Assembly (NCBI RefSeq): GCF_001999945.1 | Contig: NZ_CP019650.1 | Span: forward strand, 2,604,001-2,668,000 | DNA: 64,000 bases | DNA from: Microbulbifer agarilyticus | Lineage (GTDB): Bacteria; Pseudomonadota; Gammaproteobacteria; Pseudomonadales; Cellvibrionaceae | Reading direction: 5' to 3' | In this document: piece by piece, positions 1-64,000 of the stretch | How the letters are laid out: each line of letters opens with the position of its first letter | Numbering within the stretch: position 1 is the stretch's first letter | Notes under the pieces: generated by a model | The model's input: the letters and a program-made list of their open reading frames with translations, nothing else | What the model was told of the DNA's origin: nothing | Database searches by the model: none | Translations under genes and position numbers: made by a program

Positions 1-367
1 AATGCCATTGCGGTTTGCGATTCCCATCCACCAGTACAAACTCTGGCTGCACTGATAACTTCTCAACCGCCCGCTTCATCGCCAGCAGGCTCGCATGTAA
101 AATATTGAGCTGGTCAATTTCTTCGACCGTAGCGCGGGCGATAGCGAAGCTCATGGCTTTCCGCTGAATTTCTTCGAACAACCCCTCGCGCTTCTTCTCA
201 CTCAACTTCTTTGAGTCCGCAAGGCCCTCGATCGGGTTTTGCGGATCGAGAATCACCGCCGCCGCAACAACATCGCCAGCGAGCGGACCACGCCCAACTT
301 CATCCACGCCGGCCAGCAGCGTGCCGGTGTAGGGAGAGACATAGGGAGGCAAAGGAGACTTGGGCAT
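1..367 (-). CDS. rnhB: Ribonuclease HII, N-terminal part (cut by window edge)
   Basis: RNase HII cleaves the RNA strand of RNA-DNA hybrids and removes misincorporated ribonucleotides. Reading back from an ATG at 367 gives 122 residues before the window ends, without a stop. The catalytic start motif [12 protein letters not shown] is at about residues 20-31 (D22 and E23 are the first metal ligands). [11 protein letters not shown] follows, and LVDGNR near the cut end carries the third acidic residue. E. coli RnhB is 198 residues, so roughly the last 75 are missing only because of the window boundary. It lies 27 bases after the lpxB stop, in the same position as in E. coli (lpxB-rnhB), so it is probably the distal gene of the lpx operon. 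Confidence 0.93.
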
Positions 368-394
368 AACGAAAAAGAAACCGGACTTTAAAAC

Positions 395-1570
395 TTATTT
401 CTGCAGCAATGTGCACACGGCATCTGCCGCCTTTTCGGACGCATTGCGGCGCAATTCCTGATGCATCTCGCTGAACTCGCGACGCAAACGATCACCGAGC
501 AACGGATCGTCAAAGTAATTCAGCACAGCGCCGCCCAGGGCCTCCGGCGTCGCGTCATCTTGCAGAATTTCTGGCACCAGCTCGCGCTGCGCCAGCAGGT
601 TTGGTAGCGAAACCCAGGGCGTGTGCAACATACGGGAAAAAATGGCATAGGACAGTGTTGCCATTTTATAGGCCACGACCATGGGCTTGTTCATAAGCAT
701 GGTTTCGAGCGTCGCGGTACCCGACGCAATCAGTACCGCATCTGCAGCTGTGAGCGCTTGCTGGGAATTCCCATCGAGCACAGTCAGCGACAACTCGCTG
801 GCCCCGGGCAACTCGGCAATCTGCTGCTCGAGCTGCTGTCGACGCTCGGGATTGGCGGCAGGCAACACAAACTTCAACGCAGGGCGCCGCTGCTGACACC
901 AGATGGCCGCCTGCAGAAAAAGCGGCCCAAGCAAGCGCACTTCCCCACCGCGGCTTCCCGGCAACAAGGCAACCACCTGATCTTCCGGTGCAAACCCCAG
1001 AGACTGTCGAGCAGCTTCTACGTCGACTTCAAGCGGGATTTCATCGGCGAGTGGGTGCCCCACAAAACTCACCGGAACATCGTGCTCGCGGTAAAAGTCT
1101 GCCTCGAACGGCAGCAGCGTGAGCATATGATCCACAGCGCGGGCAATTTTCTTGATACGCCCGCGGCGCCATGCCCACACCGATGGGCTGACATAGTGCA
1201 CCGTAGGAATACCGGCGCCGCGCAGCGCCTCTTCCAGGCCGAGATTGAAATCTGGGGAATCAATGCCGATAAAAACATCGGGAGGATTGGCGATGAAATG
1301 TTCACGCAGGGTGCGACGAATTTTGAGCAGCTCAGGCAGGCGCTTTAGCGGCTCCACCAGTCCCATCACCGACAATCGCTCCATGGGAAACAGTGATTCA
1401 GCACCCAGCGCCTGCATACGTGGCCCTGCGATACCGACAACCTCCAGGTTATCGAATCGCTTTTGCAGTGCCTGAATCAATCCAGCGCCGAGAATGTCTC
1501 CAGAAGCCTCACCGGCAAGCATGCCGACACGCAACGTTCCACCGTGCGGTTTTAAAGGCTTGTTACTCAA
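395..1570 (-). CDS. lpxB: Lipid-A-disaccharide synthase
   Basis: LpxB is a peripheral inner-membrane glycosyltransferase that joins UDP-2,3-diacylglucosamine and 2,3-diacylglucosamine-1-phosphate to make the lipid A disaccharide. The 391 residues compare with 382 in E. coli. The N-terminal [16 protein letters not shown] block is a family signature, and [12 protein letters not shown] and [10 protein letters not shown] in the second half fit the UDP-sugar binding region. The start codon is TTG, and its last bases overlap the lpxA stop as TTGA. This points to translational coupling and explains why no ATG is found at the expected place. An internal ATG at residue 17 would cut into the conserved strand and is less likely. 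Confidence 0.96.
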
Positions 1571-2346
1571 CGGACAATCCCGCGGGTGGAATTTTGCAGG
1601 GAATCAATCCACGGCTGAATGGCCTCGGACTCCTGTCGCAGCTGCGCCAGCGACTCCAGCGCCTCGTCCGCGGTCAGCCCGCGGCGATAGACAATTTTGT
1701 AGGCTTTGTTGATCAGGGCGATGTCTTCACGACTGAATCCGCGGCGACGCAAACCTTCCGCATTAATGGTTTTCGCTTCAGCAGGATTGCCTGCAACCAT
1801 CACGTAGGCCGGTACATCTTTACCGATACCAGCGCCCATCCCGGTAAATGCGTGCTCACCAATAGTGCAATGCTGGTGCACCAGGGTATAACCACTCAGG
1901 ATGGCCCAATCGCGTACATACACGTGGCCCGCCAATGCAACGTTGTTTACCAGGATCGTGTTGTTACCGATCACACTGTCGTGACCAATATGCGCGTACG
2001 CCATCAGCAGGTTATCGTTGCCAATGGTAGTTTCCCCACGGTCCTGCACGGTCCCGCGATGAATGGTGACACCTTCGCGAATCACATTGTTATCGCCCAT
2101 TACCAGGGTGGTTGGCTCGTCCCTGTATTTTTTATCCGGGGTATCCTGGCCGACACTGGAAAACTGGTAGATGCGGTTGTTTTTTCCCAGTTTGGTAGGG
2201 CCTGTCAGCACCACGTGGGAGGCGATCTCACAGCCATCGCCGATCTCCACATCGGGCCCAACGACGCTGTATGGGCCAATCTGCACGCCTTCTCCTATCA
2301 CCGCCGAATCATCGACAATGGCAGTTGGGTGAATATTGGTCTGCAT
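1567..2346 (-). CDS. lpxA: UDP-N-acetylglucosamine acyltransferase
   Basis: LpxA transfers a 3-hydroxyacyl chain from acyl carrier protein to UDP-GlcNAc, the first step of lipid A synthesis in the cytosol. The 259-residue protein shows hexapeptide-repeat (left-handed beta helix) sequence over the first two thirds and the C-terminal [12 protein letters not shown] block of the family. The catalytic histidine is H122 in AHIGHDS, three residues before its E. coli number (125). At the acyl-chain ruler site, E. coli G173, this protein has M170 in [10 protein letters not shown]. In Pseudomonas aeruginosa a methionine there selects C10 instead of C14 chains. The gene overlaps lpxB and lies 196 bases after fabZ, an unusually wide gap for this operon. 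Confidence 0.97.
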
Positions 2347-2542
2347 GCTGTGGCTTTCTCCTCACCGGCTCGATACTTGATCGACTGCACACCAGGTAAC
2401 GAATATTTATCCGTACTCTGGCGCCAGAAACTACGGCGATACTTTACCCGCGAATCGCGAATATAAAAATCAATTTAGTCACATTGGAGCCAGCCCAAGC
2501 TGGCCATGGTCTGCGCTACTTCAGTAGATCGACGTGGATCGA

Positions 2543-2980
2543 TTAAATTTTCTTCACCGCGCAAAGGATATTGGCGGACGCTGCAAGCTCACCATCTACG
2601 CTGGCTTTACCTGCGAACTTCCAGATGCCACGGCGCTCGGACACAACTTCCGACTCGAGCTGCAGACGATCGCCCGGTACAACCTGACGCTTGAAACGCA
2701 CATTGTCGATACCTGCAAACAGGTACAAATAGCCGTCTTCCGGTTTCTGCCCCAGGGTTTTAAAGCCGAGAATACCGGATACCTGCGCCAATGCTTCAAC
2801 GATCATCACACCTGGAAATATAGGTACCTCGGGGAAGTGGCCGTTAAACACCTCTTCGTTGATCGAGATATTTTTGTAACCCTTGATCGACTTCCCTTCT
2901 TCCAGTTCGACCACACGATCTACCAGTAGGAAAGGATAGCGGTGCGGAAGGTATTGACGAATTTCCTGTACGTCCATCAT
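2543..2980 (-). CDS. fabZ: 3-hydroxyacyl-ACP dehydratase FabZ
   Basis: FabZ dehydrates 3-hydroxyacyl-ACP in fatty acid elongation and competes with LpxA and LpxD for the same substrates. The hotdog-fold signature [13 protein letters not shown] is near the N terminus. The catalytic pair is in [13 protein letters not shown] (His) and the following EALAQ (Glu). I start at the ATG at 2980 (145 residues) because GGGGA lies about ten bases upstream. A TTG at 3016 would add 12 residues that do not look conserved, and the ATG at 2977 is equally possible. E. coli FabZ is 151 residues. It is placed between lpxD and lpxA as in E. coli. Confidence 0.96.
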
Positions 2981-3070
2981 GGCGAATTGTCCCCAGAAAC
3001 CACTTCGGGGCGCCAAACGCCCCGAAACTTCGAATGAATCTTGTGATAATGCCCAGCAAGCAGGTTTAAC

Positions 3071-4126
3071 CTAATCCGGCGCCTGCTCCTGTTGCTTGAA
3101 TGCTGTCTCCAACGCCTTCAGGCGTCGGGCCATTTGATCGAGTTGCCCATAGCGCACCGCATTGCGACGCCAGCTACGACTATCCATAAAGGGCGCACCA
3201 CTGGAATAGGAGCCTGCCTCTTCAATAGATTTCGTAACAAGAGTACGTGCCGTCACATGGCTGCGATCCGCAATGGTGACGTGACCAACAATACCGACAC
3301 CACCAGCAATGGTGCAGTGTTTGCCGATAATAGCGCTGCCCGCCACCGCCGAACATGCGGCCATGGCTGAGTAGTCACCAATCTGCACATTGTGCGCGAT
3401 TTGCACCATATTGTCGATCTTGACACCGCGTCCAATCACCGTATTGCCAAGTGCTCCACGATCAATACAGGTACAAGCACCAATCTCCACTTCATCGGCA
3501 ATTTCGACACTACCCAACTGATGGATCTTGGTCCACTGCCCATCGGCAGGGGCAAAACCGAAACCATCGCCCCCAATAACCGTGTTGCTGTGAACGGTAC
3601 AGTTGGCACCAATCGCGCAACCATGGTAGACCACTACGTTGGGGAACAATCGGGTATTTGCACCGATTTCACTGCCTTCCCCTACGACACAGCCCGATCC
3701 AATGATCACACCCGATGCGATGTGAGTATTGGCCTCAATTACGGCCCCGGGGCCGATATACACATCGCCCCCGATGTCCGCAGTACTATCAATACTGGCG
3801 GAGGGATGGATACCCGCCGCGGGCGTGGGGGTTTGATCGTAAATCGCAGTCGCTTTCGCAAAAGCGAGATAGGGGTTGGGCACGATTAATGTGCTGACCG
3901 GACAAGCCTCTGCGTCTTTGGCGGAAACCAATACTGCAGAGGCCTTGGTATCTTCGAGGAAGCGACGGTAGTTGGCACTGGCAAGAAAGCTCACCTCGCC
4001 AGCAACCGCGTCTTGCAGGGTGTTCAACCCGGCAGGCACTTGCTCACTACTGGCGCCAGGCGCCAGGCGCAATTCTGCTCCCAGCACCTCAGCCAACTGC
4101 GCCAGAGTTGGCTGCTTGTTAGTCAT
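3071..4126 (-). CDS. lpxD: UDP-3-O-(3-hydroxyacyl)glucosamine N-acyltransferase
   Basis: LpxD adds the second (amide-linked) 3-hydroxyacyl chain in lipid A synthesis. An N-terminal uridine-binding domain (about residues 1-100) is followed by a long run of hexapeptide repeats. The catalytic histidine region reads QIAHNVQIGDYSAMA. A C-terminal helical segment (RRLKALETAFKQQEQ) would complete the acyl-carrier-protein contact. I chose the ATG at 4126, with AAGG about seven bases upstream, over the GTG one codon earlier. The gene starts 33 bases after the skp stop, so the two are likely cotranscribed. Confidence 0.96.
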   Translation of the reverse strand: MTNKQPTLAQLAEVLGAELRLAPGASSEQVPAGLNTLQDAVAGEVSFLASANYRRFLEDTKASAVLVSAKDAEACPVSTLIVPNPYLAFAKATAIYDQTPTPAAGIHPSASIDSTADIGGDVYIGPGAVIEANTHIASGVIIGSGCVVGEGSEIGANTRLFPNVVVYHGCAIGANCTVHSNTVIGGDGFGFAPADGQWTKIHQLGSVEIADEVEIGACTCIDRGALGNTVIGRGVKIDNMVQIAHNVQIGDYSAMAACSAVAGSAIIGKHCTIAGGVGIVGHVTIADRSHVTARTLVTKSIEEAGSYSSGAPFMDSRSWRRNAVRYGQLDQMARRLKALETAFKQQEQAPD

Positions 4127-4159
4127 CACTGAACCTTATTCGAAGCCGAAGAACGCTGT

Positions 4160-4690
4160 TTACTTGCCAGCGTTAAGACGCTTAACCAGCTCTTCGGTCA
4201 GGTTGGCGGACTTGCCTGCATATACCGCAGCGCTCGCGTCCAGCACCAGATCCAGTTTCTGCTCTTTGATCACCTCTTCCAATGCGGTCTTGGCTTTCGG
4301 CAACAGCTCTTTCTGCAGTTCCTGAACCGCTTGACCTTCCATCGCGCGCAGCTTTTTCACGGTAGTCTCGAAATCGGAGCGCTTGAAGTTAATTTTGCGT
4401 TGCTGCTCAGCTTTCTTCTCTTCAGACCAGGTAACGCCATTTTTCTGCGCATCTTCCGCCAGCTTCTGCATTTCCGCGCGGATGCTCTCGGCACCGTTCT
4501 GCAGCTGGGAGTACTCAGAGCTGGTTTTCAGCGCATTGATTTTGGAAGTCGCTTTTTCAGTGCTCATGATAGCAGCCTGGATATTTACCACAGCTACTTT
4601 GGTCTGTGCACTGGCGGCACCCGCGAACAACAGGCCGGCCAGCAAAATCGCACTTGCTTTAACAAATTTGAACACTTTCTTATTCTCCAT
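4160..4690 (-). CDS. skp: Periplasmic OMP chaperone Skp/OmpH
   Basis: Skp is a trimeric jellyfish-shaped periplasmic chaperone that holds unfolded outer-membrane proteins on their way to the Bam complex. The 176-residue product has a signal peptide with a probable cut after ASA at residue 28. A short beta segment (KVAVVNIQAAIM) comes next, then a long charged helical region (about residues 45-150) that would form the tentacles. The C-terminal beta segment LDLVLDASAAVYA closes the body. It lies between bamA and lpxD as in E. coli. Length is slightly above the E. coli 161. Confidence 0.93.
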   Translation of the reverse strand: MENKKVFKFVKASAILLAGLLFAGAASAQTKVAVVNIQAAIMSTEKATSKINALKTSSEYSQLQNGAESIRAEMQKLAEDAQKNGVTWSEEKKAEQQRKINFKRSDFETTVKKLRAMEGQAVQELQKELLPKAKTALEEVIKEQKLDLVLDASAAVYAGKSANLTEELVKRLNAGK

Positions 4691-4797
4691 CTTTCTTTAG
4701 ATTTTCGGTTCCTTCCACAGGAGCCGTTTACGTCAGATAAACCACTTCGGGTAGCTGGGGCTCAACCCTAAACACTCCCGAAGCCAATTTCCAGTGG

Positions 4798-7368
4798 TTA
4801 GAAGCTATTACCCAGCGAGAACTGGAATACTTCCACATCGTCGTCTTCGTTCTGCTCAAGCGCCTTGGACAGGCTGAAAGTAAGCGGGCCGAAACCGGTG
4901 ATCCAGGTCAGGCCCACACCAGCGGACACGTTCAAGTTTTCAACCGCAATGTCATAACAGTTCAACTGGGTCACCCCACAGCTGTTGCTAAACACGTTAC
5001 CCGCATCAATAAAGAACGCGGACTGCATAGAGCGCTGATCCTTAACAAACGGAATTGGGAAGATCACCTCGGCACTACCTTCGACCAGAATGTTACCGCC
5101 GAAAGGCTGCGGGTTCCGGCCGGTAGAAGTCGTAACCAGCTCGCCAGTATTTTGGTCAAGCAGGTAACAATTCTTGGTGACATTACCCTCGGCATCTACA
5201 GCACACGCAGTGGTTGAATAGAACTCCGCGGGCGTGGAACGCGGCCCAAGAGTATTGCGCTCGAAACCGCGCACGGAGCCAAATCCACCGCCGTAGAAGT
5301 TTTCGAAGAACGGCAATTGCTCCAGATCACCATAGCCATCGGCGTAGCCGAGACGGGTGCGCAGGCGCAAGGTAAGACTTTTAGTCAGCGGGCGGAAATA
5401 CTGACCGGTATATATAAATTTGTAGTACTCAAGATCACCACCAGGCAATGCCACCTCAACAGATGCACGCTGGGAGGCACCGCGGGTCGCCAGAATACCC
5501 CGGTTCAGGGTGGAGCGCGCATAAGAGCCCGTCACCGACCAGGTATCGAATTCATCACCGTACAGGTCTACAAAACCATCCAAGTCGGTGTTCAGCAGAC
5601 TGTCATCCAGCGGCATACTGAGATCCAGCGCCACCCCATCCGCTACCGCCTGCTCCAATTCTTCCAATACAACACCCTGATCGGAGGCAAGAATATCACT
5701 ATCAATGCCGCTAATAGGGCGTGGGCTATCGATAATCTCCTGTACGGAGTTACTACTTGTGCTCAGCTCGAGGTGGTTGAAACCAATATTCAAGCCAATG
5801 CGGGAAATTTCAGAGACCGGATAACCAAAGCTCAAGCCCGCACCATAGGTCGTGGTGTTGTAGCTCGACAGGTTAATTTCCGAGTAATCCCGCTCCTGAT
5901 AAAAAATATTGAAACCACGGCTCACACCGTCAGGCGTGAAGTAAGGATCTGTGTAAGAGAAATTCAGTACCGACTGATAGGTGGAGGTGTTTATCGCAAA
6001 GCCCACGGACTTGCCTGTGCCCATCCAGTTGTTTTCCTGCACGTTGGCACCCAGCACCAGACCACTGCCCTGGGCATAACCAACTGTGCCGCCAATGGTA
6101 CCCGAGGGCTGCTCTTCCACCGTATATTCCACATCGATCTGATCGGAGGTACCGGGCACTTCAGTGGTTTCTACCTGCACTTCCTTAAAGAAGCCAAGGC
6201 GTTCAAGGCGTACTTTGGACTGTTCAATGCGTGCGGATGAGGCAGAGGATGCTTCCATCTGACGCATCTCACGACGCAACACATCGTCCGACGTGCGTGT
6301 ATTACCGCGGAAATTGATTCGGCGCACATAGGCGCGCTTGCCCGGATCAATAAAGAAGGTGACCTTTACGGTTTTATCTTCTTCATTCGCTTCCGGCATA
6401 CCGTTCACCTCGGCGAAGGTATACCCCTCGTTACCCAGGCGCTTGGTAATGTAATCGGAGGTGGTGGTCATCAGCACTTGGGAAAAGGTCTGCCCCTTGC
6501 GCACCAGCAGCAAACGGCGAATTTCTTCTTCGGAAACGACCGGGTCGCCAGCCAGCTCCACTTCGGAAACCTTGTAAACATCACCCTCGCTGATGTTGAC
6601 GGTGATAAAGACACTTTGCTTGTCCGGGCTCAGGGAAACCTGCGTGGAATCAATTTTGAATTCCAGATAACCGCGGTCAAGGTAATAAGACTCAAGACGC
6701 TCCAGGTCGCCGGTGAGCTTTTCGCGAGAGTATTTGTCGTCGCTGTTCAGCCAGGACAACCAGCCAGTGGTTTGCAGTTCAAAAATTTCCGCCAGCTCAT
6801 CGTCGGAAAATGCGCGGTTACCAACGATATTGATATGCTTAATCGCGGCGACGGAGCCCTCGTCCACAATAACTTTCAGCTCAACCTGGTTGCGCGGCAG
6901 CTCTTTCACTTCCGTAGTTACGCTGGCGCCATAGCGGCCCTGGGCCACATACTGACGCTCAAGTTCCTGCGCCAAACCTTCCAAAGTCGCACGTTTAAAG
7001 ATCTGTCCTTCCGCAAGACCGTTGTCATTCATGCCCTTAAGCAGGTCTTCGGTCTTGATCGCTTTGTTACCGGTAATCTCAATCTTTGAAATCGCCGGAC
7101 GCTCACGCACAGTGATTACCAGGACGCCATTTTCGCGGCCGATCTGGATATCCTGAAAATACCCGGTGCGGAACAACGCGCGCGTGGCACTCTGAATCTC
7201 CACGCTCTCAATCTGATCACCGACTCGGACAGGCAAGGCCGCAAACACGGTACCCGCAGAGACACGCTGCAATCCCTCAACGCGAATATCGTTGACCTCA
7301 AACGACTGGGCGTAAGCGGCAATGGGCAGAGCTAGGCCGAGCGAAGCCGCTTTCAGGAAATTTTTCAT
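4798..7368 (-). CDS. bamA: Outer-membrane protein assembly factor BamA
   Basis: BamA is the Omp85 beta-barrel core of the machine that folds and inserts outer-membrane proteins. A signal peptide ends near residue 20 (AAYA). Five POTRA domains cover about residues 22-420, and the 16-strand barrel fills the rest, ending in the C-terminal signature FQFSLGNSF. The conserved loop-6 motif VRGF is at 699-702. Two cysteines at 722 and 734 in the same loop could form the disulfide known from E. coli. At 856 residues it is about 46 longer than E. coli BamA, mainly through an acidic segment at about 545-600 that should be surface loop. It lies between rseP and skp. Confidence 0.97.
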
Positions 7369-7545
7369 CTACTAATTCCGAGTGTTTATTCGCAATTCCA
7401 TGAGGGCGTAACGCCCAATTCACTGGGATCAAGGTCCCTATCAAGTCCACTCACCGCGAGGGCTAAAGTGGTGCCTGACCGTCTAGAAAGCCCAAAAAGA
7501 GGACCTTTGCCCTCAATGAGACCCGAGATACAGGCAAAAAATTCA

Positions 7546-8904
7546 CTACAGACGCAAAATGTCGTTATAAAGCGCCAAAGCCATAATACCGAGCACCATG
7601 GCCATCCCCACTTGCAGGCCAATCATCTGCACTCTTTCCGAAACGGGCGATCCCTTAATCGCCTCAATACCGTAGTAGAGGAGATGACCGCCGTCGAGAA
7701 CAGGAATCGGCAACAGGTTCAACACACCGAGACTGATACTCAACAGGGCAAGCAGCGACAGGAAAGACTGCCAGCCTGCGTCAGCAGAAGTGCCGGCCAC
7801 TTTAGCAATGGTGATCGGACCGCTCAAGTTGCGGGTAGAAAGCTCGCCAAACAGTAGCTTTTTGAGGCTGTTCAGGGTAAATACCGTCTTGCTCCAGGTC
7901 TCTTCCAGGCCCTTGCTCAAGGCCCCCAAGACACCATAGTGATAGCGCCGCACCCGCTCCTCGGGCCAGGATGCCGCAACCGGCAAGACACCAATTCGGC
8001 CTATTTTTTCACCGCTATCTAGCGTGACTTCTTCTGGCGTAATCGAAACTGCCTGCTCGGCACCATCGCGCACCACCGTAACCATTACCTGCTGCTCCGG
8101 GCGCGCCTTGATATAGGAGGTCCACTCCTCCCAACCACTGAAATCGCGCCCGTCAGTGGCGATGATTTCATCACCAGCCTTCAAGCCACCTTTCGCAGCG
8201 GGACTGCCATCGACCACCTGGGCAAGCTGCATGCTGACTTCTGGGATCCACAGCTTTACGCCAACCTCGGCCAGGGGGTCGGCAACCTCCTGCCCCGCCA
8301 ACCAGCGGTCAATATCCGCATACATGTGGTACTCAAGCGGAGAATCCGGATAGCGCACGGAAAACTTAATATGGCCTGAGTCCCCCAGGCGATTCGCCAA
8401 GCGCCAGTTCAGTGCCTGCCAGGTAGGAGTTGGCTGGTCGTCGATGGCGATGATTTCCTGGCCTTCTTCCAGTCCTGCGTACGCAGCTAGGCTCCCCTGC
8501 TCTACATCATCGACAATCGGGACAGGGCCAGAAGTGCCCCCCATAAACACACCCCAGAAGAGCACAATCGCCAGCAGGAAATTGGCAAGCGGGCCGGCAG
8601 CCGCAATCGCAATACGCTGCCAAACATTCTTGCGATTGAAGGCTCGGTCCAAATCCTCCGGGGCAACCGCACTTTCGCGCTCATCGAGAAACTTGACGTA
8701 ACCACCCAGGGGAATTGCGGATACCGTGAACTCGGTGCCATGACGGTCATAACGCGACACAAGTCGCTTGCCAAAGCCAATCGAGAAGCGCAGTACTTTT
8801 ACACCACACCAGCGCGCAACGATAAAGTGGCCAAACTCGTGAAAGCTCACCAGCACACCGAGAGCGACCAGCGCCCAGATTGCAGTCTGTAGAAAATCTA
8901 ACAT
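7546..8904 (-). CDS. rseP: Site-2 protease RseP
   Basis: RseP is an inner-membrane zinc metalloprotease. In E. coli it cuts RseA within the membrane to release sigma E and also clears signal-peptide remnants. The zinc motif HEFGH is at residues 22-26 in the first membrane segment. Two PDZ domains occupy the periplasmic middle, the clearest around residues 210-300. The third zinc ligand lies in NLLPIPVLDGGH near the C terminus. Length is 452 residues, against 450 in E. coli. It is followed after 177 bases by bamA, a sigma E target, so the protease and its regulon member are neighbours as in enteric bacteria. Confidence 0.96.
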   Translation of the reverse strand: MLDFLQTAIWALVALGVLVSFHEFGHFIVARWCGVKVLRFSIGFGKRLVSRYDRHGTEFTVSAIPLGGYVKFLDERESAVAPEDLDRAFNRKNVWQRIAIAAAGPLANFLLAIVLFWGVFMGGTSGPVPIVDDVEQGSLAAYAGLEEGQEIIAIDDQPTPTWQALNWRLANRLGDSGHIKFSVRYPDSPLEYHMYADIDRWLAGQEVADPLAEVGVKLWIPEVSMQLAQVVDGSPAAKGGLKAGDEIIATDGRDFSGWEEWTSYIKARPEQQVMVTVVRDGAEQAVSITPEEVTLDSGEKIGRIGVLPVAASWPEERVRRYHYGVLGALSKGLEETWSKTVFTLNSLKKLLFGELSTRNLSGPITIAKVAGTSADAGWQSFLSLLALLSISLGVLNLLPIPVLDGGHLLYYGIEAIKGSPVSERVQMIGLQVGMAMVLGIMALALYNDILRL

Positions 8905-8985
8905 GGGGTCAGCTTACTATGATCTCGTTAATGGCTTACGCCCTTTATCTTATGCCTTACAGCCGGCCTACCGTTTCGCCATATC

Positions 8986-10182
8986 TCAGACGCCGCAGAG
9001 TTCTCCCAAAATCTGATGAGCCTGCGTACGCGCCTCCCGATCAGCCTGTTCGACTGTCTCAAGGTCTTTCAGTTCAACCACGACCGTGATCTCCATGACC
9101 TTTTCAATCAACTGTGCGATACCGGTAAATGGGAGCTCTCCCGCCAGGAAGGCCTCCACGGCCACTTCGTTGGCCGCATTGAGGATAGTGGGTGCACTCC
9201 CCCCCGCCAATATGGCTTCGCGCGCAAGACGCAGACACGGAAAGCGCGACTCATCTGGCGCCTCAAAGTCCAGCCGCCCGGCGCTGATCAGATCCAACGC
9301 GTTTACACCGCTTTCCACCCTCTGAGGGAATGCCAGCGCATGTGCGATTGGCGTACGCATGTCCGGGTTACCCATCTGCGCCAGCAAGGAGCCATCGCGG
9401 TACTGCACCATGGAGTGCACGATACTTTGCGGGTGCACGACTACCTGAATATCACTCGGCACAGCGTGAAACAGATAACAGGCCTCGATGAACTCCAGGC
9501 CTTTGTTCATCATGGTGGCGGAATCTACCGAAATTTTCCGCCCCATGGACCAGTTCGGGTGATTACAGGCCTCGTCTGGTGTAACCCGGTGCAAGCTCTC
9601 AGGGTCTGCAGTACGGAAAGGCCCGCCCGACCCTGTCAGCAGAATATGCTCTACACCGGCCTCGCTCAGGCTATCACAGGGGTATGGCAGACATTGAAAA
9701 ATGGCGTTGTGCTCGCTGTCGATCGGTAGCAGCGATGCATCACTTTCAGCCAGAGCGGCCATAAAGACCGGGCCCGCCATTACCAGCGACTCTTTGTTCG
9801 CCAGCAGGACCTTTTTGCCCGCCTGCACGGCGGCAAGTGTTGGGCGCAAACCGGCGGCGCCGACAATAGCCGCCATCACAATCGCAACCTCGGGGTCTGA
9901 CGCCACCTGACACAAGCCGTCGACGCCGCTCAACACCTCGGTAGCCAACTCCTCAGCCGCCAGAGTCGCGCGCAGCTGCGCAGCCTTACTTTCTTCAAGT
10001 ACAACTGCGTAGCGTGGCGCAAAGCGCCGGCACTGCTGTGCCAGCTCTTCAATACGGTCACGCGCAGTCAGCGCATATACGGAATAACTTTCAGGGTGGC
10101 GGGCAAGCACATCCAGCGTACTCACCCCGATGGAACCGGTGGACCCGAGCACACAGACAGATTGTGGGGTCATGGTTTGCAT
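8986..10182 (-). CDS. dxr: 1-deoxy-D-xylulose-5-phosphate reductoisomerase
   Basis: Dxr makes 2-C-methyl-D-erythritol 4-phosphate with NADPH, the committed step of the non-mevalonate isoprenoid pathway. The NADPH-binding start is [18 protein letters not shown]. The metal and substrate site is [13 protein letters not shown], and [20 protein letters not shown] with [13 protein letters not shown] forms the flexible-loop region. It is 398 residues, the same as E. coli. I keep the ATG at 10182 because the later ATG at 10173 has no ribosome-binding site. Its product feeds undecaprenyl synthesis by uppS, two genes upstream. Confidence 0.97.
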
Positions 10183-10212
10183 GAAATCGAACTACCTCTG
10201 CGCCCAAGAAAT

Positions 10213-11058
10213 TCAGAGATACTTGGGCAATTCGCTGGCGAGCGCCGCCATAGTGAAAACCGGTAACGCCGCCGTGAGGCTATCCAATCGGTCAAGAATA
10301 CCGCCATGCCCCGGCAAAATTCGGCTGCTGTCCTTAATGCCGCGGTGACGCTTGAACATACTCTCGACCAGGTCACCAATAACGGAGGCAAGCGCCGTCA
10401 CCAGTACACCGACAGTAAACAGCACTGTATTTTTGGTCGGCAGATCGAACGCCACCGACACACCCAACGCGAGAACCAGACAGGCCGCAAGCCCACCGAA
10501 AAAGCCTTCCCAGGATTTTCCCGGGCTCACTTCTCGCGCCAACTTATGCTTGCCGAACTTACGTCCGACAAAGTAGGCACCCACGTCGGCGGCAACCACA
10601 ACGGCCACCACAAACAGCACCAGCCAGGCGCCATGTTCGAGCCCCTGCAAAATCACCACCGACAACCATGCCGGTACCAGTACTACCAGGCCAATAAACC
10701 CACGCGCCCAGCGGTTACCCCACAACATGGCACTGGCCGGATAGCCCTGTACCCACAGGAACGCCAGCGCCCACCAGCCACAGGCCACCGCCAGAATCTG
10801 GCGCGCGCGGTCGGTGTCGGGTGAGGAGAAGTCAAAATCGAATACATAATGTGCTGTGAGCACCAGCGCACCGCCCAAAGCGGCGAGAAACACGAACCGC
10901 AGTGCGCGATTCAAGTTGGATAAGTTGGCCCATTCCCAGCCACCGAGCAGAATAACGCCGGCAATCACAATGGAGAACCACTGCAGTGGCACGAAGAACA
11001 GCAGCCCCAGAAAAAGAGCAACCAACACCAGCGCGGTAATTATTCTTTGTTTTAGCAC
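10213..11058 (-). CDS. cdsA: Phosphatidate cytidylyltransferase
   Basis: CdsA is an integral inner-membrane enzyme making CDP-diacylglycerol, the precursor of all phospholipids. Repeated hydrophobic stretches fit the usual eight or so membrane segments. The family signature spans KRHRGIKDSSRILPGHGG, with ILDRLDS directly after it. I start at a GTG at 11058 with AAGGG eight bases upstream. The protein then begins VLKQRIITAL, which aligns with the start of E. coli CdsA, and is 281 residues long. The open frame runs further upstream into uppS, but that part has no conserved sequence. It sits 64 bases after uppS and 30 before dxr. Confidence 0.95.
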   Translation of the reverse strand: MLKQRIITALVLVALFLGLLFFVPLQWFSIVIAGVILLGGWEWANLSNLNRALRFVFLAALGGALVLTAHYVFDFDFSSPDTDRARQILAVACGWWALAFLWVQGYPASAMLWGNRWARGFIGLVVLVPAWLSVVILQGLEHGAWLVLFVVAVVVAADVGAYFVGRKFGKHKLAREVSPGKSWEGFFGGLAACLVLALGVSVAFDLPTKNTVLFTVGVLVTALASVIGDLVESMFKRHRGIKDSSRILPGHGGILDRLDSLTAALPVFTMAALASELPKYL

Positions 11059-11122
11059 CGTTAAACCCTTAAAACCTTCTAATTTGCTAACCCGAATCCC
11101 CAAAACGGTCGGCCCCTGCGAC

Positions 11123-11884
11123 TCAGGCCTGGGCTTCCAGCCCGTCTTCGCTGCGCCCACCGTAGCGGCGGTCACGCTGACGAAACGTATCCAGCGCCAA
11201 ATCAAGCGCCTCAACGTCGAAATCCGGCCACAGCGTATCCGTAAAATAGAACTCGCTGTATGCCGCCTGCCACAAGATAAAGTTACTGATGCGCTGCTCA
11301 CCGCTGGAGCGAATCACCAGGTCCACTGCTGGCAGATCCGACAACAGGATATGCTCGCCGAGCGACGCCTCATCGATAGAGTCCAGAGCACGCTCGCCTC
11401 TCGCCACTTCTTCAGCCAGCGCGCGCGCAGCCTGGGCGATATCCCACTGACCACCGTAATCTGCGGCAATCACCAGAGTACCGTTTTCACCATCTCGTGT
11501 AAGGCTTTCAGCCTCCACAATGGCGCGCTGCACGCGGGGAGAGAACCGGTCGCGGCGACCAATCACGCGCAACTGAACCCCCTGCTCCTGCATGCGCCGG
11601 GCTTCCCGGCGCAAGTAGGAGTGGAACAGGGTCATCAGCAACTCCACCTCTTTTGGTGGCCGCTGCCAGTTCTCACTGGAAAAGGCGAACAGCGTGAGCA
11701 CCTCAATCTGGCGCTCCTTACAAGCCTCAATCAGATCTCGAATCCGCTCGACACCTGCTTTATGACCGGCGGAAGGTGACAGGCCACGGCGCGCCGCCCA
11801 GCGGCCGTTTCCATCCATAATGATGGCGACATGTCGCGGGCCCGCCTGCATATGTGTTGCCACACCAGTACCGCCGGCAGACAT
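11123..11884 (-). CDS. uppS: Undecaprenyl diphosphate synthase
   Basis: UppS is a cis-prenyltransferase that builds the C55 lipid carrier for peptidoglycan and O-antigen units. The catalytic motif HVAIIMDGNGRWA is near residue 18. FAFSSENW follows, and the C-terminal block DLVIRSSGEQRISNFILWQ is typical. Length is 253 residues, as in E. coli. The ATG at 11884 shares its A with the frr stop (TGATG), so translation is probably coupled. An ATG at residue 12 would also keep all conserved residues. Confidence 0.96.
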   Translation of the reverse strand: MSAGGTGVATHMQAGPRHVAIIMDGNGRWAARRGLSPSAGHKAGVERIRDLIEACKERQIEVLTLFAFSSENWQRPPKEVELLMTLFHSYLRREARRMQEQGVQLRVIGRRDRFSPRVQRAIVEAESLTRDGENGTLVIAADYGGQWDIAQAARALAEEVARGERALDSIDEASLGEHILLSDLPAVDLVIRSSGEQRISNFILWQAAYSEFYFTDTLWPDFDVEALDLALDTFRQRDRRYGGRSEDGLEAQA

Positions 11885-12441
11885 CAGATTTCCATCAAGT
11901 CTTTTTCTTTTGTTGCCAGTGCCTTTTCCACCTCGGCAACGTATTTGTCGGTCAGCTTCTGGATATCATCCGCTGCACGACGCTCGTCGTCCTCGGAGAT
12001 TTCCTTATCCTTAACCAACGCCTTCACCTCTGCCAGCGCATCGCGACGGTTATTGCGGATGGACACGCGCGCGCTTTCCGCTTCACCTTTCGCCTGTTTG
12101 ATGAAGTTTTTACGGGTTTCTTCGGTCAACATCGGCATCGGAATACGAATCACCGCACCGGCTGTAGCCGGGTTCAGGCCCAGATCAGACTTCATAATGG
12201 CCTTTTCAATGTCTGGAACCAGGTTTTTCTCCCAAGGTGTTACAGACAAGGTACGCGCATCTTCAACGGTAACGTTGGCAACCTGAGAAAGAGGTGTGTC
12301 AGATCCGTAGTACGACACGTGGATACCGTCGAGAATGCTCGGATGGGCACGGCCAGTACGGATTTTGTTGAAGTTGCTACCAAGCGCTTCGATGGCTTTC
12401 CCCATGCGCGCTTCAGCTTGTTTTTTGATATCGTCAATCAC
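11884..12441 (-). CDS. frr: Ribosome recycling factor
   Basis: With EF-G, Frr splits the post-termination ribosome. The protein is 185 residues like its E. coli counterpart. It shows the conserved helix [15 protein letters not shown], the domain II segment [14 protein letters not shown], and the C-terminal long helix ending with the lysine-rich [13 protein letters not shown]. The start is a GTG at 12441, eight bases inside the end of pyrH (shared bases GTGATTGA). This gives a start that matches E. coli MISDIRK residue for residue and suggests coupling to pyrH. Confidence 0.96.
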
Positions 12442-13174
12442 GATTCACTTCCTCTTCGATCAGTGTGCCCTCTTCACCACCCACAACGATATTGAGCAGT
12501 GCGCCGGTTTTATCCATGCGGAAGACCCGCACTGGCATATTGTGTTCGCGGCAGAGGCAGATTGCGGTTAGATCCATTACACCGAGCTTCTTGTCGAGAA
12601 CCTCGTCATACGTCAGACGGTCATAGCGGGTAGCATCAGGCACCAGCACGGGGTCGGCAGAATAAACGCCATCCACTTTCGTGGCCTTCAAAACCATTTC
12701 CGCTTCAATTTCGATTCCGCGCAAGCAGGCAGCGGAATCCGTGGTAAAGAATGGGTTACCGGTGCCGGCGGCAAAAATCAGCACCTCACCCCGTTCCAGA
12801 TAACGGATGGCTGCGCGGCGATCGTAGTGATCGACGATACCGCTCATCTGAATAGCAGACATCACGCGGGAGGAGATGTTGGAGCGCTCGAGCGCATCGC
12901 GCAGCGCCAGCGCGTTCATCACTGTGGCCAGCATACCCATGTGGTCACCAGTCACCCGATCGAGTCCGGCTGCATTCAGTGCAGCACCGCGGAACAGGTT
13001 ACCGCCACCGACCACCAGACCGACTTGAACACCAATACCCACCAGCTGGCCAATTTCCAGGGCCATTTTGTCGAGCACTTTGGGGCTGATACCAAACCCC
13101 TGTTCGCCCATCAGCTCTTCTCCGCTGAGCTTTAACAGGATTCGCTTGTACTTGCGGTCTTTAATACCTGGCAT
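12434..13174 (-). CDS. pyrH: Uridylate kinase
   Basis: PyrH phosphorylates UMP to UDP and belongs to the amino-acid-kinase fold, active as a hexamer in the cytosol. The phosphate-binding start [20 protein letters not shown], the glycine loop [10 protein letters not shown] and the region [14 protein letters not shown] with [12 protein letters not shown] are all present. Length is 246 residues, near the E. coli 241. The gene lies 291 bases after tsf. That gap holds two hairpins and might separate expression of the pyrH-frr-uppS block from rpsB-tsf. Confidence 0.97.
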
Positions 13175-13376
13175 CCCTTGTTCCTCAACTGTTACGGGCT
13201 AAATTCTGTGTTGAGACGCAACCGGAATTCCGATTCGCGCCCGCCGAACATTACAACAAATTCGGCGCTATACCTATGGCTACACCTATCTGGCCGGGCC
13301 CAAATAGCGAGTTTGCATCGCTTTCCTGCCCAATAGCTCAGATATTGAACAGAATTTTCCCCTGAGCCAGATACTA

Positions 13377-13453
13377 CAGCGGGGTGCCCCGGAAGTATTC
13401 TAATGAACACACCGGGAGCACCCCGCTGGTACCGGCGACCCGGAGGTCACCGG
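13377..13453 (-). other. Two adjacent RNA hairpins between tsf and pyrH
   Basis: In the minus-strand transcript, just after the tsf stop, bases 13453-13445 pair with 13440-13432 (nine pairs, one G-U). Then 13428-13412 pair with 13392-13377 through about 16 pairs with a single bulged base and a 19-base loop. No run of T follows either stem, so these are not standard intrinsic terminators. They could protect the 3' end of rpsB-tsf mRNA or act as a processing or attenuation site. The rest of 13175-13465 shows nothing else recognisable. Confidence 0.6.
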
Positions 13454-13465
13454 CTGAGTCGAGCA

Positions 13466-14329
13466 TCAAGAGCTGGATTTCACCTGAGCGGCTACTTCCG
13501 CTGCGAAATCCACTTCTTCCTTCTCGATACCTTCACCAACTTCGAAACGCAGGAAGCTGGATACGTCGCCACCAGCGTCTTTCGCCAACTTGGCTACAGT
13601 AACGTCAGGATTCTTAACAAAAGGCTGCTCTACCAAGCTGTTCTCTTTCAGGAACTTCTTGATACGACCACCCATCATCTTCTCTACGATCTCGGCAGGC
13701 TTGCCTTCCATATCCGGCTGAGCCTTGATGATGTCCTTCTCTTTCTCCAGCACGTCAGACGGCATATCTTCCGGCTTAACAACCTGCGGATTAACCGCAG
13801 TTACGTGCATGGCAATATCGCGCGCAGTTTCAACGTCGCCGCCGCTCAGAGCAACGATCGCAGCAATACGGTTGTTGGAGTGAACGTAAGCACCAACCAC
13901 CGGCGCTTCCACCAGCTCGATACGACGCACACCGATGTTCTCGCCGATCTTCTGTACCAGCGCTTCACGAGCATTTTCCAGCTCACCTTCCATCAGCGCA
14001 GCAACGTCCGCCTGACGATCCGCGAATGCCTTATCAACCACTTTGGCAACGAATGCCTGGAAGTTTTCGTCGCGTGCAACGAAGTCAGTCTCGGAGTTTA
14101 CTTCTACCAGAACACCGTAGCTGCCGCCTTCTGCAACTTTTGCAGCAACAACGCCGTCAGCAGCGGTTCGACCTGCTTTCTTAGCGGCCTTCAGGCCAGA
14201 CGCCTTGCGCAGATCTTCAATCGCTTTTTCGATGTCACCATCGGCCGCGGTCAGTGCCTTTTTGCACTCCATCATCGGCAGCCCGGTGCGCTCGCGCAGT
14301 TCTTTTACCATTGACGCAGTAATCGCCAT
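13466..14329 (-). CDS. tsf: Translation elongation factor Ts
   Basis: EF-Ts is the nucleotide exchange factor of EF-Tu. The N-terminal UBA-like domain reads [19 protein letters not shown]. The conserved core motif [11 protein letters not shown], in which the Asp and Phe contact EF-Tu, is at about residues 80-90. The two subdomains and C-terminal helix [14 protein letters not shown] complete 287 residues, against 283 in E. coli. It follows rpsB after 132 bases containing a terminator-like stem, the arrangement known from E. coli. Confidence 0.97.
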
Positions 14330-14372
14330 GATTCAATCCTCGGGTTCAGATTCAAATTCTTTGTTGGATTTG

Positions 14373-14403
14373 AAAAAAAGGGGCCGGATAGATGGCCCCT
14401 TTT
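14373..14403 (-). terminator. Intrinsic terminator/attenuator between rpsB and tsf
   Basis: On the minus strand GGGGCC (14399-14394 side) pairs with GGCCCC (14385-14380) around an eight-base loop, followed by seven T (14379-14373). Four A on the 5' side extend the stem. This is a full intrinsic terminator inside an operon, so it likely lets most transcripts stop after rpsB and a fraction continue into tsf. Confidence 0.8.
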
Positions 14404-14461
14404 CCCTGCAGCGTAACTAAAAACTGTTACACCGCCAGTAGCCTGCAGCGACAACCCCGAA

Positions 14462-15211
14462 TTAGGAGTCCGCAGCCTGCTGATTGTCGTTAGCTTCTAC
14501 GTATTCGCTCTGAGCAGCAGCGCCACCAGCTTCCGCAGTACCAGCCAGTACAGCGTCTGCTACCGCAGTGGTGTACAGCTTGATCGCGCGGATGGCGTCG
14601 TCGTTACCAGGGATTACGTAGTCAACACCTTCCGGGCTGCTGTTGGTATCAACGATACCGATAACAGGGATACCCAGCTTGTTGGCTTCTTGAATGGCGA
14701 TACGCTCGTGCTCAACGTCGATCACGAACAGTACGTCCGGCAGACCACCCATGTCTTTGATACCACCGATGGAGCGCTCAAGCTTCTCCATGGTACGGGT
14801 GCGCATCAGAGCTTCTTTCTTGGTCAGCTTCTCGAAGGTACCGTCCTGAGACTGCGCTTCAAGATCGCGGAAACGCTTGATGGAAGCGCGAATGGTTTTG
14901 TAGTTGGTGAGCATACCACCCAGCCAGCGGTTGCTGACGTAAGGCTGACCTGCACGCTCGGCCTGCTCTTTGATGGACTTCTGCGCTGCGCGCTTGGTGC
15001 CAACAAAAAGGATCTTCTTCTTCTGTGCAGCCATGCCTTTGATGACTTGCAGAGCTTCGTTGAAGGCCGGAACAGTGTGCTCCAGGTTGATGATGTGAAT
15101 CTTGTTGCGAGCACCAAAGATGTATTCACCCATCTTCGGGTTCCAGTAGCGAGTCTGGTGACCAAAATGGACACCAGCCTGCAGCATATCGCGCATGCTG
15201 ACTTGCGGCAT
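14462..15211 (-). CDS. rpsB: 30S ribosomal protein S2
   Basis: S2 binds late to the 30S subunit near the mRNA exit and S1. The start [20 protein letters not shown] is almost the same as in E. coli. Later blocks [12 protein letters not shown] and [23 protein letters not shown] are family hallmarks. I use the ATG at 15211 (249 residues), which has GAGG six bases upstream, not the open-frame start at 15229. The C-terminal tail is short and acidic. In E. coli S2 represses its own operon through the mRNA leader. The leader here runs from 15212 to about 15430. Confidence 0.97.
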
Positions 15212-15740
15212 AATAAACCTCAAATTCAATAGCGGAGGCAGACGACCAGATTAAAAGGATCGAATGCTTCCCGGGTTTTATCCTCCATATACCCCATTTA
15301 CCAATCCTTGAGAGCACGTTAGGTCACTCAAAGACACCCAGGTGAATGTGCCGGTATATGTGCGGCGTTTGTTAAGAGCAGCGAAACTCACCACTCTTTG
15401 TTTAGTTTCACTTCAGGCACTGCCCAAAGCGGCGCGCTTTATACCATATAACTGGGACAGCGGGAAGTGTGACTGGCGCCACAAAAGTGGCTACCAAGGT
15501 GTATCAGGTCACACGCACAATTAACGGCCACTGGGTCACCTAATGCCCCACACCTGTAATTCCGCTACAATATCGCGCCGCTTCTAGGCTGAACCTAGAT
15601 CAGCCCGCCCTGTTGCAGCGCAACCCGAGTGGCCTGCGACAATGGAAGCACTAGGAAATATATGGTCGACGCCGCCCTATTTTAGCGTCGAACTGGCGCC
15701 AAAATTGCCACAAACTGCTACAAACACCCTGGAAAGATTC
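15212..15740. other. Divergent intergenic region between rpsB and map
   Basis: This 529-base gap separates two divergent genes. On the minus side it holds the long rpsB leader, with a possible -10 at 15443-15438. On the plus side a TACAAT at 15566-15571 may serve map, although I see no good -35. A small inverted repeat CTAGG/CCTAG lies at 15584-15598. The open frame that extends map upstream to 15642 has no conserved sequence. I cannot assign an RNA family by eye, though the place matches the rpsB leader RNA of enterics. Confidence 0.5.
15438..15443 (-). promoter_or_regulatory. Candidate -10 element of the rpsB promoter
   Basis: On the minus strand TATAAA is followed at once by GCGCGCC. A GC-rich discriminator next to the -10 is typical of promoters of ribosomal components that ppGpp shuts down. 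The -35 is weak, so the exact placement is uncertain. Transcripts would have a leader of about 220 bases before rpsB. Confidence 0.4.
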
Positions 15741-16511
15741 ATGACCAATCCTGTAAAGACACCCGAACAAATCGCCAAAATGCGCACCGCCGGCCGCCTG
15801 GCTGCGGAAGTATTGGAGATGATCGGTGAATACGTGGTTCCGGGTGTCACCACAGAAGAGTTGGATCGCCGTTGTCATGACTACATCGTCAATGTGCAGG
15901 ACGCCATCCCCGCCTGCCTCGGCTATCGCGGTTTCCCCAAGTCTATCTGCACCTCGGTCAACGAAGTGATCTGTCACGGCATCCCCTCAGACTCCAAGGT
16001 CCTGAAAAAGGGCGACATCATTAATATTGATGTCACGGTCATCAAAGACGGCTGGTATGGCGACACCTCCAAGATGTATTTCGTCGGTAAACCCGCAGCC
16101 CACGCCGAGCGCCTGGTCAAGGTGACTCAGGAGTGCCTGTACAAGGCCATCGAGATCGTAAAACCCGGCACGACTCTCGGGGACATTGGCCACGTGATCC
16201 AGCAACACGCAGAGAAAAATTATTACTCCGTGGTGAAAGACTTCTGCGGCCACGGTATCGGCGATGTGTTCCACGAAGACCCGCAAGTTCTGCACTACGG
16301 CAAGCCCGGTACCGGCCAGGTGCTGGAAGAAGGCATGACCTTTACCATCGAACCTATGATAAACGCCGGCAAGCCAGGCAGCCGCGTTTTGCGCGATGGC
16401 TGGACCGCTGTCACCGTCGACCGCCGCCTGTCCGCACAGTGGGAACACACCATGGCTGTAACCAGCGATGGCGTGGAAGTATTCACCGCGCGTAAAGAAG
16501 AGTCTTTTTGA
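15741..16511 (+). CDS. map: Methionine aminopeptidase type I
   Basis: Map removes the initiator methionine from new proteins. It is a dimetal pita-bread enzyme. Metal ligands can be placed in INIDVTVIKDGWYGDTS (two Asp), CGHGIGDVFHEDP (His), TFTIEPM (Glu) and QWEHTM (Glu). The ATG at 15741 has GGAAAG six bases upstream and gives 256 residues, against 264 in E. coli. The longer frame from 15642 is ignored. It is divergent from rpsB and lies 61 bases before glnD, the same order as in E. coli. Confidence 0.97.
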   Translation: MTNPVKTPEQIAKMRTAGRLAAEVLEMIGEYVVPGVTTEELDRRCHDYIVNVQDAIPACLGYRGFPKSICTSVNEVICHGIPSDSKVLKKGDIINIDVTVIKDGWYGDTSKMYFVGKPAAHAERLVKVTQECLYKAIEIVKPGTTLGDIGHVIQQHAEKNYYSVVKDFCGHGIGDVFHEDPQVLHYGKPGTGQVLEEGMTFTIEPMINAGKPGSRVLRDGWTAVTVDRRLSAQWEHTMAVTSDGVEVFTARKEESF

Positions 16512-16572
16512 CGCAGCGGCACAGATTTTCCCCAAGGTAAGGCATCAACAGGGTTAAACGGATTCCTCGCAC

Positions 16573-19308
16573 ATGAACTCTCCGCAGCTGGCTGAAATAC
16601 CGCACTTTGAAAAACCCCTGTTCTTTTTCGACCAGTCCCGCTTCCGGCGGGATCTCGCGGAGGGCGCACGCCCACTGCTGGAAATCTTCAAAGATGCGGT
16701 CGGCGCCGCGGACACCCATATGGCACGGCGCTTCCGTGAGGGCGAGGATGTCCGCACTCTGGTGTACGAGCGCGCGCTCTTCGTCGACTGTCTGCTGCAT
16801 TACGCCTGGTACCAGTACCAGTGGCCCGAGACCATTAGCCTGCTCGCCGTAGGCGGTTATGGACGCGGCGAACTGCATCCTCGGTCGGACATTGACCTGC
16901 TGATCCTGACCACGGAAAAACCCAGCGCCACCGTCGTCGACAATATTGAACGGCTCGTGGCGTTCCTGTGGGATTTGAAACTCGATATCGGTCACTCCGT
17001 GCGAAGCATCGATGACTGCATCGAAATGGCGGAGGAAGATATTACCGTCGCCACCAATCTGATGGAGTGCCGCACGGTCGTCGGCAATCCGGCGCTACAC
17101 GAAGCGCTGGCCAAGCGAATGACCCCGGAATGCCTGTGGCCCGCGGATAAATTCTTCAGCGCCAAATACGCCGAACAGCAAGCCCGCCACAGCAAGCAGC
17201 AGGGAGCCGAGTACAACCTCGAGCCCAACATCAAAAATGCCCCCGGCGGACTGCGGGATATCCAGACCATCAACTGGGTAGCCAAACGCTACTTCCAGGT
17301 ACGCACCCTCAAACAACTTCAAGGTAAAGGCTTCTTCACCGAAGAAGAGTTCGCCATCCTGCAATCCGGCGAAGACTTCCTGTGGCGTGTGCGCTACGGC
17401 CTCCACCTGCTGGCGGGACGCCCCGAGGAGCGCCTGCTGTTCGATTACCAGCGCGAACTCGCCCGCGAATTTGGCTACAAGGACAACGACACCCACCTTG
17501 CGGTGGAGCAGTTCATGCACACCTACTACCGCATCGTGATGGCGCTGCGGGAACTGAACGATGTATTGCTGCAATTCCTGGACGAGGTAATCCTGCAGCG
17601 CGGCAAGCACCTGCCGGTTACGCCCATCAATGAGCGCTTCCAGCTACGTGGCAATACCATCGAAGCCGCGGTCACTCGCACCTTTACCGAATATCCTTCC
17701 GCGCTGCTGGAAATATTTGTGTTGATGGCGGAAAACCCGCAGATCGACGGTGTGCGTGCATCCACTATCCGCTTAATTCGCGAACATCGACACCTGATCG
17801 ACGACCGCTTCCGCGCTGACCCGGTCAATGCACAACTATTTATGCAGCTGGTGCGCAGCCCTCGCGGCCTCTCCAAACAGCTCACACGGATGACACGCTA
17901 CGGCATTCTCGGCCGCTACCTGCCAGAATTTGGCCGGGTCACCGGGCAAATGCAGCACGACCTGTTCCACATCTACACGGTCGACGCACATACACTGCAG
18001 GTCGTGCGCAACATGCGCAGCTTCCGCAGCAAAGAGGCCTGGGAAAAATTCCCCCTGGCCGCAGAGATACTCTCGCGCATGCGCAAACCCGAGCTGCTGT
18101 ATATCGCGGGCCTCTACCACGATATTGCCAAAGGTCGCGGCGGCGACCACTCCAAACTGGGGGTCGCCGACGCAGACGCCTTCTGCCGCCGGCACGACCT
18201 CTCAGCGCGTGACCGACGCCTGGTGTGCTGGCTGGTAGAAAAGCACCTGCTGATGAGTGCGGTGTCGCAAAAGCAGGACATTACCGACCCGGAGGTGGTG
18301 CACAGTTTCGCCGCTGAAGTCGGCGATCGCGAACATCTGGACTACCTCTACGCGCTGACAGTTGCAGACATCAACGCGACAAATCCGGACCTGTGGAACA
18401 GCTGGCGCGCGAGCCTGATGCGCCAGCTCTACCAATACACCCAGCGCGCCCTGCGCCGCGGACTGGAAAACCCCATCGACCGCGACGAGATTTACGAAGA
18501 GACTCAGGCTCAGGCACGCAACATGCTGCGTGCCATGGGTATTCCAAGTAACTCCGTGGAAGACATCTGGTGTGAAATGGGTGAGGACTACTTCGTACGC
18601 GAAAGCGCCGACAGTATCACCTGGCACACCGCGGCGATTTATCAACTGCAAAAGGACCCGGAGCGGGACGAAGACAGCGATACCCTAGTCCTTACCCGCA
18701 ACTCCGGCCCCGGCGAGCACGACGGTGCCACTGAAGTGTTTGTGTACACGCCCGACCGACCCAACGTATTTGCCGCTGTGGTAACCGGTCTGGACATGCT
18801 CAACCTGAACATTCACGACGCGCGCCTGTACAGCTCCGCCGCCGGCTACACACTGGACACTTTTTACGTGCTGGATGAATCGGGCCAGCCCCTGCTGGAC
18901 GAACCCCATCGCCTCGAACAGATTCGCAACACCCTGCAGGAAGAGCTCAAGCTGGTAGAGGATTACTCCAAGGTCATCAAACGGCGAACACCCCGCCGCC
19001 TGAAAATGTTCCACCTGGCCAGCCAGGCCCACATTTCCACCGAGCCCGGCGACACCTACAGTACGCTCGAGATCACCAGCGCTGACCGACCCGGACTACT
19101 CGCGCGCATCGCGCGGATCTTCATTACCCATGATCTGCGCCTGCACAATGCGAAGATTTCCACCCTTGGTGAACGGGTGGAAGATATCTTCCACATCACC
19201 GACAGCGAGGACCAACCTCTGGCCGACAACGCGCTCATCGAAACGCTGCAACAGGCCATTTGTCAGGAACTGGATGCTCATCAGGCGACATTGCCACCGC
19301 AACCCTGA
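16573..19308 (+). CDS. glnD: PII uridylyltransferase/uridylyl-removing enzyme
   Basis: GlnD senses glutamine and adds or removes UMP on PII proteins, setting nitrogen assimilation. The nucleotidyltransferase motif GGYGRGELHPRSDIDLLIL is at about residues 92-110. The HD domain with GLYHDIAKGRGGDHSKLG (around 515-535) performs removal. Two ACT domains close the protein: one starting EVFVYTPDRPNVFAAV, the other TLEITSADRPGLLARIARIF. Length is 911 residues, against 890 in E. coli. All four domains look intact. The gene is followed after 71 bases by dapC. Confidence 0.96.
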   Translation: MNSPQLAEIPHFEKPLFFFDQSRFRRDLAEGARPLLEIFKDAVGAADTHMARRFREGEDVRTLVYERALFVDCLLHYAWYQYQWPETISLLAVGGYGRGELHPRSDIDLLILTTEKPSATVVDNIERLVAFLWDLKLDIGHSVRSIDDCIEMAEEDITVATNLMECRTVVGNPALHEALAKRMTPECLWPADKFFSAKYAEQQARHSKQQGAEYNLEPNIKNAPGGLRDIQTINWVAKRYFQVRTLKQLQGKGFFTEEEFAILQSGEDFLWRVRYGLHLLAGRPEERLLFDYQRELAREFGYKDNDTHLAVEQFMHTYYRIVMALRELNDVLLQFLDEVILQRGKHLPVTPINERFQLRGNTIEAAVTRTFTEYPSALLEIFVLMAENPQIDGVRASTIRLIREHRHLIDDRFRADPVNAQLFMQLVRSPRGLSKQLTRMTRYGILGRYLPEFGRVTGQMQHDLFHIYTVDAHTLQVVRNMRSFRSKEAWEKFPLAAEILSRMRKPELLYIAGLYHDIAKGRGGDHSKLGVADADAFCRRHDLSARDRRLVCWLVEKHLLMSAVSQKQDITDPEVVHSFAAEVGDREHLDYLYALTVADINATNPDLWNSWRASLMRQLYQYTQRALRRGLENPIDRDEIYEETQAQARNMLRAMGIPSNSVEDIWCEMGEDYFVRESADSITWHTAAIYQLQKDPERDEDSDTLVLTRNSGPGEHDGATEVFVYTPDRPNVFAAVVTGLDMLNLNIHDARLYSSAAGYTLDTFYVLDESGQPLLDEPHRLEQIRNTLQEELKLVEDYSKVIKRRTPRRLKMFHLASQAHISTEPGDTYSTLEITSADRPGLLARIARIFITHDLRLHNAKISTLGERVEDIFHITDSEDQPLADNALIETLQQAICQELDAHQATLPPQP

Positions 19309-19379
19309 GGGTGGCGATGGCAAGGAACCGATCCGACGCCGGATCAGCAAGGAATTAGCTCTGTAAACAGACCGATAAT

Positions 19380-20555
19380 ATGAATCCAAACTTGTCCCAG
19401 CTGCAGCCATACCCATTCGCCAAACTTGCGAGGCTAAAAGAGGGTATCGAAGCCCCGGCCACGCTTGGCCATATCCCGTTGTCCATTGGTGAGCCCAAGC
19501 ACACGCCCCCCGCCTTTGTTCGCGACGAGCTGATTGACAACCTGGCAACGCTGGCCAACTACCCGGTCACCAAGGGCTTGCCAGCATTGCGTGAAACCAT
19601 TGCCAACTGGCTGCGCAACCGTTTCAAGCTTTCTTCCCTGAACGCAGAAACCGAGGTGATACCGGTAAACGGTACACGAGAGGCCCTGTTTGCCTTCGCC
19701 CAGGCGGTGGTAACGCCGGGTTCCAAGGTGCTGATGCCGAACCCCTTCTACCAGATATACGAAGGCGCCGCGTTTCTGGCCGGAGCCTCGCCCTATTTCA
19801 TAAACTGCACGGCGGAAAACGCATTCAAACCAGACTTTGCTTCCGTACCCGAAAGTGTCTGGCAGGATTGCAGCCTGCTTTACCTGTGCACGCCCGGTAA
19901 TCCAACCGGCGCCCTTCTGGCACTGGAGGATTTAAAGCAGCTTATTGCGCTCGCCGACCGCTATGACTTCATCATCGCATCCGACGAATGCTACTCAGAA
20001 CTCTATTTCGATGAGGCAACCCCTCCCGCCGGCCTCCTGCAAGCTTGCGCGGAACTCGGGCGAGACGATTACCAGCGCTGTGTGGTATTCCACAGTCTGT
20101 CGAAACGCTCCAACCTGCCCGGCTTGCGCTCTGGTTTTGTCGCCGGCGATGGCAAGATTCTGGAGCAGTTCCTGCTGTACCGCACCTATCACGGCTGCGC
20201 CATGCCGGTGCCAACCCAATACGCCTCAATTGCCGCATGGCAAGACGAACAGCACGTAAAAGAAAATCGCGATCTGTATCGACAAAAGTTTGATGCAGTG
20301 CTGGATATTCTCGACGGTTGTATCGATGTACAAAAACCCCACGCCAGCTTTTACCTGTGGCCGCGTGTGGGCGACGGAGAGGCCTTCGCACGGGAGCTCT
20401 TCCGCCAACAACACATCACCGTGTTGCCCGGTGCCTACTTGGCCCGCGAGAGTAACGGGATAAACCCGGGGGCGGAATATGTCCGCATGGCACTGGTCGC
20501 CACCCTGGATGAATGTATTGAAGCGGCGCAACGCATCCGCACGTTTTGCCAGTAA
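19380..20555 (+). CDS. dapC: Succinyldiaminopimelate transaminase
   Basis: This is a fold-type I PLP aminotransferase of 391 residues. The PLP lysine is in FHSLSKRSNLPGLRSGF, and the CTPGNPTG and SDECYSELYFD blocks are typical of the class. The subgroup that starts NPNLSQLQPYPFAKL matches DapC, which aminates N-succinyl-2-amino-6-oxopimelate in the lysine and cell-wall pathway. The placement close to dapD and dapE supports this over a general aspartate aminotransferase. The nth gene starts nine bases after its stop. Confidence 0.9.
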   Translation: MNPNLSQLQPYPFAKLARLKEGIEAPATLGHIPLSIGEPKHTPPAFVRDELIDNLATLANYPVTKGLPALRETIANWLRNRFKLSSLNAETEVIPVNGTREALFAFAQAVVTPGSKVLMPNPFYQIYEGAAFLAGASPYFINCTAENAFKPDFASVPESVWQDCSLLYLCTPGNPTGALLALEDLKQLIALADRYDFIIASDECYSELYFDEATPPAGLLQACAELGRDDYQRCVVFHSLSKRSNLPGLRSGFVAGDGKILEQFLLYRTYHGCAMPVPTQYASIAAWQDEQHVKENRDLYRQKFDAVLDILDGCIDVQKPHASFYLWPRVGDGEAFARELFRQQHITVLPGAYLARESNGINPGAEYVRMALVATLDECIEAAQRIRTFCQ

Positions 20556-20564
20556 GAAGCACCC

Positions 20565-21245
20565 ATGAGCGATGTCATGACAGCCAAAAACCTGCTCAAA
20601 CAAGAGCGCGTAGATTTTATTCTCCAGCGGCTGGAAGAGCTGTACCCGGAAACCCCGGTCCCTCTTGATCACTTCGATGCCTACTCCCTGCTGGTGGCGG
20701 TATTGCTCTCCGCCCAGTGCACCGATGAACGCGTAAACCAAATTACCCCCGCCCTGTGGGAGCTGGCAGACAATCCCTATGACATGGCCAAGGTGCCGGT
20801 CGAGAAAATACAGGCAGTCATTCGCCCCTGCGGTCTGTCGCCGCAAAAGTCCAAAGCGATCCAGAAACTGTCAGAAATTTTGGTCAACGAATATCACGGC
20901 CAGGTCCCGGAAAATATGGCCGCACTGGAGACGCTTCCCGGTGTAGGCCACAAAACTGCCAGCGTGGTGATGGCCCAATCCTTTGGGCACCCCGCATTCC
21001 CGGTAGACACCCACATTCACCGTCTAGCCCAGCGCTGGGGCCTGACCTCCGGCAAAAATGTGACGCAGACAGAGAAAGACCTGAAGCGGGTTTTCCCACG
21101 GGAAAAATGGAACAAGCTGCACCTGCAGATCATTTTTTACGGCCGCGAGTTCTGCTCCGCGCGCGGCTGCGACGGCACTGTGTGTGAAATTTGCACCACC
21201 TGCTATCCGTCGAGAAAACACCCCAAAAAAACCAAGAAGGCCTGA
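20565..21245 (+). CDS. nth: Endonuclease III (HhH-GPD DNA glycosylase)
   Basis: Nth removes oxidised pyrimidines and nicks the abasic site. The helix-hairpin-helix is LETLPGVGHKTASVVM with the catalytic lysine in GHKT, and the catalytic Asp is in FPVDTHIHRLAQRWG. The core fits the family well. The C-terminal iron-sulfur region is unusual: cysteines in REFCSARGCDGTVCEICTTC are spaced 4, 4, 2 and 2 apart, where E. coli has C-x6-C-x2-C-x5-C. A cluster might form with altered geometry, or be lost. At 226 residues it is longer than E. coli Nth (211), partly through a lysine-rich tail. Confidence 0.9.
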   Translation: MSDVMTAKNLLKQERVDFILQRLEELYPETPVPLDHFDAYSLLVAVLLSAQCTDERVNQITPALWELADNPYDMAKVPVEKIQAVIRPCGLSPQKSKAIQKLSEILVNEYHGQVPENMAALETLPGVGHKTASVVMAQSFGHPAFPVDTHIHRLAQRWGLTSGKNVTQTEKDLKRVFPREKWNKLHLQIIFYGREFCSARGCDGTVCEICTTCYPSRKHPKKTKKA

Positions 21246-21281
21246 TCCATCGGGTTCGGCGCGACAAACACAGGATTTGAA

Positions 21282-21626
21282 ATGATTACCCTGTACGGCA
21301 TTAAAAATTGTGACACCGTAAAGAAAGCCCGCAAATGGCTCGAGCAAAATGCAGTGGAATATCGCTTCCACGACTTCCGTGAAGACGGTATGAACACAGT
21401 ACCCCTGACAAGCTGGCTGGAACAATTCGGCTGGGAGCAGGTACTGAATCGCCGCTCCACCAGCTGGCGTGCCTTAGATGATGCGCAGAAAGACGCTATG
21501 GATAACACCAGCGCAGCGGCTCTGGCAAACGAGACACCGACGTTAATCAAACGTCCGGTCCTCACCAAGGGCGGCGACATCCTGTTTGGCTTCAAGGCCG
21601 ACACCTACGCCAGCATCGCCAAATAA
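21282..21626 (+). CDS. yffB: ArsC/Spx-family thioredoxin-fold protein (YffB-like)
   Basis: A 114-residue thioredoxin-like protein of the ArsC/Spx family. The redox position is GIKNCDTVKKARKWLE with one cysteine at residue 10. LIKRPVLTKGGDILFGF contains the conserved RP of the family, in which the arginine helps bind oxyanions in true arsenate reductases. The further cysteines used by arsenate reductases are absent, so arsenate reduction is unlikely. In E. coli yffB is next to dapE, and here it is two positions away, supporting the ortholog call. Its substrate is unknown. Confidence 0.85.
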   Translation: MITLYGIKNCDTVKKARKWLEQNAVEYRFHDFREDGMNTVPLTSWLEQFGWEQVLNRRSTSWRALDDAQKDAMDNTSAAALANETPTLIKRPVLTKGGDILFGFKADTYASIAK

Positions 21627-21678
21627 GCGCATCGCACCTCATCCACAAAAAAATCAGACTCAGTACAAGGAAACTATC

Positions 21679-22710
21679 ATGAGCAACGTGTACAGCATTG
21701 GCTTCGGCATTGGCACCTGCAACAGCAAGGACGAGTGGCTGGAAGTCTACTTCCCGCAGCCTCTGCTAAATCCGTCCGACGATATCGCCAAGGCGGTAAC
21801 CAACACCCTCGATATCGAAGGCGGCAATGTCGCGATTGCTCTGGAAGAAGCGCAACTGCAGCCACTCGCAGAATGCCTGGCAAGTGCCGGTGCCAAGGAG
21901 CAGGCAGCTATTCTGCGTCAATTCGCCAGCAGCCAGCGCCCTCTGGTTGCGGTGGTACTGCACAGTGACGACGCCCCGCAGTCCGTGCCCGAGTCCTACC
22001 TGAAGCTGCACCTGCTGTCTCACCGACTGGTAAAGCCGCACGGCACCAAGCTGGACGGTATCTTCGGCCAGCTGGCCAACGTGGCCTGGACCAATCAGGG
22101 GGCAATCGATCTCGCAGAGCTTCCCCAGCGCCAACTGGAAGCGCGCGTCAAAGGCGAACTGCTGGAAGTTTCCTGCGTAGACAAGTTCCCGAAAATGACC
22201 AACTACGTGGTGCCGACTGGTGTACGCATCGCTCACACCGCACGCGTACGTCTGGGTGCTTACCTAGGTGAAGGCACCACCATCATGCACGAAGGTTTTG
22301 TAAACTTTAATGCGGGCACCGAAGGCCCGGGCATGATCGAAGGCCGTATTTCTGCCGGCGTATTCGTTGGTGCCGGCTCTGACCTCGGCGGCGGCAGCTC
22401 CACCATGGGCACCCTGTCCGGCGGCGGCAATATCGTGATCTCCCTGGGCGAAGGCTGTCTGCTCGGCGCCAACGCCGGCACCGGTATTCCACTGGGTGAC
22501 CGCTGCACGATCGAGTCTGGCCTGTACATCACTTCCGGCACAAAGGTTGCCGTGCTCGATGACAAAGGCGAGGTTGCCGAATCAGTAAAAGCACGCGACC
22601 TCGCGGGCAAGTCTGACCTGCTGTTCCGTCGCAACTCAGCGACCGGTGCGGTTGAGTGCCTGACCAACAAAAGTGCCGTTGAGCTGAACGCGGAGTTGCA
22701 CAGCAACTAA
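21679..22710 (+). CDS. dapD: Tetrahydrodipicolinate N-succinyltransferase (long form)
   Basis: DapD succinylates tetrahydrodipicolinate at the entry to the succinylase branch of lysine and diaminopimelate synthesis. The 343 residues match the long form seen in Pseudomonas, not the 274-residue E. coli type. An N-terminal domain of about 170 residues precedes hexapeptide repeats with AHTARVRLGAYLGEGTTIMH and GTLSGGGNIVISLGEGC. The start at 21679 has AAGGA seven bases upstream. The frame is open upstream only because it overlaps the end of the preceding gene. Confidence 0.95.
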   Translation: MSNVYSIGFGIGTCNSKDEWLEVYFPQPLLNPSDDIAKAVTNTLDIEGGNVAIALEEAQLQPLAECLASAGAKEQAAILRQFASSQRPLVAVVLHSDDAPQSVPESYLKLHLLSHRLVKPHGTKLDGIFGQLANVAWTNQGAIDLAELPQRQLEARVKGELLEVSCVDKFPKMTNYVVPTGVRIAHTARVRLGAYLGEGTTIMHEGFVNFNAGTEGPGMIEGRISAGVFVGAGSDLGGGSSTMGTLSGGGNIVISLGEGCLLGANAGTGIPLGDRCTIESGLYITSGTKVAVLDDKGEVAESVKARDLAGKSDLLFRRNSATGAVECLTNKSAVELNAELHSN

Positions 22711-22804
22711 TTTGTCTCGCTCTGGCTGCTGCCGGACCTCCCTCGGAGTGACGGCAGCCGCCCGCCCAAATACAGGAACAACGCTCCACATATCTCGGAG
22801 CTAG

Positions 22805-23941
<1,137 letters not shown>

Positions 23942-23981
23942 TTACAGTCGGCCCGGCAGGTTTAGAGACTTCGGCAAGAAG

Positions 23982-24383
23982 TTAATGCAACCTGCCGTGC
24001 CGCACGGTAGGTTCCGGCTCCGCATGACCGTCGTAGCCGTGAGCCATTACAAAGTAATACATCACCTGCTCCTCGCCATCCGCTTCGGCCATCAGGTCAA
24101 AAATCACTTCATCTTTATCGCCCGGAGTCATCCGAACGGCGGAAACCAGGTCCGGCTCAATAAACACCTCGCCGATGAGACGCTTGCCACGTACCAGCTG
24201 AACCAGCAGCGTGCGCGGATTTTCCTGGGTGAAACGCCAGTGGAAGTCATCGTGATCGTACATGATGACGTCCGGTGTACCGGCACGCAGAATACAGTTG
24301 CAGTGATCAGAGAGCCACGGCCAGAAATCTTGCAGTGCGAGCGTGCCGGAGTCAGATGGCTTCGCCATTTCGGAATGATCCAT
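23982..24383 (-). CDS. Unrecognised 134-residue protein coupled to a flavodoxin
   Basis: I do not recognise this family. The ATG at 24383 is seven bases after the flavodoxin stop, so the pair is probably one transcription unit. The protein is soluble, acidic and without a signal peptide. Aromatic residues are common (FWPWLSDHCNC, YDHDDFHWRF, MYYFVMAHGY). Its middle looks like alternating beta strands (RTLLVQLVRGKRLIGEVFIE). Two cysteines lie two apart near residue 30. A role with flavodoxin is only suggested by the position. A longer frame back to 24467 overlaps the flavodoxin and is rejected. Confidence 0.7.
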   Translation of the reverse strand: MDHSEMAKPSDSGTLALQDFWPWLSDHCNCILRAGTPDVIMYDHDDFHWRFTQENPRTLLVQLVRGKRLIGEVFIEPDLVSAVRMTPGDKDEVIFDLMAEADGEEQVMYYFVMAHGYDGHAEPEPTVRHGRLH

Positions 24384-24390
24384 TGACCTG

Positions 24391-24942
24391 TCAGTCCTCG
24401 AGTTGGGCGACGCTCTCGGCACCACCCTCCAGATCAAACTCGACGGCAATCTGCTGACACCATTCATTCAGGCGCCCGCCGGTCAGCTCTTCCTGCTGAT
24501 CCTCGTCAATGGCCAGCCCCATAAACAGCTTTTGCCCAGGGATTTCAGCCTTGGATGCTTCGAACTCATACCCTTCCGTAGACCAGTAGCCGATCACAGT
24601 GGCTCCGTTGGCAACGATGACATCGTGCAACATACCCATGGCATCCAGGAAATAGTCGCCGTAGCCAAACTGATCGCCAAGGCCAAACAGCGCTACAGTC
24701 TTACCGGAGAAGTCGATCTCCTGGACATCTTCCCAAAAGTCTTCCCAGTCAGACTGGATCTGGCCGAAATCCCAGGTTGGGATGCCCAGGATCAGCTGCG
24801 CGTAGTGGGCGATCTCCAACTGTGTGACATCCGCGATATCGTGGATGTCTACCCGGTCCTCTCCCAGGCGCGCGGCGATTCTCTGGGCCACCCCTTCGGT
24901 ATTGCCCTCGTCGCTACCGTAAAACAGGCCGATCTTACTCAC
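24391..24942 (-). CDS. fldB: Long-chain flavodoxin (FldA/FldB type)
   Basis: Flavodoxins are small FMN proteins carrying electrons to enzymes such as IspG, biotin synthase and ribonucleotide reductase activase. The phosphate-binding loop is FYGSDEGNTEGVAQ at residues 7-20. The FMN-flanking segments PTWDFGQIQSDW and LFGLGDQFGYGDYF are complete, with the extra loop of the long-chain class. Length is 183 residues. The start is GTG with GGAG five bases upstream. FldA and FldB cannot be told apart with certainty by eye, and the FldB label is a best match. Confidence 0.85.
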   Translation of the reverse strand: MSKIGLFYGSDEGNTEGVAQRIAARLGEDRVDIHDIADVTQLEIAHYAQLILGIPTWDFGQIQSDWEDFWEDVQEIDFSGKTVALFGLGDQFGYGDYFLDAMGMLHDVIVANGATVIGYWSTEGYEFEASKAEIPGQKLFMGLAIDEDQQEELTGGRLNEWCQQIAVEFDLEGGAESVAQLED

Positions 24943-25066
24943 AGTGTCTCCTCAACTACTCAAAACCACCCTGCCGCTTGGGCGGGCGTCTATGGGGCGG
25001 GCATTTTCCCAACAATAGCCGGGTTCAGCAAGGCGCAGAGACAATCTTGGAGGCACATTCTCAGGC

Positions 25067-25093
25067 AAAAAAAAGCCCCTGCAAGACAGGGGC
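25067..25093 (-). terminator. Intrinsic terminator after the Spy-like gene
   Basis: On the minus strand GCCCCTG (25093-25087) and CAGGGGC (25081-25075) pair around a five-base loop and are followed by eight T (25074-25067). It ends the transcript of the gene at 25212-25730 and shields the flavodoxin operon downstream. Confidence 0.9.
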
Positions 25094-25211
25094 ATCAGGA
25101 TGAGGACTCCGCCGGCGGTTGGGGTTGTGGCCGGCAAGTCCAATGCTGGGGGACCGATAAGTCCAACAGCGAGAGAGTATGACTGACTGAAAACTGAGGG
25201 AGGCGAAGCGC

Positions 25212-25730
25212 TTAGTCTGACTGCTTGCTCGCACGACGCTCTTTGCGCTGCTCCCAGCGGGCTTTGCGTTCGGCCTTCATTTGCTCCATTTTGGCCTTCT
25301 GGTCATCCGTGAGAATCGCCTCGAACTGTTTGCGCATCTCGGCTCTGTGTTGCATCTTGCGGACTTCCAGCTCACCGAGCTTGGCGCCCAGGCCGTTCAG
25401 TGTGGCTTGATCTGCACCGGATTCGATGGCTTCTTTCAGTTGCTTGCGGACGTCGTGCATTGCCTTGCGATCCGCCTCGCGCGCCGCTTTACCCGCATCA
25501 CGATTCGCCTTCACCTGCGCCTTCTGGCCTTCGGTCAGCTCCAGCTTTTCCGCCAGCCGCTCAAACATGCGCTCGTGGTGGTCGCCACCCTTGTGATGGC
25601 TTGCCTTGTGGTAGCCGTATCCTTTACCACCCTCAGGGAACGCCATGACCATTCCAGAGGTCGCCAGTGCGCTGCCGACAATCACAGTACCGGCCAGAGC
25701 TTTCCATTTGTTTATAACGAGATGTTTCAT
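25212..25730 (-). CDS. Spy/CpxP-family periplasmic chaperone
   Basis: A 172-residue exported protein of the LTXXQ (Spy/CpxP) family. A signal peptide covers about the first 30 residues. Mature sequence begins with a His- and Gly-rich stretch (GYGYHKASHHKGGDHHERM) that could bind metals. Two LTXXQ motifs are seen: LTEGQKAQVK and LTDDQKAKMEQM. The rest is highly charged helix, fitting the cradle-shaped dimer of Spy. The start at 25730 has GAGGA six bases upstream. The gene is divergent from cpxRA, the place of cpxP in enterics, so it may be the feedback inhibitor of the sensor. Confidence 0.88.
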   Translation of the reverse strand: MKHLVINKWKALAGTVIVGSALATSGMVMAFPEGGKGYGYHKASHHKGGDHHERMFERLAEKLELTEGQKAQVKANRDAGKAAREADRKAMHDVRKQLKEAIESGADQATLNGLGAKLGELEVRKMQHRAEMRKQFEAILTDDQKAKMEQMKAERKARWEQRKERRASKQSD

Positions 25731-25846
25731 ATTCGATTCCTCAAATTTCGCTGTGCTGTAAGGCAAACTTGGATTTCGGCTTAATCGGTTGGCCTGTGAG
25801 TTTGCGTGTTTCCCGAGTCGGTAGGTGCATACTAGGCTCGAGCAGT

Positions 25847-25901
25847 GTAAATAGGGGATAAAGCAGGTAAACATTTGTTAAGAACGGTAAAACACGGGAT
25901 A
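25847..25901. promoter_or_regulatory. Ladder of CpxR-like half-sites between spy-like gene and cpxR
   Basis: GTAAA occurs at 25847, 25867 and 25887, exactly 20 bases apart. Each copy is followed after five bases by a degenerate partner: GATAA, GTTAA and GGATA. The E. coli CpxR box is GTAAA-N5-GTAAA, so these read as three boxes in phase, with half-sites every ten bases on one face of the helix. The ladder ends about 30 bases before a TATAAT that would serve cpxR. It also overlaps the -35 zone of a possible divergent promoter (TAGTAT at 25834-25829, minus). Confidence 0.7.
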
Positions 25902-25931
25902 CCATTTCCCGACGAGCCCCGGCAGTATGCA

Positions 25932-25937
25932 TATAAT
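25932..25937 (+). promoter_or_regulatory. -10 element of the cpxRA promoter
   Basis: A perfect TATAAT sits 47 bases before the cpxR ATG. The matching -35 (25909-25914) is poor, which is usual for promoters needing an activator bound just upstream. The CpxR-like ladder is in that place, so autoregulation is likely. Confidence 0.6.
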
Positions 25938-25984
25938 TCCTCCGGTAATTCAGCGCCCGCGCGCAAGTAAAGAGACACCGCCCC

Positions 25985-26692
25985 ATGAGCCATATCCTGC
26001 TGGTCGACGACGATATTGAACTCACCGATCTACTCGAAGAGTTTCTGGTAGGTGAAGGGTTTCAGGTGACCGTCGCCAATGACGGCGGCAGCGGCCTGGA
26101 GCTGGCTCGCAGCGAGGCCTTTGACGCTCTGGTACTGGATGTGATGCTGCCCGTGCACAACGGTTTTGAGGTACTGCGCAAGCTGCGCGAGGATGCGAAT
26201 AACCCGGGGCACTCCCTGCCGGTGGTAATGCTGACAGCAAAAGGCGACACCGTTGACCGCATCGTGGGTCTGGAAATGGGCGCCGACGACTACCTACCCA
26301 AACCCTGCAATCCACGTGAACTGGCGGCACGACTGCGTGCCATATTGCGGCGCGGGCGCGGGGGAGAAAAAGAAGCCAGTGACGATGTACTCAGCAGTGG
26401 ACCTCTGCGCCTGCTGCCCCGAGAGCACCAGTGCCAGTGGAACGAACAACCGGTCAACCTGACCGGTGCGGAATTCTCAGTGCTCAAGGTATTAGTGGAA
26501 AATGCCGGCCAGGTTGTCAGCAAAGAAATTATCACCGAGCAGGCACTGGGACGAAAATTAATGCCCTACGACCGCTCGATCGATGTGCACGTCAGCAATA
26601 TCCGCAAGAAGCTCAGCGAACAGGGAGCCAGCCGCGATCTAATCATCAATATCCGTGGAGCGGGATACATGCTCACCCGCTCCCAGGGTTAA
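25985..26692 (+). CDS. cpxR: Response regulator CpxR, OmpR family
   Basis: The receiver domain carries the acidic pair in LLVDDDIEL, the phospho-acceptor D52 in LVLDVMLP, and the conserved lysine in YLPKPCNPREL. A winged-helix DNA-binding domain follows, with LTGAEFSVLKVLVENAGQVVS and the recognition-helix region YDRSIDVHVSNIRKKL. Length is 235 residues. It precedes cpxA by three bases. With the Spy/CpxP-like gene divergent from it, this is the envelope-stress regulator and not another OmpR paralog. Confidence 0.92.
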   Translation: MSHILLVDDDIELTDLLEEFLVGEGFQVTVANDGGSGLELARSEAFDALVLDVMLPVHNGFEVLRKLREDANNPGHSLPVVMLTAKGDTVDRIVGLEMGADDYLPKPCNPRELAARLRAILRRGRGGEKEASDDVLSSGPLRLLPREHQCQWNEQPVNLTGAEFSVLKVLVENAGQVVSKEIITEQALGRKLMPYDRSIDVHVSNIRKKLSEQGASRDLIINIRGAGYMLTRSQG

Positions 26693-26695
26693 ACC

Positions 26696-28108
26696 ATGCG
26701 CAGCCTGTTTGGACGAATCTTTTTCGGGGCCTGGTTGACCGCAGTCATTATGGTATTGGCTGCGGTTTACATCACCCATATCCGCGAATTTGGCGACCCC
26801 GCCCAGCAGGATCGCTGGGAAGGCGTTGAGCTATTCCGGGAAGTGACCCATAACCTGCGCATGACCCGCCGACATGGCACAGAGCACTTTGATCACTGGC
26901 TGGGACAACAACCGAAAGAGATCCAACAACGCATATATGCCATCGACGAGTTCGGCCAGGAAGTACTGCAGCGTCCCATCCCACGAAACATGGCCCCTCT
27001 TTTTGCCACCCTGAATTACCGTAACCGCGAAACCCGCGGACTCGTGGATAAAAAACCCAGTATCGGTTTTTTCGTGCAGCGACGTGGAGGCGAAACTCTG
27101 CGCGTGGTATTCATGGCAGGCAAAAGCAAAGAAGAGCTCGTACTGCGATTTATCCTGCGTAGCTTCTGGCCAATCCTGGTACTTGCCACGCTGGCTTCCG
27201 GAATCGCCTGCTATCTGCTGGCACGCTATCTGAGCAAGCCTCTCGACAACCTGCGCGTGGCAACACGGCGAGTGGCGGCGGGCGACCTCAGCTACCGCGT
27301 GACACCCTCGCTACACGGCCACGGCCGCGAACTGGGTGAGCTGGCAGCTGATTTCGACTCGATGACGGCACAACTGCAGGAGTCGATGGCCGAGCAGCGT
27401 CGGCTCATCAAGGATGTTTCCCACGAGTTACGCTCGCCGCTCGCACGCCTCCAGGTAGCGCTCGCCATTGCCCGGCAAAAACATGTCCAGGCCCTGGATC
27501 CAGAATTGGACAAAATAGGCAAAGCTGCGGACTACCTGGAAGACATCATTGCCGACATACTTTCCCTCCCTGTCAGTGGCGACAACCAACGTCCATTGGA
27601 CGACGTGGTGGAAATCAACAGCCTACTCTCGGCCCTGTGCGACGAGCTCAAAGATGAGGCGCATCACAAGCAGGTCTTCATCAATCTGCATCTCGATGAC
27701 ACGGAGCTATTAGTAGCCACACGCGGCAGTTCGCTCACTGCTGCCCTCGAAAACATTCTGCGTAACGCCATTAAATACAGCCCCCAAGGTGGTCATGCCA
27801 CGGTGACCGTAACCGGCATTCCGGCGAGAACAACTGCGCAGGCTAGCGACACCGCCGCGCAGGGCCACTGTCAAATTCAGGTCACCGACTCCGGCAATGG
27901 CGTGCCCGCATCCGAGCTGGAAGCGATCTTCCGCCCCTTTTATCGCACCGACGAGGCACGCAGTCGCGAGAGTGGAGGGTTTGGCTTGGGACTCGCCATC
28001 GCGCAGCGCACCGTGGCCCAGCATCAGGGTAATATTGAGGCATTCAATGCCGAGTACGGCGGCTTGACGGTGAAAATCACCCTGCCCACCTTAGACAGCG
28101 GTTTCTAA
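26696..28108 (+). CDS. cpxA: Sensor histidine kinase CpxA
   Basis: This inner-membrane kinase senses envelope folding stress. The first membrane segment covers about residues 8-27, followed by a periplasmic sensor domain to about 153. The second segment is at 155-176, then HAMP with PLDNLRVATRRVAAGDLSYR. The phospho-acceptor histidine is H243 in DVSHELRSPLARLQ. The ATP-binding domain has N, G1 and G2 boxes (ENILRNAIKYSP, DSGNGVP, FGLGLAIAQ). Length is 470 residues. It is cotranscribed with cpxR. Confidence 0.93.
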   Translation: MRSLFGRIFFGAWLTAVIMVLAAVYITHIREFGDPAQQDRWEGVELFREVTHNLRMTRRHGTEHFDHWLGQQPKEIQQRIYAIDEFGQEVLQRPIPRNMAPLFATLNYRNRETRGLVDKKPSIGFFVQRRGGETLRVVFMAGKSKEELVLRFILRSFWPILVLATLASGIACYLLARYLSKPLDNLRVATRRVAAGDLSYRVTPSLHGHGRELGELAADFDSMTAQLQESMAEQRRLIKDVSHELRSPLARLQVALAIARQKHVQALDPELDKIGKAADYLEDIIADILSLPVSGDNQRPLDDVVEINSLLSALCDELKDEAHHKQVFINLHLDDTELLVATRGSSLTAALENILRNAIKYSPQGGHATVTVTGIPARTTAQASDTAAQGHCQIQVTDSGNGVPASELEAIFRPFYRTDEARSRESGGFGLGLAIAQRTVAQHQGNIEAFNAEYGGLTVKITLPTLDSGF

Positions 28109-28270
28109 ATACAGTCTCTGCCAGGAAAATATTCGCGTCAGACCATGACTGGCGAACCGCAATTCTAACCAGTACACTTTGTCGAGCTATTGGCCACCCG
28201 CACATCATCATACTTGCCACCGCCAGTCGCCGACACAGATACCTTGTTCCTATCCTATCGGGAGTCCGCC

Positions 28271-28969
28271 ATGCGCTGGTTACTGTATCTTCTGATTTTC
28301 CTGGCCCTGCTGGTACTGGCCGGTTTTCTCTTCCCGCGCGAGGCGACTACTGAGCGCAGCGTGTATATCGCACAACCTCCGCAAGTGGTGTTCCCCTACC
28401 TGAACAACTTCCAGAACTTCAACAAATGGTCGCCCTGGTACCAGATCGACCCGAGCACCGAATACACCTATAGCGGAAGCCCCGAAGGTAAAGGCGCGGA
28501 GATGCACTGGAAAAGCGAGGACCCCAACGTGGGCAATGGTACCCAGACCATTACCGCCAGTGAGCCTTACTCCCGTATTGCGACCGACCTCGACTTCGGC
28601 GCTCAAGGACAAGCCAAAGCAGAGTTGACCCTCAAACCGCAGGGTAGCGGTACCAACGTTACTTGGTCATTCAGTTCCGACATGGGCGGCAGCCCCATTG
28701 CGCGCTGGATGGGACTGATGGTTTCAAGAATGGTGGGCGAGTCTTATGCCGAAGGACTCGACAAGCTCAAGGCGCTGGTGGAATCCGAGGCTAATGCGGG
28801 TGCTCCACCGGTAGACACTCGCGATGCGCTGCCGTCAGAGGGCAGCAATATTGAGCCGGAGGATATCGATCCGGGTATGCAAAACGAGATTATTGAGGGC
28901 GACGATGTTGAGTCCCCAGATAGTAGCGGCGACGAACTGGGAGAGCCGAAACAAGAGATTCAACCCTGA
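28271..28969 (+). CDS. Membrane-anchored SRPBCC (polyketide cyclase-like) protein
   Basis: A 232-residue protein with an N-terminal membrane anchor (residues 2-20, followed by FPREATTERS). A START/Bet v1-like domain comes next, recognisable from the opening SVYIAQPPQVVFPYLNNFQNFNKWSPW and the closing helix VGESYAEGLDKLKALVE. The last 60 residues are acidic and probably disordered. Such proteins bind hydrophobic ligands, and the ligand here is not known. The start at 28271 has GGAG six bases upstream. It lies 162 bases after cpxA without a visible terminator, so it might belong to the Cpx transcript. Confidence 0.82.
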   Translation: MRWLLYLLIFLALLVLAGFLFPREATTERSVYIAQPPQVVFPYLNNFQNFNKWSPWYQIDPSTEYTYSGSPEGKGAEMHWKSEDPNVGNGTQTITASEPYSRIATDLDFGAQGQAKAELTLKPQGSGTNVTWSFSSDMGGSPIARWMGLMVSRMVGESYAEGLDKLKALVESEANAGAPPVDTRDALPSEGSNIEPEDIDPGMQNEIIEGDDVESPDSSGDELGEPKQEIQP

Positions 28970-28997
28970 TACTGTGCAAATTGCGGACTTAAAAACC

Positions 28998-29025
28998 AAA
29001 AAAGGCAGCCATTGGCTGCCTTTTT
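28998..29025. terminator. Bidirectional terminator between convergent genes
   Basis: GGCAGCC (29004-29010) and GGCTGCC (29014-29020) form a tight stem with a three-base loop. Six A precede it and five T follow, so it can stop transcripts from both the SRPBCC gene and rluB. Confidence 0.88.
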
Positions 29026-29043
29026 GTTTCTGTGAGCCTCGAA

Positions 29044-29913
29044 TCACCGGCTCTTACGTTTGGGCGCACGCCCTCCCGCTGGCACAGGTGACTTGCGCAG
29101 CTTGCGGCGCTGACGCTGCAGAATCTCTTTCTCCGACTGAGTCAGTGAGCGCTGGCCAAGCTTCGGCAAACCCGCTGTAACACACAGGTCGTCGATTTCC
29201 TTGGGCTCCATTTCGATCCACTGGCCCACACGTACATGCGACGGAATAAACACGCTGCCGTAACGCACCCGCTTCAGGCGACTGACGCGCACACCCTGCG
29301 ATTCCCACAAACGACGAACTTCGCGGTTACGCCCCTCCATCACGACACAGTAGAACCAGCGGTTGGTGCCTTCACCACCGCTTTCCACAATATCGGTAAA
29401 GCGCGCCTCTCCGTCATCCAGTGAAACACCTTTGGTAAGGCGCTTTTTCATGTCGTCATCCACGTCACCCTGAATGCGGACCAGGTACTCACGGTCAATG
29501 ACCGATGACGGGTGCATCAATTTGTTGGCCAACTCACCACTGTTCGTGAACAGCAATAGACCACTGGTATTGAAGTCCAGACGCCCAACAGAAATCCAGC
29601 GCCCACTCTTCAGGCGCGGCAAGCGGTCGTACACCGTTGGACGGCCTTCCGGGTCGTGACGGGAGCAGATTTCTCCTGTGGGCTTGTTGTACAAAATCAC
29701 GCGTACGCGGTTTTCATCGCCACCGGAGATGCGCTTGCCGTCGAATTCAATCTGATCGTCTTCGCTGACCCGCTCACCCAATCCGGCGACTTCGCCGTTT
29801 ACGGTGACCCGGCCTGCCTCAATGGCTCGCTCCATCTCCCGGCGCGAACCCATGCCAGCCCTGGCCAATACTTTTTGCAGTTTTTCGCCCAATGGCGCTG
29901 CTTCATTACTCAT
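29044..29913 (-). CDS. rluB: 23S rRNA pseudouridine synthase RluB
   Basis: RluB makes pseudouridine 2605 in 23S rRNA. An S4 RNA-binding domain occupies about residues 9-60 ([19 protein letters not shown]). The catalytic Asp is D113 in [16 protein letters not shown]. The conserved REYLVRI and [11 protein letters not shown] blocks are present. A basic tail rich in Arg and Lys ends the 289 residues. Its ATG overlaps the scpB stop (ATGA), so it is cotranslated with the condensin genes. The rluB-scpB linkage is common outside enterics. Confidence 0.95.
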
Positions 29914-31025
29914 GAATGGAGGTTTTCCGGGGATTGTTGTTCATCTTCATCCTGCGCGTCGCCTTCGGCAACACTCTGCAGATTCTCTTCCACCTGCGCA
30001 TCTTGCTGCAGATCGTCTTCGTCGGGCACCTCTTCTGTAACTGACACCTCTGACAGATCCTGCTCTGCACTCTCCTCTTCCGCGGAAAGCACATTTTCGT
30101 CTGCTTCCGCCTCTTCAGGGTAGACCTCGCTGCCGTCCTCTGCGATTTCTACTTGTGAGGAAGCGGCTTCGTCAGCCGCAGCGAACAGGCCTTTACTTTG
30201 CGCACCCTCGTAGAACGTTGCTACGGCTTCTTCGTCGGTTTCTTCGCCAGAGTCTTCGTTGATGTTGTGATCGATGTCTTCGTCCGCAACCTCACCCACA
30301 ATCTCGTCCGAGCTCTCATCCGCGTCTTGAGCGGTAGCTTCACCAGCCTCTTCCGCCACAGTCTCGTCTGCGACTTCCGTTTCTGCGGCATCTTCTGCGC
30401 CCGCCTCGGCAGCTTGCGCGTCACCCTCGGGGGCTTGCGCGCCATCACCCAAATCCAGCGCCGCGTTCAGGCTTTCAATATCACGAATTTCCGCCAGCGT
30501 CGGCAGATCGTCGAGGCTCTTCAAATTGAAGTAGTCGAGGAACTCCCGGGTGGTGGCGTACAGCGAGGGTTTACCAGGCACATCTCTCTGGCCCACAACC
30601 TTGATCCAGCCGCGCTCGGAGAGGCTTTTAACAATGTGCGAGCTTACCGCAACACCGCGGATTTCCTCGATGTCACCACGGGTAATTGGCTGCCGGTAGG
30701 CAATAATGGCGAGGGTCTCCAGAGTCGCACGAGAGTACTTCTGTGGCTTTTCCTCCCACAATTTGTTCACCCAGGGCGCGAGTTCCTCGGGCACCTGAAA
30801 GCGCCAACCACTAGCCACCTGCTTGAGCTCAAAACCGCGCTCGGCGCAGGTTTCGGCAATTTCTTCCAGCACCTGTTTAAGTTCCGACTTTTCAGGGCGC
30901 TCCCCTTCGTCAATCAGGGAGAGCAGTCGATCTTCCGACAGTGGCTGGCCCGCTGCCATCAGCGCGCCTTCCACGATCCGGCGCAATAATTCCGGGGCGA
31001 TACTCATGTTATTCGCTTCACTCAC
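29910..31025 (-). CDS. scpB: Segregation and condensation protein B with long acidic tail
   Basis: ScpB is the kite subunit of the Smc-ScpAB condensin. The first 190 residues form two winged helices, with [27 protein letters not shown] as the signature. About 180 residues of Glu, Asp and Ala follow, with almost no hydrophobic core, and are probably disordered. This makes the protein about twice the usual 180-200 residues. The start is either a GTG overlapping the scpA stop (GTGA) or the ATG at 31007. I list the GTG because of the coupling pattern, though its ribosome-binding site is weak. Confidence 0.92.
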
Positions 31026-32305
31026 TCTTCGCTGAACAGCGATATAGGACGTACTCGAGCTGTGCTGCTCGATTCTTGTTCCGGTTCGACATCACCACTG
31101 GCACCCGGGGTGTCTACAGGTTCCGATACCTGTGACGCGAACTCTTGTGCGTCGGCTTCGGAGGCAAACGAAAACTCATAGCTGTAGCGGCCGTCTTTGG
31201 TTTCCGCGCGGTTGTCCGCGGGGATTTCGGTTTCCAGTGCATCTTCAGTGTCTGCGCCAGCGCCAAACTCGGCTTCCGCCTCATCCACTTCTGGCTCAGT
31301 TCCATCGGCAGCCTCACCGCGGGCACGCACGTGGATAGGGCCGAAGGATTCATTCTGAACCAGCTCTACCAGGGATTCCTTCACCAGCTCCATAACGGCC
31401 AGGAAGGTAACTACCACCCCCAGTCGCCCCTCTTCCACCCGGAACAGGTTTACAAATGGAACAAACTGACGGTGTTTAATCGAATCCAGTACCTGCGTCA
31501 TTCGCTCACGGGTGGACAGTTTTTCCTTTTCCACCTGGTGGCTTTCAAACATGTCCGCGCGACGCAACACGTCGGCCAGGGCCACCAATACCTCTTTCAG
31601 GTCAACCTCGGGTTCGGGTCGAGTCAGCTTACGATCCGGCGCACTGGCGCTAGCCTGATGGATATCACGACCCACACGGGGTAGCTCGTCGATATCCTCG
31701 GCGGCGGTCTTGAAACGCTCGTACTCCTGCAGACGGCGAATCAACGCGGCACGCGGATCTTCGCCCTCTTCCTCTTCCGCCTCTGGCGGACGCGGCAGCA
31801 GCATGCGGGACTTGATCTCCGCCAGCATCGCCGCCATCACCAGATACTCCGCGGCCAGCTCAAAGCGAATGGAGGACATCATCTCCACATAGCCCATGTA
31901 CTGACGGGTAATTTCGGCCACGTTGATCTCGAGAATGTCGAGGTTCTGACGGCGAATAAGATACAAAAGCAGGTCGAGAGGCCCCTCAAAGGCCTCGAGA
32001 ATGACTTCCAGTGCATCTGGCGGGATATACAGATCGCTGGGCAGATCGGTGAAGGCCTTGCCTTCCACCATGGCAAACGGCATCTCGCCCTGGCGCGGTC
32101 CAGCATCGGAAACGGCAGAATCCGTGTTCGCAGACTGCTCCGCAGAGGGTTCCTCAGACGACTCTTCGGAAATTTCCGTAGAGGGCTCTTTAGCTACTTG
32201 CGCTGAGGGCTCGGCAACGGGCTCAGACGCGACTGCAGGCGCCTCGGCGGCCTCACCCTCGACGGGGGCGACTTCTACCGTTTCTTGCATATCTTCAATA
32301 GACAC
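31022..32305 (-). CDS. scpA: Segregation and condensation protein A with acidic extensions
   Basis: ScpA is the kleisin that closes the Smc ring. The conserved N-terminal helix-loop reads FEGPLDLLLYLIRRQNLDILEINVAEITRQY, followed by YLVMAAMLAEIKSRMLLPRP. The C-terminal winged helix includes TFLAVMELVKESLVELVQNE. Acidic, Ala- and Glu-rich stretches flank both ends (about 80 residues in front and 100 behind). The start is uncertain. I list the GTG at 32305 with GGTGA four bases upstream. An ATG at 32290 and a TTG at 32359 are alternatives. The stop overlaps scpB. Confidence 0.91.
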   Translation of the reverse strand: MSIEDMQETVEVAPVEGEAAEAPAVASEPVAEPSAQVAKEPSTEISEESSEEPSAEQSANTDSAVSDAGPRQGEMPFAMVEGKAFTDLPSDLYIPPDALEVILEAFEGPLDLLLYLIRRQNLDILEINVAEITRQYMGYVEMMSSIRFELAAEYLVMAAMLAEIKSRMLLPRPPEAEEEEGEDPRAALIRRLQEYERFKTAAEDIDELPRVGRDIHQASASAPDRKLTRPEPEVDLKEVLVALADVLRRADMFESHQVEKEKLSTRERMTQVLDSIKHRQFVPFVNLFRVEEGRLGVVVTFLAVMELVKESLVELVQNESFGPIHVRARGEAADGTEPEVDEAEAEFGAGADTEDALETEIPADNRAETKDGRYSYEFSFASEADAQEFASQVSEPVDTPGASGDVEPEQESSSTARVRPISLFSEE

Positions 32306-32380
32306 TGTTTCACCGAACCCAGCTTGACCGACTAACTGACCACCTTTCGGACAGGCCAAACGAGCGATTATACATCAGTG

Positions 32381-33004
32381 TCAGCCGAGAATTTCATCTA
32401 TTGCACCGCATCCCTGACGCACCAGTACTGGATCGTCGCCGGTGAGATCCACCACGGTCGTCGCCTCAAAGCCGCAGAAACCGCCATCGATCACTAGCTC
32501 CACCTGATGCTCGAGGGTATCGCGAATGTCGTAGGGGTCTGTCAGTGGCTGCTCTTCGCCCGGCATAATCAAGCTACAGCTCATCAGTGGCTCACCGAGT
32601 GTACTGACGAGTGCCTGCACAATGGGGTTATCTGGCACGCGCAAACCAATGGTCTTGCGTTTAGCATGAGCCAGGCGGCGGGGCACTTCGGACGTTGCCG
32701 GCATAATAAAGGTGTAGGGGCCGGGGGTATGGTTCTTCAACAGCCGGAACATTTGATTGTCCACCTTGGCATAAGAGGCGAGCTCGGAAAGATCGCGACA
32801 CATCAGGGTGAAATTGTGATTCTTGTCCAGTTGACGCAGCGCGCGAATGCGCTCTACCGCCATTTTTTCTCCCAATCGACAGCCGATCGCATACGCGGAG
32901 TCCGTGGGGAACACGATAACACCGCCCGATAACACGATATCCGCGGCCTGATTGATCAGCCGCGCCTGCGGGTTCTCCGGATGAATCTGGAAGAATTGCG
33001 CCAT
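32381..33004 (-). CDS. yciO: YciO-type Sua5/YrdC-family protein
   Basis: A 207-residue protein nearly collinear with E. coli YciO (206 residues), starting MAQFFQIHPENPQARLINQA. The fold is that of the threonylcarbamoyl-AMP synthases, with GGVIVFPTDSAYAIGC and the KRKTIGLRVP block for nucleotide binding. YciO is a paralog of TsaC, and its role in tRNA t6A formation is less certain. The ATG at 33004 has GGGGA five bases upstream. It lies about 75 bases before scpA and might lead that operon. Confidence 0.92.
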   Translation of the reverse strand: MAQFFQIHPENPQARLINQAADIVLSGGVIVFPTDSAYAIGCRLGEKMAVERIRALRQLDKNHNFTLMCRDLSELASYAKVDNQMFRLLKNHTPGPYTFIMPATSEVPRRLAHAKRKTIGLRVPDNPIVQALVSTLGEPLMSCSLIMPGEEQPLTDPYDIRDTLEHQVELVIDGGFCGFEATTVVDLTGDDPVLVRQGCGAIDEILG

Positions 33005-33050
33005 TAATATCCCCTTTGCCAATGTGAACAGGGCGCTCCCTGCCCGAATA

Positions 33051-33959
33051 CTATTTACTGGCGCCAGTTTGCCACAGATTCCAGACGGGCTCGACGTCCG
33101 CCGGCAGTCGTACGCAACCCAGTGCTCGCCAGGGCTGGTCAGGCTGGTGGAAATCGCTTCCCAACGAAGCGAGCAGAGGGCCTTCACCGTGGCTCGCCTG
33201 AACCAACAGCTGCAAAATTTCACGGGTCTGCACTGGGTTTTGCTGCCCACATACCACTTCCGCCGCAGTGCCACCTGCCTGCTGGAAATCGCGTAACAAC
33301 GCCTGCAGGCGAGTGCGTGTCAGGCCGTACTTGAGCGGATGCGCCAGTACCGCCGCCCCACCCGCAGCCTCAATACTCGCGACCGTTTCCGCGAGATCCG
33401 GCCAAGGGACCATGACGTCACCGATCTTGCCAGCTCCCAAGTATCGCTTGAACGCCTTGGCCGTGTCCGTCACGTGCCCTTCCGCCACCATCCAGCGGGC
33501 AAAATGCGGACGACCGATTTCATCGCCGCTGGCCAGGCGTCGAGCCCCTTCAAACGCACCCACAAACCCCCGTTTTTCCAGTCGACACGCGATCTCCATC
33601 GCTCGCTCGCGGCGCAGCGCCGCGCGTACAGACACCGCTTCAACTAACGCTGCGGACATACAGTCAACATTCAACCCGACAATATGCACCACCCGTCGCC
33701 CCCAGCGTGCGGTAAACTCCACACCCGGCAACAGGGTAACCCCCTGCTCGGCCGCAGCTTCGGCGGCTTCCGCAATCCCGCTTACGGTATCGTGGTCGGT
33801 TAACGCCAACAGTGTCACACCAGCGGATTTGGCCCTCGACACCAGCGCCGAAGGACTTAAAATACCGTCTGACGCAGTGCTGTGGCAGTGCAGGTCGACC
33901 TGACCAGATATAGCATCGTCGGTCACAACAGATCGGGCAGTGTACATAGCAAGGTCCAT
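33051..33959 (-). CDS. rnm: PHP-domain 5'-3' exonuclease (RNase AM/YciV-like)
   Basis: A PHP-fold phosphoesterase matching E. coli YciV (RNase AM), which trims 5' ends of rRNAs. Metal ligands sit in VDLHCHSTASDG, ALTDHDTVSG, LLPGVEFTAR, VLAHPLKYG and the C-terminal LGSDFHQPDQPW. The ATG at 33959 gives 302 residues, against 293 in E. coli. A TTG at 33989 is possible but lacks support. It lies 46 bases before yciO, and in E. coli yciV and yciO are also adjacent, which strengthens both calls. Confidence 0.9.
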   Translation of the reverse strand: MDLAMYTARSVVTDDAISGQVDLHCHSTASDGILSPSALVSRAKSAGVTLLALTDHDTVSGIAEAAEAAAEQGVTLLPGVEFTARWGRRVVHIVGLNVDCMSAALVEAVSVRAALRRERAMEIACRLEKRGFVGAFEGARRLASGDEIGRPHFARWMVAEGHVTDTAKAFKRYLGAGKIGDVMVPWPDLAETVASIEAAGGAAVLAHPLKYGLTRTRLQALLRDFQQAGGTAAEVVCGQQNPVQTREILQLLVQASHGEGPLLASLGSDFHQPDQPWRALGCVRLPADVEPVWNLWQTGASK

Positions 33960-34207
33960 ACTTTTGCGATATCGGGTGGTCTCCTTCAAACGGAACCACC
34001 AACAACGGATGCTGTCACAGATAGTTGCAGGTTTGGAATCCTGCGCAGGCCATGTGGTGGCGAAGTAAGCGCCGCCGACCGACGGGTTTTCAGACCTGCC
34101 GGGTTAACCGGATTGCCGGTTTCAGGGATAAGGCCCCTCGAGGGGAAAGCAACTTCGCCACTGACAGCTGTATCGTCAGCCAGCGGGCATTATCACCGGA
34201 ACAGAAC

Positions 34208-34984
34208 ATGACCGATAGTAAACAAGCGCACTCAGACACGACGAACGCTGTCACTCAGTCCCAAACTGCGGGCGAGACCTCTACGCAGCAAGCGCAGAAA
34301 CCTGCACAAAAGGAAAGCCTGCTCGGCAACCTGCTGCTCAATATCGTGATCCCCACCCTGATTCTGACCAAGCTGTCTGGTGATGACTGGCTGGGCACCA
34401 AGTGGGCGATCGTCGTGGCACTGGCCTTCCCCCTCGTATATGGACTGCGTGACTTGCTGCGCTCCGGCAAGGTCAACTTCTTCTCCGCCCTGGGTGTCAT
34501 CAGCATCCTGCTGACTGGCGGCATCAGCCTGCTGGAACTGGACGCCAAGTACATTGCCATTAAAGAGGCGGCTATTCCCGGCTTACTGGGTGTGGCCACG
34601 ATCGTCAGCCTGTACACCCGCTGGCCGCTGGTGCGCACACTGATCTACAACGATCGCATTCTCGATACCGGCAAGATCGCCAATCGCCTTTCCGCGAAGG
34701 GTAATGAAACTGCCTTCGAGCGAACCCTGCAGCAAGCATCCTGGATGATTGCCGGTTCCTTTTTCCTTTCGTCCACGCTGAATTACATTTTGGCCGAAGT
34801 GCTTCTGCAAAGCCCTCCCGGTACCGAAGCGTTCAACGAGGAGCTGGGTAAAATGACCGCGCTCAGCTTCCCCGTGATCGCCCTGCCGGCCACCATTATC
34901 TTGATGCTGGTGCTGGTATTTCTGTTCCGCCGCATCGGCAAACTGACCGGGCTCTCACTGGAAGAAATTATGGTGCAGCAGTAA
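34208..34984 (+). CDS. VC0807-family integral membrane protein
   Basis: A 258-residue protein with a polar N-terminal tail of about 35 residues rich in Gln, Thr and Ser. Five to six hydrophobic segments follow (about 37-60, 68-86, 95-112, 118-140, 180-205 and 222-245). The sequence AFPLVYGLRDLLRSGKVNFFSALGVISI resembles the VC0807 group, whose function is unknown. Its position next to yciI and yciO/yciV is where many gammaproteobacteria have the septation-related protein YciB/IspZ. I do not claim orthology. The start has GGA seven bases upstream. Confidence 0.7.
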   Translation: MTDSKQAHSDTTNAVTQSQTAGETSTQQAQKPAQKESLLGNLLLNIVIPTLILTKLSGDDWLGTKWAIVVALAFPLVYGLRDLLRSGKVNFFSALGVISILLTGGISLLELDAKYIAIKEAAIPGLLGVATIVSLYTRWPLVRTLIYNDRILDTGKIANRLSAKGNETAFERTLQQASWMIAGSFFLSSTLNYILAEVLLQSPPGTEAFNEELGKMTALSFPVIALPATIILMLVLVFLFRRIGKLTGLSLEEIMVQQ

Positions 34985-35069
34985 ATAGGGCGAAGTGCCT
35001 GCCGCGCACTGTATACGGACCGATCAGCCACTCAACAACATAAAAAAACTAAGGAACACGACACAGCTT

Positions 35070-35369
35070 ATGTGGTACGCAATTATCAGTCAGGATGTAC
35101 AAAACAGCTTACCCTTGCGTAAAACCGCGCGCGCCGCGCATATAGCACGACTCACTGCGCTAAAAGACGAGGGACGTCTACTGATTGCCGGGCCACACCC
35201 CGCCATCGACAGCGAAGAGCCGGGCGAAGCCGGTTTTACTGGCAGCCTGGTGGTTGCCGAGTTTCCGTCGTTGGCTGATGCACAGAGCTGGGCCGACGAC
35301 GACCCGTACATGAGTGCCGGCGTATACGCTTCGGTCACCGTTAAGCCCTACAAGCTGGTTTTGCCTTGA
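35070..35369 (+). CDS. yciI: YciI-like protein
   Basis: A 99-residue ferredoxin-like-fold protein close to E. coli YciI (98 residues). The conserved [28 protein letters not shown] holds the His-Asp dyad typical of the family, which also includes dehalogenase-like and muconolactone-isomerase-like members. [12 protein letters not shown] is replaced by [13 protein letters not shown]. The biochemical role of YciI is not settled. It is 85 bases after the membrane protein gene and 50 before the SH3 gene. Confidence 0.9.
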
Positions 35370-35419
35370 GCAAACCGGTTGAACCAAAACAAGATTCTTA
35401 AGTTCGATTTTTACTGGCC

Positions 35420-36106
35420 ATGAAAAAACTGTTTACCACTGCCGTTACCGCAACCCTGATCGCCATCGCCGCCAGTCCAGCACTGGCCATTAGCTCCGAG
35501 CGCTATATTACCGACGAGCTGCACGTCCCGATGCGTTCCGGCCAAGGTAACGAATTCCGCATTCTGCACCGGGGTTTGCCCAGCGGTACCAAACTTACCC
35601 TGCTGCAAGATTCGCCGGACACAGGCTGGGCGCAAGTGCGCACACCCGGCGGTGAAGAGGGCTGGATACGCCGTCAGTATCTGGAGTCTGAGCCGGTGGC
35701 CAAAATTAAACTGGCACAAGCCGAGCAACGACTGCAGCACATCGAAAGTTTGCAGGGCGATCTCGGAGGTGAGGTACGTCGCCTGGAAGAGGACAACACC
35801 AAGCTATCCACCGCCCTCAAGATTGAGCAAGAGCGCGCCCAATCACTAGCCAAGGAATTAAAAGACCTGAAGGCTCTATCCTCGGACGCTGTTGCCCTTA
35901 ACCAGCGTCACCAGAAACTGCTTAACCAACATGAGCTCCTGAAACAGAAACAGTCGATGGATCAGGCAGAAATCCAGCGCTTATCGTCCAGCGATTCGCA
36001 CAAAACCTATATGTACGGAGCCTTCTCTGTAGCAATGGGTGCTTTCATCGCAATGATTGCCCCGCATTTGCGCCGCCGCAAGCGTCACTCCGAGTGGGCA
36101 AACTGA
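35420..36106 (+). CDS. Exported SH3-domain protein with coiled coil and C-terminal anchor
   Basis: A 228-residue protein of the YgiM / TIGR04211 type. A signal peptide (residues 1-23) is followed by a bacterial SH3 domain (about 25-92, with DELHVPMRSGQGNEFRILH and GWIRRQYLE). A coiled coil (about 95-195) leads to a single membrane segment (198-218) and a basic cytoplasmic end RRRKRHSEW. It would sit in the inner membrane with the SH3 domain in the periplasm, perhaps touching peptidoglycan. No clear ribosome-binding site precedes the ATG. Confidence 0.87.
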   Translation: MKKLFTTAVTATLIAIAASPALAISSERYITDELHVPMRSGQGNEFRILHRGLPSGTKLTLLQDSPDTGWAQVRTPGGEEGWIRRQYLESEPVAKIKLAQAEQRLQHIESLQGDLGGEVRRLEEDNTKLSTALKIEQERAQSLAKELKDLKALSSDAVALNQRHQKLLNQHELLKQKQSMDQAEIQRLSSSDSHKTYMYGAFSVAMGAFIAMIAPHLRRRKRHSEWAN

Positions 36107-36113
36107 TTCCACT

Positions 36114-36145
36114 TTCCCCTACACGCGAGTTCCCCTACACGCGAG
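36114..36145. repeat. Perfect 16-bp tandem duplication
   Basis: The unit TTCCCCTACACGCGAG occurs twice in a row at 36114-36129 and 36130-36145, directly after the SH3 gene stop and before its terminator. No function is evident. It looks like a recent replication-slippage copy. Confidence 0.9.
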
Positions 36146-36175
36146 GCTACGGGTAGAATCCCTAGTCGGCTCTCT

Positions 36176-36202
36176 GGGCCTGGTCACCGACCGGGCCTTT
36201 TT
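36176..36202 (+). terminator. Intrinsic terminator before the cyclophilin gene
   Basis: GGCCTGGTC (36177-36185) pairs with GACCGGGCC (36189-36197), with one G-U pair and a three-base loop, followed by five T. It separates the SH3 gene from the ppiA-pdxJ group, whose first ATG is only 23 bases later. The downstream transcript must start very close or read through. Confidence 0.75.
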
Positions 36203-36224
36203 GTGTTCGCTAATGGAAGAGATT

Positions 36225-36833
36225 ATGAAACGCCTTACGCCCTTTCGCGCCCTGCTCCACACCGTTCTCGCCACACTGTTACTGGGCCTCTCCAGCCTGG
36301 CTCTTGCGGTTACCAACAACCCGCGAGTGGAATTGCAAACGGACCTCGGCACCATTGAGCTGGTTCTGTACGCCGACAAGGCGCCCGTTACCGTGGAAAA
36401 TTTCCTGAAGTACGTCGACAGTGGATTTTACGACGGCACCATTTTTCACCGTGTAATCCCCGGCTTTATGGCCCAGGGCGGCGGTTTCACCTTCGATTTC
36501 CAGGAAAAGCCCACCGACGACCCGATCAAGAATGAATCGGACAATGGGCTTTCCAATCAGCGCGGCACCATCGCCATGGCCCGTACCAGCGTTCCCGACA
36601 GCGCCACCTCCCAGTTCTTTATTAACCTGGTAGACAACAGCCGCCTCGACGGCAGCGCCGATAAACCCGGCTACACCGTATTTGGCAAGGTATTGCTGGG
36701 GATGGGTGTAGTACAGCAAATCGCCGCGGAACCGCGCGGGCAACACCGCGCACATCCCGACGCACCCAACATGGCGGTGCGTATACTGAAAGCGAAACGA
36801 AAAGATTCAGACAGCGGAGAAAACGCCCAGTGA
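36225..36833 (+). CDS. ppiA: Periplasmic cyclophilin-type peptidyl-prolyl isomerase
   Basis: A cyclophilin catalysing proline cis-trans isomerisation. A signal peptide covers about residues 1-28 (LLLGLSSLALA), so it acts in the periplasm like PpiA. The active-site stretch FHRVIPGFMAQGG and the segment TSQFFINLVDN are conserved. Length is 202 residues, near the E. coli 190. The start at 36225 has GGAAGA close upstream. Its stop overlaps the pdxJ start (GTGA). Coupling a periplasmic foldase to vitamin B6 synthesis has no obvious logic. Confidence 0.9.
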   Translation: MKRLTPFRALLHTVLATLLLGLSSLALAVTNNPRVELQTDLGTIELVLYADKAPVTVENFLKYVDSGFYDGTIFHRVIPGFMAQGGGFTFDFQEKPTDDPIKNESDNGLSNQRGTIAMARTSVPDSATSQFFINLVDNSRLDGSADKPGYTVFGKVLLGMGVVQQIAAEPRGQHRAHPDAPNMAVRILKAKRKDSDSGENAQ

Positions 36834-37585
36834 TTGCACTCAGCGTCAACCTGAACAAAATCGCCCTGATTCGCAATTCCCGCGAGGGGAACTATCCAGA
36901 TGTGGTCTCTCATGGCCGCACCTGCCTGGACGCCGGTGCTCACGGCGTCACTGTGCACCCGCGCCCGGACCAACGCCACATTCGCCCCGATGATGTGCGA
37001 AACCTGGCCGCGCTGTGCGCCGCCCGCTCGGTAGAATTCAACGTAGAGGGTAACCCGTTCGCAGGCCCCATGGGCAGCTACCCAGGCCTGTTGCCGCTGG
37101 TCTTCGAAACCAAACCACAACAATGCACATTGGTGCCCGACAGTAACGATCAGCTTACCTCCGATCATGGCTTTGACCTCACCCGCGACGGCGAACGCCT
37201 GGTACCCATGATTCAGCAACTCAAAGACGCTGGCATCCGGGTTAGTCTGTTTATGGACCCGGACAAAAGTCAGATCAGCCTGGCCAAAGAAGTGGGCGCC
37301 GATCGTATTGAACTGTATACGGGTCCTTTCGCGGAGGCCGTCACCAACCAATCCGGTGAAGTTGAGAAGATCTTTGCCGAACACTGTGCCGCAGCGGAGC
37401 ACGCACTCCACCTCGGGCTCGGTGTGAACGCCGGCCATGACCTGAACCTGATCAACCTGCGCCGCTATCGCACGCTGCCCGGCTTGCAAGAGGTATCTAT
37501 TGGTCACGCATTGACGGTTGATGCCATCCAAATGGGCCTCGCGGATGCCACCGCTGCCTATGTGACCTGTCTGGCGGGTAATTAA
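36830..37585 (+). CDS. pdxJ: Pyridoxine 5'-phosphate synthase
   Basis: PdxJ condenses 1-deoxyxylulose 5-phosphate with 3-amino-2-oxopropyl phosphate to pyridoxine 5'-phosphate. The opening LSVNLNKIALIRNSREGNYPD and the phosphate-binding loops HPRPDQRHIRPDDV and GVNAGHDLN are family signatures. Length is 251 residues (E. coli 243). The start is GTG, with bases shared with the preceding stop. Deoxyxylulose phosphate is also the substrate of dxr, encoded at 9-10 kb. Confidence 0.95.
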   Translation: MIALSVNLNKIALIRNSREGNYPDVVSHGRTCLDAGAHGVTVHPRPDQRHIRPDDVRNLAALCAARSVEFNVEGNPFAGPMGSYPGLLPLVFETKPQQCTLVPDSNDQLTSDHGFDLTRDGERLVPMIQQLKDAGIRVSLFMDPDKSQISLAKEVGADRIELYTGPFAEAVTNQSGEVEKIFAEHCAAAEHALHLGLGVNAGHDLNLINLRRYRTLPGLQEVSIGHALTVDAIQMGLADATAAYVTCLAGN

Positions 37586-38518
37586 TTGCTATCCCTGAAC
37601 GTTGTCGGTGCGGGTAAACTCGGACGCACACTGGCCGCTCTTTGGCACGAAAACAGCGTGTTCGAGATAGCCGGACTGTTCAACCGCAGCGCGGCAAACG
37701 CCCGCGAGGCCCAAGATTTTATCGGTGCGGGCACTGCCGTCTCAGACCTGAACAAGCTGCCCCCCGCACAAGTCTGGTTGCTGGCGGTACCGGACGATCA
37801 GATTGCAACCACTGCCGCAGACCTGGCGCCAATCATCGCGCAACATCACCCTCTGTCAGGCAAGTCCCCAATACTATTCCACTGTAGCGGCGCCCTCCCC
37901 GCTTCTGTGCTTGCCGCCAGTGGGGCAGATCTGCTCGCCAGCGCGCATCCGGTACACAGCTTTGCGGACCCCAAACGCTCGTTCACGGACCTTCCCGGCT
38001 CCACTGTGGCCCTGGAAGGCAATGAAGAAGTGATCGATGTGCTTGAGCCCGCTTTCACGGCATTGAGCTGCAACTGTATTCACCTGAGCCCATCACAAAA
38101 GGTGCTGTACCACACGGGCTCAGTAATGGCCTGTAACTATCTCACCGTACTTATGGATTTGAGCCTGCAGGTCTTTCAGGCCGCCGGTATCGATAACAAA
38201 AGTGCAATGGCGCTACTCGAACCTATTGTGGTGCAGACGGTAAACAACAATTTTGCATTGGGGCCGACCAAGGCCCTTACCGGCCCACTGGTGCGTGGCG
38301 ACGTCGCCACGGTGGCGCGACAGACCCAAGCGTTACACCAGCTTGCAGAATCAAGTGGCACAACCGGTGCCGGTTCTGACACCACTTCTGGGGCCCAAGC
38401 CGTGACGCTCGTAGAACTGTATCGCGCACTCGGAAAAGCCGCATTACCTCTGGCGGAAAAAGCCGGCCTGAGCCAAGATGCACGCCGGCAACTGCAATCC
38501 ATTTTTGACGAATCGTAA
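37586..38518 (+). CDS. Rossmann-fold dehydrogenase with DUF2520 domain
   Basis: A 310-residue protein. The N-terminal nucleotide-binding fold begins LNVVGAGKLGRTLAALWHE, a GxGxxG motif. The middle LFHCSGALPASVLAASGADLLASAHPVHSF is typical of this uncharacterised family related to pyrroline-5-carboxylate and 6-phosphogluconate dehydrogenases. The C-terminal helical DUF2520 domain follows. The start is a TTG immediately after the pdxJ stop, with GGCGGG nine bases upstream. The substrate is unknown. Genes of this family are often close to pantothenate genes, but not here. Confidence 0.83.
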   Translation: MLSLNVVGAGKLGRTLAALWHENSVFEIAGLFNRSAANAREAQDFIGAGTAVSDLNKLPPAQVWLLAVPDDQIATTAADLAPIIAQHHPLSGKSPILFHCSGALPASVLAASGADLLASAHPVHSFADPKRSFTDLPGSTVALEGNEEVIDVLEPAFTALSCNCIHLSPSQKVLYHTGSVMACNYLTVLMDLSLQVFQAAGIDNKSAMALLEPIVVQTVNNNFALGPTKALTGPLVRGDVATVARQTQALHQLAESSGTTGAGSDTTSGAQAVTLVELYRALGKAALPLAEKAGLSQDARRQLQSIFDES

Positions 38519-38520
38519 CC

Positions 38521-39291
38521 GTGACCGACTCCCCCGAATACCTGAAAAAACGCGCATTCTTTGACAGTCTGCTCACCATCTATGGACGCAAGCCGGTGCT
38601 CGAAGCACTGGAGGACAGCAGCCTGCCCGTGCACAAGCTGCACCTGGCGGAAAGTAACCGCAAGGACCAGCTGATTTCCCGTATCGAGCAACTGGCCGAA
38701 GAACGCAATATTCAGGTCGCCCACTGGGACCGCAAAGGCCTGTCCCGCATTTCAAAAAATGCCAAGCAGGACCAGGGCGTAGCACTGGACTTGGCGCTAC
38801 CGAAATACGGCAGTGCCGATACTTTCCTCAAAGAATGCCGAGGCAAACACTTTGAGTTACTCGCACTGGACGGCATCACCAATCCGCAAAACCTGGGCAT
38901 GATTGTTCGCTCGGCGTGTGCAGGCGGCATCGATGGCATCTTGTTGCCGAAAAAAGGCTGTGCGCAAATAGACCCTCTGGTAATCAAGGCCAGTGTGGGC
39001 ACTCTGTTTAAGACCCGTATTTTACGCTGTGACCAGCTGGCACCCGTGCTACAAAAATTCGCTGAACAGGGTGCGCGTGTCTGCGCACTTTCCTCACACG
39101 CACAAGATACCCTGGGTACGCTGGATACCAGTGCACCCACGGTCTTCGTGTTGGGCAACGAAACCCACGGCGTAAGCTCCGCCGTGGAAAAATCCTGCAC
39201 GCACAAAATTCGAATCCCAATGAAGAACGACGTGGAAAGCCTGAATGTGGCAATCACCGCAGCGCTCATCAGTTTCCGTCATCAGTTCTGA
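38521..39291 (+). CDS. TrmH/SpoU-family RNA 2'-O-methyltransferase
   Basis: A 256-residue SPOUT methyltransferase. The N-terminal substrate-binding domain contains YGRKPVLEALED, as in RlmB-type enzymes. The knot motifs are LDGITNPQNLGMIVRSA, VLGNETHGVS and RIPMKNDVESLNVAITAAL, which form the AdoMet pocket. It is likely to methylate a ribose in rRNA or tRNA. The position cannot be inferred. The GTG start lies two bases after the preceding stop, so it ends the ppiA-pdxJ unit. Confidence 0.88.
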   Translation: MTDSPEYLKKRAFFDSLLTIYGRKPVLEALEDSSLPVHKLHLAESNRKDQLISRIEQLAEERNIQVAHWDRKGLSRISKNAKQDQGVALDLALPKYGSADTFLKECRGKHFELLALDGITNPQNLGMIVRSACAGGIDGILLPKKGCAQIDPLVIKASVGTLFKTRILRCDQLAPVLQKFAEQGARVCALSSHAQDTLGTLDTSAPTVFVLGNETHGVSSAVEKSCTHKIRIPMKNDVESLNVAITAALISFRHQF

Positions 39292-39329
39292 TACACCGCA
39301 ATAGCACGCCTCACAACACTCCATAAACA

Positions 39330-39357
39330 CTTGTCGCACCGAATTCGGCGCGACAAG
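39330..39357 (+). other. Near-perfect inverted repeat after the methyltransferase gene
   Basis: Fourteen bases at 39330-39343 pair with 39344-39357, with one A-C mismatch, around an EcoRI-like centre (GAATTC). There is no T run, so it is not a standard terminator. It may stabilise the mRNA 3' end or bind a dimeric protein upstream of the OmpA-family gene. Confidence 0.55.
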
Positions 39358-39570
39358 CGCGCCTGCTACTCGATTCACATCTAGTCAACTTTTCGCACAC
39401 CAAGACCGTAATTCGTCAAACAGTCGCGCAAAAGCCCGCCAATTACCGCCGTTACCCTGGCCGCCACATTGGCAAAGTCGTGGCTATCAACTAAAAGTAA
39501 GCACGGGAGTATAAATACGACACATAAACAGACCTCCCAATTTCGAGCAACAAGACCAGGGACCGAGTCT

Positions 39571-40767
39571 ATGCCTTTCAAACTTTCGAGCAAGTGCCTC
39601 TCAGCACTAGCCACTCTGACCTTCGCCGCCAGTGCTGCCATGCCACTCTATGCGCAGGAAACCAGTTATATCGATGTAATGGGCGTGATGATCCGGGTGG
39701 ACAAGGACCGCTATACAGAACGTCAGGGGGCCGGCACTCGCGCAACCTTTGGCTGGCAGACCAGCGGCAACTGGTTTACCGAAGTGCAATTGTTTGGGGT
39801 AAAGGTGGATCGGGACAGCAATTTAGCACTCTATCCGCAACTAGACACCACCCAGGTTGGCACCCCTACCGCGATTATTGATTCGACTAATTTCAACCCC
39901 GGGCTCGTGTCTGGAACAATGGGTGCTGCTACAAGCCCATACATTTACACCGACGCCCTCAAACCCTCCGGCGACCTGGAACTGTCAGGACTGGGCGTTG
40001 ATGTGGTCTATCACTTCAGCGGACGCGAGGGGTACTCGCCTTTTGTACTCGCTGGTATTGGCGCATCAAATAACAATACCGAGTACGACTATGGCCCAAG
40101 AGAGACCAACGGCTTTCTGAACGTCGGCGCAGGTATTGTAAGTGGCGCACTCTCTTCCCGGGGTTTGAAAGTGCGCGCAGAAGTGCGCTACCTACGCGAC
40201 TTTTTCGCCACCGATATGAGCGATTACCAGTTCGGTATCGGCATCAGTATTCCCTTGCGCTGCCCACCCGCGCCAGCACCCGCGGTGGCCTACATGCCAC
40301 CCGCCGAGCCAGAGCAGGTTGTCGCGGTTGATCTGGACGACGATGGTGATGGCGTGCTCAACCAGAAAGATCGCTGCCCCAACACGCTACCCGGAGCAAG
40401 AGTGGACGAATATGGCTGCGTGATCGCCGACCAGACAATTACTCTGGAAAACATACAGTTTGAATTTAACTCGGCCACGTTAACGGCCCGCGCAGAAGCA
40501 TCACTCGAAGCCGTGGTGCAATCCCTGCTCAGCCAACCGGATAGTCTTATCGAAGTTGCCGGTCACACCGACAGCCGCGGCAACGACGACTACAACCTAC
40601 GCTTGTCTGCGCAGCGTGCTGAGTCGGTACGCCGCCATATGGTGTCACGTGGTGTGGATGCCACCCGCATATCGTCCAAGGGGTTTGGCGAGACCCAGCC
40701 AGTGGCATCGAACGCGACCGAATCTGGCCGTGCGCAAAACCGCCGCGTCGAACTGACCTTCCGCTGA
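39571..40767 (+). CDS. OmpA-family outer-membrane protein
   Basis: A 398-residue protein with signal peptide (cut near AQ at about 27/28) and an eight-strand-like N-terminal barrel (about 28-235, with YHFSGREGYSPFVLAGIGAS). A proline-rich hinge leads to one thrombospondin type 3-like calcium repeat (DLDDDGDGVLNQKDRCPNT). The OmpA C-terminal peptidoglycan-binding domain closes it, with EVAGHTDSRGNDDYNLRLSA and GRAQNRRVELTF. It would tether the outer membrane to peptidoglycan. The start at 39571 has AGGGA eight bases upstream. It is monocistronic, with a terminator at 40830-40852. Confidence 0.93.
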   Translation: MPFKLSSKCLSALATLTFAASAAMPLYAQETSYIDVMGVMIRVDKDRYTERQGAGTRATFGWQTSGNWFTEVQLFGVKVDRDSNLALYPQLDTTQVGTPTAIIDSTNFNPGLVSGTMGAATSPYIYTDALKPSGDLELSGLGVDVVYHFSGREGYSPFVLAGIGASNNNTEYDYGPRETNGFLNVGAGIVSGALSSRGLKVRAEVRYLRDFFATDMSDYQFGIGISIPLRCPPAPAPAVAYMPPAEPEQVVAVDLDDDGDGVLNQKDRCPNTLPGARVDEYGCVIADQTITLENIQFEFNSATLTARAEASLEAVVQSLLSQPDSLIEVAGHTDSRGNDDYNLRLSAQRAESVRRHMVSRGVDATRISSKGFGETQPVASNATESGRAQNRRVELTFR

Positions 40768-40829
40768 TCAGACCAATTTTCGCGCTTGGAGCCACATTCC
40801 AGGCGCGGAATTCTCTTGCTAGCACAATT

Positions 40830-40852
40830 GCCGACAGCTGCCGGCTTTTTTT
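40830..40852 (+). terminator. Intrinsic terminator after the OmpA-family gene
   Basis: GCCG (40830-40833) pairs with CGGC (40842-40845), and inner bases can extend the stem imperfectly. Seven T follow (40846-40852). Confidence 0.65.
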
Positions 40853-41299
40853 ATTCACAATCCACAGAATCTGTGGATATCTCTGTTAACAACACCCGGG
40901 AAAACGCCGCCAGCCCCCATGATCCGTTGTAACCAGTTTGTGAAGAAAATTTAACCAAATAAATTTTCTGCTTATAAATCAGTAAGTTACAAAAAACTTC
41001 AAAACAGGATTGACAAATTTCGTTCGTAACTATCTAGCCTCATTCGTTCACGTCCCGCTGTGGAAAGCTTTTCCCTCTAGCCCCAAAGGGCTAAAAGTTT
41101 TTGGCATTTAATTAGTTAACTGGCGAAAAGTAAGCGGCTTGCCCACTTACTGCACAGGCACCCAACACTGGTCAACCAGTGGACACCAAGCAAGAGCGTA
41201 CAAGCGAAATTAGGCGCCGGGAGGGTACAGATTCCACCGCGTGGCGCTCATGCTAATGAGCGTCGGCAGAAATAAGTTGAGAGAAGAGATTGAGGGAAA
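40853..41299. other. Noncoding region with five inverted repeats, possible small RNA
   Basis: No credible gene is present in these 447 bases. Inverted repeats lie at 40860-40878 (nine-base arms, centre A), 40945-40968 (nine-base arms, loop ACCAAA), 41078-41093 (TAGCCC/GGGCTA), 41166-41181 (seven-base arms) and 41245-41262 (seven-base arms). A TTGACA at 41010-41015 with TATCTA at 41031-41036 could be a promoter, although the spacing of 15 is short. The stem at 41078 is followed by a T-rich tract near 41098. Together these could mark a short plus-strand RNA of about 60 bases. Confidence 0.35.
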
Positions 41300-42307
41300 C
41301 TATCTGGAAAACGCGGCCAGCGGGTGGGTAGTGGTGATCCCCATTTGCACGCGCGCACCGGGCTCCGCTTGGACTTCGTGGCTGGTGCGTACCTTGAGCT
41401 GCACGCCGTCACCAACTTGCACCGCATACAGGCGCGAGCAGCCCTCGTAGCGCACCCAATCCACCACACCATTGCCAATTTCAGATGGCACCAGAGACAA
41501 ATCATCTGGCCGCAACAGTAGATCAACCGCCCCACGGGCGTCATCGATCGGTATACCCGGTGCCGGGCCAAGTTCGGTGGTTACCTGGCGCCCATCGAGC
41601 ACGCCCGGGAGAAAGCTTGCCTCCCCCAGAAATCGAGCGACAAAACGGCTGGCGGGTTCGGCGAAGCATTTCTCCGGAGAGTCCAGCTGCTCCAACTTGC
41701 CACCATTGAGAATTCCCACCCGGTCACCAATTGAAAGTGCCTCTTCCTGATCGTGGGTCACCCAGATCGCGGGGATACCTGCAGCTTTGAGCGCCTCGCG
41801 GATTTCCCAGCGCAGGCTGTCTTTCAGCGCCGCATCCAAGTTGGACAGCGGCTCATCGAGGAGAATAAACGCCGGCTGGTGCGCAATGGTTCGAGCCAGC
41901 GCGACGCGCTGCTTCTGCCCACCGGACAGGCTGGCGGGCTTGGCCTGACGGAACGCTTCCAACCCCAACAGCTTCAACCAGTGGTCTGCCAGCGAAGTGT
42001 CTTTCAGGCGAAAGCACACATTTTCCTGCACGGTGAGGTGGGGAAACAGAGCGAAATCCTGAAACACCATGCCGACATTGCGTTTCTCTGGCGGTACCGG
42101 GCGCTTGGGGGTTGAGCTCCAGTTACCCAGTGAAATCTCACCCTCGGTTACCGGGATCAAACCTGCCAGCGCCTGCAGAATGGTGGTTTTGCCGCAGCCG
42201 GTCGGGCCGACAAGCATCAACACCTCATCCTTTCCCAGGGCGAGATTGAGATTGTCCACCACGCGCGTGGAACCGTAATCAACAGACAGGTTGCGAACGT
42301 TCAGCAT
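41300..42307 (-). CDS. fbpC: Iron(III) ABC transporter ATP-binding protein
   Basis: The ATPase of an FbpABC/SfuABC-type importer. Walker A is VGPTGCGKTT. The Q-loop (VFQDFALFPHL), signature LSGGQKQRVALART, Walker B AFILLDEPLSNLD and switch histidine WVTHDQEEAL are all intact. The last 100 residues form a TOBE-like regulatory domain (LLLRPDDLSLVPSE). Length is 335 residues. The ATG is eight bases after the fbpB stop. Confidence 0.93.
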   Translation of the reverse strand: MLNVRNLSVDYGSTRVVDNLNLALGKDEVLMLVGPTGCGKTTILQALAGLIPVTEGEISLGNWSSTPKRPVPPEKRNVGMVFQDFALFPHLTVQENVCFRLKDTSLADHWLKLLGLEAFRQAKPASLSGGQKQRVALARTIAHQPAFILLDEPLSNLDAALKDSLRWEIREALKAAGIPAIWVTHDQEEALSIGDRVGILNGGKLEQLDSPEKCFAEPASRFVARFLGEASFLPGVLDGRQVTTELGPAPGIPIDDARGAVDLLLRPDDLSLVPSEIGNGVVDWVRYEGCSRLYAVQVGDGVQLKVRTSHEVQAEPGARVQMGITTTHPLAAFSR

Positions 42308-42315
42308 TATCGCGA

Positions 42316-43827
42316 CTATTTTCCAGAAACTTCGAGTTCGGCCCGGCGCTCACCGGACAACATCAGCGCCAGCCCCAGTGCTGACATCAATACCAGTAAC
42401 AGGCCGGGAATGGCTGCGCGGCCAAAATACCCCGCTTCGTATACACGCCACAAGTAGGTAGCCAGGGTTTCGAACCCGGTGGGCCCCAACATCAGCGTGG
42501 CGGGCAGCTCCCGCATAGCCTCAAGGAACACCAGTGCGGCGCCGGCAATCATACCGCGCATGGTCAGCGGTAACGTAACCCGCTGAAACGCTTCCCGGGG
42601 GCTGGCCCCCAGTACACGCGCTGCCTTTACCAGGCTTGAATCCAAACCCTCGGCGGTTGAGCGCACAGAACTAACCGCCAGCGGCAAGAATCGCAATACG
42701 TAACACAGCACCAGCAAACCCAGAGTCTGGTACAGAAACGGCAGCTTCAGGCCGACATACACCAGTGCGGTACCCATTACGATACCCGGCACACCAAATC
42801 CAAAGTACGTCACTCGCTCCATGATACGGCCCGCGCGACCGGCAATGGCCGCGTGCGCGACCGGAATCGCGAGCACCACCGCACATGCCGCAGCCAGGAA
42901 CGAAGCGTGTACAGAGTTCCACGCATAGCGCAGGTCAAAACCAGCGTTGCCCTCGCGCGCAAGCCACACCGCGAAAATGGCGAGAGGCAACACTACCGCC
43001 AGCAGAATCACCGGGGAAACGGCCACACCAATCATCCAGCGCTGCCAGCTATTGGGCCAAAGCGTGAGGTGGCGGCCGGGTTTCTCACGGCTACCACGCA
43101 CTCGGGATTCCAAAAACAGCACTAACCCGACAATTGCCAGCAGCTGTAACGACAGCATCGCCGCCTGGCTCAAACCAAATGCGTTGTACTCGACAAAGAT
43201 CACCCTGGTGAAAGTATCCAGCCGCATAATCGCCGGCGTACCAAAATCAGACAGGGTATACAGGGCCACCAGTAATCCGCCGGCGGCAATTCCGGTGGCA
43301 ACACGGGGCAACACCACCTTGAGCAGGCTCATTTCGAGAGACATGCCCAACGTGCGCGCCGCGTTCACCAGGCTCGCATCCAGGCTCAGTAGAGAAGCGC
43401 GGGTGGTCAGCATCACGAACGGGTAAGAGTAGAGAATCATTACCAGCGAGGCGCCGAGCAAACCGTCCATAGCAGGCAGCGGAATACCCAGCAAATTGTG
43501 AATTTCACCACCACGGCCAAACGCCGCATAGATGGTAAACGCACCGATATAACTGGGGATAGCGAGCGGTGCGGCGAGAATCACCAGCCACAACCTGCGC
43601 ATGGGAAATTGCACGTAAGCGGTTACAAACGCCAATGGTACGCCGATCAGCACCGAGCCAAGTACGGTAAACACCATCAGCAGCAGTGTGTTGGTGAGAA
43701 CGCGCAAGTTGTGCGCGTCAAAAAACTGCGCCTCGCTCGCCGCGAGGTCGAACAACACTCCGATGGGCAGGATAGCCAGCAACGCAATCAGCGCGGCCAG
43801 CGGATAGGACCGGGGCCAGTGGGTCAT
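42316..43827 (-). CDS. fbpB: Iron(III) ABC transporter permease
   Basis: A 503-residue inner-membrane permease with about twelve hydrophobic segments in two homologous halves. Each half has an EAA-like loop (LVNAARTLGMSLEMSLLKVVLPRV in the first, LVKAARVLGASPREAFQRVTLPL in the second). This fused arrangement is the usual one for FbpB/SfuB, where one chain supplies the whole pore. The ATG overlaps the fbpA stop (ATGA). Confidence 0.93.
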   Translation of the reverse strand: MTHWPRSYPLAALIALLAILPIGVLFDLAASEAQFFDAHNLRVLTNTLLLMVFTVLGSVLIGVPLAFVTAYVQFPMRRLWLVILAAPLAIPSYIGAFTIYAAFGRGGEIHNLLGIPLPAMDGLLGASLVMILYSYPFVMLTTRASLLSLDASLVNAARTLGMSLEMSLLKVVLPRVATGIAAGGLLVALYTLSDFGTPAIMRLDTFTRVIFVEYNAFGLSQAAMLSLQLLAIVGLVLFLESRVRGSREKPGRHLTLWPNSWQRWMIGVAVSPVILLAVVLPLAIFAVWLAREGNAGFDLRYAWNSVHASFLAAACAVVLAIPVAHAAIAGRAGRIMERVTYFGFGVPGIVMGTALVYVGLKLPFLYQTLGLLVLCYVLRFLPLAVSSVRSTAEGLDSSLVKAARVLGASPREAFQRVTLPLTMRGMIAGAALVFLEAMRELPATLMLGPTGFETLATYLWRVYEAGYFGRAAIPGLLLVLMSALGLALMLSGERRAELEVSGK

Positions 43828-44882
43828 AACACCCCGGTACGACGCATCAGATTCAGGGTAGGACGCAAATCAGCCAGCTTGGTGAGATCCAGCTTGGGCG
43901 GAGAAATCTCACTCAGGGGAGGCAAGCCTTGCGGCGGCTGCACGCCATTGACGAGAGGAATCTCGTAGGCCTCACGCGCCAAGTAGGACTGCACTTCCCG
44001 CGTCAGCAAATAGCGGATGAAGTTGATCGGTAGATCCCCCTCGCTTAATGCCAGAATACCGGAGGCATTCACCAGGCAACCTGCGTCATTCTTGGTAAAT
44101 GCCAAGTCTACATTCGCATCGGGTTTGCCGGCTTTCAGGCGCAGGGTGTAATAGTGGTTGGCAAAACCGATATCCACTTCGCCGCGCTCCACGCCCATTA
44201 CCACGCCCAGCTCACCCGCATAGCTCTTGGCACGCTGGTTTACTCCGCGCAGCCAATCCGCCGTGGCTTTTTCGCCCTCAAGCAAACGCATGGCAGTGAC
44301 AAAGGATTGGAAGGAGGCATAAGCCGGCGCCCAGCCAATAGAAAAATCGCTATCCGCCAGCGCCATAACACTGTCCGGAATTTGCGCGCGCGTCACCCGC
44401 TCGGTGTTGTATGGAATGGTGCGGATGCGGCCAGTCACCGGTGCCCATTGCGGGTACTGGAATCCCGGGCGCAATTCTTCGGTAATATCAGCCGGCAGTG
44501 GTCGCGCTAGTCCCGCATCGGCGACAAGGCCAATGGCTCCGGAGTCTACCGCCCAAAACACATCTGCCCGCCGCACGCCCGCTTTGGACTCGGCAACAAT
44601 CGTATTGGCCAGCGCCGCAGTCACGCCGCGGCGGACCTGTAAATTAAACTTGGGGTTGCGCTTGCGAATAGCATCGAGGACGTTTTCGTAAAGGCCGCCC
44701 TCCCCCCGCCCCAGGTACAGGGTGAGATCCCCTTCCAAAGGCGGCAGTTGATCGACGGACACCGCATCCGGCCTTACACCTGCTACTTCAGATGCAAATG
44801 CAGGAAACGGCAGGGCCCCCAGGGCACCTGCCGCAGCAAAACTATTTAAACAGGCACTACGTAAAAAAGCTCTGCGCTGCAC
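43824..44882 (-). CDS. fbpA: Iron(III) ABC transporter substrate-binding protein with Tat-like signal
   Basis: A periplasmic iron-binding protein of the FbpA family (352 residues). The N terminus QRRAFLRSACLNSFAAAG fits the twin-arginine pattern RRxFLR, unlike the Sec signals of classical FbpA, and is followed by a hydrophobic stretch ending in ASA-like FPAFAS. Family features are DLTLYLGRGEGGLYENVL, the segment GVRRADVFWAVDSGAIG and the tyrosine pair in FANHYYTLRLK, likely iron ligands. The start is GTG. It is 112 bases after the unrecognised gene upstream. Confidence 0.9.
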   Translation of the reverse strand: MQRRAFLRSACLNSFAAAGALGALPFPAFASEVAGVRPDAVSVDQLPPLEGDLTLYLGRGEGGLYENVLDAIRKRNPKFNLQVRRGVTAALANTIVAESKAGVRRADVFWAVDSGAIGLVADAGLARPLPADITEELRPGFQYPQWAPVTGRIRTIPYNTERVTRAQIPDSVMALADSDFSIGWAPAYASFQSFVTAMRLLEGEKATADWLRGVNQRAKSYAGELGVVMGVERGEVDIGFANHYYTLRLKAGKPDANVDLAFTKNDAGCLVNASGILALSEGDLPINFIRYLLTREVQSYLAREAYEIPLVNGVQPPQGLPPLSEISPPKLDLTKLADLRPTLNLMRRTGVL

Positions 44883-44994
44883 GGATAATCCTTAATCGAA
44901 AATTCACAAGCTCGGCAAGGGGCCATGAGCCCCCTGCGTTTCCGTGGTGGAAAGAATTGTCGCTTCTATTCTAATAGTGGCTTCTATGAAGACC

Positions 44995-45813
44995 TTAAAA
45001 AACGTCCTTGCGTTTTTTCTCTGCGGCAGCCACCAGGTCCTTCGCACGATCCAGTTTCGCTTGCATGGATTCAACCACCTTGCGCACATCATCAACACTG
45101 GACTTACCATCAATGGCCTGCGGCAAGGTTACGTTGAAGTCTTTTTCCAGGTCTTCCACCAGATCCGCATCCTGTTCGATCAGAACACCTTCAACACCTT
45201 CAAAGCGATGCAGGTAAGTGTCGTGAACGATACTGGTGGCGGCTTCCGGCAGTTTCTCTGCGTATTTGGCGACCACGCGATCCAGGCGGTGTTTAATGTC
45301 GTCCAGGGTCTCAGGCACCGTGCTGGGCTCGGCTTCAGTGGTTTGGACCTTGGCTACCAGTCCTTTTTCCTGATACTGGGAAGCCAACTTAACTGCGCCC
45401 AGCGCCTGCCAAAGGGCCTGATTCAGCTTGCTTTGCTCTTCACGCACTTTGGCAATCGGTGCGCCGGCATCAATTGCCTGTTTTACACCGAAAATACCCT
45501 GCCAGATATTGGCATATACCGGTACATAGCTGGTTTCGATGGCGGAGTGGAAATCAACCTCTTCCCAGTACTCGAGCATCGCATTGGTATTGGTGCCCTT
45601 TTGTCCTTTCTCTTCGTAAGTGTCGACGACAGCGCCAAACTTACCGACCAGCCAGTTCACTTCTTCGGAGTACTGCCCGAGGTGCGACTTCAGATCATTC
45701 ACGTGATCGCCGATTTCCCCGTTCGCGGAAACCTGGCCGGCACCTAGCAGTGCCACAAGACCCAAAACCATGCCGAAATTGCGAGGCTGGCGGAAAAAAG
45801 ATTTAGCTTGCAT
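44995..45813 (-). CDS. Unrecognised secreted helical protein under a Fur box
   Basis: I do not recognise this 272-residue protein. A signal peptide ends near VSANG (about residue 29). The mature part appears all-helical and charged, with HVNDLKSHLGQYSEEVNWL, FHSAIETSYVPVYANIWQG and a C-terminal KLDRAKDLVAAAEKKRKDVF. There are no cysteines and few aromatics in the second half. The helical style recalls imelysin/EfeO iron-binding domains, but the GxHxxE motif is not present (only FHSAIE), so I make no assignment. A Fur box lies 43-61 bases before the ATG, and fbpABC follows in the same direction. An iron-related role is therefore likely. Confidence 0.75.
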   Translation of the reverse strand: MQAKSFFRQPRNFGMVLGLVALLGAGQVSANGEIGDHVNDLKSHLGQYSEEVNWLVGKFGAVVDTYEEKGQKGTNTNAMLEYWEEVDFHSAIETSYVPVYANIWQGIFGVKQAIDAGAPIAKVREEQSKLNQALWQALGAVKLASQYQEKGLVAKVQTTEAEPSTVPETLDDIKHRLDRVVAKYAEKLPEAATSIVHDTYLHRFEGVEGVLIEQDADLVEDLEKDFNVTLPQAIDGKSSVDDVRKVVESMQAKLDRAKDLVAAAEKKRKDVF

Positions 45814-45855
45814 GAATTCCCACTCTCTTTTGCGTTTCTTTATTACAGACTGTGC

Positions 45856-45874
45856 GCAAATGATACTCATTATC
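45856..45874 (-). promoter_or_regulatory. Fur box upstream of the secreted iron-related gene
   Basis: The 19 bases GCAAATGATACTCATTATC (plus strand) match the palindromic Fur consensus at 16 positions. A candidate minus-strand -10 (TATCAT) lies inside the box with TTTATT about 17 bases before it, so bound Fur would block RNA polymerase. The remaining gap up to 46173 holds no recognised feature apart from a possible TATAGT -10 (46166-46171) for the cyclase gene. Confidence 0.85.
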
Positions 45875-46173
45875 AAAAACGGAATAAAGTAGTCCGAAGT
45901 AAAGACTCGGAGTTCAACCTACATCCGAGGCGCTGTTTGGAACACTCTTCTAACATTGCCGCCAGAAAACGGCGCATCGGATCAAACTGGTGCCATATCG
46001 GGCGCCCAACAGCGTGAATAGCGACGAGATACTATCAGTCCGAGCCGGCTTTTTCATCTTCACCAGCGCCGATCCGAGCCTCTACTGGGCCGAATTGGGC
46101 TAGATTCTCAGATGGAGACCGGCTGTACACCGCAAAGGAGCGGGGAGCTAACAGCAAAGAGCTGGTATAGTCT

Positions 46174-47751
46174 GTGTCCCGGCTCCCAGAGTCACACGAC
46201 CAACAAGTATTAACTAGAGCGCGTCCGTTGATCACCAAGACCAAAGACAACTTGCGAATACTCGTCCGCGGTCTGCAGGTGCGCCTGGCTCGGCTGTTGC
46301 CGCGCCATGTCCCCATCGCGCTCAAGCTGGCACTGGTCATGACGCTTCTTCTGGTGGTGGGAATGACCGGCCTGGGCCTGGTCATTAGCGACAATCAAAA
46401 TCAACTGATCCGCACCCAGCTGGACGAATTTGGCAACGCCATGGCGCTACAACTCGCCAAGCAGGCCAGCGAACCCATTCTCTCCGAGAATGGACTCAAC
46501 CTGCAGATGCTCACCAGTAACCTGGGGCAAGAAGAAAAGATTCTGGGCGCCGCCATTTATTCCCACGACGGCCAACCGCTCTCTGGTACCGGACGCCTGC
46601 CGGACCTGGGCAAAACACTATTTGAATCCAGCACCGTGATCGCCCACCCGTGGTTTGGCGCGGATGAAAATGGCAACAGCGAGCGGCTAATCAGCTTTAT
46701 CGCGCCCGCCACCTATCAGGGCGTTCGGGCCGGCTCGGTAGTTATTACCCTGTCTGCCTCGCTGATGGACCAGGCTGCGACCGAGGCCCGCAACGCCGTT
46801 ATTTACGCCACACTGGCGATGACTCTGCTGGCCTCCCTTTTCTCCTACTGGCTCAGCCGCAGACTCTCCCTGCCGATTCACCATTTAATGAAGGCCACAG
46901 AGGCGATCGGCCGTGGCGACCTTGCCACGCGCATTGATCAGCGCCGCAATGATGAACTCGGCTACCTGTTCGAGGGCTTCAACAACATGGCCGCGGGATT
47001 GCTGAAGAAATCCCAGGTGGAGCAGGTATTTTCCCGCTACGTATCAAAAAGTGTCGCCGACAAGGTACTGGCCAACCTGGACGAAGTCCGCTTGGTGGAC
47101 CGCCCCATCGAGGCAACCGTACTGTTTGCCGACATCAGCGGCTTCACCGCGATGTCGGAAAAGCTGGAACCGAGCCAGGTCTCTAGTCTACTTAACGAAT
47201 ACTTCTCTCATATTTCCCACGCCTGTGCGTTACACGGCGGTGTGGTCGATAAATTTATCGGCGACTGCGCCATGCTGGTGTTCGGCGTTGGCGAAGATGA
47301 TTCAGACCACGCATTTAACGCGGTGAGCTGTGGTGTACTGATTCAGCAATTGGCGGCAGAGTTAAATGAGCAACGTGCTGCAGATGGCAAGCCAGGGGTG
47401 CACTTCCGTATCGGCATCAATTCCGGCACTATGCTGGCCGGTAATCTGGGTTCTGATGATCGGATGGAATACACCGTTGTCGGTGATGCGGTGAATCTGG
47501 CCTCTCGCCTGTGCAGTGAGGCCGAGCCCGATCAGGTCATTATTCGCGAGCAACTGCACGATAGCCTGCAACCCCGGATTGTGGCTCAAGCGGGCCAGTG
47601 TATTAAGATCCGCGGCAAATCGACACCGGTGCAAATCTACACCGTGGATGATCTATCTAAAGAAGGGAAATCGCAGCTGCGCAGTCATTTAAATACATTG
47701 CGCAACAGCTGTAACACACAGCAGGATGAAAAAAACGTCGCCCATGCTTAA
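46174..47751 (+). CDS. Membrane class III adenylate/guanylate cyclase with HAMP
   Basis: A 525-residue inner-membrane protein. Two membrane segments (about 50-72 and 208-228) flank a periplasmic domain of some 135 residues. A HAMP segment follows (PIHHLMKATEAIGRGDLATRI), then a short linker and the cyclase domain. Metal-binding Asp residues lie in VLFADISGFTAMS and KFIGDCAMLVFG. The transition-state Asn/Arg are in VVGDAVNLASRLCS. The product, cAMP or cGMP, cannot be decided by eye. The start is uncertain (GTG listed; a TTG at 46228 lies after a TATAGT promoter-like element). The 3' end overlaps the lipoprotein gene. Confidence 0.88.
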   Translation: MSRLPESHDQQVLTRARPLITKTKDNLRILVRGLQVRLARLLPRHVPIALKLALVMTLLLVVGMTGLGLVISDNQNQLIRTQLDEFGNAMALQLAKQASEPILSENGLNLQMLTSNLGQEEKILGAAIYSHDGQPLSGTGRLPDLGKTLFESSTVIAHPWFGADENGNSERLISFIAPATYQGVRAGSVVITLSASLMDQAATEARNAVIYATLAMTLLASLFSYWLSRRLSLPIHHLMKATEAIGRGDLATRIDQRRNDELGYLFEGFNNMAAGLLKKSQVEQVFSRYVSKSVADKVLANLDEVRLVDRPIEATVLFADISGFTAMSEKLEPSQVSSLLNEYFSHISHACALHGGVVDKFIGDCAMLVFGVGEDDSDHAFNAVSCGVLIQQLAAELNEQRAADGKPGVHFRIGINSGTMLAGNLGSDDRMEYTVVGDAVNLASRLCSEAEPDQVIIREQLHDSLQPRIVAQAGQCIKIRGKSTPVQIYTVDDLSKEGKSQLRSHLNTLRNSCNTQQDEKNVAHA

Positions 47752-48856
47752 CCCGCGAATAACACTCAAGCGGTTATTCCTTCGCCTCTCGATAGCGGCA
47801 CTACTCCCTGCCTGCAGCCTGGTACCGACCTCTCAACCAACACTCGAAAGTTTTCCTGCGGAAACCGCACAGCTCGTTCGCCAGCAATCGGCCGAGCTCG
47901 AACAGCTGCAAAGCCTCAACTCCCCTTCACCGTCTCAACAGACTCAAGAGCGACAATTGCGCCGCGCGCTGCAGCGTTTTGAACGAGAGGTATTGGAATC
48001 TGCAAGCCGGCTCGAGAAAAAAAATGAATGGTATCGCGCAGCTCAGCAGTTCGAAGGTGCTATCAGTGTCTTACCCAACAGTCCGGTGCTCACGGCCGCC
48101 TATGGTGAATTTCAAGAGCGCCGCAAACTGCGAGGAGAACGTGTCCGCATGGAAATCGCGATCCACCAGGGTGAGCAACTGTTAAAAGACATTGATGCAT
48201 ACAAACGCTTGCAACAACTGCAAGGGCGCGATGTATTGACCTGGGTGGAGCTAAAGAATTTCAACCGCAAGCGACGCGCCTCTGCCGAGGAACTGCAAAA
48301 GTACGCAGAACTGGCGTTACTGAGAAAAGATTACGGTTTGGCCCAGAGCGGCCTGAAAGTAGCCAAAGCCTTGTACAGCGACGATCTTGCACAAGATGAT
48401 GAAAGCCAAGAACGGCTGGAACAAAACCTCGCCGAAGCCAACCGCCAACTGCGTAAGCGAAACCCTCGGCGTACAAAAGTAGTAGCACGCAAACCGTCGC
48501 CCCCCACAAAAGTGCAGCCCATCCCTACAGATGAGTTAGAGCGGACACTGGCTAACGGCGACCTCCCCAGCGCACGCCAACAGCTCACAGAGCTGGAACA
48601 ACAGGCTCCTGATCACCCGCAACTTGAAGCTCTACAGGCACGCTTTGATTTCATGTTGAACGCACGGCTGGAGTCCGCTCTACAGCGGGGCAACGAGCTG
48701 TACAGTCAGGGGGACATCGAACAGGCACTGGCCGTATGGCGAGAGGCGCACAACTTCGCGCCAGAAAACATGGAGTTGCGCGGCAACATCAGCCGCGCGG
48801 AAAGAGTGCTGGAAAATCTGAGAGCGCTGACCACCCCCAACGGTGCCAAACCCTAA
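47726..48856 (+). CDS. Lipoprotein with TPR-like repeats
   Basis: A 376-residue exported lipoprotein with a lipobox LLPAC at residues 26-30. After a polar linker comes helical sequence with TPR-like character, clearest at the C terminus (NELYSQGDIEQALAVWREAHNFAPENMELRG) and around WYRAAQQFEGAISVLPNSPVL. A basic, proline-containing hinge (RRTKVVARKPSPPTK) divides the two halves. The first ATG overlaps the cyclase gene by 26 bases, and the ATG at 47744 would overlap by eight. It is probably a partner of the cyclase or of cell-wall machinery. No exact family is recognised. Confidence 0.8.
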   Translation: MKKTSPMLNPRITLKRLFLRLSIAALLPACSLVPTSQPTLESFPAETAQLVRQQSAELEQLQSLNSPSPSQQTQERQLRRALQRFEREVLESASRLEKKNEWYRAAQQFEGAISVLPNSPVLTAAYGEFQERRKLRGERVRMEIAIHQGEQLLKDIDAYKRLQQLQGRDVLTWVELKNFNRKRRASAEELQKYAELALLRKDYGLAQSGLKVAKALYSDDLAQDDESQERLEQNLAEANRQLRKRNPRRTKVVARKPSPPTKVQPIPTDELERTLANGDLPSARQQLTELEQQAPDHPQLEALQARFDFMLNARLESALQRGNELYSQGDIEQALAVWREAHNFAPENMELRGNISRAERVLENLRALTTPNGAKP

Positions 48857-48932
48857 TCGGCCCTGATCTTCCCTAACCTACCGAGCCAACACTAACCCGG
48901 GACCCGAAGGCCCCAGATTAATCGTTCAAGCC

Positions 48933-50510
48933 TTATTCCCACTCAATGGTGGCAGGCGGCTTGCTGGATACGTCGTAGGCCACGCGCGAGATATGCTCGA
49001 TCTCGTTGATGATACGGTTGGAGACTTTCTCGATAAGCTCGTAAGGCAGGTGCGCCCAACGCGCGGTCATAAAGTCCACGGTTTCTACCGCACGCAGTGC
49101 AACCACGTACTCGTAGCGACGGCCATCACCAACCACACCCACAGATTTCACCGGCAGGAACACCACAAACGCCTGGCTGGTTTTGTGGTACCAATCGGCG
49201 TTGTGCAGCTCTTCAATGAAGATCGCGTCGGCTTCACGCAGGATATCCGCGTACTCTTTTTTTACTTCACCCAGGATACGCACACCCAGTCCCGGCCCCG
49301 GGAACGGATGACGGTAGACCATGTCATACGGCAGACCCAGTTCCAGGCCGATCTTGCGCACTTCATCTTTGAACAGCTCGCGCAGTGGCTCAACCAGCTC
49401 AAACGCCATATCTTCCGGCAAACCGCCCACATTGTGGTGCGACTTGATCACGTGCGCCTTCCCGGTTTTGGCGGCGGCAGATTCGATCACGTCCGGGTAA
49501 ATGGTGCCCTGAGCAAGGAACTTCACATCCTTGAGCTTGGTGGCTTCCTTGTCGAAGATTTCGATAAAGGTATTGCCGATAATCTTGCGCTTGGCTTCCG
49601 GCTCATCCACACCGGCAAGGCGGGACAAAAATGCTTCTTCCGCATCGCTGCGAATCACACGTACGCCCATATTGTCGGCGAACATCTGCATAACCTGGTC
49701 GCCTTCGTTTTTACGCAGCAGGCCGTTATCCACGAATACACAGGTCAGCTGATCACCGATGGCTTTATGCAGCAGAGCCGCAACAACCGAACTGTCGACG
49801 CCGCCAGACAGGCCCAACAGCACTTTTGAATCGCCTACCTGCTCACGCACCTTGGCGATGGAGTCCTCGATAATATTTTCCGGCGTCCACAGCTTTTCAC
49901 AGCCACACAGGCCGATTACGAAATGTTCGTAGATGCGGGTACCCTGCAGAGTGTGGGTAACTTCCGGGTGGAACTGCACACCGAAAAATTTTTTCTCCGC
50001 GTTGTACATGCCAGCAATCGGGCAGGATGGGGTCGATGCCATCAGCTCAAAGCCCTCCGGCATTTTTACCACTTTGTCACCGTGGCTCATCCACACGTCC
50101 AGCAGCGCGCTGCCGGCATCGTCCAGGTGATCTTTTATGTCGTGCAGCAGCGCAGACTCACCTTCCACTTTTACCTGCGCGTAACCAAATTCACGCACTT
50201 CACTGCCTTCCACAGCGCCACCCAACTGGTGTGCCATGGTTTGCATGCCGTAGCAAATTCCCAGTACCGGCACACCCAGCTCATACACCGCCTGCGGCGC
50301 ACGCGGTGAGCCCTCTTCCGGTACCGACTCGGGGCCACCGGCGAGAATAACGCCCTTGGGGTTGTACTCGCGAATCTCTTCGTCGGTCATGTCGAACGCG
50401 CGAATCTCGGAGAAAACGCCCAGCTCACGCACACGACGGGCGATCAGCTGGGTGTACTGAGATCCAAAGTCGAGGATCAGAATTCGGCTGGAATGGATGT
50501 CTTGGCTCAT
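48933..50510 (-). CDS. guaA: GMP synthase (glutamine-hydrolysing)
   Basis: GuaA aminates XMP to GMP. The class I glutamine amidotransferase domain holds the catalytic C86 in [10 protein letters not shown], with the His and Glu in FHPEVTHT. The ATP pyrophosphatase loop is [12 protein letters not shown] at about residue 230. The C-terminal dimerisation domain ends with [10 protein letters not shown]. Length is 525 residues, like E. coli. It follows guaB after 109 bases that carry a strong hairpin. Confidence 0.97.
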
Positions 50511-50537
50511 GACTTACTCGTAACGGTTATATAAACG

Positions 50538-50565
50538 GCAAACGGACCTTGAGAGGTCCGTTTGC
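50538..50565 (-). other. Perfect 12-bp hairpin between guaB and guaA
   Basis: Bases 50538-50549 pair fully with 50554-50565 around a four-base loop. In the guaB-to-guaA direction only a short T-containing tract follows (TTTAT), so it may act as a partial terminator or as a stabiliser of guaB mRNA. Confidence 0.65.
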
Positions 50566-50619
50566 GGTTCACTTAAAGTGCACTTCTATTTTTCAGGACA
50601 CAAAATTTGCGTACAGGAC

Positions 50620-52110
50620 TTAACGTCCGCCTACCGGGTAGTTCGGCGCTTCCTTGGTAATCTGCACATCGTGTACATGGGATTCGCCCATGCCCGCAGC
50701 AGTTACCCGCACAAACTCAGGCTGGGTGCGCATAATTTCCATATCCAGACTGCCGGTATAGCCCATTGCGGAGCGCAGGCCACCCATCATCTGGTGCACG
50801 ATCGCAGAAATCGGGCCTTTGTAAGGCACGCGACCTTCAATGCCTTCCGGTACCAGCTTTTCCGCGCCCTTGCTGGCGTCCTGGAAATAGCGGTCGGAAG
50901 AGCCCTGGGTACGCGACATCGCGCCGAGGGAACCCATACCACGGTATGACTTGTAGGTACGGCCTTGATACAGCTCAACTTCGCCCGGTGCCTCTTCGGT
51001 ACCGGCGAACATGGAACCCATCATGACCGAATAAGCACCGGCAGCAATCGCCTTGGAAATATCGCCAGAGAAACGAATACCGCCGTCGGCGATCAGCGGC
51101 ACACCGCTATCGGCAAGTGCGGCCGCTACTTCGGCAATCGCGGTCACCTGAGGAACACCGATACCGGTCACGATACGAGTGGTACAGATGGAACCGGGGC
51201 CAATGCCCACTTTCACCGCATCAGCGCCTGCTTCTACCAGAGCCTTCGCCGCTGCACCGGTGGCAATGTTGCCGCCGATTACGTCGACTTGCGGATGCAT
51301 TTCCTTGATGCGACGTACGCGATCGATCACGTTTTTGCTGTGGCCGTGGGCAGTATCTACTACCAACACGTCAACACCGGCTTCCACCAGCGCCGCAACA
51401 CGGTCATCGGTATCCGGGCTAGTGCCTACAGAGGCGCCTACACGCAGGCGGCCGTCGGCATCTTTACAGGAGTTCGGGTACTGCTCCGCCTTGTTGTAGT
51501 CGGTAACAGTAATCAGGCCGCGCAGCTGGAAATTGCTATTTACCACCAGCACCTTTTCGATGCGGTGTTTGTGTAGCAGTTCGCGTACTTCTTCCGGTGA
51601 TGCGCCTTCGTCGCAGGTCACCAGACGCTCTTTCGGTGTCATGACCTGAGCGACGGGCAATTCCAGATTAGTCTGGAAGCGCACATCGCGGCTAGTCACG
51701 ATACCTACCAAGTCACCCTTCTCCATAACCGGAACACCGGAAATGTTGTGGTGGCTGGTGAGCGCTATCAGTTCACGTAGAGTGGCGTCGGATTCGATGG
51801 TGATCGGATCCTTTACTACACCGGCTTCAAATTTTTTCACCGCGCGTACCGCCAGAGCCTGTTCTTCAATAGACATGCTCTTGTGAATAATGCCGATACC
51901 GCCTTCCTGGGCCAAAGCAATGGCCAGACGCGACTCGGTCACGGTATCCATAGCGGCGGACACCAGCGGAATATTCAGGGTGATGTTACGAGACAGTTTT
52001 GTCTTCAGGGAAACGTCTTTCGCCGTAACCTCGGAATATCCGGGCACAAGTAGGACGTCGTCAAAAGTGAGGGCTTCGCGTGCTATACGCAGAGATTCAG
52101 ACATGGACAC
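50620..52110 (-). CDS. guaB: Inosine-5'-monophosphate dehydrogenase
   Basis: GuaB oxidises IMP to XMP with NAD. The catalytic cysteine is in the loop [15 protein letters not shown]. The flap includes GMGSLGAM and SSDRYFQ. Two CBS domains (about residues 95-210, with [15 protein letters not shown]) are inserted in the barrel. At 496 residues from the GTG at 52110, it has GAGG five bases upstream. The ATG at 52104 is equally reasonable and would give 494. Together with guaA it completes GMP synthesis. It is divergent from xseA. Confidence 0.97.
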
Positions 52111-52264
52111 TCAAACCTCAAAGGAGCGGGAATGGGTATCGGCGCGATTATAGCCGCAACCTTCGCGGAAACAAAAGACTATTTACGCAGGAATGGCAAA
52201 TCCCTTTACCTGGCGGCACATCCCTGCAATATTGGCCGCCCTGATGCCCCCAACAGAGACCGAA

Positions 52265-53641
52265 ATGCTCAACAATCCGCCCGGCGCACCCAACCCGCTC
52301 CCCACAGACGGCCGTCCGGTCATGACCGTCAGCGAACTGAACCGGGAAGTGAAGCAGCTGCTAGAAGGCAGTGTCCCGCTGCTATGGGTAGGTGGTGAAA
52401 TTTCTAATTTTGCCGCGCCGAGCTCGGGCCACTGGTATTTCACGCTGAAAGACGCACGCGCCCAGGTGCGCTGCGCCATGTTCCGTGGGCGCAACCGCAA
52501 CGTGCGTTTCCAGCCCGGCAACGGACGCGAAGTTTTGGCCCGCGCGCGAGTGAGTCTGTATGAAGGGCGCGGCGAATTTCAGCTAATCATTGAGCATCTG
52601 GAAGAAGCAGGCTTCGGCGCACTGATGCGCCGACTGGAAGAACTGAAGGCCAAGTTACAGGCAGAGGGGCTGTTCGAGCTTACTCGGAAAAAGCCCCTGC
52701 CCTTCCTGCCTGCCACCATCGGAATCATCACCTCGCCTACCGGTGCCGCCGTGCGGGATATGATCCAGGTACTCGGTCGCCGCTACCCCGCAGCGACAGT
52801 CGAGCTAATCCCGGTAGCGGTCCAAGGCCAGGGTGCAGCCCAGCAGATTGCCAACGCGATCGCGCTCGCCGGGCGCCTGCAGCGACACGACCTGCTCATC
52901 GTGGGTCGCGGTGGCGGCTCATTGGAAGACCTGTGGGCATTCAATGAAGAAGTCGTCGCTCGCGCGCTAGCCGCTTGCCCAATACCGACTATCTCAGCAG
53001 TCGGTCATGAGACCGACAACACCATCGCGGACCTGGTAGCCGATGTACGTGCACCAACCCCTTCCGCCGCCGCGGAAGTTGCCAGCGCCAACGCCGCTAC
53101 TTTGCTGGACACGACCGCGGCCATCAGCCGTCGGCTGAAACGCGCCATGCAGCAACAACTCCGCCATGTGGGCCAACGCCTTCAGATTACCCGCAACCGA
53201 CTGCGCCATCCGCGCGAGCAGCTACATAACCGCGCTCAGCAACTGGACCACCTGGAGTTGCGCCTGAAAGCAGCAATGGATAATCAGGTAGAACGTCGCC
53301 AACAAATGCTTTCTTCCAGCTTGCGCGGCTTTGCGCGAGTTCACCCCGAACAGCAGATCTCAGCCGAGCGCCAGCGGATCGCGACCGCAACCCAAAATCT
53401 TCAACGCAGCTGCAAAGAACTGATTACGCGTCGACATGACCGCCTACAGCACGCTGCGGCAATGCTGAACAATGTCAGCCCGCTCTCAGTGCTTCAACGC
53501 GGTTACGCCATCAGCCGCAATGCTGACGGTGAGGTCATCAAGAGCGTCCAGCAAGTCACCCCGGGTGAGCAGGTTTCGGTCATTCTCGCGAGTGGCGAGT
53601 TCGAAGCCACGGTAGACACGATTCACCCAGCGCGGGAGTGA
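52265..53641 (+). CDS. xseA: Exodeoxyribonuclease VII large subunit
   Basis: XseA, with XseB, digests single-stranded DNA. An N-terminal OB fold (VSELNREVKQLLEG, LLWVGGEISNF) leads to the catalytic core with LLIVGRGGGSLEDLWAFNEE and ISAVGHETDNTIADLVAD. A long helical region of some 130 residues binds the small subunits. The C-terminal barrel segment is SPLSVLQRGYAIS. I start at the ATG at 52265, giving 458 residues (E. coli 456). Earlier ATGs at 52193 and 52244 add unconserved sequence. Confidence 0.93.
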   Translation: MLNNPPGAPNPLPTDGRPVMTVSELNREVKQLLEGSVPLLWVGGEISNFAAPSSGHWYFTLKDARAQVRCAMFRGRNRNVRFQPGNGREVLARARVSLYEGRGEFQLIIEHLEEAGFGALMRRLEELKAKLQAEGLFELTRKKPLPFLPATIGIITSPTGAAVRDMIQVLGRRYPAATVELIPVAVQGQGAAQQIANAIALAGRLQRHDLLIVGRGGGSLEDLWAFNEEVVARALAACPIPTISAVGHETDNTIADLVADVRAPTPSAAAEVASANAATLLDTTAAISRRLKRAMQQQLRHVGQRLQITRNRLRHPREQLHNRAQQLDHLELRLKAAMDNQVERRQQMLSSSLRGFARVHPEQQISAERQRIATATQNLQRSCKELITRRHDRLQHAAAMLNNVSPLSVLQRGYAISRNADGEVIKSVQQVTPGEQVSVILASGEFEATVDTIHPARE

Positions 53642-53753
53642 GGCCCCTCACCCCGCACGTGAAGTATCACGAGCGGCCGTTCGTGCCCCTAATTTCCGCA
53701 CTTCCATTCCGCACCTTACTATTGTCAGCCTACTCCCTGAGAGGCCGTCGCCT

Positions 53754-56054
53754 GTGCCTGTTTGCCTTAGCCTTTCTTGTCGACCGAGCCCATCGAGGAA
53801 TGCGCTTCTTACCCTCATCGCCGCGCTGATACTGTTTGTTGCGGGTTGCGAAAAGACGCGCAAATCTCCAGAACCCAAAGACGCAGCGCCAGAGCTCGAG
53901 AGCCAGGAAATCGTCGCTACCACGAGCGCTTACACAGAAACGGGAGATCTCGATGCGATTCGCAAACGCGGCTATATCCGTTTTGCGAATGTAACCGGCG
54001 GCTATCCTGAAATGCTGCCACGCGACAGTATTATCAACCAGCGCACGCGATTTCTCGCAAACGAGTTTGCCAAGCGATTGGGTGTGAAGCCCACGTGGAT
54101 CATCGCGCGCAGCCCACAGGCCGCAATCGATATGATCGAGGCCGGAGAGGCTGATATCGTCGCCGACTACATCACCTTGAGCCTCGCTCAAGGTGATGCG
54201 GTTACCCTGAGCGTTCCCCTGACGCAAACCTATCGCGCTTTACTCTCCACCACAGATGGCCCAGATGTCTCGAACATCAACAAACTAAAAGGCTCCACCA
54301 TCTACCTGTGGGAAGGCACCGCACACTTACAGTTTGGCAAGCAGCTGCAGAAGGACTACCCCGAGGCATTTGCCCGAATCCAAATTGACCCGACACCGGG
54401 CGACGACACCGACCACTTTCTCGATCAGATGGCCAGCTACCCAAACGCGGTTACTATCGGCAGCCTGGCCCTTGCGAATGAAGTAGCCAGTTATCGAAGT
54501 GATCTCAAGATCGGCCAGAAAGTTGGGGACGAAATCAACGTAAGCTGGGCGGTACGCGAAGCATCGCCGGACCTGCTAAACCGCCTCAATACGTTCCTCA
54601 CTCGGCAACTGATCCAGGATACCGCAGACCGCGCTCCCAACTGGCGTGCGATCAAAAAATCCGGTGTCATTCGATTCGCGACCTATAACAAAGCGACCAG
54701 CTACTTCATCTGGCGCGGTGCGCTGATGGGGTTCGACTACGAACTCGCCAAACTCTTCGCCGACGAACACCACCTGCAGTTGAATGTCATCGTAGTACCC
54801 ACTCATGAACCTCTTACCAAGTGGGTGGCAGAAGGACTGGCCGACTTTGCCGGTGCGTCAACCACGATTACAACCAAGCGCAAAGCCGAAGGTGTCGACT
54901 TTACCAATACACACTTTGAATCAGGCATTCGCGTTATCAGTAGCGAAAACGATAGCCCTATCGAAACCCTGGCAGATCTTAACGGCCGCACCCTGACAGT
55001 CAGGGCACACTCCATTTACATTGACACAGCCAAGCAACTGAGGGAACGCGGCATTGATGTCAAAGTCGAAGAGGCCCCGGAAGAAGTTTCCCAGGCGCAG
55101 ATCATTAACGGTGTCGCCGAGGGCAAATACGATGCGACGCTGGAGGATACCCATCGAGTTGAGATACGGGCCGCCTACAACCCCAATTTACGCGTGGGTA
55201 TTCAAGTGGAAGAACCGCTACCGCAGGGCTGGATGGTCATCAGGGGAAACCGCAGCCTACTCAGGAGACTGAATAGGTTCGTAAAAAAATACAAGAACGA
55301 CCCCGAAGCCGACGCTATTTTTAAGCGCTACTTCCAGCCGAACGATGCTTTATTTAAAAAAGCTACTGCAAAAATCAAACCTGGCGAACCGCTTTCACCG
55401 TTTGACGAATTGGTAAAAGATGCCGCGCAAACCCATGACTTTGACTGGCGCATGATCGTCGCGCAGATGTGGGCCGAGAGCAGTTTCAACCCCAAAGCGG
55501 TATCGTCCACCGGCGCCCAGGGACTCATGCAGGTCATGCCCGGAACCGCCCGCGACATGGGATTTCCGCCACCGGTTTTCGAGCCTGAGAGAGGTATCGA
55601 CGCCGGAGTAAAATATCTCAACTGGGTACGCGACCGCTTTGAAGAAAACCTACCGGCGACTGAAAGACTCTGGTTTACGCTGGCCTCTTACAACGCCGGC
55701 TTCGGTCACGTCCGCGACGCGCGCCGACTGGCGACCAAACTGGGACTAGACTCCGACAAGTGGTTCGACAATGTGGAAGTCGCCATACGTAAATTGTCAG
55801 AGCCGCGTTATTTCGAAAAGGCGCGGTACGGCTTTGTTCATGGGGATGAACCGGTAGCCTATGTACGCAAGATCAGTCACCTGTACCAATCGTATACACA
55901 AATCACCAGCGGTGACGTAAGCTGGCACCCGCCAATGAAAACGCCCCATCATTGGTTCGTCAGTCTCTTCAAACAGTCAGTACAATTTTGCCAATATGGC
56001 TGCTCGACTCCATCAACCGATGCGCTTCCGCCACATCAGCCAGTGGGAAACTAG
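53754..56054 (+). CDS. MltF-like lytic transglycosylase with two solute-binding domains
   Basis: A 766-residue predicted outer-membrane lipoprotein with lipobox VAGC (C32). Two type-3 solute-binding-like domains follow, at about 65-290 (LDAIRKRGYIRFANVTGG) and 297-528 (AIKKSGVIRFATYNKATSYF). A lytic transglycosylase domain covers about 550-700 with the catalytic E575 in MWAESSFNPKAVSSTGAQG and YNAGFGHV. E. coli MltF is 518 residues with one binding domain, so this protein has an additional one. It starts at GTG with GAGAGG nine bases upstream. Its last 28 codons run antisense through the end of the convergent quinone oxidoreductase gene. Confidence 0.9.
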   Translation: MPVCLSLSCRPSPSRNALLTLIAALILFVAGCEKTRKSPEPKDAAPELESQEIVATTSAYTETGDLDAIRKRGYIRFANVTGGYPEMLPRDSIINQRTRFLANEFAKRLGVKPTWIIARSPQAAIDMIEAGEADIVADYITLSLAQGDAVTLSVPLTQTYRALLSTTDGPDVSNINKLKGSTIYLWEGTAHLQFGKQLQKDYPEAFARIQIDPTPGDDTDHFLDQMASYPNAVTIGSLALANEVASYRSDLKIGQKVGDEINVSWAVREASPDLLNRLNTFLTRQLIQDTADRAPNWRAIKKSGVIRFATYNKATSYFIWRGALMGFDYELAKLFADEHHLQLNVIVVPTHEPLTKWVAEGLADFAGASTTITTKRKAEGVDFTNTHFESGIRVISSENDSPIETLADLNGRTLTVRAHSIYIDTAKQLRERGIDVKVEEAPEEVSQAQIINGVAEGKYDATLEDTHRVEIRAAYNPNLRVGIQVEEPLPQGWMVIRGNRSLLRRLNRFVKKYKNDPEADAIFKRYFQPNDALFKKATAKIKPGEPLSPFDELVKDAAQTHDFDWRMIVAQMWAESSFNPKAVSSTGAQGLMQVMPGTARDMGFPPPVFEPERGIDAGVKYLNWVRDRFEENLPATERLWFTLASYNAGFGHVRDARRLATKLGLDSDKWFDNVEVAIRKLSEPRYFEKARYGFVHGDEPVAYVRKISHLYQSYTQITSGDVSWHPPMKTPHHWFVSLFKQSVQFCQYGCSTPSTDALPPHQPVGN

Positions 56055-56946
56055 CGGCGATCAGCGGGCGAATTTTACCCGCCTCAACCAACGGCCAGAT
56101 CTGCTCACTTAAATCACTCGCGATCGCGGCCTTCACTTCTGGTGGCTGGGGCCGCAGCGTGGAACCGGTAAGGGTCAGGCGCTTCAGCATCACCGGCAGC
56201 ATATTGACCTCAACTTTCGCGCCCTGCAGGAATGCGATATTCACGATGCGGCCGTCGCGCGCGGCACACTGGATATTGCGATCCACATAGTCGCCACCAA
56301 CCATATCGAGAATGACGTCTGCACCTTTACCGTCAGTTGCCACTATTACCGCTTCCACGAAATCCTGCTCTCGGTAATTAATTGCGAGCTCCGCCCCAAG
56401 CTGCTCACAGGCAGTACACTTTTCCGCGCTACCCGCGGTGGCAATCACTCGTACGCCCAGGTTTACCGCAATTTGAATGGCGGTTGTTCCAATGCCCGAC
56501 GATCCGCCATGCACCAGCAAAATTTCGCCTTCTCGCAAATTGGCACGATGTATCAGGTTGCTCCATACGGTAAAGAAGGTTTCCGGCAATGCCGCAGCCT
56601 CTGTATCACTCACTCCATTGGGTATCGGCAGGCACTGCCCTTCTGGTGCTACTGCGTATTCCGCATAACCTCCACCATTGGTGAGTGCGCATACTTGGTC
56701 ACCGACTTTCCAGCGCTGCACACCCGCGCCAACGGAAATGACTTCCCCCGCCACTTCCAACCCGAGTACGGGCGAAGCACCTGGCGGAGGTGGATAGAAT
56801 CCTGCGCGCTGCACGATATCCGGGCGGTTAACACCAGCGGCTGCGACGCGGATCAATACCTCGCCCTCCCCCGCCGCAGGCGCATCCCCCTGCGCGAGCA
56901 CCATCTTCTCGGGGCCGCCATGTTCCGTCAGATCAATAAAACGCAT
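55969..56946 (-). CDS. NAD(P)H quinone oxidoreductase (PIG3-like MDR family)
   Basis: A 325-residue zinc-free medium-chain dehydrogenase/reductase. The N-terminal GroES-like domain includes AAGVNRPDIVQRAGFYPPPPG and VLGLEVAGEVISVG. The Rossmann part has LLVHGGSSGIGTTAIQIA. The end GKIVLTV is usual for this group, so the full length is likely genuine. It reduces quinones or similar carbonyl substrates, and the exact substrate is not clear. Its 3' end overlaps the convergent lytic transglycosylase gene by 86 bases. It lies downstream of a terminator, so it has its own promoter. Confidence 0.9.
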   Translation of the reverse strand: MRFIDLTEHGGPEKMVLAQGDAPAAGEGEVLIRVAAAGVNRPDIVQRAGFYPPPPGASPVLGLEVAGEVISVGAGVQRWKVGDQVCALTNGGGYAEYAVAPEGQCLPIPNGVSDTEAAALPETFFTVWSNLIHRANLREGEILLVHGGSSGIGTTAIQIAVNLGVRVIATAGSAEKCTACEQLGAELAINYREQDFVEAVIVATDGKGADVILDMVGGDYVDRNIQCAARDGRIVNIAFLQGAKVEVNMLPVMLKRLTLTGSTLRPQPPEVKAAIASDLSEQIWPLVEAGKIRPLIAASFPLADVAEAHRLMESSSHIGKIVLTV

Positions 56947-56968
56947 GCACTTTCCTTACATTTCAAAT

Positions 56969-56992
56969 AAAAAAAGCCCGGCAATGCCGGGC
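56969..56992 (-). terminator. Intrinsic terminator after the TonB-dependent receptor
   Basis: GCCCGGC (56976-56982) and GCCGGGC (56986-56992) pair around a three-base loop. On the minus strand seven T follow (56975-56969). It ends the receptor transcript just before the quinone oxidoreductase start. Confidence 0.92.
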
Positions 56993-57009
56993 TTTTGACT
57001 TCAGGCTGA

Positions 57010-59304
57010 TTACAGCTCGTAGGTCAGCTCCACCCCAATCACACGGCCCTTATTGAGCGGCGTAAAGCTGGCACCCACTCCACCGAGGGTGGCAGGCAAC
57101 TGTGTATTGTTGCCCTCGGTGACCTCATCCAAGATGTTTTTGCCAAACATCGATACGCGATAGCTGCCGGAGTCCGGCACAAAGCCGAAGCTCAGATCCA
57201 GCATATCCGCTTCTGACAACATACCGAGGTTATTGTCAGTATACGGGGATGCATCACGATGGTTGAAGTTTATGCGTGAGGTGAGCACACCGAGGTTACC
57301 CAACTGCAAGTCGTGTACAACACCCACACCGTAAGTCCAAGGTGCGAGGCGCGGGATATCCAATCCCAGATCGATGGCGTCTACCACGCCGTCGCCGCTG
57401 ATATCACCGCGCACGGAATCATACTCGCCATCCACATAACCAACGTTCATGGTGAACAGCAGGTTGTCGGTGGCCGCAGCCATGGCCTCAAACTCAGCAC
57501 CCTGAATGGTTGCGTCAGCTGTGTTGCGAATGTACTGAACAACAGAAAAAACCGGGTCGGCCAGGTTTTCCTCACGCTGCATATCGTCGATGGTGTTGTG
57601 GAACAGTGCAAAGTTGGTGCGTACACGCCCATCAAACCAGTCGGCTTTACCACCGATTTCGAAGCTGGTCTGCTCTTCCTGATCAGTTGGGCCCGGCTGA
57701 TACAGCAGGCCAGTGTTACGCATATTGTAACCACCACTGCGGAAGCCTTTGGTCCAGTAGCTATAGAGCTGGGCATTGTCCGCCAGGTTCCACTGCAGGC
57801 CGACCTTCGGGGTGAAGGCATTCCACTCTTCACTGTCGTTGAAATCGTATACCGCACAGCCGCCGAGCTGACACATGGTAGTCGCGGCCACAACTGGATT
57901 GATGGTTGCTACCTGAGCATCCTTTTCTTCCATTGAGTAGCGGCCACCCAATGTCAGAATCCAGTCTTCGTTGAGGTCAATATCCGCCTGAGCGAAGATA
58001 CCCATGGCCTCATGATCCTGCAGGCCACCGCCGGTAATATCCAAACCGTTCAACGGCAACAGACGATTTTCAAAATACTCCAGATCCTGGCTAAACCAGT
58101 AAAGACCGGTGGTAATAGCAGTGGAGCCAAAGCGGCCGGCGTAGCGCAGTTCATTGGAGAGCTGGCTTTGGTCGACGCTGGTGTTGGCGTGGAAGGCGGT
58201 AATCGGCAGGGAGTCGATATCGCCGAGGCCAATTGCGCTGTATTCACGCCAGGCAAGAATATTGGTAATGGTACCGCTGCCGAACGCCACATCGTGATTG
58301 TATTCGGCAATCACCTGCGACCACTCGTCGTTTTGGAAACCCTCTTCGTTCTGGGCAATCTCAAACGAATCATCGCTGTTATCCCAGTCCGACACATCGA
58401 TGCCAAACAGTCCGGGCAAGAGCGGTGCATCGGCACCCAGGTTTTGTGCTACTACACCGTCGGAATCCATTTTGCCGTGCTCCATGCGCACCAGCAGCTC
58501 CGAGGATTCACTCAGGTCAACGCTGAAACTCGGACGGATAAACCAACTCTGAGAGGCACCGGCGTTATCGTTGCCGGTAAAGACGTTCTCAAACCAGCCC
58601 TGATCATCGTTGTAATAAACGGTGACACGGCCGTTGACGGTGTCGGAAATCGCACCGTTTACATTGGCAGCCACTACCGTATCGAGGTTGTCGGTGGTGG
58701 AGACTTTGAACTTGCTGGAGAACTCTTCTGTTGGGCGCGCAGTCTTGATTACTACTGCACCACCGGTCACGTTGCGACCAAACAGCAGGCCCTGGGGCCC
58801 GCGCAGGACCTCAATGCCCTCGAGGTCAAACATGTCCGTCACAACCCCGGCGTTGATACCCATGTACATACCATCGACAAACACGCCGACAGTAGGGTCA
58901 ATGGAGGGGATGGAACTGTTCACACCGAGGCCGCGCACGGTGAAGTTTGCGGTGTTCTTAACGGTACCGATATCGTCCAGCTGAACATTCGGCATTTTGA
59001 AAGCGAGGCTTTGCAGATCACGAGTCTGCAGAGCGTCCAGCTGATCGCCAGAATAGGCTGTAGCGGCTACGGGCACTTCCTGCAGCATTTCAGCCTCCGC
59101 ACGCTTACGTGCAGTAACCTGGACTTCTTCCATTAACGTACTGACAGAACCTTCCGCTGCGGCAGCATGCACGCTACCCACACCACAAGCTAATGACAGA
59201 GCAGCCAGCGAGCAGGCCGAAGCCAGCACCAGGTTCTTGCTCTTGCCACTAGCAGTGTTCAGACGAAAGGAATTGGACGCGATACCGTCAGTTTGACTTC
59301 CCAT
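57010..59304 (-). CDS. TonB-dependent outer-membrane receptor
   Basis: A 764-residue energised outer-membrane importer. The N terminus is long, with a signal region to about residue 47 (SVHAAAA). A TonB-box-like EEVQVTARKRAEAEM follows, then a plug domain (about 75-190, with IPSIDPTVGVFVDGMYMG and LRGPQGLLFGRNVTGGAV). The 22-strand barrel ends with GVELTYEL. An aspartate-rich loop (DISGDGVVDAIDLG) looks like a calcium-binding site. The ATG at 59304 has GGAGA six bases upstream. It resembles receptors of the family that take up complex plant or marine compounds. The substrate is unknown, and no Fur box is seen upstream. Confidence 0.9.
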   Translation of the reverse strand: MGSQTDGIASNSFRLNTASGKSKNLVLASACSLAALSLACGVGSVHAAAAEGSVSTLMEEVQVTARKRAEAEMLQEVPVAATAYSGDQLDALQTRDLQSLAFKMPNVQLDDIGTVKNTANFTVRGLGVNSSIPSIDPTVGVFVDGMYMGINAGVVTDMFDLEGIEVLRGPQGLLFGRNVTGGAVVIKTARPTEEFSSKFKVSTTDNLDTVVAANVNGAISDTVNGRVTVYYNDDQGWFENVFTGNDNAGASQSWFIRPSFSVDLSESSELLVRMEHGKMDSDGVVAQNLGADAPLLPGLFGIDVSDWDNSDDSFEIAQNEEGFQNDEWSQVIAEYNHDVAFGSGTITNILAWREYSAIGLGDIDSLPITAFHANTSVDQSQLSNELRYAGRFGSTAITTGLYWFSQDLEYFENRLLPLNGLDITGGGLQDHEAMGIFAQADIDLNEDWILTLGGRYSMEEKDAQVATINPVVAATTMCQLGGCAVYDFNDSEEWNAFTPKVGLQWNLADNAQLYSYWTKGFRSGGYNMRNTGLLYQPGPTDQEEQTSFEIGGKADWFDGRVRTNFALFHNTIDDMQREENLADPVFSVVQYIRNTADATIQGAEFEAMAAATDNLLFTMNVGYVDGEYDSVRGDISGDGVVDAIDLGLDIPRLAPWTYGVGVVHDLQLGNLGVLTSRINFNHRDASPYTDNNLGMLSEADMLDLSFGFVPDSGSYRVSMFGKNILDEVTEGNNTQLPATLGGVGASFTPLNKGRVIGVELTYEL

Positions 59305-59793
59305 GTTTTCTCTCCATTGCACTGAGTTATTTTTATGTAATTTGCAGCAACAGAACCACAGCGACCTCTCCAGAAACCACCGCTAGCAGAGGTCAGCAAC
59401 CGTGCTCAAAATGGTCACACCTGAAAAACAAGCGCGGACAAACAAAAGACTACAAGAGGTTGGGCTATTGCAAAACCCCTAACATATCGAGAAATTCATT
59501 CTATCTATCGCAAAATTGGCAAATACAAAGTAACGGCAATCAGCCCAACAAAATGACCAGCTCGTCACGCGATTGACAGGACGAAAAACTGTTTCGTTAT
59601 TTCTCCAATGTGCTGTTCAGGTAGCAACCTAAAAAAATATGAGTCTCTGGGTAACGTTTCCCAAAGTTCGCCCATCGCCGGCATCAATAGTAAAAATTAC
59701 CTATGCGAATGCACAGTCGACTTCACAAAGCGCATCCCTTTGGCAGAATCGGCGAAAACATGCACCCGATGCAGATCAATGGGCCTTGTGCAT
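59305..59793. other. Intergenic region upstream of the TonB-dependent receptor
   Basis: These 489 bases are AT-richer than the flanking genes. They must contain the receptor promoter and the 3' end of the pdxH transcript. I found no strong promoter, operator palindrome, Fur box or intrinsic terminator by eye. Short open frames on the plus strand at 59608 and 59639 lack a ribosome-binding site and recognisable content. Confidence 0.4.
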
Positions 59794-60441
59794 TCAGGGA
59801 CTTAGCCGCTCCACCTGCCACTCACCACCACCCAACGCGCGGTAAATGAGACGATCGTGCAGGCGAGATGCCCGCCCTTGCCAGAATTCCACAGCGTGGG
59901 GCACGATTCGGTAACCACCCCAGAACTCCGGCCGCGGCACTTCAGCGCCGTCGAACTTTTTCTCACATGCGGCGAACTGTTCCTCCAGCACCTCGCGCGA
60001 GACGATCGCATCACTTTGGTGTGAGGCCCATGCAGCAATCTGACTGTCGCGCGGACGGCTGGCAAAGTAGGCATCCGCCTCTGCATCCGCCAACTGCCGG
60101 GCTTCCCCGCGTACGATTACCTGGCGCTCTAGAAAATGCCAGGGGAACAGCAGCGAAACCTTCGGATTGGCAGTAATATCCCACGCCTTCTGACTTTTCA
60201 GATTGGTATAGAAAACAAAACCGGACTCGTCGAACCCTTTCAACAACACAATCCGCTGGGAAGGCTGCCCACTGGCATCAGCGGTACTCAGGCACATGGC
60301 ACTGGGGTCGGAGATATCCGCCTTCACCGCCTCTTCAAGCCAATTGCGAAACTGGCTGATCGGGCCGTCTGCCAGATCGCCCCGCTCAAGGCCACCCTGC
60401 AAATATTCTCTACGCCACTGATCGATTTCCATCGCTGTCAT
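59794..60441 (-). CDS. pdxH: Pyridoxamine 5'-phosphate oxidase
   Basis: PdxH is an FMN enzyme that makes pyridoxal phosphate from pyridoxine or pyridoxamine phosphate. It covers the last step of the pathway begun by pdxJ at 36.8 kb. The 215 residues include CLSTADASGQPSQRIVLLKGFDESGFVFYTN (FMN site), LFPWHFLERQVIVRG, SRPRDSQIAAWAS, and the C-terminal signature FWQGRASRLHDR with WQVERLSP. The ATG at 60441 is used, and an ATG at residue 4 is possible. Confidence 0.96.
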   Translation of the reverse strand: MTAMEIDQWRREYLQGGLERGDLADGPISQFRNWLEEAVKADISDPSAMCLSTADASGQPSQRIVLLKGFDESGFVFYTNLKSQKAWDITANPKVSLLFPWHFLERQVIVRGEARQLADAEADAYFASRPRDSQIAAWASHQSDAIVSREVLEEQFAACEKKFDGAEVPRPEFWGGYRIVPHAVEFWQGRASRLHDRLIYRALGGGEWQVERLSP

Positions 60442-60846
60442 GTCCTTTACAACTATTTACTGGATCAAGTTCTCTCTGGATCACTTGGTACAAAAAACTC
60501 TGGCAAGTGTACGCTGTTTGTAAAGCCATCCCCACTCACACTACGCCCAGCCTATTCTCAAGCTATCAGAGGAGCACATACCGGCATTACTTCGCCACGG
60601 GTGACCACCGGAGCCGCTTTTTACAAATATCCTGCCGCCAAAGGTGCCCTTTCTCAATTTTCCTGCGTTTTTTGCCACTGGGAAGCAGACTCTGCGGACG
60701 CTTGCGGACCGCTCGGCGCGAGACTAGGCTCGCTGCATTCGATAGCGATTCCGGGGACCGGTTGCCCAGTTAAAAACTGTTTAATCACGACTAACACACG
60801 CTATCAAAGCACCTGCAATACAAGTAAAGAAGAACAGGAAAAAAGA
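60442..60846. other. Divergent intergenic region with a direct repeat near pdxH
   Basis: A 405-base gap between divergent genes. Directly upstream of pdxH, CTGGATCA occurs at 60460-60467 and again at 60476-60483, with start points 16 bases apart, which could be a regulator site. The open frame reaching back from the decarboxylase gene through this gap is not coding: it has no conserved residues and overlaps pdxH antisense. I see no clear promoter for the decarboxylase. Confidence 0.4.
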
Positions 60847-62502
60847 ATGTCTTCCGCTGCTTCACAAACTACTTCTTCGCCATCAACTGCTCAGCAGCCC
60901 TTGCCCAGTTGTGCCCAGGTACTGATGTACCTGCTTCGCCAATATGACGTAGACACAGTATTTGGAATCCCCGGTGTGCACACCATCGAACTATACCGAG
61001 GTCTCCCGGGCAGTGGCCTGATCCATATCACGCCGCGTCATGAACAAGGTGCCGCATTTATGGCCGACGGCTATGCACGTGCGAGCGGCAAGCCCGGTGT
61101 ATGTTTTCTGATCACGGGCCCCGGGGTAACCAACGCCGCCACAGCCATGGCACAGGCGTTTTCCGACTCTATCCCGATGCTCGTGATCAGTGCGGTAAAC
61201 CGCCGCGAGGACCTCGGTACCGGCCGCGGCCGCCTGCACGAGTTGCCGCGCCAACAAGACGTAACCCGCGGCTTCTGTGTCTGGCAGCACGCGGTGACGA
61301 GCGCGGAGCAGTTACCAGAGACCCTGGCGCGCGCGTTTCAGGTCATGCACGCCCCGCGCCCAGGCCCGGTGCATATCGAGATCCCCATCGACCTGTTCCC
61401 TGCCCCCATGCAGCGTCCTCTCGCGGACTATCGCGCGGTAGCGCCGACGGCATTACCTGCAGCCGCCGCCGATACTGTAGCAACAGCAGCCAAATGGCTT
61501 GGCGCTGCGAAAAACCCGGTTATCCTGCTTGGCGGTGGTGCCCAGGAAGCGGGTAAAGAGGCCACCGCGCTGACAGAGAAATTGGCAGCACCGGTATTCC
61601 AGTCCCTCGCCGCCAAAGGCATCGTGGATGAACGCCACCCGCTATGTGGTGGCGCCAACCTGAGCTTCTCCAATGTGCGCGAGCGTATCGAAAATGCGGA
61701 TGTGGTACTGGCAGTTGCGACGGAACTGGCGGAGACCGACCGCAACCTGGTACGGGATAACTATGCCTTCAACGGTAAAGTGATTCGCGTGGATCTGGAC
61801 CCGGCCCAGCTGGTATGCAACGCCAACCCAGACCTGGCCATCTGCGCCGACGCGAAAGCAACCCTGGAACAATTGCTGGACGCTTTGCCGACAAAGGACA
61901 ACACAAAAGCGCAACAGCAAACCGCTACGGAGGTAGAAGAACTGCTGCGCGGCTGCCGCAACGAATGGTGGCCGGGATCCGAAGGCCGCTACCCCTGGGT
62001 GCAGGCGCTGCGTGATGCACTGCCGGAAAACGGTATTTTTGTTACCGACTCCACCCAGCTCGCGTATAACACCAACCACGCTCTGCGCCTGTTCCAGCCA
62101 CGCAGCCACATCACCTGCACCACTGGCTACGGCACCCTGGGCTTTGCCCTGCCCGCCGCAATCGGCGCTGCGCTGGCCAGCCCGCGTCCGGTGATCGGCT
62201 TGATTGGTGACGGTGGCATCATGTTTACTCTGGGAGAACTGGCCGCCGCCGTTGAGCAGAAGCTGTCACTGCCGATACTGGTATGGAACAACAGTGGCTA
62301 CGGCGAAATCCGCGATTTTATGGATGAGGCTGCGGTTGAACAGGAAGGCGTCAACCTGCACGCGCCGGACTTTGTCGGCCTCGCACGTTCCTTTGGCGCG
62401 GAAGGCTGTCGCATCGATAGCCCGGAACAACTGAGCGAAGCGGTAGCCGATGCCTTTGCGCGCAAGGGACCGACGCTGATCGAGATTACTGCACCGTCCT
62501 GA
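60847..62502 (+). CDS. Thiamine-diphosphate decarboxylase, AruI-like
   Basis: A 551-residue enzyme of the acetolactate synthase-like TPP family. The catalytic glutamate is E66 in RHEQGAAFMADGYARASG. The cofactor site is GDGGIMFTLGE with NNSGYGEI (about 454-488). The start FGIPGVHTIELYRGLPGSG and the segment PRHEQGA are closest to AruI, which decarboxylates 5-guanidino-2-oxopentanoate in the arginine transaminase route of Pseudomonas. True acetolactate synthase is less likely because no small subunit follows. The ATG at 60847 has AGGA seven bases upstream. The aldehyde dehydrogenase gene begins 50 bases later. Confidence 0.85.
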   Translation: MSSAASQTTSSPSTAQQPLPSCAQVLMYLLRQYDVDTVFGIPGVHTIELYRGLPGSGLIHITPRHEQGAAFMADGYARASGKPGVCFLITGPGVTNAATAMAQAFSDSIPMLVISAVNRREDLGTGRGRLHELPRQQDVTRGFCVWQHAVTSAEQLPETLARAFQVMHAPRPGPVHIEIPIDLFPAPMQRPLADYRAVAPTALPAAAADTVATAAKWLGAAKNPVILLGGGAQEAGKEATALTEKLAAPVFQSLAAKGIVDERHPLCGGANLSFSNVRERIENADVVLAVATELAETDRNLVRDNYAFNGKVIRVDLDPAQLVCNANPDLAICADAKATLEQLLDALPTKDNTKAQQQTATEVEELLRGCRNEWWPGSEGRYPWVQALRDALPENGIFVTDSTQLAYNTNHALRLFQPRSHITCTTGYGTLGFALPAAIGAALASPRPVIGLIGDGGIMFTLGELAAAVEQKLSLPILVWNNSGYGEIRDFMDEAAVEQEGVNLHAPDFVGLARSFGAEGCRIDSPEQLSEAVADAFARKGPTLIEITAPS

Positions 62503-62552
62503 CGGCGGGCACGCAGAAAAATTCAGGGATTTACTAGGACTGCGAACACAAC

Positions 62553-63986
62553 ATGACAGATCTGAAAGCATTACCGACTCAAAAACTCTACATCAATGGC
62601 GAGTGGCGCGATTCAGAGGGTGGCAGCCTGCACCCGGTGATCAACCCGGCCACCGAAGAGACCCTGTGCGAAGTCATCCAGGGCTCCATGGAAGATGTGG
62701 ACGACGCCGTAGCGGCAGCCAAAGCTGCGTTTAAAGAATGGCGCCACAGCCGCGCGGCCAAACGCCAGGCACTGATGCATGCCATTGCCGACGGCATGGA
62801 AGCACGCAAGCAGGATCTGGTTGCCGCGGTTTCCGAGGCACTGGGTTGCCCGGCGCATATCGCCGAATGGCTGCACGTGGATGGTCCCATTTACTCCATG
62901 CGCTATTACGCGGATCGCGCCGCGTTGATGGAGGAAACCGAAAAAGCCGCGCACTCAGTGGTAATGAAAGATCCCGTGGGTGTATGCGGGTTTATCACCC
63001 CGTGGAACTACCCCCTGCATCAGTTCGTGGGCAAGGTAGCCCCCGCGCTGGCCGCCGGCTGCGCCATGATCCAGAAGCCATCAGAGATGACGCCGCTGCA
63101 GGATTACGTGATGGCAGAAATCATCGACGCCGCGGGCGTGCCGGCCGGTGTATTCAACCTGGTGCCCGGTGCTGGCCCCATCGTGGGCGCGGCCTTGTCC
63201 AGCCACGTGGATATCGACATGGTCTCGTTTACCGGCTCCACCCGTGCCGGTATCGAAGTGGCGAAAAGTGCCGCGCCGACCGTGAAGCGTGTTACTCAGG
63301 AATTGGGCGGCAAATCGCCGTTCATCATCACTCCCGACGCCGACCTGGAGGCCGCGGTGCGCTGGGGCTGTGAGGATGTATTCATCAACACCGGGCAGAC
63401 CTGTACCGCATTGACCCGCATGCTGGTCCCCGCGGAACGCTATGAAGAAGCGGTTGCCATTGCCAAGCAGGTCGCGGAAGAAGTCGCGATCGGCACCGGC
63501 GAAAATGCCTTTATGGGCCCGCTGTCCTCTTCCCGCCAGCGAGAGATTGTGCGCGGCTATATCGACAAGGGCATCGCCGAAGGCGCCCGCCTGGTGACCG
63601 GAGGCAGCGAAGCACCGGAAGGTCTGGCGCAAGGCTTTTACGTGAAGCCCACCGTCTTTGCCGATGTGAACAACGACATGGCAATCGCCCGCGAAGAGAT
63701 CTTCGGCCCGGTGACCTGCATGATCCCGTACAAGGACATGGATGAAGCCATCGCCATCGCCAACGATTCCGAATACGGGCTCTCCAGCGGCGTATGGGCC
63801 AAGGACGCGGAAGCGGCAATGCCGGTGGTGCGACGCCTCGAAGCCGGCCTGTGCTTCGTCAACGGCGGCGAGTTCAACTACGACGCGCCATTTGGCGGTG
63901 TGAAGCGTTCCGGCAATGGCCGCGAATTTGGCAATGCCGGCCTGGACGAGTTTATTGAACTGAAATCCGTGCAGCTGCCCGCATAA
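62553..63986 (+). CDS. NAD(P)-dependent aldehyde dehydrogenase
   Basis: A 477-residue member of the aldehyde dehydrogenase superfamily. Catalytic residues can be placed as N152 in ITPWNYPLHQF, E250 in VTQELGGKSPF and C284 in NTGQTCTALTR. The C-terminal motif REEIFGPV and the closing SGNGREFG are normal. The substrate is probably the aldehyde released by the preceding decarboxylase, such as 4-guanidinobutanal if that enzyme is AruI. This is an inference from position, and a general aldehyde role remains possible. Confidence 0.93.
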   Translation: MTDLKALPTQKLYINGEWRDSEGGSLHPVINPATEETLCEVIQGSMEDVDDAVAAAKAAFKEWRHSRAAKRQALMHAIADGMEARKQDLVAAVSEALGCPAHIAEWLHVDGPIYSMRYYADRAALMEETEKAAHSVVMKDPVGVCGFITPWNYPLHQFVGKVAPALAAGCAMIQKPSEMTPLQDYVMAEIIDAAGVPAGVFNLVPGAGPIVGAALSSHVDIDMVSFTGSTRAGIEVAKSAAPTVKRVTQELGGKSPFIITPDADLEAAVRWGCEDVFINTGQTCTALTRMLVPAERYEEAVAIAKQVAEEVAIGTGENAFMGPLSSSRQREIVRGYIDKGIAEGARLVTGGSEAPEGLAQGFYVKPTVFADVNNDMAIAREEIFGPVTCMIPYKDMDEAIAIANDSEYGLSSGVWAKDAEAAMPVVRRLEAGLCFVNGGEFNYDAPFGGVKRSGNGREFGNAGLDEFIELKSVQLPA

Positions 63987-64000
63987 AAATCTGCAGGCGC

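What the first reader, a model, noticed from the sequence alone, without database searches (positions are those of the whole stretch)
44995..45874. Unrecognised secreted protein under a Fur box leads an fbpABC iron importer
Seen: a 16/19 match to the Fur consensus, a new-looking 272-residue exported helical protein, then fbpA, fbpB and fbpC in the same direction. Known: Fur represses iron uptake genes when iron is plentiful, and FbpABC usually has no fourth component. Inference: the unknown protein could be an extra periplasmic iron carrier or delivery factor for the importer. This is the window's best candidate for an undescribed system.
Basis: partly seen in the sequence, partly recalled or inferred. 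Interest (0 to 1): 0.75.

Follow-up and report, generated by a model that had tools for sequence, protein, structure and literature searches.

The report
FTR1-like fourth subunit of iron importer
A marine bacterium's iron(III) importer travels with a fixed fourth, periplasmic protein that shares a four-helix domain with FTR1, an unrelated kind of iron permease, and it probably hands iron to the importer.

Summary
Observation confirmed: a 272-residue exported helical protein (44995-45813, minus strand) lies under a 16/19 Fur box, directly upstream of fbpA, fbpB and fbpC. The genome is a Microbulbifer. No Pfam or NCBIfam family claims the protein.

Two findings go further. First, its C-terminal half (168-267) is homologous to the periplasmic four-helix domain of FTR1 iron permeases: hhalign probability 98.5, against at most 0.7 in 50 column-shuffled controls; Y200 and F204-E205-x-x-E208 are the same in 29 of 29 family members and 10 of 10 FTR1s. 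Second, it is a nearly obligate part of one FbpABC subfamily: beside fbpB in 26 of 26 carriers among 96 relatives and 44 of 45 Alteromonas carriers, with the four-gene order kept in 9 of 9 carriers among 369 gammaproteobacteria, down to 33% identity.

In Microbulbifer, operon and long FTR1 gene largely exclude each other (FTR1 in 2 of 23 carriers, 24 of 25 non-carriers); Alteromonas does not show this.

Best reading: a soluble FTR1-type iron-transfer module reused as delivery subunit of an Fe(III) ABC importer. Iron binding, partner binding and iron-dependent expression are untested.

The parts
45856..45874 (.). Fur-like box, 16/19, before the first gene of the unit
   Evidence: Only site within 3 mismatches in the window; none in 100 shuffles. 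At least 14/19 in 37 of 45 usable rows.
44995..45813 (-). Leader gene: 272-aa exported helical protein, the fourth subunit
   Evidence: full-length relatives in 26 of 96 related genomes.
45724..45813 (-). Signal peptide, residues 1-30 (by eye)
   Evidence: Read from the translation; low model confidence for residues 1-33.
45349..45711 (-). N-terminal helical half, residues 35-155, with invariant W83, V86, H89, A91, E93, Y100, I103, W104
   Evidence: 29 of 29; helices in the model. Homology to FTR1 not shown.
45001..45318 (-). C-terminal four-helix domain, residues 166-271, homologous to the membrane-proximal periplasmic domain of FTR1 permeases
   Evidence: hhalign 98.5 (whole protein) and 98.8 (C half); model pLDDT 92.9, pTM 0.84.
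45190..45204 (-). F204-E205-x-x-E208 motif shared with FTR1
   Evidence: 29 of 29 family members and 10 of 10 FTR1 sequences.
43824..44882 (-). fbpA: ferric-binding substrate-binding protein with twin-arginine signal and NHYY motif
   Evidence: both features in 31 of 31 relatives examined.
42316..43827 (-). fbpB: ABC permease
41300..42307 (-). fbpC: ABC ATPase with TOBE domain

Best explanation
The protein is the fourth, periplasmic subunit of an iron(III) ABC importer. Shown by sequence: an export signal, first place in a conserved four-gene unit, a conserved Fur-like box, and a C-terminal half homologous to the helical domain that FTR1 iron permeases hold in the periplasm just before their membrane part. 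Inferred: when iron is scarce Fur releases the unit; the protein takes up iron that has reached the periplasm, using acidic and histidine residues (E205/E208, D215, E223 in the C domain; H89/E93 in the N domain), and passes it to the twin-arginine-exported FbpA, which carries it to FbpB/FbpC for ATP-driven import. In FTR1 permeases the same domain would feed iron to the membrane channel; here it has been uncoupled and serves an ABC importer. The invariant -VF end lies where FTR1 runs into the membrane and may be the docking end.
For: Homology: weak direct matches to four FTR1 frames in the genus and six more in the phylum, all read as FTR1 permeases; hhalign 98.5 for the whole protein against 0.1 (reversed) and at most 0.7 (50 column shuffles), 98.8 for the C half, 97.1 against a second type of FTR1 repeat; shared invariant residues. 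Linkage: 26 of 26 carriers among 96 relatives, 44 of 45 among 59 Alteromonas genomes, 9 of 9 among 369 class genomes with the order kept, 32 of 33 named-contig loci. FbpA at 57% or more in exactly the same 9 class genomes. Fur box kept in 37 of 45 rows. FbpA is an iron-binding type and always has a twin-arginine signal. In Microbulbifer the operon and the long FTR1 gene largely exclude each other. A putative Fe(III) ABC system is among transcripts raised under iron limitation in A. macleodii (PMC7190382 section 6).
Against: No binding, uptake or expression data for this protein. The FTR1 domain's own function is not established either, so homology gives context, not a mechanism. The N half has no shown homologue. 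No solved structure matches. The exclusion with FTR1 rests on about three independent events, too few for significance, and fails in Alteromonas. PMC7190382 does not name the locus tags of its Fe(III) ABC system in the text I saw, and I did not check that ATCC 27126 has this unit. One Alteromonas genome keeps the gene without fbpABC beside it.
Confidence: 0.55

Rival explanations
1. It is a dedicated assembly or stability factor for FbpA or the FbpBC complex: it binds the exported FbpA or the permease and keeps it competent, without carrying iron.
For: One-to-one linkage with this FbpABC subfamily; invariant VF carboxyl end that looks like a contact site; FbpA uses a twin-arginine signal in 31 of 31.
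Against: Does not explain why the C half is the domain of an iron permease that has no FbpA, nor the kept acidic ExxE and H/E residues.
Confidence: 0.22
2. It is a periplasmic redox or iron-release factor: it helps strip, reduce or oxidise iron before FbpA takes it.
For: In the Microbulbifer FTR1 read by Pfam the related domain sits next to a cytochrome c domain, and redox steps are proposed for FTR1-type systems (PMC10783030 passages).
Against: No cysteine after the signal region and no haem motif in the family, no match to a redox family; no redox partner in the unit.
Confidence: 0.13
3. It is an imelysin/EfeO (peptidase M75) type iron protein that has diverged beyond recognition.
For: Two-bundle helical layout, an H89-x-x-x-E93 motif, and the EfeO-like protein Algp7 (5y4c) at rank 23 of the fold list.
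Against: No Pfam match to imelysin/M75 at E up to 1; 5y4c scores E 3.7 with TM 0.26/0.28; the spacing is not the GxHxxE described in PMC3143127 (passages); the C half has a clear FTR1 homologue instead.
Confidence: 0.04

Closest known systems
FbpABC/HitABC/SfuABC iron(III) ABC importers
   Same: Binding protein of the ferric type, two-part permease, ATPase, Fur-like box.
   Different: A fixed fourth, periplasmic subunit, and a binding protein with a twin-arginine signal. That classical FbpA proteins use ordinary signals is recalled.
FTR1-family iron permeases (FetM, cFtr1, EfeU; PF03239)
   Same: The C-terminal domain is homologous to their membrane-proximal periplasmic domain.
   Different: No FTR1 membrane part, no PF03239 match and no REGLE motif in this protein; partner is an ABC importer.
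P19/FetP, periplasmic iron protein of the FetMP system
   Same: A periplasmic iron-handling protein encoded with its importer under Fur (PMC10783030, passages).
   Different: No Pfam match to it at E up to 1; all-helical model here.
EfeO/EfeM and imelysin-like proteins (M75)
   Same: Periplasmic helical iron-uptake proteins with two four-helix bundles (PMC9174327 and PMC3143127, passages).
   Different: No sequence match, no significant fold match, no GxHxxE.

Membership tests
FbpABC ferric ABC importer | Ferric-type binding protein with a tyrosine pair | tested here: met
   7w3w at E 3.6e-45; NHYY in 31 of 31 relatives; that this pair binds iron is recalled.
FbpABC ferric ABC importer | Permease and ATPase genes adjoining on the same strand | tested here: met
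FbpABC ferric ABC importer | Iron transport activity | not testable with these tools
   Needs uptake assays.
FTR1 iron permease | PF03239 membrane domain with REXXE motif | tested here: not met
   No PF03239 match; none in the whole genome of the window either. So the protein is not an FTR1 permease.
FTR1 iron permease | Membrane-proximal periplasmic helical domain | tested here: met
   hhalign 98.5/98.8 with controls at 0.7 or less; shared residues.
Imelysin/EfeO (M75) | Peptidase_M75 profile match | tested here: not met
   No such match at E up to 1.
Imelysin/EfeO (M75) | GxHxxE motif | tested here: not met
   The conserved element is H89-x-x-x-E93.
Imelysin/EfeO (M75) | Double four-helix-bundle fold of that type | tested here: inconclusive
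   Model pTM 0.60; Algp7 at E 3.7.
Fur regulon | Fur box at the promoter, conserved in relatives | tested here: met
   weaker (11-13/19) in 8 of 45 rows.
Fur regulon | Iron-dependent expression | not tested
   Only an indirect statement for A. macleodii (PMC7190382 section 6).

The most novel reading that the evidence does not exclude
The helical domain of FTR1 permeases is a portable periplasmic iron-transfer module. In this FbpABC subfamily it exists as a separate soluble protein that loads a twin-arginine-exported FbpA, so one delivery device serves two unrelated importers, a permease and an ABC transporter, and one importer has repeatedly stood in for the other in Microbulbifer.
Probability: 0.4. 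Interest if true: 0.72.

Novelty: new variant of a known kind. Interest (0 to 1): 0.57.

Why it matters
How iron passes from the periplasm into inner-membrane importers, and what the large periplasmic part of FTR1 permeases does, is to my knowledge poorly understood. Here that part occurs as a small soluble protein with a fixed partner and no membrane domain, so its iron binding, partner contact and effect on uptake can be measured directly. It also corrects the three-part picture of FbpABC for Alteromonas, Pseudoalteromonas and Microbulbifer, and would let annotators name a protein recorded as hypothetical in the five plasmid records found.

Tried and rejected
Sequence families: Pfam and NCBIfam gave only chance matches for the leader protein, and PDB sequence searches likewise. 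Fold searches gave generic four-helix bundles (NarX sensor, PsbQ, YppE) without significance; best E 0.61 for the full model and 0.067 for the C domain.

N-terminal half as a second FTR1 repeat: plausible by layout, not shown. Probabilities were 7.5 and 9.6 against the two FTR1 segments, 37.3 against its own C half (10.1 with the C half reversed, at most 2.6 shuffled), and 22-32 against wider repeat sets. A hit of the N half in an Alteromonas genome (578-aa open frame, E 3.5e-5) is, by eye, a chemotaxis receptor; profile comparison rejected it (at most 0.3), a reminder that E-values near 1e-5 between helical proteins mean little alone.

FTR1 replacement as a general rule: rejected; Alteromonas does not show it. 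Shorter FTR1-family frames (271-280 aa, one of 492) in 8 of the 23 Microbulbifer carriers were not counted as the long form. The Fur-like boxes before four long FTR1 genes (13-15/19) are no better than the best local control in 3 of 4 loci.

Rows dropped or counted as misses: L005 was read on the wrong strand and is left out. L061 is a metagenome contig whose gene breaks after residue 141 into unrelated sequence; I read it as a chimera and count it as the miss of 33. The tree used 37 of the 48 Microbulbifer genomes, because one search returned only those. The FbpA check was given 21 of the 33 named-contig loci plus 10 others. Of the five plasmid hits I opened two. Two pairs among the 10 FTR1 sequences (L029/L030, L135/L136) are near copies.

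Literature: the papers listed (in several only the top of a longer list) include none that I recognised as describing a stand-alone FTR1-type periplasmic protein beside fbpABC. Passages of PMC10783030, PMC9174327, PMC7190382, PMC8776838, PMC6083913 and PMC3143127 were seen, and section 6 of PMC7190382 was read; no paper was read whole.

Full report
What is there. On the minus strand a 272-residue protein (44995-45813) is followed by fbpA, fbpB and fbpC. A Fur-like box lies 42 bases before its start codon and is the only site within three mismatches in the window; none of 100 shuffles had one. FbpA matches solved ferric-binding proteins, best E 3.6e-45; FbpB and FbpC match permease and ATPase families. 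No terminator-like site lies between the first two genes on the minus strand, and the unit ends after fbpC. The nearest named genomes found are Microbulbifer agarilyticus, with 97% identity for the protein.

What the protein is. Pfam and NCBIfam do not know it. A search of 96 relatives gave 26 full matches. It also gave four weak ones (E from 1e-5 to 0.0095), all within residues 157-262 and all in open frames of 647-667 aa. These frames read as FTR1 permeases whose periplasmic part holds a cytochrome c motif and, next to the membrane, a helical segment; PF03239 and PF00034 were confirmed for one of them, L029, and PF03239 for L135. A profile search of 398 phylum genomes gave six full-length relatives, all in the class, and six weak matches (E 1.9e-7 to 9.7e-4) in frames of 639-709 aa, all six read as FTR1 permeases. 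Profile-profile comparison aligned residues 168-267 with the FTR1 segment at probability 98.5 (whole protein) and 98.8 (C half). For the whole protein the reversed segment gave 0.1 and the best of 50 column shuffles 0.7. A second type of FTR1 repeat (L135, L136) gave 97.1.

Shared residues and models. In a joint alignment A192, Y200, F204, E205, E208 and E223 are the same in 29 of 29 family members and 10 of 10 FTR1s, and D215 in 27 of 29 and 9 of 10; two pairs of the ten FTR1s are near copies. The C domain is predicted as a four-helix bundle (best of five models pLDDT 92.9, pTM 0.84; the others 62-90). The full model is less sure (best pLDDT 80.0, pTM 0.60; the others 57-65). No solved structure matches either at E 0.001. 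Whether the N half is a second, diverged copy is open. It has its own invariant residues, among them W83, V86, H89, A91, E93, Y100, I103 and W104, and the protein ends in V-F in 29 of 29.

How firmly it belongs to the importer. In 96 relatives the gene and an fbpB at 72% or more occur in the same 26 genomes, always on one contig and strand, 1038-1171 bases apart. In 369 class genomes 9 have the gene, and exactly those 9 have an FbpA at 57% or more; the next best FbpA is 38%, in a genome without the gene. The eight loci fetched besides the window have the same four-gene order, although the first protein falls to 33% identity. In Alteromonas 45 of 59 genomes have the gene. An fbpB at 68% or more is in 44 of 59, and all 44 have it 1044-1071 bases from the gene. 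The exception, G860, keeps the gene with a different end and no fbpABC in the 14 kb around it. Of 33 loci from named genome contigs 32 have all four genes; the miss is a contig whose gene breaks off. Five Pseudoalteromonas plasmid records carry the gene as a hypothetical protein, and the two I opened have the same order. These samples overlap in part and many members are close relatives.

The partner. In 31 of 31 loci examined FbpA starts with a twin-arginine stretch (a strict pattern caught 28; three were read by eye), and all 31 have NHYY. Export in the folded state would leave FbpA to be loaded with iron afterwards, which would give a delivery protein a task; that step is inference.

Regulation. 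The box scores 14/19 or better in 37 of 45 usable rows, against local control means of 8.9-11.2. The six most divergent loci score 11-13, within the range of local controls for most; four of them share AAAATGAGTTTT in sites that begin 113-130 bases before the aligned start. PMC7190382 (section 6 and passages) lists a putative Fe(III) ABC system among transcripts raised under iron limitation in A. macleodii, without locus tags in the text I saw.

Relation to FTR1. Of 48 Microbulbifer genomes 23 have the operon and 25 do not. A long FTR1 (open frames of 647-720 aa) is in 2 of the 23 and 24 of the 25 (Fisher p 3e-10, which ignores kinship). The window's own genome has no FTR1-family match at E 1e-5, and eight carriers have only or also shorter FTR1-family frames. 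On a guaA tree of 37 of these genomes the operon needs 3 changes and FTR1 needs 5. There are three independent pairs; on average over 200 pairings 2.1 go opposite ways and 0.0 the same way, and three pairs cannot reach significance. That tree has 10 open forks and a few long branches. In the four loci inspected FTR1 stands near a leuA-like gene with no other iron genes that I recognised by eye. A Fur-like box of 13-15/19 lies 62-66 bases upstream of FTR1 in all four, but equals the best local control in three. In Alteromonas the pattern fails: 13 of 14 genomes without the operon have no FTR1, and one genome with the operon has two.

How it most likely works. Shown by sequence: export signal, fixed membership of the unit, Fur-like box, domain homology to an iron permease. 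Inferred: the protein binds iron in the periplasm through conserved acidic residues and histidine, docks on FbpA or FbpB, perhaps by its VF end, and hands iron over. In the Fet system a periplasmic iron protein, FetP, cooperates with and contacts the FTR1-type permease FetM (PMC10783030 passages), so a periplasmic hand-over step is in keeping with that family. The main rivals are an assembly or stability role for FbpA and a redox or release role. I give the delivery role 0.55.

Novelty. The ABC importer and the FTR1 domain are each of known kinds. Their combination as a stand-alone fourth subunit appeared in none of the papers listed so far as their titles, abstracts and the passages seen show. 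I file it as a new variant of a known kind.

Noticed in passing
L139 5333-7285, L140 4665-6608, L141 4751-6679, L142 1319-3235: A cytochrome c-FTR1 fusion stands near a leuA-like gene in Microbulbifer with no P19-like or other iron gene recognised by eye beside it: possibly a one-gene iron importer.
   Followed up: partly
L135 1411-3303, L136 1408-3303: These FTR1 permeases carry what read as three tandem helical repeats and no cytochrome, so the domain seems to be a repeat unit.
   Followed up: partly
L183 6031-6840: An Alteromonas genome keeps the leader gene with a changed end and without fbpABC next to it, beside genes that look like suf genes.
   Followed up: partly
L061 1100-1400: In a MAG labelled Euryhalocaulis the leader gene runs into unrelated sequence in mid-gene; probably a chimeric contig.
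   Followed up: partly
L106, L107, L110, L111 upstream of the leader gene: A shared AAAATGAGTTTT stretch where closer relatives have the Fur box: perhaps a diverged Fur site.
   Followed up: no
L106, L107, L110, L111, start of FbpA: After the twin-arginine stretch these FbpA proteins have a GC(S/Y) sequence that looks like a lipoprotein site, so FbpA may be anchored there.
   Followed up: no
window 46174-47751 and 47726-48856: Divergently oriented from the unit lie a membrane protein that looks like a HAMP-cyclase and a lipoprotein-like helical protein (by eye); the first also adjoins the leader gene in many Microbulbifer loci.
   Followed up: no
L068, L069: In Pseudoalteromonas the unit lies on 0.8-Mb secondary replicons, once near a TonB-dependent receptor.
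   Followed up: no
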